A program made the translations under genes and the position numbers. A stretch of 64,000 bases of DNA from Gonapodya prolifera JEL478 (taxonomy: Eukaryota; Monoblepharomycota; Monoblepharidomycetes; Monoblepharidales; Gonapodyaceae), in NCBI GenBank assembly GCA_001574975.1, contig KQ965797.1, positions 1,270 through 65,269 on the forward strand. Reading direction: 5' to 3'. The notes beneath the pieces are model-generated. The model was given only the letters and a program-made list of their open reading frames with translations, was not told the DNA's origin and made no database searches. Below, one piece after another: positions 1-64,000 of the stretch (within the stretch, counting starts at the first letter, position 1; each line of letters opens with the position of its first letter).

Positions 1-262
1 GAAAATTCGAGGGTGCATTAAAAATTGTGATATGCAACGAGTGGTTGTGCTTAAATTGCGATATCTGGATTCGTTCTGCGTCGCCGATCCCGTTTTCAAA
101 ATTATGCCAGGAGAGATTGCTGCTCACTGAGTGATTCAATTCGGAAGCAACGCGTTGCCTCATTAGATATTGTAAATGGGCGCATGCCTGCTAAAAATCA
201 CGTCCCTGCCTAGCTTCTGAACCTTGCAGTCAGCTAGAAACAGGGAAGGAAGTTTGGCATAA

Positions 263-440
263 TGCTACACAACCTAGGTGAGCTGCACGAGCCTGTGAAC
301 TGCAGGAACGTGATGCCAAACTTAGGGCACGTCCTGCAGGTGTGCACATCTAAACCCGCGGCCACAGTAGTGGCACAGCAGCTAATACCCAACACTCATA
401 CTACTCTTTGTATTCCACGTTAGTGGATGTCAGTGTGACA
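263..440. repeat. LTR-like repeat, internally deleted copy
   Basis: This segment begins TGCTACACAACC and ends GTGTGACA, so it has the TG...CA ends of an LTR. It is a near match to the two ~240-bp elements at 62171 and 62718. It lacks about 60 bases lying between two GCAGGAACGTG direct repeats of the longer copies, as expected from recombination between those short repeats. The flanking 5-mers (cataa and attgt) do not match, so no target duplication is visible. It could be one end of a rearranged element or a solo LTR with a lost duplication. Orientation cannot be set because both strands read TG...CA. Confidence 0.75.
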
Positions 441-1024
441 ATTGTGTTACCCTTGTTTTTGATTTTGTAGGGACAAATAACACCAGCATGGCACATTAAC
501 ACCACCAATTTGTCACAGTCCCATGAAAAAAACACACCCAGTGCCTTCTCTGCCTTTGCCGTCATGGGCTATTGCTTTTCTTGTGTTGACAAGATGGGCA
601 ATGAGTGAGTGCTAGCCTGGAGGCTTTGGCAAGTGTGGCAGATTGGTTAATGTACACCTGACACGTAAACGCAAGTTCACAACCTTTCTACAGAAAGATG
701 GTGACCAAAAACAACTCACTGACCTTACAAACTCCCAACTTGCTCCCTTGTAATCAAGCCAACTCCCAAACTTGCTCCCTTGCAAAACCCCAACTCCACT
801 TGCATTTGTGAGCTATGAGGGAGCAAGTTGGCAAGTTTCAACTCGCTCCCTTGTATCCCTAAGTCCAAACTGCACCCCTCTCTCACTCCCATACAAACAA
901 GTATGAGCGTTTGTTGGCAGTATGCCTTACTATAGGAGACAGCTCTACCTTCTGATTCCTGTAGTAATTCAGGAATGCAAAAAGTGTTGCTGGCTTCTCC
1001 TATGCCCATTCATTAGACACACGC
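441..1024. other. No gene seen; cluster of short direct and inverted repeats
   Basis: No supported coding sequence. Between about 733 and 853 the motif AACTTGCTCCCTTG or a close variant occurs three times on the plus strand and once inverted (about 819-837), so the stretch could fold back on itself. Its origin is unknown; it may be debris of a small transposable element. Confidence 0.5.
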
Positions 1025-1375
1025 ATGGCACTATTCCTTGAATTGTACTCCTGCTGTGCAGCACTTAAATGCACCAGCTTGCACAGACCTGCCAAGTGTC
1101 CATTGCCTAGGAGGTACGCAGGGTCCCTGGAGAACGGCACGCTGAAAGGACAAATGCAGGACTTCTTTGGAACAAATTGCTGTCCCCAATGTGGAAGTAT
1201 CCTCACTGCCTACACAACAATGGAGGGTTGGAATATACTATGCACAGGGTGTGGGAGACGACTGCCTGGCTCAACGTCACATTTTGAAGTCAAGAAACAA
1301 TTTACAAATCTTGCAAAGTATTTTTTTTTTTCAAAACAACGTCACAATCAACAACAGCAACAACATGAGCATTAA
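1025..1375 (+). CDS. Possible small zinc-ribbon protein or transposon relic
   Basis: An open frame of 116 residues starting with ATG. Its middle holds two knuckles (CPQC and, some 20 residues later, CTGC) that could form a zinc ribbon; the tail is rich in Gln and His. I do not recognise the family. It lies next to an LTR-like repeat in sequence poor in genes, so it may equally be a remnant of a mobile element or a chance frame. Confidence 0.2.
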   Translation: MALFLELYSCCAALKCTSLHRPAKCPLPRRYAGSLENGTLKGQMQDFFGTNCCPQCGSILTAYTTMEGWNILCTGCGRRLPGSTSHFEVKKQFTNLAKYFFFSKQRHNQQQQQHEH

Positions 1376-1567
1376 ACTGGCAGACATTTCCATTCTGGAT
1401 GTCCCTTTGACAAGCATCACAAAATATTCCCGGATCCAGCATTGAACAGAATCGTGTGCAAAGTCATCAATGGATCCAGTCATCCTGCAGATCTATTTTG
1501 CTTTGTCAAGCAGAATTGACTGCACGTCACAAAGAACGAAGACTGGTGGGAATATACAGGACATTGA

Positions 1568-2014
1568 TTGGCAAAGGTCTTCTCCAAAAAGCCGAGTGAG
1601 TATTGCTGTATAAATGTACTCCAAACTTCACTTGAGGCCACTCAAGCGTTCTTCAAGGCTCGTGTGATGATTGGCGGTGACGACATTGAGCTGAGAAAGG
1701 AGCAAGTTGAAAAGATTGAATTGATTCTGTCACGCATTATCCACAAGGAGCTATCCACTATGGTTGCTCGATTAAACGCTCTCTTTCAGCAAATCGATAA
1801 AGCATTTGAATCGAAATTTGCTGACGCGATCAGGGATGAGGCCATTTCGCTTGAACCAGATTACGCGATCGGCCGAGCTTCGCACTCAAATGAAATGGCA
1901 AAGATAAAGCGTGGGGGTTCTCTTATCGTCGCTCTTAGCTGCAGAATCTCTTGGTTGATTCCTACCCACAATTATACCCCAGCGAACGTCGCAGTCACTC
2001 GAACCCGCAACTGA
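1568..2014 (+). CDS. Possible exon of a helical protein, unrecognised
   Basis: An open frame of about 148 codons without an ATG at its beginning; the first internal ATG lies about 33 codons in. The central part (about 1650-1850) reads as amphipathic helix rich in Glu, Lys, Leu and Ile, which looks more protein-like than the surrounding frames. After about 1900 the reading looks random. It may be one exon of a gene with unseen ends, or a relic. No function is proposed. Confidence 0.2.
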   Translation: MAKVFSKKPSEYCCINVLQTSLEATQAFFKARVMIGGDDIELRKEQVEKIELILSRIIHKELSTMVARLNALFQQIDKAFESKFADAIRDEAISLEPDYAIGRASHSNEMAKIKRGGSLIVALSCRISWLIPTHNYTPANVAVTRTRN

Positions 2015-2204
2015 TCCCCGCACCAACCAACTCTCGCTCGCTGACCTCATCAGGCATCGTCGGCATTCCAAACACTTGGGACTAATCTCCGTGCGTGGTG
2101 GAGTCTGCGGGAGAGCTGCGTCCTCACACCACACAAGCCACATCTTCTTTGACAGGCTACCCACCCCTACCCTGATACTGATACCTCCATCACCCAGATC
2201 TGAC

Positions 2205-3329
2205 ATGTCGTCGCCCACCTCGTCACTTACCGACCCCCGCTTCACCTACCACCTTTCCAAATACTCCTGCATCGCAGATGTGTACTATATTCATGTCGCT
2301 TTCGCATATCTCGTCATGTTGGCGGGGTTCGGGTGCTTGTTCAGCAGGGTTATAAAACCAATCATGTGGATGCATGTGAGTCGTCCCGTTCCCGAGGCGA
2401 GATCGATCGTACTTGCAGGCTCTAAACGATTCTTATTCACAGGTATGGTTCGGGCGGTTCTACTGGATCTTCATGTACGTACCGCAACTCTTCCCCCGTA
2501 CTCAGTGAACTCACACACCACACCCACCGCCAGGCTCTGGACGACCGCCACCTCCCTCCTCATCCACAACACAGGCCTTCCCCTCGCCGTGCTGATCTCG
2601 TTCATCTTCGTCGGGTGCGGGATGACGTTCGGGTGGCTCGCGATCAACGTGCACCAGATCCAAATGACGCGCAATGCCACCGCGCACGTGCAGGACCAGA
2701 TCAAGGCCGAAGGCGCCGAGGTGATTGCGAAATTTGGCACGTTGGAGAGGATGATAATGGCGGAGAAGGGGAAGATTGCCATGGGGAAGAGCTTCCGTGA
2801 ACGTATCGTGTCGTTCAAGGCGCTCCATGGGGCACTCATGTAAGCGTCGCCTCATCTCGCTTGCTTGGCGCTTGGCGGCTGGCGCTTTCCACCGCCGACC
2901 CGTGTGTCAAACCCCATCCTCACCACAAACCTCGCTCTCACCACGCATAGGATAACCTCCTGGATCAACATCATCGGGCGCATCTTCGTCACACCCCTCG
3001 TCAACGACTTCTCATGCCACACTTACCCCTACTACAAACAAATCGACACCAAGCACTTTGCCGGCGCCAGCGCACCCTTGACGGCCGTTCCCGAACTGGA
3101 CCCCATGTACGCCCGCTTGCCCTGGTCCAAGACGGGCATGCCCGGGTGGGGCGCCGCGCTGTCGCTGGGCCCGTTCTTGGGAAGCTTTTTGGTCGGGGTT
3201 GTGTATGTCGTCGTGCAGCAGTACTTGGGCAACGTCCCCAAGGCGGGCTCGTCGCGTGCGGTCGCGCCTGTGGAGCCGAGGAGCTCGATTGCCAAGGAGA
3301 AGCTTCTTGAGGGTGCTGGGCAGACGTAG
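2205..3329 (+). CDS. Four-exon integral membrane protein, possibly DUF2306-like
   Basis: Joining 2205-2375, 2443-2474, 2534-2839 and 2951-3329 gives an uninterrupted 295-residue protein; every intron has GT and AG and the frame closes exactly. Residues about 26-50, 60-80 and 88-108 are hydrophobic segments. A charged loop of about 60 residues follows, then further hydrophobic stretches near 155-170 and 250-270. The His at the second exon junction followed by a GRFYW motif resembles DUF2306-type membrane proteins, but that is only a pattern match. The tail is polar with a basic end. The start is the first ATG in frame with segment 1. No neighbour suggests its role. Confidence 0.75.
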
Positions 3330-4538
3330 ATTGACCAGGGCGGGATGTGGGAGTGAGAAGTGGTGTTGATGTAGACGGCATGAGTAAAGTTACCCAAGAA
3401 CTACCCATACTTTCGCTCCATTCTTGTCCTAAACGGTTTTCCGAAGCATGGATGTAAAACATATTCCTCATTAATTGATACAAATGTAATCGATTGTCGA
3501 TGATTGAGTCTCAGTACACCAAAGAGTTCCGAATTTGCACACTAACACCCTCCTGCGTCGCCTCCGACCAACACCAAAGTGACATAAGTTCCTATGTACT
3601 ATTTTTTCAACGCGCCCACGGTCGGCGGGAATGGGATCAGAGTCTTGGAACCAACCATCACTCAACAACCAATGTTTGGTCACCTCAAACGTGGTAAAAC
3701 TATACCGGCACAGCGGATCAGACAACGCCCCGCTTGTACATTCGACATTCGTGCACCTCCCTATAACTTACGAATCAGTGAGCGAGCCGAAAAAACGTCA
3801 AATCATCCAGTCTCGGCTCACCTCCCCTTTTTTGTCGATACCCCGAATCTGAACCGCTGAACGCGGAAGCCGAAAGGTACCCGGAGTGGGCGGTACCAAG
3901 CCCGCCCCTCCGTTGATTATCAGGGCACGCCTGGCGTGAATCAGGGTGAATGTGAATCGGGACGAATGAGTAACATAACGAAAACTATCACCGCGGAGAC
4001 CCCGACCAAGTACTCATCTTTCTTCATGCTTCGTCGCGCAAATCCCTTGCCGCGACCCATGCGGCTTCTTCCATGCGGGGGACAGAGCCCCCCACACGGC
4101 CTCCATCGCAAGTGCGCTTACCCGCTCGCGAGGCTGGGATCACGACCTCTGATTCGCTGACCGCGCTCCGAGCAAAACCGTCCCCGTCGAATGGCGGGTA
4201 AGAGAATCGCCCCAGTCCTGCAGCGAAGAGCGGGACGAATCAATGGGTCTTGGGGGAAGGGAACGTTGGTTTGCGAAGACTTGGAACCCTGCACGACCAA
4301 AGTATTCTCTCGAACAATTAATTCTATTTCTGAAAAGGAAGAGGGGTGGGAAACCTCTTTGACTCGGTTGAGTAAAGTTGCAGCAGCTCCAGTTTTTGTT
4401 ATGCATCAAGTGTGGCAGGTAGCAGAACAACCCCCCCAAGAAGAAGATCCCAACCACATATAATGCATTAGAAACATTCACATTTATACTTCTATGCAAA
4501 TTCTATTCACGATGAGTCCGACGCACGACGTCGCCAAA
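3330..4538. other. Intergenic, nothing recognised
   Basis: About 1.2 kb between the membrane protein gene and the 3' end of the RasGAP-LIM gene. Short open frames exist on both strands but none shows a motif, intron signals joining it to another, or credible composition. It probably holds the two converging 3' untranslated regions. Confidence 0.5.
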
Positions 4539-7500
4539 TCAACACTTGCACGCCCTACACACCACCACCCCGGCCGCACCCTCCACATACTCCCCACCCA
4601 GGGCGTTCCTGCCACACGACGCGCACGTGAAGTGCTCCACGTGGTACACCCTTCCCTGTCCGGACACGACCATTCGGTCCAGGACCCCAGCCCCCTCCGA
4701 AGTTCCCCCGACGGGGAGTCCGCATCCGCGACACACGAGCATGTCCGCGCGGTGGGAGTTACAGAATAGTCCGACGCCTTCGAGGGTGAAGTACTGCCCG
4801 GCGAATAGGGTGGAGGCGCAGCGCTGGGTGGAGGAGGAAACATGTTGTAAGTCACAATGACGGCGATTTCGTGAAAGCGTCAAACACTCACGTCGCAAGT
4901 TTTGCACTTTGTGTGGAAGTACGCTCCATTGATATGGAAGTACTCTGTGCCGCCACCACGATCCCGCATTAAAACCCGTCTCTCCCCAACACCCCAACAC
5001 CCACCTCGCACTCACCAGTCTCAATCGGTCCTCGACATTGCTGGCACACAATCGCACCTGACAACCTATAGCACGTCTGACAGTACGCCCTTCCTCGTGC
5101 CGGGAAGAACCTCCCGCGGAGCTGCACGCTGCAGTCGGCGCAGGTGAAGCACGGTTGGTGGAACGTCTGCCCGAGGGCGTCGATCACGGGCCCCCCGAGG
5201 GGCTGGCCGCACTTGGCCCCGCATGTGGGTGGAGCATGCGGGGTGGGAGTGTGGGTGCGGCAGTAGAGTTTGTCAGTGGAGAGGGATGCGGTGGAGGATT
5301 TCATTCGGACTTGAGGAGTGATTGACGATGCGGGGAAGGAAGAGGGCGGGCGCGTGGATTGGGGCGGAGGTTGGTAGAGTTGAATACAGCGTTCGAGACA
5401 GAAGCGAAAGCGAAAACACACCTCCACAGGTCGAGCATACAAAGTGCTGGACAAGAAGCAATAAATTTCAGTGGTGCTCATTTGAGGAAATAACAACATC
5501 ATGCATACTTCGTATTGCCACTTTAAAACCACAAAATTGACCCACGCATTAGATATCGTTCGCGCCCGTTCTCTACCACAAAACACAAACGCTCACCTTC
5601 TTGCCCGAAAACTCCACTGCGAACCCGACAAGCGGCTTTTCGCAACACGCACACTGCCCTTGACCGTCGCCCATCCAGACCAGAACTTGCGGGGATGCGT
5701 AGCCTGCATCTATGGATGATTTGGTCGTCCGATGCTTACTTTCGGTGCTCGGGCCCTTGATTGCCGGTTGCATGGAGCCGCCAGCTCCCGCTTCAATAGT
5801 GTTTCGCTTCTTTGCTTCGCTGTCGGTCTTGCGATGCGATTGCGATTTCATTGAAGGGTCGCTGTGCTCCACAAAGGGCTCTCTTGCATCTTGCCGAGGT
5901 TGCGCTTGCCAGGATGCTATCGAATTGCCTTGCGATAGTGGTCGATTCGGCGGTGCGAGTTTCGTGTCGATTCGAAGTGGCGATGCGGGGCTTGGAGGAG
6001 AGTTTAAATGACCACGATGTGATTATTGATGGACACCGAAACTCACCGCTGAAACTTTTTCTCCAACGCGCTCGCTGCAATGGGAGCGATTTCGAGAGTC
6101 ACAGGTCGTGGTCGATCTACTACTTGATCTCCAGAATCACTTATGGAAAATGGGGACGATGTTTGGACAATCGCTTTCGGGATGGAGGCGCTCGTACGAG
6201 GGGCTGGAGAGCTTGATCGGGAACCCGGCTTTGTCCCATGAGAAGGTGGCGTTGGAAGCAAAGCGCTCGCCGCCGCCATGGGATCTACCAGATAGGACTT
6301 GAGGTCGCGCAAGAGCTCGCGATCGTCATCCTAGAAAGAAAGAATTTAAATTCCATCAAACAATACACCACAAACTTGAGACAAATCAACCTTACATTTT
6401 CGGCAGCTTTTTCTATTTTGCCTTGCACTTCCTCCAGTCGCGCAGCCAAAATGGCGAGGTCCTTCTCCGGGCGGTGGGATCGAGCACGGGAAAGGCTTGA
6501 AGCCGACATCTCCGTATCAGATATGGTGGCCTGTGGAATGCAAAAGTCTAAAAGACATGAAGCAAACAAGGTGTCATGGAGACGTACAGCGTGATCGAGA
6601 AACGACTTCATCCGGCCCAAGCGGTCATGAATATATGAATTCATCACTTCCATATAAGCCTCTTTCCCACCAAAATCCGAAAGGTTGGCAATGGTCTGGT
6701 TTGAAAACGCGGTTACATTGATGTCTTTGAAAAGGGATCGGGCAACAGAAAGCACACAACAAACCTGAAAAATTTTGGCGAGGAGGGTGAGAGTCCGCTT
6801 CGCACCCGGAGAAATCCGTACATCAGGTGGGATAAGACTGAACAGACGTGGACCAAGGATCGCGGGAACAAGGAGACCTGGAAGAGAAGGTTCGTAAGAA
6901 ACATCTTTGGCCCAGTCCGGCGAAGAAACTAAACTCACGCAAGAACAGAAACACGGATACAACGGAATACCGCGTGCTCTGGGCCCTTCTCAGTCCAGTT
7001 CCCTCTTTCGCTTCTGTCGGAGTCTGAAGCGTTGACGATGCATCGTCTTCTCCTTCCTCAAATCGTCGCCCAGCACCCCTTCGTAATTCTCGAAACACCC
7101 ATCGAACCTCCGCGGGCAAATGATCTCTAGCGGCAGCGACGCCATCAAGCAGTCGATCAGTGAGTGCCCCAAGGCGTGCGGCATGTGTTGCTGCCAGTGC
7201 AGGGTTCTCGAGATGCGCCGGATCGAGCTGCGACAGTTCACAAAGTCAAGCAACTTTGACCGTCGACAAATTCCTGAAACACCCACCTCCCATCCTTCTC
7301 CATCTTTTACTACAGTCCAAACGACCTGCCCTACACATCTCGCGCAGTATCCTTTGCAGACCATCTTGAGATAGGCATCCATACATTTCGTACCCACAGT
7401 GTTGGCCCGGAACAGTGTTCCGGCCGCTGTAGTACCTAAAGCCATCTCCTTCGCCAAAAGACTGTATACAAAGTGTGCTACCGGAGGTACCGACGAGTCA

Positions 7501-9912
7501 ACGATAGGTGACACGGGATTCGCATGCAGGTGGGACACATGCGACGGTGCAACCGAGTCCACACCGCGAACTAGTGCAAGTGCGATTTCGTCTGACGTTC
7601 CTGCGGTGCCAAGGAGGTGACACAGGCGGTGCGAGCGACGGGATAGAAGGGAAAGCAGAGGGGCGTGAGCCAGTGCTGGGAGGAGAGGAATTTTCTGAGA
7701 GAGCCGTTGGTGAGATACACAATTATGGAGACATCCAGTTGCCTCCACACTACTCACCCTGGCCCTCACCGCAATCCTCACCCACCCCACGCCTCCACAC
7801 TCTGAGCCTTCCACACACTTTCCGTGGTATATACCGTCGCACGCCGTACATTTGACGCCGCCGGCAACGACTCTTCCCCCGCAACTTCCACACTTGGTGA
7901 GCCATCCTCCGCCACCTATGCCCATGGGAATTGCATCATGTCGTAGCGGTAGTCGCATCGCCGGGGTCCGTCTTGCCGCGCCACCGCCTTCCTGCTTTCC
8001 AGAAACCGGGACCGGAAACTCTGCCGGTCTCGTCCTGTGTGGCCATTTTCTGAGCACTTCGACAAGCTGGCCCGCGTAATCAGGGCCTCCACCGGGTACG
8101 GGAGATACCGGCGACGGCATTGAGATGGGGGAGACTGGGGAAGGCTCTTCTTCTGGTCGGTCGTCATCAATATTGTTCGATGACCCTATTCTATGACGAC
8201 GGCGCTGAATTTTGGAGGAACGAGAGGAGGTGTGAAGAGGTGTGGGTGATGGAGGGATGGTAGAGTCAACTCCTGGGGGTAAGGAACACAATGGGTAAAA
8301 CCTGACCCGTCGTAAAGTTAAAAGCGCTGATTCAACTCGAACAATGTTTTGGCTCGCCTCACCGTTCACCGCCCCCTACAGTTCCAACAAGGTCCCGTAC
8401 CTCGACTGCACACATGCCCAAAAACGCCTGTCTCAACGTGCCTGGTTGAGGTGGCCGGCCATCCCACACAGACAGAAGAAGAATACGCGACACAGCAGGA
8501 GGAGGTACAGGACTATGAGAGAAGAAGTTCCCAGTCACATATGTATCTTTGATTTTGCGCTCGGGACATGCGCTGTCGCAGACTCACATGACAAACCCTT
8601 CAGCCCACTGGGGGCTCCCTCCTTGGCCTTCCTTGGTTCTCCATGTTGTCCCGTCCCTCCGTCCCGCTCTACCGTGTCCACCCTTTCCAAGATCGACGTC
8701 TGTGTCTGGGAGGATGGACACTGCAACGTAAGGTTTGGGATTATGGGCGGGGTGTGGTGACGCAAGGGATCGAGCTGACAAACACAAGAAATTGAGCAGG
8801 TAGTGATGAGAGATCGTGGAGGTGGACGAACCTTCATGAACATGGAGGGAGATGTGAGAAGGCTGAGACGTTTGAGCAGGAGAGGATGAAGAGTCCGTTG
8901 GGATGGAGTTTGGCGATGGATGGTGGGAGATGGCGAGGCGAAGGGAAGGGAGGCCTATGCAGACACAACACTTCATTACGTAGAATAATTAACGGGGTCG
9001 AAGATCGAATTCTCTCATTCGTCTGTCATCCGTGGCTTTTGCCTTCTTCGTCCCATGTCAACACACCTGCTGTGTCCCTCGCGCTGTCCTCAAGAGGCAT
9101 CATCACAACAATCTCCTCTTCTTTTGTCGGGCGAGGTGTGCCGGTGCCTGGTGACGGGGAGCCAGTGTTTGGTGATTTTGCAGTTGTGGGAGGTTCAGCG
9201 CGGAAGAGTGAGGCACATGGGAGAGTGGCACGACCGACGGCAACGGGGTTGGGGAAGTGAGACGCTATTGAGCTCGACTTAGGAGAGACTGCCAAAGAAG
9301 AATGGGATCGCGATGTTTTCTTGGGTTCTGGAGGTGCGGATGAGGATGGGGAAGGAGGGGGTTCGCGGAAGACGAGCGTCGATATGGTGGGATCTGGCAC
9401 ATCATCAAATGTGAAGTCTTCCGACTGAAGCAAGAAATTATTTGTTGGGGAATTCGCAGAGGACCACGATCAACGGAGTGTTGCCAATGGCGACAAAAAT
9501 TAGACTTCCCGTCAACCACAGCTCGACCAGTGACGACGGCTGAGAACGCACCCAGAAGACATTTCCTTGTTCGTCAGCTTCCGCTGAGGCGGATCTGTGT
9601 TCCACTGCAGACCCTCTCAGACGGATGACACAATAGTACGACTGTCGGGATTCTTGGGGAGGTCACGCGTTCGTGGTGATCCACGATGGACGGATGAAAT
9701 GAATCCCATGGAATAAGAGAGTTGACAAGGTTAGTTCTCCTCGCCTTATTTCCTCGCAAGTCCACGACCGGATTGGACACGGTCTTTCTCCACCCACCGG
9801 GGTCGTCCTCCTTTCGCCCCTTCCCACCACTCGAAGCCTCGGCTACGTGTCCTTCCATCGCCCGCACGCGCACATCCAGAGTCCATCGATCCCGTGAAGT
9901 ATCAGCCGCCAT
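4539..9912 (-). CDS. Ras GTPase-activating protein with C2, C1-like and four LIM domains
   Basis: Predicted Ras-GAP that speeds GTP hydrolysis by Ras at membranes. Reading 5' to 3' on the minus strand: a C2 domain (about 8880-8300, with NPKPYVAVS and a WAEGF motif), a C1-like zinc module (about 7930-7830, CGSC...CTAC...H..C), then a RasGAP domain (about 7700-6580). The RasGAP has FRANTVGTKCMDAYLK, LPAEVRWVFREL, FLRLLVPAILGP and NLSDFGGKEAYM, the family's core blocks, and a helix follows. Four LIM domains end the protein (about 5650-4540). LIM1 needs a 12-nt micro-exon at 5509-5520, coding WQYE, to bring its first CxxC and the His to normal spacing. Introns are short GT-AG; the C2, RasGAP and LIM exons join in frame. 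The exon order upstream of about 9450 is not resolved, so the 5' end (ATG at 9912) is provisional. Confidence 0.8.
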
Positions 9913-9961
9913 ACCACGTCGCGATCCGGTTTAACTCTGTCGATCTGGGGGTGCTGTTGGG

Positions 9962-10002
9962 TCTGAGGATGGATCTGAGGATGGATCTGAGGATGGATCT
10001 GA
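9962..10002. repeat. 12-bp tandem repeat, 3.4 copies
   Basis: The unit TCTGAGGATGGA is repeated three times without change and starts a fourth time. It lies just upstream of the provisional start of the RasGAP-LIM gene, so in its 5' untranslated or promoter region. Such repeats often vary in length between strains. Confidence 0.85.
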
Positions 10003-10399
10003 CGGTATCGCAGCTTCACTATTGGGTCATGTGTCAAGGTATAATGAATTCATGTCAGGTGACAGGTTAGTTGTGTTATCTTCAATCGTTGACCGAAGTG
10101 TATCTTTGAAAGGATACACGACAGAATATGTGCAAATCATCGAATAAACCTGTGGAGTCTTCCGTACGCTCCTTTGGCTACGTATCCGGAGGATGCAACC
10201 GGGCTCCGAGTTCTGTGTAGGTTTGGGAGTCCGAAACGTATCGGGGTTCTGCAACGAGATATCTCCAAATGACTGTTCGCATTTCCTCTGAAATAATTCG
10301 TCACATCTCAAAAAGTCACATTTAATTCCGCACAGAAATCAATCTTTACAAATATGTGCAAAACGCTCGCGCTAGGCGCTCGCCGCTTCCGAATTCTCG

Positions 10400-11014
10400 T
10401 CAATACCTTCGACGCGACCCGGGTCCAGTCCACTGCCGCTCCGCGTGCGGCTCCCACTCCGTCACAAGGCGGATCTCTGTCCGCCACTCCCGCACCAAGC
10501 CCTTCCGTTTACGTGCGGCCTTGAACTTGGAGTTAAAGCTGCACATGCCACACCTGCCGTGTCCTTCCTTTCGTGACTTGTCGCTGGGCAAGCCCCATCG
10601 GAGCTTCCCAACTTGCCACGAGTTGTGAGGGTAAAAGGGAGGCTCGTGGTAGGATTCAAAGTTCTCAGAGTCAGTCGAAGGTGTCTCTGGAACAGGATGC
10701 GCGCGAGGTGTTGGGGAGATTCTGGGGTGGGGAGGTGGTGTGAAAGACGGAGTTGGAGAGGAGCTCCCACGAGCACTGGGAGCTGGCGAGGGCACCCGCA
10801 GTGATATCAAGGTCTCGACTTTGTGGAGTGGTACATCGTGCCCGCTCCAGCACTCGCCACTGTCGTGAGGGTCAACTTCGTCGCGATTATCTCCATCGAG
10901 AGATTCCCCGGATGTTGACCACGACAGAACGTCAAAGGCACAATCATTGAGAAGGTCAAAGTCCGAAAAGTCTGAATTCCCGCTAGCCCAGCTCGCCCCA
11001 TCACTGGGCTCCAT
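10400..11014 (-). CDS. Ser/Pro-rich protein, family copy 1
   Basis: Single-exon gene for 204 residues of unknown function, about two-thirds identical to the gene at 16264-16893. The start is placed at the ATG reading MEPSDGASW because this Met is shared by both copies; a longer frame upstream is not conserved as protein. Conserved blocks are an acidic N-terminus (SDFSDFDLL, then FDVLSWSTSG), a low-complexity Ser/Pro middle, and a basic C-terminal module with clustered Cys (GRCGMC) and TEWEP. No signal peptide or membrane segment. The basic Cys module could bind zinc or nucleic acid, but that is speculation. Confidence 0.65.
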   Translation of the reverse strand: MEPSDGASWASGNSDFSDFDLLNDCAFDVLSWSTSGESLDGDNRDEVDPHDSGECWSGHDVPLHKVETLISLRVPSPAPSARGSSSPTPSFTPPPHPRISPTPRAHPVPETPSTDSENFESYHEPPFYPHNSWQVGKLRWGLPSDKSRKEGHGRCGMCSFNSKFKAARKRKGLVREWRTEIRLVTEWEPHAERQWTGPGSRRRY

Positions 11015-13130
11015 TGTACGTCGCTGGAGTCTCCCTGCGCCGGTTCTCACTCCAGCCGAGGGTCCGCAATCCACCAGAGAGAGTAAACAGTCTGCTTGGA
11101 CAGGCGAGTTTCGCCGGATCTGTTGGGGGGCGTCGCAGCTCTCCACTCGCCCCGCACTCGCCCGTCCGTGAGAGGTGCGCGACCCGATCGGCTAGACAGA
11201 AGTCCGACCAACAAAAAGAGCTTCGTTAGATAGCACGCACCGAGCTCGGGCGAGCAGATCAAAGGCGGAACTCCTGTCTGCTTATGTAGTAGTTGCCGAC
11301 AAAGTATTCTTGGCTCTGACGTTTTATGCATGCGAAGACACAGGGTGACGTCGTTCAATGTCGACAAAACCAAAACTTCCAACATGCTGCATACGAAAGC
11401 GTGTTGCCCTGCGTTCGAACGTCCTGCGGCCCAGCTGCGTCGGCCACAATTCTTGTAGATATTATATTGCCAAACTGCATCGATGCTCCACAGATGGGCG
11501 GCAGGAGGCCTCACGGTCCAAGAAGGTGGTGCCTGAATTCACAGTGCTCCGGTACCTGCGGACTGCCCCATGCAGTGTCAACAGGAGGAGCGTGTCGAAC
11601 GTTGCCCGCCAGCTCACCACCCCACGTCCACTCTTTCCATCTTCCACCAAAGAAAGGGCTCTAGCTGGTAGGTGGAACTGCGGCTCGTTCCCGTCATGGC
11701 CCGATAACTGATTGTCACCCACCAGTCTTGCAGTATTCCTTGGTGATATGGGCACTGAGAGTTCACACCGCACATTCGTGTCTCCTACTCTGTGGCATCA
11801 ATATTCCTGCTCTCTCCGCTCCTGCTTTACTAGCTCCTAGGTTATTACAGGGGTACGCTTGTACTGGCGGTGTTCCAATCCGCTTGGGACCTGGCCCGGA
11901 CAGACGTTTGGAAGTGAATAAATATCCAGGACAATCTCTCTCGTGCAGGCTCAAACGAACGTGTTTGGTCCATAGTTTGCAGCTTCCTCTTCGTGTCCTC
12001 GCCCGTTTCCGCCTTGGGGAGCTCCCGTGTTCCCAGTGACCCCCCATCGATCCTGGTGGACTACGCCTTGCAGTAACTAAGCAATTATAGAAAGGAAGCT
12101 TGGTTCTTCGCGAAGGTTGTTGGGTGTCCGCAGGGGGGCGGTGTTGAGCATCCATCGACTACATACCTCCGCAGAGTGGGCAATGATTCGTTGAATCGTG
12201 GAGAAGGACAGCTAAGACGAGAAGGCGAGCAAACGAACAAGAGTCACAGAGAGGAAATCTAAACGTTTGGTGGAGATTTGCAGAGGGAACGAGTGCCTCC
12301 GCATTCTTAGTTTCATTGGAAATATATTTGATTTGGACGGTTAGCCGATAATCACCCTCCTGGAAATCAAAGGCAAACAATTCATCTTGGTATAGGAAGG
12401 ATCCGTAGGTGCAATGGGGTGATTATGAGGCGCTTCTGATATTGCTCGAGTATTTACTGTTTACAAAGTCGTGATATGTTTTGCAAGAGACTGGTTTGAT
12501 CTGGTTTGATTGAGTCGGAAAGGAGGTGCAAGGAGTGTGATGCACCGACAGGCGACGTGACTCCTCATGGAGCACTCATTCATGTATCGTTACGGAATGT
12601 GTTTTGTGTTGCTAAAAAAACATGTGCATAGTGGAATCTTCACTTTGATACAGGCCCTCAGTCCATTACCAAGATTGGTGTGTCCTGGCAAGGGTGGGGC
12701 CAGTCACCACCAGTCCGACCACCAATCTTTGCCCAAGAACACGTGGCACAGGCCTCCAATCCTACAGCGCATATTTGCTCATAGCTATGCATTTCACTGA
12801 CCCTTCATCATGCAAAGTTCACTCAAGATGCCCGCAAGTGAATTGGTGCCAACTGAGCCCTGGGAAGACAATCAGGAGCTGGGCGGCCCTAGAGCGCAGC
12901 ATGCTCTCCTCCAATGGATCATTGAGAGCAATGCACGCCTTGATGTGCAGGGACCTGCTGAAAAGGTTTCTCATGTCACATAGGAGGACAAAGCCACAAA
13001 CATAATTTCCACTGCCCCGGAAGTGGTGGTTCAATTTCATGAGTACCCAGACATGTTGCGGTGATTGGCAGACTTTGCACTGCCAATAATTGACTTTTGT
13101 GCAAGTCATACCTTCTGACCTTGGTCCATT
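11015..13130. other. Mostly non-coding; start belongs to a duplicated block
   Basis: The first ~270 bases resemble the sequence after 16893, showing that the duplication of the Ser/Pro-rich gene took its upstream region with it. It includes a conserved stretch around GGCGAGTTTCGCCGGATCTG that could hold promoter elements. From about 11280 to 13130 I find no gene. The last few hundred bases may carry unrecognisable N-terminal exons of the ATPase pseudogene that follows. Confidence 0.45.
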
Positions 13131-13139
13131 TGTTCTTCA

Positions 13140-15656
13140 CCAGGTACTCTCACCTTGGAATTGCACGTTTCTACAGTCGTCCTGGGGAAAAGCTCTGATG
13201 CAGATTATTTCGCAAACATCAAGTTCCACAAATTGACAACGGACAGAATATGCAAGGCATTCAATGTCAATCCTGCAGTGGGACTGGAAAAAGCAGTTCA
13301 ACAGTGACGCCAACAGAAGGATGGCCCCAATATTGTCACCCAAGCAAAGGCAAAGTATTTTTGGAAGATCCTCAGATACTTTTTTGGTGGACTCTGCTCC
13401 ATACTTTGGGTTGGAGTCCTCACGTTCTTCCTATGCTGGAGGCTGCTCTCCAATCCACCATCGACAACAAACTTGGGACTTGGAATCTTAGTCATGATCG
13501 TTATTTTCCTTCGGGCTTCATTTTCAGGTTTGTTCCTTTTGCACTTGTAGGTCTCGCATTCACAAAATGCTAAGTGAATGTTTGTCCTCTAGCCTTCCAA
13601 GACTGGTCAACCCATAAAGTCATGAGCTCAATTCTCAACCTCATGCCCCCCAAATGCACTGTTCTACTTGACAGCCACCTCTTGCATATCCCTGCCACCG
13701 AGCTCATCCTCAGGGACATTGTTTCACTCTCCTTGGGAAACAAAGTTCCTGCCGACCTTCGACTCATTGAGGCATCTGCTGACGCCAGATTTGATCACTC
13801 CATCCTTACTGGCAAAAGTGAAGAAGTGGATGGAAGGGTTGACATGATCAATCCAGACTCCCTTGAATCGAAGAATATTGCACTAATCGGAACACAGATG
13901 CAGCCATTATTTGGTTTGCAGAATCAATCGCATCAACTGATGGCCTCCGCACAACCAGTAAACCACCTTTCAGCATCCCTTTCAGCTCCAAGAACAAGTG
14001 GATGTTACACATGTTTGGATCCGGCGTCAACACTGACACTGCATCCGAGTTCTTGGTGTATGTGAAAGGGGCACCAGATGTTGTCTTACCTGCTTGCACC
14101 TCATACTGGAGCAGTGCTGGGAACAAAGTAATGAAACTCTACAAAGACATTGTGGCATCTGCCATAGCTCTGCAGGAGAAATGGTCTCGCAATGGATTCC
14201 GTGTTATTGCACTTTGCTCTCGTTGATATTTGCCCCTCAACGCCCTTGATTTGAATGCTCTCACTGACAAACTTACCAAGAAGTGCTTCAGAAACCTCAC
14301 ACTCATTGGGATGATTATCAAGGCCGGAAATAGCACAGACAGTGGCCGACTGCCATAGAGCCGGTGTGAGATTTGTCATTGTCACCAGTGACTTTGGCCT
14401 TACGGCAGCAGCAATCGGGCCCGTGGTTGGGATCCTGACCCACCAGGGAGAGCCTCATTCAATTATGGACATTTCGGCAGCTGTCAAGGAACCTAAAAAG
14501 TGGACGAGAATGGCTTCATTCCAGCTAGTTTGGTCCTCGAGGGCAAGCATATTGGTGATCTTACATACACTCAATGGGATGTCTTGTGCAGATACTTGGA
14601 GATTGTTTTTTGTATGAAAAACACTGGAGCAGAAGTAGATCTTCGTGAATCAGTTCAAAAGTCGTGATTGTGTTGTTGCGGTGACTGGAGATGGAGTGAG
14701 TGATGCTCCTGCGCTGAAAGCAGGTCACGTCGGAATTGCCATTTCGACTGGAAGTGATCACTATCGAAGCTGCAACTCTTGTTCTCCTTGGCACACGTTC
14801 GATTCAATTACAACAGCAGTCCGCCTAGGCCACTTGGTATTTCAGAACCTCCAAAAAGTCAACTCATACCTCCTCCCTGCAGGCAGTTGGTCCGAGATCT
14901 GGCCAGTTAATCTCAACATTTACTTTGGTGTTCCACTGCCACTCAGTTCTTTCCTGATGATCATCATCATCTGTGTCTTCACGGATCTGTTCCTTTTGCT
15001 TGCTCTGATTATGGAACGTGAAGACTTCAATCTCCTTTGTCTACCTCTGAGAAATCACAAGCGCAATCACTTAATCAACTTGAAAATCTATCTCCAGGTT
15101 TGTGACCTACGTAGTTGATTGCAAATGGCACACTATCCGACTTTCTTGCCTTCAGAGTTATCTGTTCATTGGGACCATGGTGACTGTCATATTGCATGGC
15201 ATGTTCTTCCTCTACTTTTGGAGATACGCTGGTATCCCGATGAGAGCACTCTTTTTTGCATTTGAGAACTACCAAGATGGCTTCTACGGATACACAAACA
15301 ATGAACTTGTTTACTTCAACACGCAAGGGCAATGCGTCTACTTCGTTTCGCTTGTTATTCTCCAGCTCGGGAACCTCCTCTCTGTTTGAAACAAACGATG
15401 GTCCATCCTGCCATCCAACTCGGTGTTCAAGAAACCCAATCCAGGGATTTTTGCTGCGGCGTTTGTTGCTGTGGCGATCGCTATGTTCGTCACGGAAGTA
15501 CTGTGGATTCAAACACTCTTTGGCACAGCGTCGGTGCTGGTCGAGTTTTGGATCCTTCCCATTCCTTTCGCAATCCTTTTCCTGTTTGCGGATGAGATGC
15601 GCAAACTTTGCGTCAGGTTGTGGCCCAATGGATTCTTTGCCAAGGTTGCGTTCTGA
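13140..15656 (+). pseudogene. Na+/K+-ATPase-type P-type ATPase pseudogene, copy A
   Basis: Recognisable pieces in order: the cytosolic N-terminal helix region, M1-M2, the actuator domain (HSILTGKSEEVD), part of the nucleotide-binding domain (FLVYVKGAPDVVLPACTSYW), the hinge (VAVTGDGVSDAPALK) and the M5-M10 part ending LCVRLWPNG. It cannot work: TGA at 13305-13307, a frame break near 13896, TGA at 14224, frame shifts near 14610 and 14755, and TGA at 15387-15389. At 13896 the actuator end joins directly to the nucleotide-binding domain, so M3-M4 and the phosphorylated Asp are deleted. A 17-base loss near 14320 removes the DPPRP hinge motif kept in copy B (60617-64000). Introns at about 13528-13592 and 15095-15152 match copy B. 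Confidence 0.9.
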
Positions 15657-16263
15657 AACCTGGTATTGTACAGAGCCTGTTGGCCAATGGGATGCTCGCA
15701 GGAAATTAATTGTTTGGCGAAAATGGTTGCCGATTTACTGTTGTCGGAACTGCGTGAAGGGGTGGTGAGGGTGGGTTGGCGAAGTAAGCGGGAGAGACGG
15801 CTGGGTTTTGTTCGATGTTGTAAATAAGGCGAACGAAAAATAATATAGATGCTTTTATTTCTTGAATCTGCAATATATCTTCACATCATTAATTACACGA
15901 AGAACGTCACGTTCGCGAAACTTCTTTCGGGACCATCGTGGAACCCAGGTCGTGGCCCACTATATCCCAACATTCTTCTTAATCTTGTTGCTTTTGGTTC
16001 ATGAGGACGCCTGTGAAGCGGATTATTTGGTGGGGTCCCAGGCGAGGTCACGTCGTGGGGGCGAACCCCATTGAATGTGATGTCACCAAATGTCGATAAA
16101 AAAGGGCCAGCTTTCCACGGGTGTAACTCGCCCGTACTCAATAATACGAATTGCACGATGCTGCCTCTCCTTCTGAGCATAAGTCATGAAGTCTCATTCA
16201 AATGCACACAAAAAGTCCATATCAAGCAAATCAAAAATTAACTACATGGTAAGTTTGCCGGCT
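15657..16263. other. ATPase 3' flank, then nothing recognised
   Basis: About 250 bases after the ATPase stop codon align with the sequence downstream of copy B (about 60616 down to 60355 on the minus strand). The duplication therefore included the 3' untranslated region. The remaining ~350 bases hold no supported feature. Confidence 0.6.
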
Positions 16264-16893
16264 TCACAATACATCATCCCACCTCCGGCGGGGAACAGGA
16301 CCAGTCCACTCCCAAATCGCGTCCGGCTCCCACTCCGTCATAAGGCGGATCTCTTTCCGCCTATCCCCCACAAAACCCTTCCTTTTGCACCTTGCTTTGA
16401 ATTTCTTGGGGTTGCATTCGCGACAGGTGCACCTGCCGGAGCCTCCCTTTGGTGTTTTGTCGCTGGGCAGGCCCTTCCGGGATTTCCCAATCTGCCACGA
16501 CTTATGAGGGTAATAGGACGGCTCGTCGTAGAATCCATATTTCTCAGAGTCGGTCGAAGGTGTCTCTGGAACTGGATGCGTGCGAGGTGTTGGGGAGTGT
16601 CGGGCGTGGGGAGGTTGTGTGAAAGGCCGAGTTGGAGAGGAACTCCCACGGGGACTGGGAGATGGCGAGGGCACCCGTAGAGATATCAAGGTCTCAGCCT
16701 TTTGTCCCGATCTGCCGTTACAACTCGAGCACTCTCCACTGTCGTGCAAATCAGGTGCGGCGAGCTGACCGCCATCCACCGATTGCCCAGACGTCGACCA
16801 CGACAGAATGTCAAAGGCACAATCATCGAGAAGATCAAAGTCCGAAATGTCGGAATCTCCACTGGTCCCGCTCGCCTCATCATTGGGCTCCAT
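16264..16893 (-). CDS. Ser/Pro-rich protein, family copy 2
   Basis: A 209-residue single-exon protein, paralogous to 10400-11014. It shares the start (MEPNDEASG), the acidic block (SDISDFDLL, FDILSWSTSG), a Ser/Pro linker with SLRVPSPSPSPRGSSSP, and the Cys-bearing basic tail (GRCTCRECNPKKFKARCKRK...TEWEPD). The tail has three Cys close together, one more than copy 1. That both copies keep full frames despite roughly one-third divergence suggests selection on the protein. Function unknown. The two copies are direct repeats around ATPase copy A. Confidence 0.65.
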   Translation of the reverse strand: MEPNDEASGTSGDSDISDFDLLDDCAFDILSWSTSGQSVDGGQLAAPDLHDSGECSSCNGRSGQKAETLISLRVPSPSPSPRGSSSPTRPFTQPPHARHSPTPRTHPVPETPSTDSEKYGFYDEPSYYPHKSWQIGKSRKGLPSDKTPKGGSGRCTCRECNPKKFKARCKRKGFVGDRRKEIRLMTEWEPDAIWEWTGPVPRRRWDDVL

Positions 16894-18160
16894 TGTGCGA
16901 CCTCCGCCAGTTCCCTGGACAGAATCCGTAATCAATCAGGAGGGTAAATAGTCTGCCTGTACAGGCGAGTTTCGCCGGATCTGTGCGTCCCACTTCTCCA
17001 CTCGCCGCGCACTCGCCCGTCTTGCAATCCCTTGCCGCACGTAAAGTTGTGTCCTGACCGATCGGCTGTGCAAACTCTAATAGATAAGAGCTTCATTGGA
17101 TACCACGCTCGGAACTCTGGCGAGCACATCAAAGCTGGAACCTTAGATTGGAGAGTGGATACAGGCCACACTTGTTCCCACCCTCCTGAAACAGAAGAAA
17201 CCGAGAGATGGGTGGCGATCGGTCTGTCGAACGACCAAAAATTCTACTTATTTTATTATCGATAAACGTGTTTGAAATGATACTGCAACATTTCACATCG
17301 TGTATCACAGTCCGAAACACAAAACACACTATTTGCTTAACTAATCCTCATTGGAGCCACTACATTGTGGCTCACCGCCACCCGTCATTACGCGCGTCCA
17401 CCAACGCTATCGAGCACCCGCAAATGTCACTAGATCCAATTGCCGTTCTCCCGAACTCATTTCTAAAACATACGACGGTGCTCTATCCCATATATCCCCA
17501 TTGCGCCCCTCTCAAGAACTGGAGGCGACGACGTGTGACTAGAGTTCAAGCAACGACCGCGACAGGTATCCATCCAACACTGCCGACGCCAAAACCACCA
17601 TATGAGCATGCTCAATACAAGAGCTTCTCATCAATAAATGCAGTGACTTAGATGCCGTACAAGCAAAGATAGTTGTTGTTTTTCCTTTGAAAGAATTGAT
17701 TCAAATAACAAACCTGTCCGGTTCCTTCAATCTGCCTCAGCAGTCCATCCAGGCCCACAAATTGCTATCTGCAGATAAAACTCGACGAGGTTCGCGCGAT
17801 GCGGATCGGAAGCCGACGTGAGAGGCCTGTAGCTACAAAAAGAGGGGAAGAACACCGAACGGGAAGCTGCACGGCCGAATAAACCAAAGCCGGGAAAACT
17901 CCCTTATTCCACGATGTCTCGGAGCCTATCGCTGGCGACGATGCGCGCGAAGGTCCGTTGCGTCGGTGCGTTTGTTTGACCCATCACCCATCAATGACTT
18001 TCGAGCTACAGCGGGCGAGCGCTATTCGGTCCCTGTGACGGAAGGTGCCACGCCAGCCATCCATGTGTGATAATATCAGCCCGTCTCCGAGAAGATATCC
18101 CAATACACTTCATGCTCTGTTTCCAAATATTCCCTCTGAGCGTCCTGTAAGGGAGGGAGC
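16894..18160. other. Intergenic, nothing recognised
   Basis: The first ~250 bases are the duplicated upstream region shared with 11015-11280. From about 17150 to 18160 there are only short unsupported frames. No RNA gene or repeat was seen. Confidence 0.45.
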
Positions 18161-18221
18161 TTGATTAGATGCCTAAACACGTTACACTGTGCTCACATAG
18201 GCATTTCTGGTCACTCGATCG

Positions 18222-18974
18222 AAACGTTCACGTTTCTTTTTCAACTTCTATGCTTTCATTCGGGATTTGATATCGAATTTCGCAAAATGAATGTTCCTGG
18301 CGACAAGATTGTGTACATTTTGCACCAGGGCATCGGTTGTCGCAACATTGTTCAAGCAGACTTGAAAGTGGAGAACAGTAAGCACAGAATTTGCAATATG
18401 CAAGTGGTGATTCTTTAATCTCTTTCACTTCTACAGTTCTTGTTGCTACCAATCTCGTCGTGAAAGTCATTGACTTCGGACATGCGAAGGTCGTAGATCC
18501 CAACAAAAAGGCTTCCTTTCAATTGGTCCAATATGGCACCAAGGACCTTAGCCCACCTGAAATGCGGTGCGCGTTCGTGGAGAAAAAGAAGGACACCCGC
18601 CCCATCAGATTCTTCGGATTCGAGGCGGACATGTGGGCTCTGGGTCTCGTGCTCTGTTACCTTCTTTATGTTGCTCTCCCGGATGACCACGATGAAAGAA
18701 TGAGAGGTCTGTGCACCTCGGCAAAGAAGCCAAAATGCTATCCTGGAGCGTGGGATGAGCCAGCAAGCCGAGCTAGACCAGGTGAAGCTCGATAACACGT
18801 CACTACCAGCGTGCTCTTAGGAAAATGTTTCTCACACTTTTTTTTTTTTTTNTTTTGCTTATCGATCTCGCAAAGAAATTGCTGACAGTGGACCCATCAC
18901 GCCGAATGAAGGCCGCTCATGTGCTTTCCCATCCCGCGTTTGCAAATCTTCCGGTCCTTAAGTCTTCTCCGTAA
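18222..18974 (+). pseudogene. Truncated Ser/Thr protein kinase relic
   Basis: Only the C-terminal lobe remains. A catalytic-loop remnant reads QADLKVEN (normally HRDLKxEN) and is joined over an intron (18378-18436) to a good DFG segment (VKVIDFGHAK). A degenerate activation-loop end (GTKDLSPPEM), the helix F motif (ADMWALGLVL) and a final exon ending 18974 (VDPSRRMKAAHVLSHP, the usual end of the kinase fold) follow. The N-lobe with the Gly loop and ATP-binding Lys is absent upstream. The HRD Arg and the expected Pro-Phe after helix F are lost. The acceptor before the last exon is unclear; the intron holds a poly-T run with an N at 18852. Resemblance is to CAMK-type kinases. Most likely a dead fragment. 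Confidence 0.65.
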
Positions 18975-19339
18975 CTCGTGTTTTGATTCCATTGTGTTTA
19001 ATCACTCTTGCATCCACATTTCATGTTCTGTCTGAACCGCAACTGTCACATATTCAGTGCATTATAATCATTGTTTGAATCGATACGGAAGTTGTTGAAC
19101 CTGTAACAGTGCGATGGTGTAACACTTAAATATACTAAATGATTCACGTCTAAAACGATGAATTCTTCGGAGCGAAGAGTCCGATTATCATTCGTTCCCA
19201 CTCGTTGCTCAACAAGAGCTTCTAGCATTCGTTAAATACAAAAATGCTCATCTACAAATGTGTAGCTCAAATAATATCGGCCGACAATAGGTGTTCAAAA
19301 ATCGATCAAAAACATAAACCATTGACATCGTCTTTCGGC
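18975..19339. other. Short intergenic stretch, nothing seen
   Basis: About 365 bases between the kinase relic and the 3' end of the SH3-tailed membrane protein. No supported feature. Confidence 0.4.
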
Positions 19340-21511
19340 TTAGTAGTGGTGTGAGGTGGATACCCCAGTCGTGGCGCTCGCATTGGCACTCTCCAATTGG
19401 TACACCACACTAGGAAGCGCAGAGAGCGACTTGTCGGCGTCCAAGTAGGCCAATGATGACGGTTCTGGAATGTCGAGTACGGCTCTGCACGGACGGTGTG
19501 AGAAGGTCCCTTTAACCATTGGAACAATGAGATGAATTGTGTGCTATGAACTCACAAGGGAAGCACACCCTCTAAACTTGTTTCCGCACAGGTTCCTCGT
19601 GCCCAGCCATCGGCGTAAAGCGTACTCAGCAAGACCGTCTGTCCCTGTATACATTCGTGAATAACCTGGGATGAATTCAAGGTCAGGTATGACATGTTAC
19701 CCACCGGTACGACCGAGATTTCGTCTTCCGCGGTGGCAGTGTACGCCTCAGTGACGGTGGCAGCATGACCGCTATATGAGACGGCACCACCTGGTTGGGC
19801 ACCATTCCTGACAGCCCGGTCGGCCAGTGCTGCAAACAGCCACTGCATTGGGGGGTAGCCCGAATATGTGTTAGCATCATCAAGATCAAAGCAAGCGGGT
19901 TGACAGACTCACATGCGGTCGTTCCGTCAGTCCAGAACCCGTTGACGACGATGACAACGACCTGAGGTTTGCTGACGGAAGCATCAATAACGACACCGTG
20001 CGCGGCTGGATCGGTCCGTGCACGTCGGGCGCAACGCTGCCTAAGGAGCTTCCCACGGTACCATTGCGCATACTTTTGAGAGCCTGCGTGGATGACCCCC
20101 CACTCTCTGTCATATGGATCCACTGGCTCGAGGACGAGGACGAGAGCGGGACCGCGCCAGAGCCGAGGTTAAACCGTGAGATGGGCGCAGAGGCAACAGG
20201 AGGAGGGAATTGTGGCCCGCTGTGGTTTGGTTAGGTGAGGTGTGGGGGAAGAGGCGGCGACGTGTACGTACCGAACGTCGAGGTATGCTGTTTGGATCGA
20301 GTCCGTCTTTTTGCCAAAGAGACGCGTTCCTGAAAAAGGAGGGGGCATGTCGGGATCATCCGAGGGAAGGGGTTGCGGACGGGCTGCTTTGTTCTTCGCA
20401 GACCTAAGAGGTGACGTGAGCCATTAGACAGTGTGCTGTACAATAGCCGGGTCAACACCCACCGTTTTCCGGCCCAGTACGCCCCTCCCAGCAAAATAAC
20501 CGCCCCAGCGCCGGCAGCAACTCCAATTACAGCAGGAACAACGCTGGACCCGGACGAGCCGCTATTGGCAAAGTTCGCCGCGGTGGGGAGCAAAGCGTTG
20601 TTGTAAGTGGACGTTATGTTTCCTCCGGACAAGGTGGTTGTGGAAGGGTTTGACGATGGTGGGGTTGTTCCTGACAACACAACCGTGGCTGTTGCGGTAG
20701 AAATAGGGGACGAGGAGGGTGCAGAAGCGGATAAGGGGGATGATGAAAGCGCCGATGATGGTGCGGGCGCTCCGGCGGAAGTTGCGGGTGCTCCGGCGGA
20801 AGTTACGGGTGGGAGAGGAGATGGCAATGTGGGAGGGGACGTCGCAGAAGGCAGCGAGGGAGGCGGAACAGAAGGAGGAGGGGGGGGGGTCGACGTTCCA
20901 GACCCGCAACACAGGACCCCGGTAGCGCGATTTCCTTGAAACGACCCGCACCCGTCCGTCGTGGGGCCTCCGAACTTGGTCGTCTGGCCCGCCCACACCA
21001 GGTCTGAGCATGTCCCGGGCGAGCACCCGGACCCGCAGCAGAAAGGCTCCGAACACAACGTGCCGCTCGGCGTGCACTCCGAGTGCGGGAGGCTTCCGTA
21101 TGTACATTGAGTCCCGTCCGAGGTTATGTCAATACAGTGGGAAAACTTTGCAACATACGACCCTACCACCCCCGCGCAGGAGGAGGCGGAGGGGAGGAGA
21201 GCAACGACGTCGGAGTAGGAACATACAGAGTACCCATCAGCGCATGCGTTCGCGGGGGATACTGCGACGTTGGATTTGGGTTGAGTGAGTGAGAACGTTC
21301 CGGCCCATGTAAACGCACAACCGCAGATTTGACCGGGGACGATGATCGACGAGCCGGACGCTTGGTGGGAGCAGCAGGATTGGCCGTATGCTGGTGGTGA
21401 TGCAATGAGGATTGGCAGGAGCAGGATGGGGAGGAACCGGATGGCGGATGTGGGGATGGCATGCCCGCTTTTCGTGGTGCGATGGCGTACGTGGGCGTTC
21501 GGAGTGTTCAT
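19340..21511 (-). CDS. Signal peptide, Cys-rich ectodomain, one membrane span, C-terminal SH3
   Basis: Five exons (21511-20463, 20403-20272, 20219-19913, 19842-19556, 19484-19340) join in frame to about 639 residues. A hydrophobic signal region (FLPILLLPILIASPPAYG) leads into a Cys-rich ectodomain of ~160 residues with CC and CxC motifs. A Ser/Thr/Pro linker and a single span (VVPAVIGVAAGAGAVILLGG) follow, then a basic, Ser-rich cytosolic region. The end holds a WLFAAL helix and a divergent SH3 (DEISVV...ADGWARG...GVLPL). The layout is like a surface sensor passing signals to proline-rich partners. The same WLF helix plus SH3 ending, with a last exon of identical 145-nt length, occurs at 42323-44126. 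An alternative ATG lies at 21544. A 39-nt in-frame intron within the SH3 cannot be excluded. Confidence 0.8.
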
Positions 21512-21855
21512 CGTGGGTCCTTTGGGTGCATGCTGGGGGTGCACTCTGGCAATTGCAGTGGAGGCAAAGCCGTTGGTGCCTCACTTCGCTCTGGACGGAG
21601 GGGTGCCTTGAACCGTTCAAGGAGAGACCTCATTCTGTTACTTTACACTACACGGATTAACGAAGTCCTGATTTATCAAACGTGGTTCTACTACTTATTA
21701 CACTGTGTGCGTCCAATGAAAATATAACCAAAACTTTACTTGTTGTGTGTGTGTCGTCAGCTCGTGTCCTCATGTGTACATCTCTTTCTCGGGTGGGTGG
21801 TGGGTGGAACAATATCCTCATGGCGTGCAAAAGTCCGTGCATGCGTGCAAAATAC

Positions 21856-23145
21856 TCAAAAGTCAATGAACCGCCTGCACCACTTCTTATGTTCCTTCCA
21901 GTGCGCCTTCTGGCACTCCGCGGTACAGTAACGCGCGATCCCACATCCTGCGCACCGCTTCAGGTCCGTGATACCGCTGCCCCGCCGCGGGGCAAGGCAG
22001 GGCGGATTGGAGCACTCGACGGTCCCGACAAAGGAGCGAACCTTCTGCTTCTTGAGGAACAAGGCCTTGGCGGCGTGCGGGGAGAAAGACGGTTTTGCGA
22101 ACGCGTCTGGGACGAGGTCAAGCAGGGCCGAGAAGACGTCGTTCAGCCCAAGCATATCCGTGCGGTCGACAGTGCCTTCCAGAAAATTTTCCCGCTCCTC
22201 AGTTGTCATCACCGTGTTGAGGAATTCGGCCAGCCGCCGTACCTCGTGGTAGATGGGGTCTCCCATAGGGAAGTGTTCAATGAATTCCTCCGGCGGCACC
22301 ACGCGGAGACCGTTCCGTATCGCGTTCCCGAACACGCCCATTACAGTACTGCCCAACCCATCGCCCGCCGCCGTCCGCAGTTCCCAGTCGGTGCCAAAGT
22401 AGTCCAGCGCGGCGTAGATGACGTTTCGCCATACTAAGGGCCCTGCAAGCCTCCACATCCGCGCGGGCGTGTCCAGCACAGTCAGATCGTTGAGGAGCAG
22501 CACAGAGTAGATGAACTCGCCCTCCCCGAGGGGCAAAGGGAAGCAGTACTCGAGCGGCTGGGTCAAGGCGCACGGGTGCGCTCGAGGGAAGGTCAGGCGG
22601 ACCTTGCGCGCGTTGGTGTTTGGGTTGGCAGGGTACAACAAATGCAGGGCCGCAAAGTCTATATTCCGTCGTGTCCGCGGTCGCGACAACATCCTCGCAA
22701 GGTCCGGCAAGCACGCTACCGCGGCGAAACGCTGCACTGTATCTCCGCACCGCGTCCACGAAAACACCCCGCCGTGGCCGTCTCCGATAGATTTTCCAAA
22801 CATGGTGTACCCCGCCATCATGCGCTGGTCGGCAGAGTGGTAAGAATTGAACAGCTTGATCGCAGGATGCACGAGCGGGCCCCCGACGGCCTCTTCGGGC
22901 GCCACCACAGCCTGAAGGTTTGCCATCATGGCTTCCGCCGAGTGCTTGAATAGCGAGCGGAACGCGTTGAGTTGCAGGCTTATTGAGAGGTACCCGGGGA
23001 TGGTCCGCGACAGCCCGGGCAGCGGCTGCATCGGCACCACCTCGGCTGTCTCTTCGGGTTTGCTGGGTTTATTCCTGTTCTGGCCGTTTGGTTCGTCGGG
23101 TGCGTGTGCAGGGGTCGGTTGTTCGGCTTCGTGGAGTGCCGTCAT
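21856..23145 (-). CDS. MYND zinc-finger protein
   Basis: Intronless gene for 429 residues. The last ~45 residues form a MYND finger: C..PPC, then LKRCAGCGIARYCTAECQ, ending KAHWKEHKKWC, with all expected Cys and His. MYND fingers bind proline-rich peptides and often recruit corepressors or methyltransferases. The preceding ~350 residues show no SET domain motif and read as a mostly helical globular domain I do not recognise. Large fungal families have this plan, an unknown helical N-terminus plus MYND. No signal peptide. High GC and a clean frame suggest an active gene. Confidence 0.85.
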   Translation of the reverse strand: MTALHEAEQPTPAHAPDEPNGQNRNKPSKPEETAEVVPMQPLPGLSRTIPGYLSISLQLNAFRSLFKHSAEAMMANLQAVVAPEEAVGGPLVHPAIKLFNSYHSADQRMMAGYTMFGKSIGDGHGGVFSWTRCGDTVQRFAAVACLPDLARMLSRPRTRRNIDFAALHLLYPANPNTNARKVRLTFPRAHPCALTQPLEYCFPLPLGEGEFIYSVLLLNDLTVLDTPARMWRLAGPLVWRNVIYAALDYFGTDWELRTAAGDGLGSTVMGVFGNAIRNGLRVVPPEEFIEHFPMGDPIYHEVRRLAEFLNTVMTTEERENFLEGTVDRTDMLGLNDVFSALLDLVPDAFAKPSFSPHAAKALFLKKQKVRSFVGTVECSNPPCLAPRRGSGITDLKRCAGCGIARYCTAECQKAHWKEHKKWCRRFIDF

Positions 23146-23458
23146 GATGTTTTGCGGATAAACTCGACAGCACGCCGAGGAGAAGCGTCGATGGGTGTTT
23201 TCAGAGCAGCGAGAAAGCGTCGTGATGTGTTGCGAGCAGTCCGGAAATGGCGAGCGTCCTGTGCTGCGGAGTAAAGCAAAAGGTTGGGAAGGTACAACGA
23301 ACTGTTACTTCTGTGTATGGTAATGCTGTGCCTCCACCAAGGGCACGCTCGGACTTTTGGTTGCAACCGATGCAGTACAACATCAACTTCTTATTACCAT
23401 ATAAATCAATTTATGTCTAATTCATCTGATTGCCAAAATCCCAGACTCAGTCAATACA

Positions 23459-24641
23459 TTACGACCTCCCACCATCGTCGGTTTCACCACTCCTGCCAAC
23501 CACAACATCAAATAATTCAGTGGTATCCGATGTGAGCTCCAGTGCCGCTGGCGCCATTTCAAATGTCCTTTCCTCCGGATTCGCTGCTTCTGTGGCGACA
23601 TGTGTATCCAGGGCAGAGATGGACGACCCGGCGACGTCGGGAGAGGACTCTTCCTGTACAAGAATAGTCGCAGGACCAGGATCTCGCTGAAGGTGATCGC
23701 TGGGAGGAACAGCGGCGGGAGGCACCGCTGGAGCTTGCACGACTTCCACCTGCTCCTGCGCCGTTGTGCCCTGTTCCTCAGCGTCACCCGATCCAACGCC
23801 TCCCGTCAAGTCCATCCTACACAGCGGACACACGCCATGCCACAGAACGAGCCATTCGTCCACGCACACGGCGTGGAAGCTGTGCCCGCACGGGAGCCGT
23901 CTCAGCATCGCGCCCGGCTCACGAAGTGGATCTAGGCACACGGAGCACATTGGCGGCGACGTGAGCGTGGAGATAAACGAGAGAATGGACGTGTTGGTCG
24001 CGTTGCGCGAGATTGACGGATGTCCCGACTTGGATTTGGCGTTGACGGGCTTGGACGGCACACGACGGATGGACAGATTTTGAAGACTCAGGGGGCTCAG
24101 AGTGGCTGTGCCCCGTGTTGGTAGCATACCGTCGTTGAGTACGAGTTCGTTGTAGAGCTGGGGGTTTTGTAAGCGGAGTCGGGCGAATCGGGAACGGTCC
24201 AACTGGGATGTCATGATTCCAACAGAAATTATTTGGCGCTATTCAACCGCTGTCCAGTTGCAGCCGCAACATAAGCACAGACAACTCACCAGACACCGCT
24301 TTACAAGAATTCCAGCGCACCCGAGGATACAGAGTCCGCAAAAGACCGCCATGACGGTCAAATATACAGGCGCCCCACTGTTGTCGACGTCGAGAAGACG
24401 TTTCACTCCAGCGCCTGGGACAGGACGCACATGGGTTGTTATAGTCCCATGTTGCGCGAAAGGGAGGTGTACCAGTTGACTCACCCGAGGTCACGGTAGT
24501 GAGCCTAGACGTGGTGGTTGTTGCGTTCGGTAATAATGTATCAGACGTGTTTGTTGCTTGAGCGTCTCCTCCGACGACGACAGTAAGCGCTAAGAGTGCC
24601 ACGAAGCGTGCATTGGAACGCGAAGTGGGAATGTCTCCCAT
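23459..24641 (-). CDS. Single-span membrane RING-H2 protein, likely E3 ubiquitin ligase
   Basis: Exons 24641-24485, 24414-24290 and 24202-23459 give 341 residues in frame. A short N-terminal signal region (FVALLALTVVV) precedes a Thr/Ser-rich extracellular stub. One span follows (YLTVMAVFCGLCILGCAGILV), then a cytosolic part with a RING-H2 finger at about residue 185 (CSVC...LPCGHSFHAVCVDEW...CPLC). An acidic Gln/Glu-rich tail ends it. The family's role is to pass ubiquitin from an E2 to membrane or endosomal substrates. Possible extra 5' exons exist near 24750-25060 but cannot be confirmed, so the ectodomain may be longer than shown. Confidence 0.8.
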
Positions 24642-25536
24642 CGATCCCGATTTCACTCGGAAAACTGAGCGATTGCGGTGTGATGGCAACGACACACGCG
24701 GTTGGAGAGAAACGGCCATTTGTAAGATATGCCCGGCAGAACGGGGAAACTGGTACCTGCTGAGTGCAGTCTTGGCCCAACTGACTACAAACCTGATGCA
24801 AAAGGGTCCTGGGCTCTTCCACGGGCAGAAAAGATTCCGGCGTGAGTAACCCGTCCGTTCCGGGAAATGCTGTTATCCCTACACGGAATGGGCTCAGCGA
24901 AGTGGACTGAAGAACCGGGCCGGTGCCCATGTTTACGCTTATAGTCTTTTGCTCACCGATCGACCCACAGAGCCGCTCGAAGAGGCGGGAGATCTGGGCA
25001 AACTGTCATTTCGATGCTGATCGCTGGTTATGTGGACTCACCCAACATGGCAACCATAATAATAATCACCGATCCTCAAAAGTAAAACTTGACGCTGCAA
25101 CAGAGCTCTCATTCACGGACCCGAAAAGTGGTATTACAGGCGCGCTCGGCATCGTGTGGGAGCCCGTACGAGATGTTGTTGAATGTTGGCGGAGTGGAAG
25201 AACTGATGACAAAGAAACCGTGTCTCGCAGCGATGCAGCACGTGTGATCCTGCCGAGCTCGAGGAGTGTTCTGTTTGGATGTTTTGATGTTGACGGGGTG
25301 ATGGTACTCGGAGGACGAATAAGATGAAATGTATAATGTCACGTATGTCGTCTCCCCCTTTCCGATATCGATGAGCTGAAACAATGCTACTGCTTTTATC
25401 TATGCTGTACAAACGAGAGGGTGTCATTACTATACTACTGTACTGCTGTCTAATTGCTGCGATGTATCACACAACAACATGAAGAAAAAAGAAATGCTGC
25501 CCGTATCATGGAATGTCCAAGCGAGAGACCCCCTCC
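24642..25536. other. Intergenic or unresolved 5' exons
   Basis: On the minus strand 24785-24930 stays open from an ATG and ends in a plausible GT donor, so it might be an upstream exon of the RING gene. Otherwise no gene is seen. Most of 24930-25430 looks non-coding. Confidence 0.4.
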
Positions 25537-27135
25537 TCACCACACCTTTCCCGCCATACCCTCGGGATGCCACACCATCCACTTGAGCGTCTCCCTGGCG
25601 ACGCCAGCCACGTCGGATATTAATTCTGCCATCCGACCTTCGGCAAGACCCTCCTTCATTGCGACCTGGACCACCTGTCGGACCTTCTCTCCCACGTCCG
25701 ACCAGCTCCCTCCCGTGTTCACGAGACCGAAATGGAACAGCAGCATAACGCCCAGCTGGTACGCGTCGAACCACCGGTTCGACCTCGGTATGCGGTTGGC
25801 GAGGGCGCCTCCGATGACAATCAGGAGGATCCACGGATGTGCCGTGAACCACTCCCAGCCTTTAAACAAGAACGCCGAGCCACCCGTCGCGAATGACGAG
25901 GCGTATATGGTGTACGAGAGCCACCCGGGAAGGTACCCCTTGAATCGGAGGGTATGCAAAAACGCGGCGATTGTCGTAGAGAAGGAACCGGAGATGGAGG
26001 TGAGGAAGACATAGCGGATCGAGTCGGGGCTGATGGCGTTGGTGAAGCGGAGGTAGTTGAGGTAGAAGCCGATGATGTGCTGGTGGGGGGATCGGTGACG
26101 CGGCGCTTATGAGGCGTCGTTCGTAATTGACTCACTTTGCCGAACAGGTAGAACGTTTTCGTGATGTGGTTCATCACGAGGTAAAAGTAGTACGTCTTGC
26201 GCTCCTTCCGCAACTTGCCCAGATCCTCGCTGATCCGCGTGGTTGGGAAAATCGGGCGCCACCAGTACGTGAGGAAGACAAAGGCGTACTCGAGGGGCCA
26301 TAGGTGTTCCTTGATGAACACGTAGTAGCGGTCCTGGAAGTAGATGTATTGCCACCCGAGAATGAGGACGAAGAACATCTGGCGAAGGAGTGTGAGATGA
26401 GTTGGTGGAGAGTGTTGATGTGATTGGTCGTTGAGGTGGTCAAGTCACAACAGAATGGAGCGGTGATATGTTGTACGTCTGGTCGTCGATACAGAATTCA
26501 GAGAGAGAGAGAGAGAGGCACTCACGTTCTCCACGACGAAGAAATACGAGATGGAGCCGACATCATTGATGTAACCCCCCTCGCGCTTTTTCGGCAAGAA
26601 TGTAAATGTGAGGATAGCGGTGCCAGTTTGACAAATGGCCTGCAAATCGAGTTGAAAACGGAGGTGTTAGTTTCGGGACTTCGGGGAAGGTGGATAAACC
26701 ACATATATTCACGGTCAAAGGAATGGTCGTCAGCAGCCAGCTGTCCTTGAAGAAACGGTCGTAGTCGATGACGTAGCAGAGAATAAGTGCGACGTACTAA
26801 TCGAACATTTGATCGCGATATGATTTCGACAGAACGGTCATCACATGTGCAAAAGTCAGTGCAAACTGATTCCCCATCCTCTTCCTCACCTGGACGAGGT
26901 ACGCCAGCCCCACGACGCGATGGACACCGAATTTCTTGGTGAAGAACAGCTTAGCAAACCCTCGGGCGAGGCTTCCGAGGCCGTGTTTCGGGTGCTTCGA
27001 CTGAGTTCCGGACGAGGAGCTCTTGGACTTGCCCGCGCGGGGCTCGTTGGGGAGCGAGTCCTCGAAGGCGGAATCCTCCCGCGTATCTGTATTGATGCTG
27101 TCCATTGTCGCGCTGGAAGGCTGGGACGCGCTCAA
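25537..27135 (-). CDS. Multi-pass membrane protein, family not recognised
   Basis: Five exons (27135-26890, 26796-26713, 26639-26526, 26378-26136, 26079-25537) join exactly to 409 residues. The first ~60 residues are Ser-rich and cytosol-like. At least six hydrophobic segments follow, including YVALILCYVI, MFFVLILGW and HPWILLIVIGGAL. Between spans lie a polar KLRKERKTYYFYLVMNH loop and the sequence TRISEDLG. The C-terminus is amphipathic. The intron between exons 3 and 4 carries a (GA)n run at about 26501-26517. No transporter signature is visible, so substrate and role are unknown. A downstream Met at 27105 is an alternative start. Confidence 0.75.
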
Positions 27136-27952
27136 ATGTGTTACGAGTGATTACGAGTTTTCCGATTTCTCGTCAGCAGGGGCTGTGCCTCACTTGGCAC
27201 AAGGTTTTAGCGAGGCCACGGCCTGATTTTGAGGGGTAAGAGATTCTTCTGAAATCCTTCAACCGTAAGACAATCGCTGATTGTAGACCGTCCTCTCACT
27301 TGTGTGAGTGCACCCACTCGCGTGCTGATTCCAAGCGTGCACGTCGGGTTTGCTCCCTCGTCATGGTTTAGGCAGCACGATTTTAAACGAAAGATTGGTG
27401 GGAAAACTTTATTTTTTTTGCCCCCGACAAAAAGAAACGTCATGAAGACGGAATGGTAGGATGTTGGCACTCCCTGCGTCCGGCAGTCGACGAAAAACGA
27501 ATCACGTTCATTCTTGATATGCCGACTGTTGCACCACCCAAGGCGCAATCACGGCAGTGCGCCTTTCCAAATCAAATAAAGTAAATATGTTTCCAAGAAA
27601 CCCGAACATATCACCTTTTTGGCGGCGAGCTGTGGTCGCTGCGCCATACGACTGGGCCACAGCTAGAGCTCATTACAGCCAGACACTCTTCCCCGTTACC
27701 GCCGACTGCTCCCCGTGGAGGGAGTCTTGCCACTCTGAGTTATTTACTTGTAGTTTACATGGCGTGCACTCTGCTGTGCATCTCACTCAACCCGTCTTCT
27801 TGCAGTCATCGCAGTAGCGAGTAAAGTTTAGTTGCATTGGCCAGTCCCATCAAGTTAGTAAAATATTGAGAGGTCCAGGTTTCCCAGGCTTCTTTCGGCT
27901 CACCCAGAAGCCGACCCGAAACCAAACTCCACACCCAACGCACGAGGGCACA
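27136..27952. other. Divergent promoter region, nothing specific seen
   Basis: About 0.8 kb between two divergently read genes (the membrane protein on minus, the amidohydrolase on plus). It should contain both promoters. No further gene is supported. Confidence 0.5.
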
Positions 27953-29844
27953 ATGTCCAAGATCCAGCGCCCTCCCGTCTCGCATGAAGCATCATCTGTG
28001 ATCGAAGAGCTTCTCCGTGGCGTGCCTATCGTCGACGCCCACCACCACCTTGTGAGTCACATCGCGTTTCACAGCGCGCCAACACACGTCAAACGGCATC
28101 GAATCCAGTGGGACATCGGCAACACTCCCCCCGTGCAACGGGGCATGGCGTTTCTTCCCTGGACAGAGCTTGCCGGTGAACCCGTCCACGAGTTCCCGCC
28201 CGGTCTCACTCCGCCCGAGGGTGCCGAGCCATTACCCGAAGATCAAGTCAAGGCGTACGGAAAATGGACCGCAAACTCTTTTGGACAGCACAACAATAGT
28301 AAGATTGCGTCTGCTTCATGATCTTCCTCATCATCACATGTTCGAATCGTACCACACACCCACCCACCATTCCCCACGACTTAGTGATCCAAAACTATTT
28401 GCGTAAGTCCTGCCTTGTCTCCGTGCCTCCATCATACTTTTCCGACTTGAGCTCGTCCGGACGTCCCTGTTGCTTCGTCGCACAAAGCCGCCGACCTACT
28501 TCAAGAATTCGCCCACGCAAACATCGAACTCGACTCCTCCGTATTCATCGAATGCGTGTGGATCGCACCGGACGACAAGTTTGGTGACCTCGGCGAGACC
28601 AAATGGGTTCAGGAAAGTGAGTCACTTCAATCCCTTTCGCACAGTGTCACCTCCCCGCCACGCAGCTAACGGGTCTCTATTGTCCCGCAAAAGACTGCGC
28701 TAACCCGACGTCAAATAAAGTCGCCAAGGCCATCATCGGCCACGTCAACCTGCTCACACTCTCAAAGGACGACGCCCGAGAGCTGTTCAAGAAGCACATT
28801 GCCCAGGTTCCAAACTTCCGCGGGATCAGGTTCACGGTACGTTGTTGCCGCTCTTCTACTTACAATCGCAAACCACGTGAATGCCTGACGCTCTCAACAA
28901 CCCGCACCCATGGACTTCCAGATCACGCACGAGGAAGGCGGCCCCAACCGTTTCTTCCCACTCTCGCCCAAGCCGCACATCGCGCAGGACCCACACTGGC
29001 TGGACAACTTCTCGCTCTTGGGCGAGTTCGGCCTGTCGTTCGAATTGTGGTGTTTCGGATACCAAATTGTCGAGGGCGCCGAGCTGGCGAAACAGTTCCC
29101 GGGGACCAACTTCGGTATGTCACTTGTCACTTGAGAAAGCGTAAGCGGGAGCCCGTCGATAACGTGCGCGCTTTTCAATGGCAGTCCTCGACCACTTCGG
29201 AACCCCAGTTGACGTCTACACGGACGACGCAGTTTACAAAAAATGGCAGGAAGACATCACACTCCTTGCATCCAACCCAAACGTCTACGCCAAGTTGTCC
29301 GGACTCATGCCACCGGTGTGTGCGCCCTCGGGTGATACCGTTTCTTTTTTCAGCAAAGTAACCTTTATTGGGGTACTGCCTTAGCTCGGGTACACGTACC
29401 ACCGGCGAAAGTGGGGCGCCCCGGGACCGACTGCAAGGATGCTTGCGGAGTCGCGGTTCGGCGACCTGGTGAGGAAGACCGTGGAGGTGTTTGGCGTGGA
29501 TCGGTGCATGTTTGGGTGAGTCGAGCGATTTGAGCTGCGCAGGGTGACCGGGGCGTTCACCCTTCAATCTACATCTACCGCACGACACGCATGTGGGACA
29601 GGTCAAACTTCCCAGTCGGTACGTGTTTTGACATTGATGCTCCTTGTTTGCCCTCTCCGTGTTCCCAAGTTCTAACGCCGTGTTCTTTCTCTTCAAAATG
29701 TCCGCACCCACAGACAAAGGCTCCGCGGACCTCGCCGAGCTGATCGGGTGCTATCTGCTCGTCCTCAAGGCGTCGGGCTTGGCGTCTCCAGAGAACATCG
29801 CCAAAGTGTTCAGGGAAAACGCGAAGAAGTTTTACAGGATATAG
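27953..29844 (+). CDS. Amidohydrolase-2 family metal-dependent hydrolase
   Basis: Ten exons (27953-28051, 28109-28298, 28385-28402, 28452-28616, 28694-28836, 28922-29114, 29185-29315, 29385-29515, 29604-29620, 29714-29844) join to 405 residues without a frame slip. Two are micro-exons of 18 and 17 nt. Family marks are the metal-binding VDAHHHLWD near residue 28, VLDHFGTP in the middle and the late DRCMFGSNFPVD, whose Asp binds metal. These point to the TIM-barrel group of lactonases and decarboxylases (COG3618-like), such as fuconolactonase or pyrone-dicarboxylate hydrolase. The insert after WD (about 45 residues) is longer than in bacterial members. No signal peptide, so likely cytosolic. 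The substrate cannot be told from sequence. Confidence 0.9.
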
Positions 29845-30032
29845 CTGGAAGCGAAAGAAAAATGAGCGGGTGGAGCAAAAAACGTGGAAGGTGGAAACGA
29901 TTGTAATTGAACGTCTGTCGGAGACACTCATGATGTGTATGAACCAAACGGGGTACTCTTTCAACCAACAATAGCACAGCTTTCCACTCCATCGCCCGTC
30001 CACCATTTTTCATCCACTTCAATGCACCCGCG

Positions 30033-33000
30033 ATGAGCCATCTACACCCCCCCAACGTCACTCTCACGCCCGCGTCGCCATCACAACCTTCTCGCCCCGG
30101 CACCCACTCGCACACTCCATCGAACTCCTCGTCTCGCTCGACTCACTCCTACTCTCATTCGCGCTCCGTCTCATCTGCGCGTGCACCGCCCCCTCTGAAC
30201 CCGTTCAGAAACGCATATGTGGGGAATGCGCCCAGGCCGTTGTATGTCGGACTCAAGGCCGATTCGACCGCGGCGACCAAGATTGCGGTGCGTATTGATG
30301 TGGTCTGGAAGTGAGAATTGTGCTGGGATGGCAGGAGCTGGGAAAACGGGGTTGGGGAAGTGAAGAAAATCAGGGTCTCGTTGTGGCTAGCGCGTTGGAG
30401 GACTGCAGTGGAACAGGTCAAAACGGAGGTGCTGGAAGAAGTGAATGGATGAAATTGAGGAGTGGAAACAACCAGAATCTGGATGAACTGTCACGGTCAT
30501 TTCGCAAGTTCTACTACCAGTGCAAAAGAAACTATGGCAATGGAAATGAACTGCGAAGGGAAATTTAATAGTACGACGGAAGGAGGTTTGGTGGATTCCG
30601 TGTGGAGGACGATGACGGGGGACCTATCTCAACACCTCGTGAATTAATTCACGGTATCTTGTGATGTCTTACTCCGCACGACCCAGTGCACATCATCCCT
30701 CCTATTCCTCCCGCTCTCCCTTCCCACCTCACTCGCGGTGTTTCCCCTTCCACCTGGCTCTGCATCATCCCTCACCTCACCTACGCTGCGCCCCGCTGCA
30801 GCCCCGCTGTCCCTGTCGCACCGAAAACCCGTCTCCGCCTTCGCAGTCGCCCCGTCCAGAGCGTCTGCGCCTGTTCTAGTCGCATCCACGGAGCGTACCG
30901 ACGCCGTCGTCAAAGTATGGTCACTGGACAGCGACAATGTCGAGCACGTCGAGCGTTTTAGCGGCGTTGCCGCGGGTAGCTCCGATGGCACTTCAGAAGA
31001 GACGAACCAGGAGCCGCGAGTCGTGGATGTGGCGCAGGGCTACCTGGCGGGACACGAACGGAGAGTGGATTGTATGGCATGGCATTCATTCGTGGAGGGT
31101 GTGTTGGCCACGGGTGGCGGGTGAGTACGACGAGAGAAGGACGTGATGTCAGGAAATGGGACCCATGGGTCCTCTACTAATCAGTCCACATGGCGCATTG
31201 GCCGCGAAATAGAGGCGTGTGGCAAATGCCAGGGACGGGACAAGTCGCATTCGAAGTTTTTTGAAGAAGAGTTCACATATCACGCTCCCGCGCTCCACAA
31301 ATAGTGACGGTACGATACGTATCTGGGACGCCCTTCAGATGCGAGAACTCCTCTGCCTCATGATCCCCTCCCAACCTTCCTTATCGGACCCTCCGTCGTC
31401 TATCCCGTCAGGCCCAACTCCTCCCGTCGACCCCGCACCAACCTGCCTCGCCTGGATGGATCGTGCAGGTGGTCGCGTTGGGTGGGACGTGGCGGCCGTG
31501 GGGGCTGACGGTGCTGTTAGGCTTTGGGATGTTCGGGAATGCGGGAAGCCGTGTGAAGTGCGTTGCGTGTACGCTGGTGTAGTCGCACCTCACCTGCACG
31601 ACATCTGCATCGCTAGCTTCTTTCTCCCTCGTCGTCACGTCCCTCCTCGATTACACCTCTTTCGCCCTCGCCATACCTGCTCATGTCCTATCCACCCCCA
31701 AACCGGCGCTTCATCCTTCTCGATACCCGTACGGGACTCTCGGTTGAGGGCTCTGCTCCCACCACTGTTTCTTCGACGGTGTTCTCCGCTCCCTTGCCGG
31801 ACGGCACGGCCCCGGTTGTTGCGAGCTGGGATCCGGGAAGGAGGGTCGCGTGGGCGTGGGGGAAGGGTGAGGCAGGTGTGGGAGTTTGGGCGATGGAAGA
31901 GGATGATTTAGATGGGGAGGACGCGCGCCGAGTGAGCTGGTCTCAAATTGGCTCAACAAAGTGCGACAGGGGTGCAGTGAGTGGGCCTCCTGGCTGCAAG
32001 TATGGTGTCCTCACTCCTCCTCTATCTAGACCGCATGGGCATCCATTCCATCTTTAGTATTCGACACCACTAAGTGGGAAGTGGCCAGATTCGCAAGAGT
32101 GCTGTGCGTACACGGGGTTGTGAGATTCATATGCTTGACACCAATTGTCTTCCGTTCCCGCCTTATCCATACCACAAAACCAATTTCAGAGCTGACTCTT
32201 CGATAGATTTGGTATCTCTCCACGTTACCCGTCGCGATCCACCCGGCGCCGCGTCGACCTCCCGAAGGCTCTCGACTGCCGTTGTCGGACCACCTCCCCA
32301 ATCGAATCTCGCTCCGTCGCTGGACCCACTTCTGTACCCCGCCGAGCTCCCCGAGGCCGTCCCATTGCTGGACGAGTGGCTTGCTACCCCCATCCCATCC
32401 CCCGCTCCCGCTCCCGCCAACTCGTCATTGCCATCACGTGCTTCGTCCCGATCTGGCCCTTCAATTCAGACGACACAGTCTCCTGCTGCAAGTCCCATGC
32501 TGATGCGATCCGCCACCTGGCGACCTGCCCCTCCCCCGAGACCAACATGGCCTCCGCCTGGGGTGAGCGAGCCGTGCTCGATCCGCAAGCACGTTGTCGC
32601 GACTGGGACTGGCTCGGGATCGACCAATGACTTGTCCTTCCCACGCGCCGTGGGAGACTGGGTTTCGGGCGAGGTCTGGGTGAGGAGAAGCCGTATTTGG
32701 TTTCTGAGTAGTTCGAGAGGTGGAGCGCTAGGTGTGGTCGGATGGACGTGGGTGGATGAGGTGACAGCAGTGGAGGTTGTTCCGCATGTCCCCGAGGGGC
32801 AGGGGCACCTTGCGACGGTGGAGACTTCCGGAGCTGTGTGGAGGCTGAGGTTTGGCGACTCACGTGGACGGGAGAGAGTCGTGAATGCCACCAAGAAGGC
32901 AATGGAGATGACGGGTGGAAGTCGCAATGTAGCACGAAGGGATGCACGTGGGCAGAGTAGCGCGTCGAGAGAGACGCTTTCTGGCTCGGAAGGGGCGCTG

Positions 33001-36000
33001 GTGCGCAAACCAACAGTTGTTCGTCAGAACGCAATGCTCATGTCACCGATGGAGTATCTCGGAACTCCTGAAGAAGGTGTCCCTTCTCAGTCCCGACCTC
33101 CGGCGCCAGGAGTGCAATGGCGCCCTCGCCTAGCCACGCTGGATTCAGATGGAGCGGTGCTCCTGCACTCGGCCAACATGCGGGCGTACCGACCTGACAA
33201 AGCCCCATTGGAATTGGTGAACTTGCGGTCGGCGGTAAGCTGCAGGCTCGCGGATCTGACTGCAGGAGGGGTGGGAGGTGAAGGTGGCGGTGGCGGAATG
33301 GACGTGTGGCAGATTACTCTTTCTTCTGGGCGTGTCGAGTTTTTCAGGGCCAAAAGCACGAGAGACGCAGCGGAGTGGGTGGTGGCCGTGCGTGAGGTGA
33401 TGGCTGACGTGAGAGATGGCATGGGTGAGGGCGAAGAATGCGAAGAAGGGGAGGTCGATGTGAAAGTGGAGCCGACCACAGAAGGGGCATCAAACAAAGT
33501 GCAGTTGCCGAATGGGCTTGGCGGAAAGAAATGGCTCGTCGCAGTTGAGGGCGCGCTCTTCTATTACAACAATTGCATGGACCGTGAGCCAGTTCACGTC
33601 TTTCAGTCAACCGACGTTTCCAGAGTGGAGGCGTGTGAAGATCCTGAGCTCGATGCAGTCGCCCTCGGTGGAAAGACCCCACCTCCACTTCCCTCCAACC
33701 GTCGGGTGATGTATGGATGGTTTCGTGTTCATATCGCTGGAGTGTCGCTCTTGCACCGAGTGAGCTCGAGTCGGGAGCGTGACAGATGGAGTCGAGAATG
33801 TTCTTTGCAACGACTGCGAGCATTTGACTTCTTCGCGAGGGTAGGCGTGAAGGACGAAGAGGATTTCTCACGCGTGGCCGAACGGGTTGGGAAGGCGGTT
33901 GTTGTTCATTCGGCGAGTACACCAGGTGCGACCAGTGAGGGACATGTGTTTGAGACTGATGGAGCGATGGCGGGGAGGAAGGAGGCACCCTTGATGGTTG
34001 TGATAAGGGGTGTGGTAAAACTTGTGAGTGCATTCCAAAAAAGTCTGGGTCATTCAACGCAGTCAGACGGGAAGGCCTTTGCAAGGTTATCGAACCAGTG
34101 CCCCTCCACAATACATACCTTCGTACCGACCTCTGCGCTGTACTGGATCGTGGAGATGTCATATACCGATGGGCAGGACCCGACTCTTCTCGAGTCTGCC
34201 GCGGTCAGGCTATGGACTGGGCAACGAGAATACGTAAAGAGCGACAAAACAGGCCTAGGATCTGTGTTGTTGACGAGCGGGACGCTGGACACGCTGAGTT
34301 CTGGAAGATAATTGGTGGAGAAAGACCGGACTTGCTGAAACCAGTTGACTGGGAGGGTGCAAGTGCGAGTAATCCGACACTCGACCGCTCTATCAGGGTC
34401 ATGACACCTAACGTCATACGAGTTTTCGAAATTAAATTCTGTAGAGCTTTTTCGAAGCGGGTGGAGCTCATGTATGAAGGATTTTCTCCCTCGAAAGGAC
34501 TGCTCAAGTCTGGCTCATGTTGTTTGGTCGTGGTGGGGTCCAGAGAGGTTCATTTATGGATTGGAAAAGGATCGCTGTTGGATCTACGAGACTTCTCGCT
34601 GACGGTGTGGCGATCAATCGCCGTTCGAGTCGCGGAGATTCAAGTCGGTGAAAGAAACTCGCAGCCTGACAATAGGATTCTCGGGTTTGTTGTCGCAATG
34701 AAATGCAACGAGGCGCAAGAAACGGTGCTCTTCAAGGTGACTGTCACCTCAAGTCCCGCATGTTTGAATCACATGCAAGCTAAAGGGTTTTACGCAGGAC
34801 AAATTTGTCGATTACGAAGGCTCTCTCCCAATATCAATGAGGCCAGCTGAAGAAGGACCCGCAAGAATCGCACGAACGCAACCTCAATCGGACATCGACA
34901 CATCCATTTTCACATCCTCTCAAGTTAAACCTTTACAACCCATCTTGGACGACGATGGCCGCTCAGGCACTTTGTCTGTTTACATCGTTAATGAATTCGG
35001 CAGGATTGCTGTGCCCAGCGATCGGCACAACCGCTTGTTTGAATGTGACTCCTACGTTATTCTATATCGATATTCCCCATCTTCCGGTGGTGCTCGTATC
35101 GAAAAGCGTATCGCTTATTTTTGGCAAGGACGTGACAGTCCCATCACTCAAAAGGGAACTTCGGCTCTCTTGACCGTCGACATAAGCAAGGAAACTGGTG
35201 GAGAGCTCACACAAGTGCGAGTTGCGCAAGGAAAAGAGCCTGTGCATTTTGTTGAGATCATGGGCGGTGTCGTGGTTATCAGATGTGGGAAGGACCCGCT
35301 GACGAGTAAAGAAACGCATGGCGGACAAGACAAAGGGACATTTACAACTTTCGATGTTCGAGTTTCGGAAAGTGGTGGTATACTGGCGTGCGAGTGTCGG
35401 TCTGGTGACGACGTGCAGCTGTACCCTTTCGGATCTGTGATCGCTTTCCCTCCGAAGGAGACACCCATTATCTATCACGGCGCATGGGTAGCCGAACCAT
35501 CGAGGAAGGGAGTGGAAGCCAAGTCTCTTTTCAAAAGTTTGGGAACATTGCAAACCAATGGCCCTCGCATACTCACTCACACCGAAGAAGCGCATGAAGT
35601 TTTGAAGCGGGCGGGATGGAAAGCATCAGAGTGGCATCGCGTTGTGGAGAAGATACCCTCTTCTGCGTCGCCACGAGTGTTTTCGTTCGCGATGGGTGTT
35701 GGAAACGTTGTGGTGAGAGGCAACCGGTCGCCGAACTGCTCCTCTCTCGACTTAACACAACTCACGGTGATTTTCAAGGGTGAAGAGATATTTGATGTGA
35801 CGCAAGAAGACCTTTCAGACCTGCCCGTTGTCGTGTGCGACAATGGTGATGAGATATATGTTCGCTTCTGCAATGCTAAACCACAAGAGAAAACTGTAGC
35901 GCTTCGTACCGTTTTGGTGAGTAAGCGTTCTTCATCAAGGTCATGTTGGATGTTAACAAGCACCATTCAGAAATATGTTGAAACGGCCAAGCGGTCGTCT

Positions 36001-36420
36001 TCGGTGTGGGTCGTTGCCGCGGGCCATGAAACCCCCGCATTCACTTGCCGGTTTCAGGGGTGGCGTCGAGACTCGAAGGATTCCTCGGAGCTCTTCAAAC
36101 GGACTTCAGCCCAATGTGTGCTTGATGAGTGAGTGTCAGCAAACCTTCCTCAAGTGCATCTATCCCAAGATAAATAATCTTTGTCTTACAGCCTCTCCAA
36201 GAAAACGTTTTCTCTCGCAGAGGTTCTTGCCTTCGCGTCCACACTCCAAACAGGCGGCGCACAAGCTTTGTCGGAGCGCCACCATATTGACGTCTCGAAA
36301 CTCGAGGACCTTCTCGCTGAAGATGACTTCCCGAAGTTGTTTAAAATGCCTCGAGACAAGTTCGACGCCATGCCCGAGTGGAAGAGACTGCGATTGAAGC
36401 AGGACGTCGGATTGTACTGA
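30033..36420 (+). CDS. Villidin-like protein: coronin WD domain, PH domains, gelsolin repeats, villin headpiece
   Basis: A large actin regulator. The N-terminal ~100 residues hold a basic Ser-rich patch and NPFRNAYVG. A coronin-type WD region follows (30687 to ~32400: TDAVVKVWSL, DGTIRIWDAL, AVRLWDVRE, EVARF, DPLLYPAE). PH-like domains lie at about 32600-32900, 33180-33420 and 33500-33820. Gelsolin-type segments span 34060-36120 (DVIYRWAG, YVILYRY, IAYFWQG, QVRVAQGKEPVHF). A villin headpiece is coded by 36192-36420 (VSKLEDLLAEDDFPKLFKM, then LPLWK-like MPEWKRLRLKQDVGLY). Exon ends read with confidence: 30287, 30687-31120, 31305-31557, 31617-31931, then up to 34009, 34798-35916, 35971-36128. 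The joins at 31932-32200 are uncertain. The order matches villidin of Dictyostelium. Confidence 0.85.
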
Positions 36421-36669
36421 TCGGCGACAAAAACGATATATGAGATATAGGATAAAAATACTACTGCTTTCGGGTCACTAAATGACTTAAATTACACCGG
36501 AGAACCAAGCCAAGATGGCCCACCGGGAAAATGAAACAAAACAGTGTCCACGTACACCGAAGCAATCCAAGTGAGAGAAGGAAGCATTCAAAAAAGAAAG
36601 AAAGCGTCCGCTTAAAAAGCATGTATATGTGCACTGCGAGCGGCCGTGCGAAAATTGTGTTCAAGTCCA

Positions 36670-37647
36670 TCATGCAGCTGCTGCATTCAATCCAGCCTCA
36701 AGATTCGCATCCCTAATTTGGGCCTTTCGCAAATTTTCCTCGATTTTTTTCACTGGGGACGCCGCGCGATCCGGTGCTGCGACGTTCAGCCTCGCTTCCA
36801 TGCTCGATGCTACCGAGAGCACCCTCCTCAGCTCGAGCTCCAGATCGAGGGTGTTCGCCTTCCGGAGCAGCGCGAGCCGCTCGTAGTGAGACGCGGCGGA
36901 TTCGGCCAGTTTCAGCCGATCGGCCAAGTCTTCGGACTTGATGCGCTCATCGGCGAGGGCCTTCTCCAGGGAGGCCACTCTGGCACGGAGTTGGTCGACT
37001 TCGGAGTCAGTGGTGGAAAGGATGTTTCCTTTTGTGCTGTCTACGAGCGTGTGGCTGGAATCATCCCGTTGGACGATGGGAGTCGGGGTCGTTTTCCGTC
37101 GCGATCCGGACAGGCGACGACCGAGGGCCACCAGGGATTGGAAGGGAGACGGCGGACGCGGAGGATCGATTTTGGAAGCGGCGGGCGTGGGCTGTACGCG
37201 TGTCGGGGCTGCGATTGGTGTCTCGAGGGGGTCCAGACCAGTTGGGTCCCCGGAAACTCTGACCGGTGCCACCGCGCGTACCAACCGATTTGCGTACGGC
37301 TCGCTCGATTCGCTCTTCTTATGCCCGAACAGCGCGGCCACGGTGAATTTTCGGAGCCGAGGCGAAGACGGTGAGGCAGCCGTGGCAGCCTTCTGCGGCA
37401 CCCTGGGCACGGGCTCGATCGGATCCTTCGTGGTCAGGCGAATCGGCGGCTGGGATACGACGCTGGGCGAGCGGAAAACGGGGAGTGGTTTTAAGACGAG
37501 GGGTTCCAGGGCCGGGCTTTTTGCTTTTGAGCGTCGGCTCGTGTCGATGCTCGGGCGAAATGACCAGTCCGAGTCGGATTCTGGGGTCGATGATGCGTCG
37601 GCCGTTTGGATGGTCAGGGTTGGTGGTGTTGTTGTTGCCATGCTCAT
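36670..37647 (-). CDS. Coiled-coil protein with disordered N-terminus
   Basis: Intronless, 325 residues from the ATG at 37647 (an upstream in-frame ATG at 37755 gives 361). The first ~200 residues are rich in Ser, Pro, Thr and Arg with no fold expected. From about residue 215 a coiled coil runs with regular Leu and Ala spacing (VDQLRARVASLEKALADE onward) for ~70 residues, followed by a short second helix. No known domain. It could be a scaffold; its tail-to-tail neighbour is the villidin-like gene, which proves nothing about function. Confidence 0.7.
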   Translation of the reverse strand: MSMATTTPPTLTIQTADASSTPESDSDWSFRPSIDTSRRSKAKSPALEPLVLKPLPVFRSPSVVSQPPIRLTTKDPIEPVPRVPQKAATAASPSSPRLRKFTVAALFGHKKSESSEPYANRLVRAVAPVRVSGDPTGLDPLETPIAAPTRVQPTPAASKIDPPRPPSPFQSLVALGRRLSGSRRKTTPTPIVQRDDSSHTLVDSTKGNILSTTDSEVDQLRARVASLEKALADERIKSEDLADRLKLAESAASHYERLALLRKANTLDLELELRRVLSVASSMEARLNVAAPDRAASPVKKIEENLRKAQIRDANLEAGLNAAAA

Positions 37648-37957
37648 AAGGGGGGACGGAACTGCTTCGGTTGGGTTCTTGTCGATTGTTCTCCCAATCA
37701 GAAACAATTTGATTCCACATGATCTGAATTGTATTCGAATTGAATTTCTATGCAAAGGATGGCGTCCTGACTTCGGAAAGGAAGCGACGCAGGAGATGAT
37801 CGTCGCTTGCTGTGAAATGCGACCGAACCATGAGTCCGCGAATGATTAGGGTACTATAAATAGTTAGAGGTACCTTTTCTATTGCAGAGGATTTACATTT
37901 CCCACGCGCAGATCAAAGGCCAAGTGCCTCAAAGTTCGGGCAAGAGTGTCTAGCATA

Positions 37958-38467
37958 TCAACCAAAGAGAAACCGTATTCTCTCTTTTGCCGTAGCTGGC
38001 AGGCCTTCACCCTCTTCGGGCTCCGGATACGACCGCGCTCCCAGCTTCCCTTCCTCCAACTCCCCCAACGCCTTCCAAAACCCATTATTGGGCCTCACAG
38101 CGTCCCCTCTCGCATCCACCACTCTGCGCATGGCTTCTTTGAGCGTCAGCCCGTGCTGGCTCACCAGGACTCCCGCCACCACAGAGGGGCTTCGTGACAG
38201 CCCAGCCGAACAATGAACGAGTGCACGCCCGCCCGCCGTGGACGCCAATTCCAGAAAGGCGGCGGCGGGTGGGATGACGGATGCAAGATCGGCAGTGAGA
38301 TCGTCGAGGAGGGAGAGGTGCAGGTGTTGGACGGGTGCGGGAAGCGGGAGCGATGCGGGTTTGTGCCCGATGGAGAGAACGTGGGTGATGCCGAGCGAGG
38401 TCAGCTTTGAGGGACGCGAGGACGATTGGGGTCCCAGGTGTATGTGAGGAGGGTACACAAGAGCCAT
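37958..38467 (-). CDS. Dual-specificity protein phosphatase
   Basis: Single exon, 169 residues, about the size of a bare catalytic domain. The active-site loop HCSAGLSRSPSV near residue 85 has the catalytic Cys and Arg. The early ITHVLSIG strand and the general-acid Asp region (LDDLTADL) fit atypical DUSPs, which remove phosphate from Ser, Thr and Tyr. No extra targeting domain. A complete, unbroken gene. Confidence 0.88.
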   Translation of the reverse strand: MALVYPPHIHLGPQSSSRPSKLTSLGITHVLSIGHKPASLPLPAPVQHLHLSLLDDLTADLASVIPPAAAFLELASTAGGRALVHCSAGLSRSPSVVAGVLVSQHGLTLKEAMRRVVDARGDAVRPNNGFWKALGELEEGKLGARSYPEPEEGEGLPATAKERIRFLFG

Positions 38468-38622
38468 TCCATTAGGAAAAGTTTTGTCGCAAGGTGGGAA
38501 AGGCTTTTGGCGAGTGTTTCACGTGAGGGCCACAACACAGCAACCAGATTGCCGAGTGATATATTTACCACGCATGGCGTAGCCAACCATTTCCTACCCG
38601 CGCTTTACGAATGCACAATCGA

Positions 38623-40177
38623 TCAAACCACCTCTTGCTTTATCCTAACTTCCACCTCCACCTCCTTCTTCACTCGCGGCTCTCTTCTCCCTTCACGCAC
38701 CGCTTCCACTTCCACTTCCACTTTCACCACCCCGTCTGGAACAATGCCAAAGGCACCCACGGGGGGTCCCAAAGGCCTCCGAGCGCGAGGCACGCCCTTC
38801 AGATTCACTGACCGAAGGGCACGGGCACTGCCTCCAGCTGTTGGACGAGATGACGCTGCCGACGCAGGCGTGCCGGAGGTTTCCCAGTTGTGATGAGTGT
38901 CGTTCACGTTGGATGTCGCACTGGTGTCAACCCGCGTCCGCCTGCCGATAGTGTCCATCGTCTCCCGAGTTGCAAGGCTCGCACGTCTGCGCGCTGTGAT
39001 CCTCCGCCGAGCGTTGCTTGACACAGGGCGATCGCTCCGTTTGCTGTTCCTGTTCCCCGGAGCGAACTCCTCGTCATCGTTTGTCTCTTGCTCGTAATCG
39101 CCATCATCCCCCACAGGAACGAACTCCTCGTCATCGACCCCGTCCAGCCCGTCCTCCCCATCGCCATCCTCCACCTCCACCTCTGCGATTCTCCGCCGAA
39201 CACTGCTTGACGCAGTGCGATCACTTTTTCTGATACTCCGCGGAACGAACTCCTCGTCACCGTCCATCCCACCTTCCTCCCCTTCGCCATCGCCGTCCAC
39301 GACCGGCCCCTCCACTTCCACCGCCGGCGCCTGAAACCCCTTGGTTGACCACCCACGCAGCCTATGCGCCGGAACCCACTCCTTCTCATAAAAGTACCAC
39401 ACGGAGGCTTCGTGCGAGTGCTTATCCCCCACGACGGGCTTGACACACCCTACGGGGAAGGTTGTGTCGGAGGCCAGGCGTTTCATGAGGAGGTGGGAGA
39501 GTGGGCCGCATTTGGAAGAGGCGTATGTTTCGATGAGGTGGAGGAGGGTGGGGGTGCGGGTGGGGTGGGTTTTGTAGGCGGCTGAGGGAAAGGCGGTGGA
39601 GGGGGAGTGGGGGGAGGCGATGTAGACAGTGGAGGCGGTGAGAAAATGAGGCCGGTCTTAGTTGGTGAGCACATTCAGAATTCAACAAAAAGTGCGTCTC
39701 ACCGACAAGGTCCTTCGTCCGTTGCCGAGTTCCCGTCTCCCGTAAATACTCCACCACGAACTCGAGCCACAGGTTCTCGGTGGGCTGGAGCGTGTTCACT
39801 ATTGCGCCGTCTTTGCAGACTAGGTGGCCCTTTCGGAACTTGAAATAACAGTTATTGCTGTTTGCCCGATGTTGGTGCATGTCGATTGACGGCGCGGGTT
39901 TCAAGCATTAACCATTGAATCAGGCCCATCGACACGAAAACAACACGATCGCGCACCATAGGCTCCGCCGCCACTTGATGGACTTGTCGGTCCCGCACGA
40001 AACGCATTGGAGTGTCTCCCCCCGCAGATTGCGGCACCTGCCCTGCCACGCGTTGATTATCGGAGGCAGCGGCGCGCATTTGATCGGGATGGCAAAGGGA
40101 AGTGAGCGGAGCGGCGGGGTTGCGGTGGGATCGTGATGCGTGGAGGATCGGGCGGATCGTCTGGTGGTCGGCGGCAT
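38623..40177 (-). CDS. GATA-like zinc-finger protein with acidic repeats
   Basis: Exons 40177-39957, 39857-39703 and 39656-38623 join in frame to 469 residues. Splicing the first two creates CVSCGTDKSIKWRRSLCNNC, a treble-clef finger like GATA but with only 12 residues between the Cys pairs instead of 17-18. A domain of about 150 residues without known family follows, then three acidic repeats each containing the words EEFVP or EEFAP and a basic SVRRRIA-type stretch. The tail is a charged Lys/Glu/Val repeat. Likely nuclear. An earlier ATG at 40204 would add nine residues. Confidence 0.7.
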
Positions 40178-40532
40178 CGTGTTTGCTGCGGTCAAGAGTG
40201 TCATGGGGTATTTTACTGGGTGTCAGTAAGCGTAAGTTCGAGCCATCTGCAGTGGGGGCTTGCGAAATTAGTAGGAGAGGGTCTTAGAATCTCGATTCGA
40301 AATAACAGACTCGAAAGTGAAGGTGCTTCCAAACAAAGAGAGTAATGTCGCTGGCTCTATAACGGCACTCAAAATTACATTCCAGAAAGCGAGGGAACTC
40401 CGCTGAATGAGAGGTGGAGAGGGGTCTTTTTTATTCACCCGCCCGGCCCCCGATCGGTACCAAAAAGAACCCTGCTCATTTCCTGCTGTCTTCTGTCTCT
40501 CACAGTCACCCCTTCGCTCAATTCTCCCAATC

Positions 40533-41935
40533 ATGTCTCGCTGGTCCCGCCTGATCCGCTTCGAAGCCGTCGAAGGTGCGTGCTGCTCTTCTTGGCGCTC
40601 TCCTAAATTCGCCGCACCAATCCCGTCTCCCATTCACCTGCCATCACACCGCGCCATCCCCATCCCTAGGCGGCATCCACTACGGTCAGCCCACGGCCGC
40701 GTCGCTCCTCCCGAATGGTTCGCTGGACACCTCGAAAGTAATCACCGCGACCGAGGTGGTGGGAGGACCGTTCGAGGGGACGGTGGGGACCCGGTCTTTC
40801 ACCGTCAAAAAGGTGAGAGAAGTTGTAGTGGCTTTTTCGGCCCATTCCATCGCTGACGAAATGAGGAAGCTTCTCGCCCCGCTCGAAACGGCACCCGTCA
40901 TCGCCTGCATTGGTCTCAACTACCGTCTGCACGCCAAGGAAGGCGGGGTGAGTCCACACCATAATTAAATTTCTCGTACGGCTTCAAAAAACGCCTGTCT
41001 GGTCTCGGTCCGGCAGAACAAAATTCCAGACAACCCCGTCCTGTTCCACAAGTACCCCAACAGCCTCGCCGGCCCTGGGCCCATCGAGCTTGCCGACTTT
41101 GTGAACGACAAGCAAATGGACTATGAAGCTGAGGTAGGTCCTGTGCCGTTTGCCCTCTGCCATCATTCGGTGTCGACTTAACGTCATTTGGCCGCCGTCG
41201 TTTACAGCTCACCGTCGTCATTGGCAAAGCCGGAAAGAACATTCCCAAGGAAAAGGTACGCTTCGCTTGTCACTTTTGTCTTGGATCCCATAATAGTGTC
41301 AGTGGCTGACTAACGTCTCCGTCGCGACCAGGCGCTCGACCATATCCTGGCATACACCTGTGGCAACGACCTCTCGGCGCGCAAATGGCAACGTGCTTGG
41401 TGAGTCCCCCTTCACCTCTCTTCACAACTCATCAATCACATCCCTCTCACCCTCGCTCGCTCTACCCCCCGCCCCGTCATACAAATACAAAAGCGGCGGC
41501 CAATTCAATTTCGGCAAGGGCATGGACAACTTTGCCCCGATCGGCCCACAGCTCGTGTCGTCCTCGGTCATCACGGACCCGCAGAACCTCAGGTTGCGAT
41601 GCGTGCTGAACGGAAAGACTATGGTGAGCTGTTCCGCACGTTGGGCGACTTGCTGTAATGGTGTTCAGCCTGCCTGCCCCCTCCGTTGACAGCAAGACGA
41701 AACAACCGGCGACATGATCTTCAGCGTCGCCGAAATCGTCTCCTTCCTGTCGCGCGGCACCACTTTGGTGCCCGGGACAGTCATCATGACAGGAACACCC
41801 AGCGGTGTCGGGTACCCGCGCAACCCGCCCGTGTGTTTGGAGCACGGCGACGTGTGCTCGATCGAGGTGGACGGGATCGGGTCCCTGCAGAACACGATTT
41901 TGTACGGGCCGACGGTGTATGAGACCAAACTGTGA
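40533..41935 (+). CDS. Fumarylacetoacetate hydrolase (FAH) family protein
   Basis: Seven exons (40533-40575, 40670-40947, 41017-41133, 41208-41255, 41332-41399, 41494-41623, 41693-41935) give 308 residues in frame. Signature pieces: [14 protein letters not shown], the Glu-bearing [17 protein letters not shown], a GNDLSAR motif, GPQLV, and the final [14 protein letters not shown]. These match the FAHD1/FAHD2 type, metal-dependent C-C hydrolases or decarboxylases of small keto acids. No clear mitochondrial leader was seen. A broken copy of exons 4-7 lies at 44436-44943, after the next gene, showing a tandem duplication. Substrate unknown. Confidence 0.9.
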
Positions 41936-42322
41936 TTAGGATGGGAAGCGGCTGCCGAATTGACATGCGGCGTGTACTACGGAGTGCCATAAAGAGATCC
42001 TTTGATTGGCAGCAAACAATAATTATGTTACGCGTCGGACTTCGGAAAAACTTCCGTATTTATTCCTGGGGTTTGAGACCCTTTTGCTCCGCTTTTGCCT
42101 CACCGTACCCGCCAAATGCCTCACGCCACGACAAAAGGCGAGCGCTGCTTTTCCATCCAGCAATTGCAGGCTCCGCTTCATCCCAACGACGTAAGAGCGG
42201 ATCGCGGGCTGTTAAGATTGCGTCAAGTCTTCATGGCTCGCATGCAATAGCAAACCTTCGAGTCGACAGGTGGATCCAAGCAAGATCACGTTTCCTCTCT
42301 CTTGCCCATCCGTAGTCGCTTT

Positions 42323-44126
42323 ATGGCTAGCCTCAAGCTCCCGATCGCCTCTATCTCTCTTTTCTTCCTCACTTTACCGGTTTGGGCGTTTGAGAGCGCG
42401 AGCTCCCAGGTCCTTGGATTGTCAACCAACGCGACTCTTTCAAAACGACAAAATTGTGTTCAAGGCCAATCGTCCTCCTCCTGTCCATCCAGTCTGATTT
42501 GCGCGCTCGCGCCGCTTGATAATGGGTTCTACTGCTGTCCCACATCATATAATTACTACTGCGTGAGCTTGATGCGATTTTACGTCAAAGGAAAGGGATA
42601 TTACGACCTTGTGTTTGTGTCATCTTACAGTACGCAGCGAGCACCAAAACAACGGGTGTATGCTCCAAGGACCCATGTCCTTCCAATACCTGCGTTCAGG
42701 GACAAACCGCCAATATCTGCCGACAAGGACTGATTTGCGCGTTTGCGCCAGCAGATAGTGGCTACCGCTGCTGTTCCAGCTCATACACCTGGTACTGCGT
42801 AAATATGGCCGACTCTATTGCTTCAGACAATTAAACTTATGGACACTGCTTCACAGAACGCACCATCGACTTTGAGTGGAGGAAATTGTTCTCGGACAGA
42901 ATGTGGCACTTCAGTTCCGCCGCCGCCGCCGCCGTCGCCGTCATCTTCAACTCTTTCGACATTATCACTGTCTCTGCCACTGAGTCAAACCCTTACTGCA
43001 TTCTCTCAGTCTCCGCCGCCATCACCAAGCCAAACTCCATCTCCGTCGCCGACAGCAGCTGCATCATCTCCATCTCCGACACCAACCGCATCGCAGTCCT
43101 CATCGTCCGTGCAACCATCCGACTCCCCTGCCAATTCAAACGGTTCCAATAGTGCTCTTATCGGCGGAATATCTGGTGCACTTGCTTTGGTGCTGATCCT
43201 CGGGGCGGTCGCGGCTGCCTTCGTCTGGAAGCGCAGACGAACCTCCAAGCAACCTCCCCCCCGCACGACCAGCCAGACCACCAGCGGAATGATGTACAGT
43301 AACAGCTTCCCTTTGAGTTACGCCTCGTCGCCGTCGTTCCCACAACCGGTGCACGTGATGCCCAGTTATGTTGCCATCTCAGAGGTTCCATCGTCGCACT
43401 CGTCTCAGACTGCGGTACGTCGGTGACGTGACGTCCATCCTGTTCTGCTCCGCGCAAGTGTCTGACGTGCGTTTGAAGAATTACAGCTCATACCAACACC
43501 AAGCAGCGGACAACAAGCTCAAGCCCACTGGCTTTTCTTGGAGATAGCCGCCAGGAAGGGGTTACTCGACGTCACGCATGTGGAATACGACGGACCGGTC
43601 ACAAACGCCATCGGAAACGTGCGTGTCGCTCAAGACTTCCATTTCGCAATAAGTGTATCGCTCAATCATGTTCCGACTTCCGTTTCGCCTGCCAACTGCC
43701 AACTACCAAGTATGTACCGACGCAAGACGACGAGGTTGCGATATTTATTGGACACATTGTCCGCATCAAGGATGTGTTCAGAGATGGGTGGGGAAGTGGT
43801 TCGAATTTGTGAGAAGGAAATCTTCTGTTGTGTTTTTGCATTGCTTTTGAATGGGGTCTGTCCGTGTTTTCAGGGTCACTGGTGCTTTCGGCATGTTTCC
43901 ATTGTACGTCGCACTTCGCAGTAGTTTCTGGAGAATTCACCTCACGCAACCTCAATTTTGTTTTTTTATGCGATCCCATAGGAGTGTCGTCGACTTGACG
44001 TTCTCGAATGCACCAACTTTGCACAGCTACCCCATGAGCGGTCGAGATGTTTCTCTTGGGCTGGGGAAATCCATCGTCATGCAGGAACGAGACCGGATGC
44101 AGTCACAGTCTGTTCAGGGGCTTTGA
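42323..44126 (+). CDS. SH3-tailed membrane protein with Cys-rich modules (array copy 1)
   Basis: Seven exons (42323-42562, 42631-42798, 42857-43414, 43487-43618, 43711-43808, 43873-43902, 43982-44126) make 456 residues. A signal peptide (IASISLFFLTLPVWA) is followed by two copies of a ~45-residue module with six Cys (CVQGQ...C...GLICA-AP...CC...YC). A Pro/Ser linker and a single span (ALIGGISGALALVLILGAVAAAFVW) with a basic stop-transfer follow. The cytosolic end has the HWLFLEIAARKGLL helix, then an SH3 (DDEVAIFIGHIVRIKDVFRDGW...GAFGMFPL). The modules look like a chitin or glycan-binding surface part, but that is a guess. SH3 would bind proline-rich partners. Confidence 0.88.
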
Positions 44127-44435
44127 GTAATTTGGATGCAATCGAGGGGGACGGGGCGAATCGCATTGTATGGAGAAGAATAAGCGTGTCTTTATTTATT
44201 CGGTTTGCACAACTGCAACTGCATAAAATCCATGATTGCCCGAGACAAATGTGTGTGGTGCAAGATGTGCCAGGATCGAAGTACATATGTACACAGTGAT
44301 ATGCGGGGAATGTTTGCTGGATCGCTTGGCTGATTGTCACTGCTCCTAACTCCTCGATATGCCTTGGGAGCATGTGTGAAGTTCATACCTTTCGCTCACC
44401 GACCATTGTTGCTATCTTGGACCCCGCAACAGTGG

Positions 44436-44943
44436 TTGACCAGCGTCGCCGTCATAATCAGACGCTGGGTTAAGGCCTGGCGCATCTGGGCGCAACGAAC
44501 AATCACCTTTCGACCCGTAAATGGCAACGGGCTTGGTGTGGTGAGTCCCACCTTCCACCTCTCCTCGCAACTCAGCTCTCACATAAAACTTAGCCCTTGT
44601 TCGTTGGTGAACCCCCGCCATAACACTCGAAATGCTGGACAATTCAACTTAACTTCGCCCCCCATTGACGCACGGCTCGTCGCGTTTTCCGTTATCGAGG
44701 ACCCCCAGAATCTTATGCTGAACGGGGAAGTTATGGTGAGCAGTGACGCAGAGACGCACTTTTGCCCGCCTGTCCCAATCATGTCCGACCGACCGGCCGC
44801 TGGCTGTCTCACCCCATTTGAAACCCTTGCATAGCAAGACGAAGCAACGGGCGAGATATTTGCAAGGTCGAGGTGGATAGGATTGCGTCCCTGGAGAACA
44901 CGGTTCTGCACACGCCGTCTCGGTTTATGAAGCGAAGCAGTGA
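44436..44943 (+). pseudogene. FAH-family pseudogene fragment
   Basis: A decayed copy of exons 4-7 of the gene at 40533-41935. Matches include AAATGGCAACG at the exon 5 donor, the intron after it, ITDPQN-like and LNGE-M pieces and the exon 7 start CAAGACGAA. About 140 bases are missing inside exon 7, so the text jumps to the EVDGI...SLQNT-like end. Frame is lost. No N-terminal exons remain. It sits between SH3 copies 1 and 2, where a duplicated hydrolase would be expected. Confidence 0.85.
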
Positions 44944-45512
44944 CGCGATGGAAATATATTGTGCGCCCCAACGTGAAATACCGTAATTGCCCCGTAATAA
45001 TGCGCCGAGAAAAGCACATTCGGTAGCGATAGGGGGTGCCACGAGAGTGGCAGAGCTTATTATAAGGAAAACAAACTCCTCGTGGGTGTCATAAACAAAC
45101 TTCTCCAAGGTTTACACGGTTTGCGTCCGGCCGATTACGTGTACTCATCAAGGTGTGCTTGAACCTCGGTTAACAGTTTTCTTTTCTCCAGCTCCATGCA
45201 TTCCCTCACTCACCAGCCAATGCTCAGGCGCTGATATCTTTGAGCGACCAGCGGAAAATCCTGGCTCGCCTTGACCGCGGGGTCGACTCACACAGGGCGT
45301 CGCCTCACTCCGCCACCCCACCACATAGGACGCGGAACGACCAGCATGCGCAGGATCGGGGCGGGTGAGATCAAGTGATGAATTTGTTGCATTGCATGCG
45401 TTGCTTCACGCGACATGACCCAACCCACCACGCAAAAGGTGAAAGCAGGCAAGAGCGCACATACTACCTCGGTGGCACCACATCCACGCTCTTTCCAACC
45501 TCCAGAGGCTCC

Positions 45513-47073
45513 ATGGCGGGTTCCAAGGGCCTGATACCTTTTGTGTGCTTGTTCTCCGTATGTTTGCTCGCCGCGCTCGTTCAAGCCTCGGCACTTGAGA
45601 GGAGCCCCCAGATCCTTGGCCGCTCCACCAACGTTACGCTCGCAAAACGCCAAAGCTGCGTCCAAGGCCAGCAGTCCCCCTTATGTGCAGCGGGCTTAGT
45701 CTGCGCGCTCGCTCCCCGGGACAATGGATTCTACTGCTGCCAACCAGGATATAACTACTACTGCGTGAGCTTTGGTGTGATTTTTGCGGGAAAGCGAAAG
45801 CGAAAGCGATGCGAGATGGGACGATAACAACACCTGCCACGGCCCTTTTTCCTCCCTCCGCCACGCCACGTCCCGCACATCCACAGTACGCATCGAGCAC
45901 CGACACAACAGGAAAATGCTCCAAGGATCCGTGTCCAAATAATGAATGCGTGCAGGGACAACCGTCCAACCAGTGCAGACCGGGTCTCATTTGCGCCATT
46001 GCGGTGCAGAATATGAATGGAGGATTCATTTGTTGCCCAGATCCGCTGCTGTGGTACTGCGTGAGTAATCTGCATCTATTGTAGCGCGCAATCGGCTTAC
46101 CGATACTGCTTGTATAGGGTGCGTTTGCGAATTCTACCACGGGAAAGTGTTCTGCAACAGAATGCAGCACTACACCACCCGGCGCGAAACCACCCAAAGG
46201 CGCCGAAATGATGCAAAATTTCCCTTTAGGGTTCGTGCCTGTGGGGTCCTACCCCCACCCGCCCCATAATATGGTGGCCGCAGGGGGTGTTCCGTCGTCG
46301 CATTCGTCGCAGACTTTGGTACGTACCTCGCGTGGCATGCGTCCTGTTCCTTTCTTGTTTTTTGTTGGTGCCAAATATTCTGACTTGTATTTGAATTTTG
46401 AATGTCCCAGTTCATACCACCAATGGCCACCAGCGAAACATCGCACGGCCACTGGCTGTTCTCGGAAATAACCGCCAGGTTGGGGTTGCGAAATGCCAGA
46501 CATGTGCCATACGTGGCGTACGAAGGGCCCGATGGCGCCGTCATTGGAAACGTGCGTGTCCGCTCGCGATATCCTCTTCCGCCTAGCCAATCTCATGTTC
46601 CCACTATGTCTCATACACCACGCCTCGCACATGTTCCATTCGCATTTTCCGTCTTCGCATGGCCAATTGACACAGTACGTCCCCGGTCAAGAAGACGAGA
46701 TCGCGCTTTTCGTTGGGCACACCGTGCGCATCAAGGATGTGTTTCAAGATGGGTGGGCGAGCGGGTGGAATATGTGAGATGAAAATATTGTTTCGACATC
46801 GTTTTGCATTGGTTTGAATGCCCTTCACGCATGCGTTCAGGGTCACGGGCGGGTTCGGGATGTTTCCCTTGTACGTACATTCTCATACGTTTCGAAGTCC
46901 CGGACCGATCCGACCACGTTTTTTTTCTACCCCACAGGAGTCTCATTGACTTCACCTTGGGGAACTCACCAAGCGTCCGCCACCCCATGAGCATTCGCGG
47001 TGTTTCGCTCGCGGTGGGTAAGTCCATGGTGATGCAGGAGAGGAACCGGATGCAGTCGAGTCAGATCCTTTGA
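45513..47073 (+). CDS. SH3-tailed Cys-rich protein without a membrane span (array copy 2)
   Basis: Seven exons (45513-45764, 45887-46060, 46118-46318, 46411-46551, 46676-46773, 46841-46870, 46938-47073) encode 343 residues. Exon order and phases equal array copy 1. Signal peptide (FVCLFSVCLLAALVQA), two six-Cys modules, WLFSEITAR helix and SH3 (DEIALFVGHTVRIKDVFQDGW...GGFGMFPL) are kept. Exon 3 is 201 nt against 558: the Ser/Pro linker and the entire membrane span are missing while the frame stays open. The product would then be secreted with an SH3 outside, or be non-functional. All splice sites and the stop are intact, so decay is not obvious. Confidence 0.85.
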
Positions 47074-47502
47074 ATTGTCTGAAAGCAACCGCGGCTGGGC
47101 CGAGGTTGGCAAGGAAAATCGTTTTGTTTTTGTAGAAGAGTTGGAGCGGCTTTTTTATTCTGAACGAACAACTGCGTAAAATCCATTTTTGTCAGAGGCG
47201 TGTGGAGTAAGTCGTACCGGGACGGAAGAATACAAGTTATATTTGAGGGGACAACTGTTGGGTGGGTCCAGGCCTCTGACGTCACATCTCCTCCAAAAGC
47301 CTCTCGGGAGCACGTTGTGGAGTCCCAAAAAAAAACCAACACCGTTTCCCCATGTCTAATATAAGAAAGTTGTACATCCACCCCCCAGTCGTGGTTTTGA
47401 GCTGGGAGTATCTACGAAGTGGGCCGGGGGGGGTGGGGGACATCACTCATCACTTATCACTCATCCTGCACCCGTTTCTACCTTAAGACTCGCATTTCCC
47501 AG

Positions 47503-47866
47503 TTCGTACAGCTGAATAACAGCACAGACTTCGGTCAAGCACACTGTTTGTTCATGGACATTGCAGTCAGGAAGGGGCTCGTGAATGTACATCCTGATTG
47601 TTTGTACATTTACGATCTTTTGCACGACTCACTTACAAGATGACGAAATCGCTCTCTTCGTTGGACATGCTGTGCGCATGACAGGTATCTTCAGGGACGG
47701 GTGGTTCGGTGGCACCAAATAAACGGTCCTCCTCAGAAACACCTGCGACTTTGGCATGTTTCCTTTGTAAGTACTACGTAGTGCCCCGTGGTGTGTCGCT
47801 TGTAGTGGGAAGATCCATTGTTATGGACGAGCGGGACCGCCTGAGGTCGGGATATGTGACAATGTG
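47503..47866 (+). pseudogene. SH3 array remnant (copy 3)
   Basis: Relics of exons 4-7 of the SH3 genes. After a splice-like acceptor comes a diverged helix (MDIAVRKGL), then DDEIALFVGHAVRMTGIFRDGW in another frame running into TAA after GGTK, then CDFGMFPL and GVSLVVGRSIVM...ERDRL. The signal peptide, Cys modules and span are absent upstream, and exon 4 breaks frame. It marks a third unit of the tandem array. Confidence 0.8.
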
Positions 47867-48030
47867 AATATCTGCAATCCTGCATAGAAAAAATAGACCT
47901 CTCAATTTTTTGGGCCCTTGCAACGGTTTCTCCTGTATGCAATGGTTTGGAAATTCAGCCGCCGGATGAACGTGACACGCTTGCTCGGCACTTCTTGCCG
48001 CTAACTTCCCAGTTTCCACCATTCTCCCAC

Positions 48031-50275
48031 ATGGCATCCGCGCCACACACTCTCATGCAGGCATCTCGACACGCACGATCCCTCGCACGGGCTTCCGTCG
48101 GGCACAGCGTGGTGTCGCGGACATCGGGTTGGGGACAGGCACTGGGGCCGTGCTCGAGAAATACGGCATCGCGGTCGGGCAACGAGATGGTCCAGAGGGC
48201 GAAGTTTAGTGTCACGGCACGCGCGCAGGAAGAGAGCCACGATGGTGGGTGGACGCGGGTGGAGCACAAGGATCGTGACACGATACCATGCCATGGCCGG
48301 TGACTCTGGAGAGGGAAGGGGCAGGAGCAGGAGCAGGAGGACCTCAAAACGACACGATGGTGTCTTGTTGCACATGACGAGGAATGCCAATCGTCTTCTT
48401 CTTCACAGAAACATTCCGTCCTGTGAGTCTGCACACCCTGACAGAAGACGAAACGGCCATGAAAGAGACAGGTACGTTATACTTGGACACAGCTCTTGAT
48501 ATGTAGGGACGTGGCTGACTCGCTTTTGCCCTCTCGCGCTGCTCGCTGCCTGGTGTCTGACGTCAAAGTCTCCCGATTCGCGCGGGAAGTGGTCGCTCCC
48601 AAAGTCAAGCAGATGGACGAACAAGAGAAGTTCGACGACGGAGTGATCAAGGCGTTGTTCGACAGTGGGGTGCGTGGCTCGCGTTTCTGTACTCCGAATT
48701 GATAACCTCAAGTGAGACTTTGGAAACAGTTGATGGGCATTGAAGTTTCACCAGACTACGTGAGTCCCTCAATCGAACCTCTTTTCTCCCACACGGTGCT
48801 ACCTTACCAACCCTTAACACCAGGGCGGGTCCGGCTCCTCCTTCATGTCCTCCATCGTGGCCGTCGAGGAACTCGCGCGCGTGGATCCCTGTGTTTCCCT
48901 CGCCATCGACATCCAAAACACACTCTCTAACACCATCCTCACGAAGTACGGAACCGAGGAGCAAAGACAGAAGTACCTCACGAGGATGGCGACGGAAACC
49001 GTGAGTGCACGCGGCGTATGACGTCTTTCGAGAACACAATTCTGAACGACACACATCCACATCGATATTCATACCCGCCCCGCTCAGTTCTGCTCGTTCT
49101 GCCTCTCCGAATCCACCTCTGGCTCCGACGCCTTCGCCATGAAAACGCTCGCCGTCCCCTCGTCCACCTCGGGGGCTCCGGAGCACTGGACGCTCACGGG
49201 GGAGAAGATGTGGATCTCCCAGGCCGAGCTCGCGGACATCTTTCTCGTGTTTGCCCAGACGGATCCGTCAAAGGGGTACAAGGGTATCACGTGCTTTATT
49301 GTCGAGAAGGGGTGGGGTGTGCAAGTGGGAAAGAAGGAGAAGAAGCTGGGGATGCGGTGGGTTTTGTGGCTGGATCGGAGAGCGGGATTGGATGGTTTCT
49401 GAGAACAATATTCGCCCCGAAAGTGCATCCCCGACCTCGACGGTCACATTCGATGGTTTGGTCGTACCGAACGCCAACGTCGTCGGCAAGGTCGGTGAAG
49501 GGTACAAGATCGCCATTGGCTTATTGGTGCGTTCTGCGACATTCCAACGAGTGTCCTGTCTGCCGGTAATCACACAACTGGTTTACCACCCTCCGCTTGG
49601 CAGAACGAAGGCCGAATCGGTATCGCCGCGCAGATGCTCGGCCTCGCCCAGGGCGCCTTCGACGTGTCCATGAAGTACATGCTGGAGCGCAAGCAGTTTG
49701 GCAAAGCCATAGCCGACTTCCAGGTTCGTCGCCTTCCCCTTCCCGGCTTCCCCGAACCCCCCTTCACTTCCACTGACCACGGCCACGCCACCCACAATAA
49801 TAGGGCATGCAATTCCAGTACGCCCAACTGTCGACGGAACTCGAGGCGGCGCGGCTGCTGACGTACAACGCCGGGCGGATGCGCGACCAGGGGCTCGACT
49901 TTCGGATGCACGCGAGCATGGCCAAGTTGTACACGAGCCAGGTCGCGGAGAAGGTGGCGAGTGCGGCTATTGAGTGGTGCGTTTTTCGGACAAGATGCTG
50001 ACTGCCGAGGTGCTGGGTGCTGGGTGTGGTCTAAGTCGACTCTGCTTCCTTCGACAGGATGGGCGGTGTTGGATTCACACGTGACGTCCCCGTGGAGAAG
50101 TTCTACCGGGACTGCAAAGTGGGCAAAATCTACGGTGAGTAGCGCACTCGTTCCAGCCCGCCGTTGGCAGTTGTGCAACCAAGTTCACCACATCCGTTGC
50201 GTCCGCGTACCAGAGGGCACGTCCAACATCCAACTGCAGGGCATTGCCAAAATGATTGCGGACAAGTACAAATAA
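48031..50275 (+). CDS. ACADSB: Short/branched-chain acyl-CoA dehydrogenase, mitochondrial
   Basis: Eleven short exons (first 48031-48244, last 50214-50275) join in frame to about 462 residues. The N-terminal ~75 residues are rich in Arg, Ser and Ala, as in a mitochondrial targeting sequence. Core motifs in order: [100 protein letters not shown] and [10 protein letters not shown], whose Glu is the catalytic base of this subfamily. FAD oxidises 2-methyl-branched or short acyl-CoA, with electrons passed to ETF. Closest in pattern to ACADSB, an enzyme of isoleucine breakdown; a related short-chain dehydrogenase is possible. Confidence 0.93.
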
Positions 50276-50428
50276 TGGCCCGCTCGGTGAGAAAGTGCAA
50301 GGACATGTCACATTTGCAAATTGCGGTTCGGCGCGGATACATAAAATCATGCAATTAAGTAAACTATAATGTCACGTCGCAAATGGGGTATTTCATCATA
50401 CGCCTCGTTCACCGACTCCCAGCACATC

Positions 50429-51894
50429 TCATATCGTGACTGTCCGCATCCCATCCACTAATTGTCCGACCGGTTCAGCTGACGCTGCTCCACCAGCTGA
50501 ACCACCTGTTCGATTGGCGTCGCCCGCCGTGGTGGGACCAGCGCTTGACGTGGGCGCACCATTCTTGGCCCGCTTCTTTTCGAGCGCGCGTTCCTTCTGC
50601 GCCCGTTTCGCGTCACGTTTGGCTGCGTTTCGGGAGGGTCGAGCGGGCTGTTTGTCGGTAGCTGTGGACGCCGGCGGAGTTTCTGGGCGCGGTGCTGGAG
50701 GGTCCGGCGCAGTTGGTTCAGGGGCGGGGGCGGGGGAGGAGGAGGAGTCTCCGTCGGTTGGACCATCGTCCGGAACGGTCTCTGCTGTCGAATCATCAGG
50801 GACCTTCGCCGCTTTATCCCCACCCGTTTCGCCAGCCCACTGCGCCTCATCCTCCTCGACGCTCGCGCCGTACCCTTCCTGCCACAGCTCCTCGAACACG
50901 CGGTTTACGTTCATCCGGTATTTGTCCAGCAGGGCGCGCACGCGCCGAAAGTCCTCCTCGCCCGTGGTCTGCATGATCATTCGTTCGAGCGATGTGGGGT
51001 GGTTGGCGGGTGGGGGTGTTTTGGCGGTTGAAGTGCCGGTGGAGGAGGAGGAGGAAGCCCCGGAAGCGGAGGGTGGAGGATGGGGCGCTGTTGGTGTTAT
51101 GCGGATTTGGGGCGGGCCGGTGGCGGGCCCGGCGAGATTGCGGACGGAGGAGTCTGGGTGGATGTTGGGGGAGGAGCATTGGAATTCGCGAACCGACTAG
51201 AGGGGGGGACCACTCACAGTGCTCCCAGCTGTGGTACACGATATGAATCATCCTTCCAACCGGTCTTCCATCCTCCCTCGCCCTCACAATCCACACCGGC
51301 TGGCGCATCTGATGCACCGCGACGTCGACGCTCCCCGCCCTAGCGAACGCGACCACCTCCAAATTCTCGCCGTAAGTGCCGTCCCGGCGCATTCGGGCGA
51401 GGTGCCGGTCAAAGGGATCGTCCTCGTCGCAGAAGGGCGCGAACGAGTCCCGGTGCTGCGCCATGTAGTCGCACACCTGAGCGCGGATGAGGACATGGTG
51501 CGAGTTGGGGTTGCCGTGCATCTGATCCGACAGGGCGCGGAAGAGGCAGTTGCCGTCACCTTGATGGCGAGCGATGCCAAACAGGATTGAAAAGAAGGTG
51601 CGAGAGTGCAACCGGAATGCCAATGAACGGATTGGCAGGTCAGACAACAATCACCACTAACCCCGTCCACTTCCACTCACCCGAAACATCACTCAGCCGC
51701 AATCCCAGCAGCCTCAGCTGCGCATTCAGCTCCCCACAATCGTCATCGACCCATTGTCCCGTGTTCCGCTCCCGCTTTCCTTTCCCCTTTCCATATGATT
51801 CAGAATCTTTTGCGACTTTCGCCGGTGCGGCGTCCGCCGTCTTTGCGCCTGGCTTCTGCTTTCCCTTTGTCGCTGCATCCTTCTTGCGCGCCAT
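50429..51894 (-). CDS. OTU deubiquitinase, OTUD3-like
   Basis: Exons 51894-51681, 51559-51218 and 51153-50429 give 426 residues. A Lys-rich start precedes the OTU domain, whose catalytic GDGNCLFRALSDQM (Asp and Cys) begins exon 2. Then come RAQVCDYMAQHRDSFAPFC, LEVVAFAR, MIHIVYHSWEHY (catalytic His), with the final HY completed across the second intron. This order is that of OTUD3. After a Ser/Thr/Pro stretch lies a UBA-like helix bundle (EDFRRVRALLDKYRMNVNRVFEELW). The acidic and basic disordered tail ends with Lys-rich helix. Predicted to cut ubiquitin chains in the cytosol. Confidence 0.9.
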
Positions 51895-52193
51895 TGCTTT
51901 TGCTTGTAAAGTCTTTCGTTGGATGGAGGATTGCGAATGACGTCGAACTCGCCCAATTCAATTAAACCGGGAGTAGTGGCCACGGCGGTATCTACAATTT
52001 AGTAACATATTCTGGGGTTTTCATGTGTCATTTGCCCACACCTCGAGAGCGATGGACACATTTGCAATTTGGTGAAATGCATGCTCGTCATCTTCTATTC
52101 CCTCGCTTCCCTCCAAAAAATTGCAAATGATTACCACTGAAATGCGTTTCCGATATCCCACTTCTCTGCTGCAATTTTCCCCCTTTTCACGCC
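51895..52193. other. Short intergenic region
   Basis: Lies between the start of the OTU gene and the 3' end of the COQ11-like gene; AT-richer than its neighbours, with nothing recognised. Confidence 0.4.
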
Positions 52194-53775
52194 CTAAGCC
52201 CTCCCCATCCGACCCGCCACGATACCCCTAACCCCATCATTCACCACCGCGTCCACGACCGCATCCGCGACGGCCGTGACGTGGACGGGCGGGCTCGGGA
52301 TAATGGAGCGCGGGAGGAGTGAGGTCAGGGTGGTGGGGAGGAGGTGCGGGAGGGTGAGGGTGGCGGCTGGTGGGGGCGGGTGGGGGGCGGGGGGATGGTG
52401 AGTGGGGGGATGGAGGGAAACGGGCAAGTGGCACTTACCGATGGGAAGCGTGATTGGTCGGTCGTCGGAGTATATGAGGCCTGATGTGGAGGTGCGTGTG
52501 AAATGGGAGGGGGGTGAACGAAACAAAGGGGAAGATAGGTTCGGGGGTCGGGGGTTTTGAAACCGTCCACCACCAATGATGCGTCGCCAAACTCCACCAC
52601 ACCACACTCACCCGGCCTCACAACAACCCCCCTCCACTGCCCCTCCCGATCGCCTTCCATCACCACCGCCTCGGCCTCCCTCTTCGTCTCGATGTACCGC
52701 CGGTCGACCACGAGTTGAGCGGGGAGGGGAAGGTCGGCGGAGGAGATGTAGACGAATGTGCGGATCGAGGGGTAGGTCGGGATGGTGCGGGCGAGGAGGA
52801 GGGCTGTTGGGGGTGGGGGGAGGCAAGTGCACAGGTTAGAATGAGTGACGGGGCACCTGGGCGAAGAGTACGGGGCAAAACGTACCTCCGTCTCTATTCA
52901 ATGACTCGTACCCTCCGCCTCCAGACTGTTCACTCCGTCCCACCGTTCCCCCCGCCATCGACCCAACAGTCTGCGCCGCCATGGACGCAACCGACGCCGC
53001 CTGTCTCACGGTAGCCCCGGCAGTTCCTCCAACAGACTGGCCAACACGGTCGGCTCCTCCCACAACGCACTCGACCGCGCCCGTCAGTGCGCGTCCTGCG
53101 ACCTGTGCAGCGAGACCAACGACGTTGCCCTCACGCACGTTTTTCTTGTACGAGGTGTCGTCGAACAAGGTCCCAACTGTGTACACGACTGCGTCGGTGT
53201 TGGCGAGGTGGGAGGCGTAGGATGTGGGGGAGAGGATGTCGGCGGAGTGCCATGAGACCTGGTGCGGACGTGGTAAGGGCGTGGTAACGTGTCGTGTGGT
53301 GAAGAGGAGGTGGGAAAGGGTAGGGGCAAGCAGGGGAATCATACCTTTGTAGCCCACAGGGGGACTCTGGATCCTGCAAACGTGGGCTGGCCTCGTCGGC
53401 TGTAGAGGCAGAGGCGGCGGGCGGCGGGCAGCGAGGGGGCCACGAACCCATCACCATCTCTCAGTGCCGTACCCGAATCGAAACCACATGTACTTTGACA
53501 CACACCTGACACTGGCCACCTCTGCCCCCACCGCGACGGCCGCCTTTACGATGTGCTGGCCTAGCACGTGCATGTGCGACGACGATGGTGTTGCGGAGTG
53601 TTCGGATTTGAATTGCGATTGAGGTACGCGATGCGATGTGACGTGGGCGGTGGCAGTGAGGGTGGGGACACGCACAGGTCAGCAATGGCATCGGGTGTGG
53701 CACAGTGACTGTTTTCTTTCGATGCGTACCGAGAAAGCCCGTTCCGCCGATCACGAGCACGCGCAGGGGAGTCAT
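52194..53775 (-). CDS. COQ11: COQ11-like NAD(P)-binding dehydrogenase family protein
   Basis: Seven exons (53775-53730, 53560-53506, 53399-53345, 53258-52886, 52803-52612, 52480-52439, 52366-52194) make 311 residues in frame. The start encodes a Rossmann nucleotide-binding strand (VLVIGGTGFLGQHIV). Further marks are WHSADILSPTSYA, TDAVVYTVGTLFDD, FVYISSAD, a YIETKREAE catalytic Tyr-Lys-type motif, and VVVRPGLIYSDDRP. This is the atypical short-chain dehydrogenase layout of yeast COQ11, which acts with the coenzyme Q synthesis complex at the mitochondrial inner membrane. The insert of ~65 Gly/Ala/Val-rich residues in the middle looks like a membrane-touching helix. NDUFA9-type relatives are the alternative. 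Confidence 0.85.
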
Positions 53776-53902
53776 GGGCAATGGGGAGGAGCGTGGAGTG
53801 GTTAAGGATTAGCCGGGGATGAATTTATCCTGACGTGCCTCGGACAAACTCCACAACTGTTTGGTATTTTCAGCTGTGTTTGTACGGCACATCCCACTCG
53901 AA

Positions 53903-55925
53903 ATGCCTGGACCGGATGCACAGCTCATCGACACAGTGGAAAGCGGGCAGATCGCGCTGGTGAACAAGGCACTGGATGGTGGTGCTTCCCCAAATGCAAG
54001 GAAGCGAGTCACTGTTAGTTGGACCCACAATAAAGACGGTCTCTCCCTAACCAAACGGGACACCATCCAATGCGAAAGTGCTCTTGCGCTTGCGGTTGTG
54101 TCAGGAAGGGCGGACATTGTGGAGGTGCTCCTTCGTCGAGGATCAGACCCAGACGTGAAGGTTGAATGGAAAATACCCCTGTGGTACAACAAGACCACTT
54201 TTACAAACTGGGACAAATATCGCTGGATTTTTCCGTTCGAGTATCCTTGCTGTCTGGCTCTGGCTTTAGCACAAGGCGGAAACATTCCCCATTTTGGAGA
54301 CTCTCCTACCGATGTGTACTCGTCTAACGGACCCAACAGGAATTGGAAACAAGAAATGGAAACCGGTCTCATCAGAATGAGCAGGACCGGCGGTGACCTC
54401 ACCATCGCCGATCCTTCCAAAGACGAGGACGCATTCAGGCTCGTCAATCTCCAACCAAATTTGGACGTGCTCATTGCTCTGCTCCGTGGGGGCGCCAAAG
54501 CCACCGACGCAGCCCTCGCGGCTGCAAGGAAAGTTCCAGACCCCCAGTTTCTCACCCTCTTGGAAGCCCAACGTGCTCCGGAACCATCCATCCATCACCT
54601 TTCGACCACATCCGCCACGAATCCTCAGAACGTCGCCCTCATAAACGCAGTCGAGCTGAACAGGGCGGATCTGGTCCGGAAGCTTGTCCTCGAAGGAGAT
54701 GCGGACCCTTCGAGCCGGAAGCGGATGAGTTTCTTACACAATTCCTCCCAACCCTACCGTCAACTTGACTGCGAATCAGCCCTCGTGCTCGCCATTGTGA
54801 AAAACAAGGCAGAGGTCGTGAAGGCGCTTCTGGCGAATGGACTTTCTGACTCTGGCCCCGTCGAGTGGCACGTTTGTTGCTCTGCCCGGGACAGTACCCT
54901 TCCCGCGTACGGAGCCACATACTCCTACCCGTCAATTCTGGCACTCGCCGTGGGACGAGGCGGGACCGTGCGAGCGTGGGACGGGTCCATTGCACCAGCG
55001 CTGCAGACAGACACCGACGTGGGAAAAGTCCACACAAACAAGGTCGGCGCCGAAGTCCGCGTCGACAGGTGGCAGCCTCAAGGCGAACTTTCGGACATTG
55101 TGCAAATCGTGCCCAGCTTGGAAGTCGTCTCGATGCTTTTGCACGCCGGGGCGAGTGTCACTGCCGACGCCGAGGCTGCCACGTCGAAGAACCCGGACGT
55201 GCGGTTCATTCAGCTTTTGACAAAGCATAAGGAGATTGTGAAGAGGCAGAACGAGGCGCAGTTCCAGGCGCTTTTGGAACGGCACGTGTCGGAGCTCACG
55301 ACCGGCGCGAGCACGAACACAGTGCAAACTTCAGGTCTTGAACATACCACATTGGCCGATAAAGTGGCGGCACTGGAATTTAAAATCGCGCAACTCACGA
55401 CAACGCACCAAACGGAACTCGACGCGTTGAAACTCCGCGTCTCGACCCTCGAACGCGACTTGAAAGCGGTGTCAACCTCGGCTCCAACCGAGGCCCGCGT
55501 AGCCGTACCGCCGCGCCCCGTGCAAAAGATCATGCACGTCATCCGCGACTTCATGCCGACGGCGCCCGATGAGGTCTTGCTTCAGTTTGGACAGCAAGCG
55601 TTTGTGAACGTCGCGTTTGCAGATGGGTGGGCGTCGGTGAGTTTGCAAGCGTTGCGAACCACCCAGGTGGAGTTCACTCTCAAGTCTCACCAAAACGCCC
55701 TCGTCAAACCGCCCCAAAACACAGGGCATGAACACCTCAACGCACTCGTCTGGTTTTTTCCCGCTCGTGTGCGTCTCGGAGACACAGGGCCACCCCTCCT
55801 CAAGCGACGGATTGCTACCAGGTATAACGCCCCGAATGAGTTCCACATCCACCACACGGCAACTTCCGACGAATCCGTTCTACCCTTCTGCTCCTCCGCC
55901 GTCGAGTGTTTATTGGGGAAACTAA
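53903..55925 (+). CDS. Ankyrin-repeat protein with coiled coil and C-terminal SH3
   Basis: Exons 53903-55636 and 55725-55925 give 644 residues; the 88-nt intron splits the SH3. Two related halves (from residue ~1 and ~260) each contain ankyrin-like pairs (ALALAVVSGRADIVEVLLRRG, and ALVLAIVKNKAEVVKALLANG). A coiled coil follows (ADKVAALEFKIAQL to STLERDLKAV). The SH3 is read across the intron as DFMPTAPDEVLLQFGQQAF, DGWASGMN and GFFPL. No signal peptide or span, so cytosolic. The SH3 has the same DGW-G...FPL style as the membrane proteins nearby. Likely an adaptor. The frame before 53903 has no ATG, so this start is preferred. Confidence 0.88.
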
Positions 55926-56148
55926 CGTGTAATCAAATTTGGACGTGAATGGGTGAACGTAATTTGCAATCCGGTGAGATTGTGGTGTAACCAACTACCC
56001 CATTTTTGTTCCCGATGTGAAGTATTTTAGGTGATTATTAAATGTGTATTGCTTGATTATTACTCAAGACCTGAACAAAAGTGTTTGTTTTAAGCGTGTA
56101 GATCTATTCTACATTTGCAAGGACAATGCATTTGTCCAACATTCACGC
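55926..56148. other. 3' intergenic region
   Basis: AT-rich gap of ~220 bases between the converging ankyrin-SH3 and MFS genes. Nothing recognised. Confidence 0.4.
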
Positions 56149-58516
56149 CTAGGCCTCGGGGGCGGCCTTGACCTCGACCTCCTTCTTCTCGACCTCGTTG
56201 AGCTCCTCGGGGATGCCGTTCTCCTTCTGCCACTTGCGGGCGAGGTAGTTCTGGTACCGCAGCGCGAGCGGGATGGCCGCGTACGTGAGCGAGCCGACGC
56301 CGAAGAGCACGGTCGAGATGGTCATTCCGGGGACGTACTGTGGAAGCAAAATGGGTGGGTTAGTGAAGAGGAATAAAAGGAGGTGCGGCACGGTGAGAGC
56401 TTACCTGAGGGGCGTCGGAGTTGGGGAACAGGAAGGGAGCGATGATGGACGCGATGGCTTGGCACACCAGAGTGGACGAAATACCAAGTCCGACCTCAGT
56501 GGAGCCCTTGAGAGTACTCGCGCGGAACTAGAACAAGGGTGGACATCAACATCACGTCGAGACTTGCACCTGGGGATGGAAACTCACGTTAACAAGGACG
56601 GGGTAAGCACCGGTTTGCTGTTCATCAAATGTAACCAAGGGCTTCGTCAGCACCAAACCACAGGCACTCAACACGCGGGACAAAACACGTACGAAAGTCG
56701 TGAAGAAGAACAAGGCGTATCGCGCAGAGTTCGGGATGAAGCCCGGGTCGGTCGCGGTCGGGGGGTTGCGGGCGGCAGCGGTGAGGAGGGCGCTTCCGAT
56801 AAAGCACACGAGGGTCGGGATGATGCCGTGCCACACGCGCTCCCGGGTGTAGTCAGAGTGCCACGAGTTGCCGACGTAGTAGAAGATCGCGGCTGCAGGC
56901 AGTCGAAGTCAAAGTCAGTGACTACAAAGTGAGGGGGGGGGGGGGGGGAGAAGGCGGTGCAACGTACCAAAGTTGGGCCATGCGGACATGAAGTTGGCAG
57001 AGAGCGCCGTGGTGTAGCCCATTCCGCCCAGAATGGAGGGCAAGAAGTTTGCGGCGCCGAGAATGCCGACCGACATGCAGACGTAGCTGAGCATGAACTG
57101 TTGGGGTACGTGTCAGTTTCCCTTGACGAGACATAGGTTTCGCATCAGTGAAAGACGAGACTCACCAGCCAGTGCGCGGGTTGGGCAAAGACAGTAATGG
57201 CCTCCTCGAAGATGAAGTTCTTGTCGTGCATCGAGGGCGCGTGCGAGGGGAGACGGCGGATGGCGACGTCCTGCTCTTCGGGGGTCTGAAGTGCAAGTCG
57301 AATGTGAGTAATTCCGCCCGGTGAACACCGTGTGGTGACGTGTGTGACTTACAAGGTACGAAGTCTGCGAGTGTGGGAACTCAAGGAGGACAAAGTACAA
57401 CACGGTGCCAAGGATAACAGCAGGCGCGCCTTCGAGGATAAACACCCATTGCCATGCCTTGAGACCACCAACACCATTGAGTCCCTCCATTGCGATCGCG
57501 AGCAGCCCGGAAACACCGCCGGCGAACCCGGACGCAGAGTAGAACCATCCGTTACGTGTGGCACGTTCGGTGGGTTTGAACCAGAAGCTAAAGTAGTAGA
57601 AGACGCCCGGGATGAGACCGGCCTCGCACAAGCCGAGGAAGAAGCGCGCGGCGAGGAGGCCCGCGGCGTTCTTGCAGGCGGCCATGCACATGACGACGAT
57701 ACCCCTGGAATGGATCAAGGTTGTGTGAGCGGGGGAATGGGGGAAGGGGGGAAGGGGAGAAGGGTGCGTACCATGTGACCATGATTCGGGCGAGCCAGAC
57801 ACGGGCGGAGAATTTTTTGAGCCTGGTGAGGTGAAGAAGAGGTTGTGTGAGTGGAAAGAAGTGATGAGGAAAAAGAGCAAGAGGGCAATACCCACATGAT
57901 GTTGGAGGGAATTTCGGCGATGAGGAAGCCCCAGAAAGCGAGGGAGATAGCCCTGTGAACGAGAGAGAGGTGAGCGGCGGGGACTTGAGATACCGGAGTT
58001 CGGAGTGCGGAATTAATTACCAGTTGAATTCGACACCCTGAGTTCCAAGGCTGTTTTCGATACTGTCTGGTGACTTGGCGTTCAGAACCTGAATGATGAT
58101 GTTTACTGTTAGTCAGGGTCCATCCGCGGGAGTGTATGTAAGGTGCCCAACATGCCTTGACGTTCCCAAGGTTGACACGGTCCTGGCAAACGGTACGTGA
58201 GCTTTTTCTTGAAAGAATCCGGCAGACCAAACAGTCTCTCGACTTACAATGTAGGCAATGACGTACATGAACCACACAGGGAAGGTGATTCGCAGGTCGA
58301 GTTTGCGGAGGAGGCGTCTTTCCACTTCGGGGTCCCAAGTGACTGGAGGCAGCTACGGAACGATTCATTGGATCCCGTGTTACAATTCCCGAAAAAAACA
58401 GGTTGGGCAAGCCGCGGTGTGCCTCCCACCATTTTGTCCTCCTCGGTGATGAGCTTGCCGTCCTCCGAGCGGGCAGGGCGGAAAAAGTTGCGTATGTCGT
58501 AACTTCCCGTCTCCAC
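56149..58516 (-). CDS. Major facilitator transporter of the anion:cation symporter (Dal5-like) type
   Basis: A gene of about a dozen exons for a 12-span transporter of ~500 residues. The start (METGSYDIR) leads over an intron to PPVTWDPEVERRLLRKLDLRI and span 1. The family signature DRVNLGN is the anion:cation symporter hallmark after span 1. Later spans include AISLAFWGFLIAEIPSNIM, CEAGLIPGVFYYFSFWF, GVSGLLAI and the last, TISTVLFGVGSLTYAAIP, before an acidic tail (to stop at 56149). Fungal members carry allantoate, nicotinate, tartrate or similar organic anions with H+. A G-run of ~15 bases lies in an intron near 56934-56948. Exact splice joins near 57950-58200 were not all checked. Substrate unknown. 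Confidence 0.85.
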
Positions 58517-60616
58517 GACATGTTTGGGTCTTTAGCGTGGCATTGGAGTTGGCGAGAGCGGGGAAATGACGGTGGTGGTGAGTAATGTCAGGGAGACGCA
58601 GCCCGCACTGTCTCTCGCGGCAGAAGTGTGCGCTCACCCGTAGTACACCATAGCTGCGAGGTGGGGTGCTGCGAGATGTTTTTCCAAGAACGAGCGACCG
58701 AGAGTGGGCGGACAGTTCTCTTTTCAAGGAACGGTGCGTCGGCGAAACAGGATCTGTGCCACTGTCCGCAGCAGGCGGCCTGAACGCCCTCTCCCTCCGC
58801 ATGGCTCCGAAGTCTCGCATCCGCAATCCGTCTCCCTGCGTTTTGTGCTGTTTCATTGCGGCTGCAGCGATCGCCGACTCTCGGAATCATGTCCATTGCT
58901 TGTGCTTCGTTGCGTCCTGCTCCTCCGCCAACCCCCGGATTTCATTCGCAAGGTGGCCTTGGGAGGCGTCTCGGAATCTCCGGAAAGCTCCCCCNCCCCC
59001 CCCCCCCCCTTGCCGACCCAAAAACGCCTCGCGAAGCCCACTCATATCAGTTCAGAGCAAGTCCGCAAGGCGCACATACGTCCACCTTACATCACCACTG
59101 CGACGTTCCGGTCACCGAATCACTCCATCACTTGCACTTCTTTCCGAGACCATGGGAGACAGGCCGTGGCTTCCGGTGTCTCCAACCTGAGTCGGAGGTA
59201 GTCGGAGGTTGTCCGCTTTCTGGTTTGCTTCTGGGCACCGATGACCTTTGTGCATGTGCCTCTCGAGCGTGTTGTTCACCCCACAACTAGTGAATACAAG
59301 CCGCGATAGAATCAGTTCATTGTTGTCCTGCCTGAGCGCTCGCCGACGTCGAATGAATGTTGCGTGCAACTTGGCTTTCTCGGTCCAGCCAATCTCTACG
59401 CTCCATGCCATAGTCAGAAAGACGGGTTTTCAAAGCTGGATGAATCAAATTGATCAACAGGTCGGCTTACAAAGTTTCAGCCGACTTGGTGAGCTGTGGG
59501 TTTCAAAGCTGGATTAACCATATTGATCCACATGACAGGTCGGCTAATTAGATTAATACACATGTCGGTTCACAGTCTGTTGTCTGTTCCAGCCGAGTGT
59601 CTGCCGCCGTTTGTTGGTGTTTCAAAGTTTGTTCGATTGCCTGCCTGAATGCCTCGGTATCGAACATGGTGTATGCTTGCCTTTTTGGGGTGACGTCTCC
59701 TTCTCCATAATCTTGCGTGTCCTGCGCCCGTTGTCGCAAATTTGCTGTTCCCAATTATATTGCCTTCACACAATGGCGCAACTCAACGTCTTGAGAAAGT
59801 ACTCAAGTTATCGATTGTCCCCCCCCCCCCCCCCGCTGCTCTGGCTCGGTGCACTGGAGTCCGGAATCCGAGCGAGCGTTCATGTTTCCCTCTGTGAATA
59901 CTTACATCAAATGTGCAAGCGAAACGTGATGTGTGCGACTGTGGTAACCCTAAAGAACGACTTGTATTGACGTATTGGATGGAGCAGATGGGTTAGTATT
60001 GAATGTGTCCTAACAAGGCAGTGTGTCTCCGAGACGCCCCCAGGATACATGGAATGCAAAACAGGCATAGAAATGCGTTCCGTATGCTCGGGCAACAAAG
60101 GATCGCTTCCCCCAACTAGGGTTGGAGTGTCACTTACGAATTTGGCAAGATTCGGCAACCGGTGTGAAGACGAATGGGGCTGGGAGACACACACTGTGAC
60201 CTGATTTAAATAAAATTGGAATCATCGCTCATCTCTCCCCATGATGAAAGACGCGGTGTGGAATTCCATCTCGGACGATCTTCAACACTTCTCCGACCGC
60301 ACCAAACGACCTACGACCTGAGTTATTCTCGATGGTTCTGCGCGAACATGAAGTTGTTCTACGTGTAATTAATGATGTGAGGGTATTGAAGATTCAAGAT
60401 ATAACGTATTCTATATTACTTTTCGTTTTCATTTGTCTCATTTACAACATCAAAAACCCATCAACCATCTCTCCCGCATTATTTTCCGCTTGGCCATTGT
60501 GCCTTGACGCAGTTCCCACAACACACAGTCTTTCAAAGCTTAGACCATTTTCGCCAAGAGATATTCCTGCGAGTATCACATTGACCAACACAACGGCTCT
60601 GTACAATACCAGACTT
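58517..60616. other. Gene-poor stretch with homopolymers and a short repeat pair
   Basis: About 2.1 kb with no supported gene. It holds a C-run with an N at 58995 (58990-59009) and another at 59819-59834. Two diverged ~43-bp copies of a motif (TTTCAAAGCTGGAT...TTGATC...CAGGTCGGCT) start near 59428 and 59501, about 73 bases apart. The last ~250 bases (60355-60616) are the 3' flank of ATPase copy B and align with the sequence after copy A. Confidence 0.5.
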
Positions 60617-62170
60617 TCACCACGCAACCTTGGCCAGGACTCCATTGGGCCACAACCTGACGCAAAGTTTGCGCATCTCATCCGCAAACAGGATAAAGAT
60701 GGCAAAACGGAATTGGAAGAATCCAAAACTCAACCAGCACCAACGCTGTGCCAAAGAGGGTTTGGATCCATGGCACTTATGTGACGAACACGGCGATAGC
60801 CACCACAATGAATGCCACAAAGAATATCCATGGATTTGGTTTCTTGAACACAGGGTTGGATTGCAAGATGGACCATCTTTTGTTACGAACAGACAGGAGG
60901 TTGCCCAGCTGGAGAATAACAAGGGTGACAAAGTAGACGCATTGTCCTTGCGTCTTGAAGTAAACAAGTTCGTCGTTTGTGTATCCATAGAAGCCATCTT
61001 GGTAGTCCTCAAATGCGAAAAAGAGCGTGCTCATTGGGACACCAGCGTATCTCCAAAAGTAAAGAAAGAACATGCCATGTGATATTACAGTCATCATGGT
61101 CCCAATGAACAGATAGCTCTGAAACCAAGAAAGTCAGATAGAGTACCATTTGCAATCAACCACATAGGTCACAAACCTGGAGATAGATTTTCAAGTTGAT
61201 AAGGTGATTGCGCTTGTGATTTCTCAGAGGTAGAGTGAGGAGATTGAATTCTTCACTTTCCATGATCAAAGCAAGTGAAAGGAACAGATCTGTGAAGACA
61301 CAGATGATGATCATCAGGAAAGAACTGAGTGGCAGCGGAACACCAAAGTAAATGTTGAGAATAACTGGCCAGATCTTGGACCAGCTGCCCACAGGGAGGA
61401 GGTACAAGATGACCTTTTGGAGGTTCTGAAATACTAATTGACCCAGGCAGACTGCAGTAGTAATTGAATTAAAAGTGCCAAGGAGAACAAGAGTTGCCAC
61501 TTCAATGGCGACGTCACTGCCAGTCGAAATGGCAATTGCAACGTGACCTGCTTTCAGTGCGGGAGCATCACTCACTCCATCTCCAGTCACCGCGACAACG
61601 CAATGGTGGCTTTTGAACTGATTCACAATGGTCAACTTTTGCTCTGGTGTTGTTTGTGCAAAAACAATCTCCGAGTATCTGCAGACGACATCCCATTGAG
61701 CATCTGTAAGATCACCAATATGCTTGCCCTCAAGGACCAAACTCACTGGAATGAAGCCATTCTTGTCCACACTTTTGGGTTCTTTGACAGCTAAGGAAAT
61801 GTCCATAATCGAATAAGGCTCTCCCTGGTGAGTCAAGATCCCAACCATGTGCCCAATTGCCACCGCCGTAAGGCCAAAATCGCCAGTCACCATGAAAAAT
61901 TCCATACCAGCTCTATGGCAGTTGGCCACCGTCTGCGCTATTTCAGGCCTTGGAGGGTCAATAATTGCAATCATCCCAATGAGTGTGAGATCTCGGAAGC
62001 ACTTTGTGGTGAGCTCATCAGTGAGAGCATTTGAATCAAGAGCATTGTGGGGCAAGTATTGATGAGAGCAGAGTGCGAGACCATTTCTCCTGCAGAGCTA
62101 TGGCAGATGCCACAATGTTGTCATGGAGTTCCATTACTTTGTTCCCAGCACTGCTCCAGTATGAGGTGCA

Positions 62171-62410
62171 TGCTACACAACCTAGGTGAGCTGCACGAGC
62201 CTGTAAACTGCAGGAACGTGTATATATGATCAGATGTACATAGCAAGACATAATGTGCATAGAACTCACCTGCAGGAACGTGATGCCAAACTTAGGGCAC
62301 GTCCTGCAGGTGTGCACATCTAAACCCGCGGCCACAGTAGTGGCACAGCAGCTAATACCCAACACTCATACTACACTATATACTCCACGTTAGTGGATGT
62401 CAGTGTGACA
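62171..62410. mobile_element. Solo LTR, 240 bp, target duplication GTGCA
   Basis: Begins TGCTACACAACC, ends GTGTGACA and is flanked on both sides by GTGCA (62166-62170 and 62411-62415). Removing element plus one repeat restores the ATPase text between PACT and SYW, exactly as read in copy A at 14094-14099, which serves as the empty site. TG...CA ends and a 5-bp duplication are the mark of LTR retrotransposons; no internal genes are present, so it is a solo LTR. Confidence 0.92.
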
Positions 62411-62717
62411 GTGCAAGCAGGTAAGACAACATCCAGTGCCCCTTTCACATACACCAAGAACTCAGACACAGAGTCAGTGTCGACACCGGATCCAAACATG
62501 CGTAACATCCATTTGTTCTTGGAGTTGAAAGGGATGCTGAAAGATGGTTTATTGGTCACGCGGATGCTATCAGTTGATGCAATTGATTCTGCAAACTGAA
62601 GAATGGTGGCATCTGTGGCGTTTCCGTTCACTGGAGACTGAGTGGCAGATCCTGGCGCTGTATGGCTCCGGTCAAATGTGGCTTCATTGCAAAGGGCAGC
62701 AGCTTTGAAGAGCTTGT

Positions 62718-62958
62718 TGCTACACAACCTTGGTGAGCTGCACGAGCCTGTAAACTGCAGGAACGTGTATATATATGATCAAACATACATAATATGTTGT
62801 AGCGCACACAGAACTCACCTGCAGGAACGTGACGCCAAACTTGGGGCACGCCCTGCAGGTGCACTCATCTAAATACATGACCACAGTAGTGGCACAGCAC
62901 TTAACACCTCACACTATATATACCATGTCAATGGATGTCACCTGAGGCTATGGTGACA
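62718..62958. mobile_element. Solo LTR, 241 bp, target duplication CTTGT
   Basis: Starts TGCTACACAACC and ends GGTGACA, flanked by CTTGT on both sides (62713-62717 and 62959-62963). Excision joins NNALDK to LFKAAALCN of the nucleotide-binding domain. It is related to the LTR at 62171 but differs at many sites, mainly in the second half, so the two inserted separately. Confidence 0.92.
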
Positions 62959-64000
62959 CTTGTCCAGTGCATTGTTCATAGGGGCAATAGTCCAATTGAA
63001 GCCCTCAGATGGAACTGAGTGCAATGTTCCATCTGCAAATCCGAATGCCATGACTTGCATGGTGTTTTGCGTGAGCATGCCTGTCTTGTCAGAGCAGATT
63101 ACGCTCACACAACCCAGAGTTTTGATGGTGGCAAGCAATTTTGGGAGGACATTGACCTCTTTCATGCATCAAGTAATCAGACAGAGAGTACTGGTCACAG
63201 CCATTGGCATTCCCTCGGGGATGAACGCAACAACACAGCCCATCAAGGTAACTGTGGTACAAAATATTGGTGAGACAATAATCAAAAACTCTCAACGATG
63301 CAAGCCACCCACCCAAAATGCCAACCACGTTGATGAACAAAACGTGAGTGACACGCAACCATCCCACCCATGTGAGCAAGATTATTGTGGCAAGAACAAC
63401 TGTGAGGAGCACAATAATCTTGACAAAGCGGTTGATTTCTTGCTTGATCAGGGTATCTTTTTGTTCTGTTGTAGCTGTGAGCTTTGAAATGCGACCCATC
63501 ACGGTTCTGGCCCTGGTGAGAACCACAATTCCTTTTGCAGAGCCATTCATCTGTAAGGTACGGGACATTATCAAATCATGTACTCAGGTAGGAACAAAAC
63601 ATACCATATGTGTTCCCATCAGCGCAATATTCTTCAACTCCAGGAAGTCTGGATCGGTCATGTCAATTCTTCTGTCCACTTCTTCACTTTTGCTGGTAAG
63701 AATGGAGTGATCAAATCTAGCATCCGAGGATGCCTCAATGATTCAAAGGTCAGCAGGAACTTTGTTTCCCAAGGAAAGCAAAACAATGTCCCCACAGACG
63801 AGCTCGGTGGCAGGGATATGAGAGAGATCACCATTGCGTAGAACAGTGCATTTGGATGGCATGAGATTGAGAATTGAGCTCATGATTTTATGGGTTGACC
63901 AGTCTTGGAAGGCTGGAGGGACAAACATTCAAGTTGCATTGCGTGAATATGGTACTTACAAGTGCAAAAGGAACGAACTGAAAGTGAAGCCTGAAGGAAA

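Follow-up and report, generated by a model that had tools for sequence, protein, structure and literature searches.

A predicted fungal RasGAP carrying four C-terminal LIM domains in Gonapodya prolifera

The locus analyzed here raises the question of whether one gene of the fungus Gonapodya prolifera JEL478 joins a RasGAP domain to a tandem LIM array and, if so, what such a protein might do. It lies in a window of 64,000 nucleotides (contig KQ965797.1), and an Rfam scan of this whole 64-kb window gave no match.

Gene model and domain order

The coding region, like all features described below, lies on the minus strand and occupies exactly the span claimed in the first-pass annotation (4539..9912), with an ATG at 9912 and the end of the stop codon at 4539. 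Modelled splicing yields a single open frame of 1325 amino acids from 19 exons, and all 18 introns are of the GT-AG type and 56-145 nt long. Splice sites were scored leave-one-out against decoys, namely the unused GTs (n=330) and AGs (n=271) of the gene. Exon 1 and intron 1 (9797-9653) are the least certain part of the model: the intron was picked from an enumeration of alternatives, and its acceptor is equalled by 44 of the 271 decoys. Two unspliced stretches are stop-free, one from the C1-like finger to the arginine-finger part of RasGAP (6990-8375) and the other from the end of RasGAP through a coiled-coil-like stretch (6285-6989).

The spliced protein minus residues 1-42 was searched against Pfam with curated gathering cut-offs. 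Matches to LIM (7.9e-30, 103.3 bits, four stretches), RasGAP (PF00616, 4.9e-22, 79.3 bits versus a cut-off of 28.3) and C2 (PF00168, 2.4e-9) exceeded these cut-offs and are therefore not attributable to chance. The domain search called for by the first-pass annotation thus returned C2, a weak C1-like finger, RasGAP and four LIMs in that order, in agreement with its proposal of a RasGAP rather than a RhoGAP catalytic domain, preceded by C2 and followed by the LIM domains. The analysis also supports an early-diverging host, which looks like a zoosporic fungus. Membership of the LIM-RhoGAP (Lrg1/Rga1) and IQGAP/fungal GAP1 families was rejected, since the spliced protein has no Pfam match (E up to 1) to RhoGAP or to RasGAP_C (RGCt, PF03836), respectively.

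The C2 domain at aa 226-336 (8389..8853) is predicted with certainty (5.1e-9 for the domain alone). An additional N-terminal C2 is suggested at aa 9-94 (9359..9888), where the Pfam C2 score (0.15) is under the cut-off and the region spans the uncertain intron 1. The proposed C1-like module upstream of RasGAP survives as a finger pattern but not as a match above threshold. At aa 466-513 (7797..7940) we read from the sequence H-x15-C-x2-C-x10-C-x2-C-x4-H-x2-C-x5-C, i.e., eight candidate ligands in order, with odd spacing compared to the H-C6-H-C-type pattern, and the match to PF00130 (C1_1; 7.8e-4, 19.7 bits) falls below the 26.5-bit cut-off. There are also weak rival Pfam matches to PHD (0.074) and LIM (0.1), a PHD finger comes out on top among PDB entries (0.0022), and an AlphaFold2 single-sequence model of this piece was uninformative (pLDDT 41.6).

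The LIM array and its proposed role

The four LIM stretches are LIM1 (aa 1085-1135, 5251..5653), LIM2 (aa 1145-1195, 5071..5223), LIM3 (aa 1204-1255, 4752..5046) and LIM4 (aa 1262-1323, 4548..4733). LIM2, in which the first pair is C-x3-C, and LIM4 are each encoded in a single exon (Pfam LIM 4.6e-11 and 2.1e-8, respectively). LIM1 contains a 12-nt exon (5520-5509) whose donor is weak (equalled by 153 of 330 decoys), yet this exon restores the LIM pattern; a single 150-nt intron across LIM1 is a less likely alternative, the result being less LIM-like. LIM1 has Q at the usual third zinc-ligand position and aligns with GKQWHVEHFVC of PINCH.

We consider it reasonably probable that a single gene encodes a catalytically competent Ras-family GAP, which C2 would bring to the membrane and the LIM domains to actin or adhesion sites for local shut-off of Ras. 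The target would be a Ras-family GTPase, either Ras or of the Rap/Rsr1 type. The C2 region may help to recruit the protein to the membrane, and the C1-like finger would be a structural or regulatory module, probably not a lipid-sensing one. The C-terminal four-LIM array would dock on actin or adhesion-type complexes, and Ras would then be inactivated at local sites of cortical anchorage or load. We infer each of these elements: the single transcript, the GAP activity, the substrate, the LIM partner and the local switch-off. The same genome has a talin gene (contig C74) and vinculin-family genes (C24 and C49).

It is also conceivable, if rather unlikely, that the LIM array of this one protein serves a signalling or scaffold partner (a kinase, polarity or septum protein) unrelated to actin or adhesion. 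LIM domains have many different binding partners, which counts in favor of such a role. The aromatic residue associated with binding to stressed actin, at what we take to be its exact position in the domain, is found in three of the four LIMs (by eye in LIM2, which the pattern missed), versus three of the six other LIMs caught by the pattern in eight loci of the same genome; therefore, this feature does not discriminate. Magnaporthe Lrg1 and Rga1 have, moreover, been found at septal pores (PMC3914944), which again favors a partner of this kind. On the other hand, the closest PDB structures to the array are those of PINCH and paxillin, and four tandem LIMs separated by spacers of only 9, 8 and 6 residues look like adhesion-type arrays. 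Stress-sensing tandem LIM proteins are described as having at least three LIMs in tandem, fixed short linkers and conserved aromatics (PMC12157626). As for localisation, that of Neurospora Lrg1 is reported to hinge on the LIMs and not on RhoGAP, while that of Magnaporthe Lrg1 is affected by both LIM2 and RhoGAP (PMC3914944), and thus the LIM domains need not be the sole tether.

The linker and the catalytic domain

The linker between RasGAP and the LIM array (aa 833-1073, 5687..6530) appears by eye to start as a coiled coil and then becomes low in complexity; its frame is open across exons 12-14. The first-pass annotation had considered a stop between the two parts, which would split the locus into two genes. 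A TGA (6045-6043) does occur there if intron 13 (5991..6046) is retained, but removal of this intron keeps the frame open. The TGA sits within the GTGAGT donor of intron 13, which is equalled or beaten by none of the 330 decoy GTs, and the acceptor is equalled or beaten by 9 of the 271 decoy AGs. With the stop thus embedded in a donor stronger than any unused GT of the gene, one transcript across the RasGAP and LIM parts is likely under the splice model.

Codon preference was trained on two sets of 57 and 21 stretches. With the 21-stretch set, 5989-5852 scored -0.086 in frame versus -0.108 and -0.112 in the other forward frames, and two of the three reverse frames were above the in-frame score (-0.044 and 0.021). 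With the 57-stretch set, 60 intergenic control pieces, each taken in the best-scoring of its three frames, had a mean of 0.036 and a maximum of 0.167, and exon 14 scored 0.040. Since several non-linker exons are near or below zero (e.g., exon 4, -0.194 with the 21-stretch set) and the intergenic control overlaps the exons, codon preference does not discriminate. Two adjoining genes, one encoding C2-C1-RasGAP and ending at the TGA and the other a separate four-LIM protein, would agree with this indecisive signal at 5989-5852, with the termination of the unspliced RasGAP-side frame at 6043 and with the in-frame ATGs of the LIM part (5851, 5773 and 5674). We nevertheless regard this arrangement as quite improbable, given the unmatched donor around the TGA, the fair acceptor 56 nt further on and the preserved frame; moreover, only ~190 nt would separate the stop (6043) from the first in-frame ATG (5851).

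Returning to the single-gene reading, the RasGAP domain (aa 554-832, 6588..7613; Pfam 6.6e-24 alone) aligns with p120GAP (1.1e-24), and the blocks FRANTVG, LPAEVRWVF and FLRLLVPAIL, pointed out earlier, are all present within this alignment. It retains the arginine finger (R622 in FRANTVG, 7407..7409, aligned to FRATTLAS of p120GAP), the FLR motif and the AK..Q..AN...FG.KE.YME stretch. The motif FLRLLVPAILGP (aa 757-768, 6849..6945), interrupted by intron 9 (6938-6878), matches FLRxxxPAxxxP, which is described as a RasGAP motif (PMC12871552). Because the arginine finger and this motif are kept, the protein is probably an active GAP. An IQGAP-like pseudo-GAP scaffold is very improbable, for although S replaces the p120GAP residue that we take to be R894 and G replaces N in the PAIL(N/G)PR stretch, the arginine finger and FLRxxxPAxxxP, both lost in IQGAPs, are retained here. 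The IQGAP-like gene of the same genome (contig C26) has YYRYMNPAI at the corresponding motif, a form described as inactive (PMC12871552). In the genome search, RasGAP_C was matched on C26 only (three matches), and PH_NF1 had no match, although such a miss does not show absence.

Known systems and significance

p120GAP/RASA1 and SynGAP, the best and fourth PDB matches, are likewise RasGAPs with an arginine finger and FLR motif, and both have C2 upstream of RasGAP. We know of no LIM array in either, and, in contrast to them, the spliced protein has no Pfam match to PH, SH2 or SH3 (E up to 1). Bud2/CLA2, the GAP for Bud1/Rsr1, belongs to the same fungal RasGAP class and has the C2-RasGAP order, to our knowledge without LIMs. 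Paxillin/Pxl1 and PINCH share the tandem LIM array and, as far as we know, have no catalytic domain. Separate genes that look paxillin-like by eye occur in the same genome (C33 and C137).

The usual companions of RasGAP are C2, PH, CH or Sec14-like domains (PMC12871552), and the fungal LIM-GAPs described in PMC3914944 are RhoGAPs. Among them, Lrg1 and Rga1 also carry LIMs on a small-GTPase GAP, with a role in localisation, but these LIMs are N-terminal and the catalytic domain is a C-terminal RhoGAP (PMC3914944), so the contrast drawn in the first-pass annotation with the present C-terminal LIMs and RasGAP was right. On contig C11 of the same genome, LIM matches precede RhoGAP matches along a single strand, judged by match order only. 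Dictyostelium IqgC, of the GAP1 type, is a RasGAP active at actin cups and adhesion sites; according to PMC12871552, it reaches adhesion foci via RGCt and not via LIM, and RGCt is absent from the matches of our protein.

No description of a RasGAP-LIM fusion in fungi was found among the matches listed in open-licence literature (titles and abstract starts). Searches for relatives gave 54 pattern stretches in prokaryote genome contigs and 12 in viral contigs, with none confirmed in either; these misses are no evidence of rarity because fungi fall outside the intended scope of both collections. A focal-adhesion-type set (talin, vinculin and others) is described in basal fungi and as absent from Dikarya (PMC5042518). 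A RasGAP placed by LIM domains would connect Ras inactivation with this set. A bolder reading, which we hold to be speculative and unlikely, is a force-gated Ras off-switch, in which LIMs on strained actin or talin/vinculin-linked sites bring RasGAP to loaded cortex, perhaps as an old early-fungal fusion lost in Dikarya. If it were true, a fungus that first swims and is then walled would convert mechanical load to Ras inactivation in one polypeptide. The locus would offer a single gene for testing how chytrid-like cells couple Ras to cortex or attachment.

Gene structure and the RasGAP-LIM junction

The gene at window positions 9912-4539 is encoded on the minus strand, and its spliced model comprises 19 exons with 1,325 codons plus a stop and no internal stops. 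Seventeen introns were set by eye using reading frame and domain continuity, with positions confirmed by script, and intron 1 was picked from the enumerated in-frame GT-AG pairs (best donor, first AG past a CTAAC). The predicted introns are 56-145 nt long and GT-AG throughout. For six introns, splice sites were scored by a weight matrix built on the remaining 17 introns, with the gene's unused GTs (330) and AGs (271) as decoys. The weakest site was the donor after the 12-nt LIM1 exon (153/330 decoys equally good), and the acceptors of introns 16 and 1 were also weak (67/271 and 44/271 decoys equally good, respectively). We retained the 12-nt exon because the WQYE that it contributes to GKKWQYEHFVC aligns to PINCH, whose counterpart is GKQWHVEHFVC. 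Just upstream of the start codon (about 9965-10005), a short tandem repeat of about three CAGATCCATCCT-like units was noticed by eye.

Whether this is one gene or two is decided at intron 13 (6046-5991), between the RasGAP and LIM sides. The first-pass annotation had named a stop codon within roughly 5650-6300 as the sign of two genes; a TGA is indeed present in the unspliced reading (6045-6043), but it lies within the intron 13 donor. None of the 330 unused GTs scores as high as this donor when it is left out of the matrix, and 9 of the 271 unused AGs equal or beat the acceptor. Two stretches stay stop-free when unspliced: 6990-8375 links the C1-like finger to the RasGAP part that carries the arginine finger, and 6285-6989 links the final RasGAP part to a coiled-coil-like stretch. 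The joins within RasGAP (introns 8 and 9) are based on the splicing model and the p120GAP alignment. Codon preference is a poor guide to the linker: in frame, it is near zero in exons 13 (-0.015, versus 0.009 in one reverse frame) and 14 (0.018), exceeding the other forward frames of each; the part of exon 14 preceding its first in-frame ATG gave -0.086, with two reverse frames scoring above it. In another run, 60 intergenic control pieces, each taken in the best-scoring of its three frames, averaged 0.036 and reached 0.167 at most, a range that overlaps the scores of the linker exons (0.062 and 0.040).

Domain content and predicted activity

When the spliced protein was scanned against Pfam over the 1,283 residues starting at SYYC (exon 2), only three families came up with an E-value of 1 or less, namely LIM in four stretches (7.9e-30), RasGAP (4.9e-22) and C2 (2.4e-9). 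With separate pieces, the values were 3.6e-34, 6.6e-24 and 5.1e-9, respectively, and in the N-terminal piece C2 (0.15) was outranked by the unrelated Pyocin_S (0.024), both under the cut-off. RasGAP, C2 and four LIM domains of the originally proposed set are recovered by Pfam, but the C1-like finger is atypical and falls under the cut-off (C1_1 on a separate piece, 7.8e-4, 19.7 bits versus 26.5). In this putative C1-like finger before RasGAP, eight residues could bind zinc, and they follow one another as in C1 domains (H-x15-C-x2-C-x10-C-x2-C-x4-H-x2-C-x5-C). In PDB, the finger matches a PHD finger best (0.0022), ahead of weak LIM and PKC C1 matches. Lipid binding appears unlikely, because its loop is shortened relative to the usual C1 ligand spacing.

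Among PDB structures, the RasGAP part matches p120GAP/RASA1 (1.1e-24), SynGAP (1.9e-19) and neurofibromin (5.3e-10) best. FRANTVG aligns to the arginine-finger loop FRATTLAS, and FLRLLVPAILGP matches the pattern FLRxxxPAxxxP, at whose position an IQGAP-like gene elsewhere in this genome, on contig C26 (so called from a RasGAP_C match and ORFs judged by eye) has YYRYMNPAI. Against activity, a serine stands where p120GAP has R894 in the alignment. In PMC12871552, FLRxxxPAxxxP is given as a RasGAP motif and the YYRYMNPAI-type form is tied to lost activity. With both elements present here and YYRYMNPAI in the C26 gene, the RasGAP of the fusion gene therefore looks active and that of the C26 gene inactive, as judged from sequence.

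The LIM domains occupy aa 1085-1135 (LIM1, Q replacing the usual third ligand), 1145-1195 (LIM2, starting with C-x3-C), 1204-1255 (LIM3) and 1262-1323 (LIM4), with spacers of 9, 8 and 6 residues; the closest solved LIMs are those of PINCH (3.1e-13) and paxillin (9.2e-11). At the place expected from stressed-actin-binding LIMs, three of the four carry an aromatic (LIM2 was missed by the pattern and judged by eye), versus three of the six LIMs caught by pattern elsewhere in the genome, which come from three of eight other LIM loci (paxillin-like genes on C33 and C137 are among those not caught); the aromatic thus fails to discriminate. Stressed-actin-binding LIMs are reported to be arranged in tandem, with fixed linkers and with aromatics (PMC12157626).

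Host genome and related loci

The genome (47.6 Mb, 207 contigs) contains matches to radial spoke protein 3 (8.5e-49), the talin middle domain (3.1e-31), the vinculin family (C24 and C49, the latter by its C-terminal part alone), Zn-cluster (63) and chitin synthase (9). Given the established assignment of these markers to lineages, this set fits a zoosporic early-diverging fungus. Focal-adhesion scaffolds are present in basal fungi and not in Dikarya, according to PMC5042518.

Four RasGAP matches were found at three places, namely C7, C26 and the fusion gene, by an exon-wise search that may miss others. No close paralogue of the fusion protein was present among the matches, the best off-locus one being on C7 (39% over 86 residues). 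That locus, a second unusual RasGAP known as a row of matches (about 2174-6209, + strand), combines FCH/F-BAR (8.1e-10), C2 (1.9e-12) and RasGAP (1e-23), with a weak PH under the cut-off (0.0027). LIM matches lie on eight further contigs (C2, C3, C8, C11, C12, C13, C33 and C137). On C11 (102200-105807), they are followed about 2.3 kb on by RhoGAP matches on the same strand; this is the order seen in the classic RhoGAPs with N-terminal LIMs, Lrg1/Rga1 (PMC3914944), and the C11 matches may belong to one gene. Segments on C33 and C137 are near-duplicates of each other, pairing a thiolase-like gene with an adjacent paxillin-like multi-LIM gene (both named by eye), and the RhoGAP matches on C43 and C68 form a look-alike pair with identical scores; both pairs would reflect segmental duplication or separated haplotypes. 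Within the window, adjoining ORFs at 32074-36132 (+ strand) match PH (1.4e-5), gelsolin repeats (1.9e-9 and 8.6e-7) and DUF7904 (9.2e-12), possibly a gelsolin-type actin regulator.

Proposed working of the fusion protein

Most likely, C2 would carry the protein to the membrane, where the RasGAP domain would switch off a Ras-family GTPase, and the LIM array would confine this inactivation to actin- or adhesion-linked sites. There are precedents: according to PMC3914944, the RhoGAP Lrg1 of Neurospora is positioned by its LIMs, and both LIM2 and the RhoGAP domain count for positioning of Magnaporthe Lrg1. Dictyostelium IqgC has Ras as target at actin cups and is held in adhesion foci by a different targeting domain (PMC12871552). 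A RasGAP-LIM fusion was not found in the open-licence literature among the matches listed. RasGAP domains and LIM arrays are each familiar alone; what would be new here is their joining in one predicted protein.
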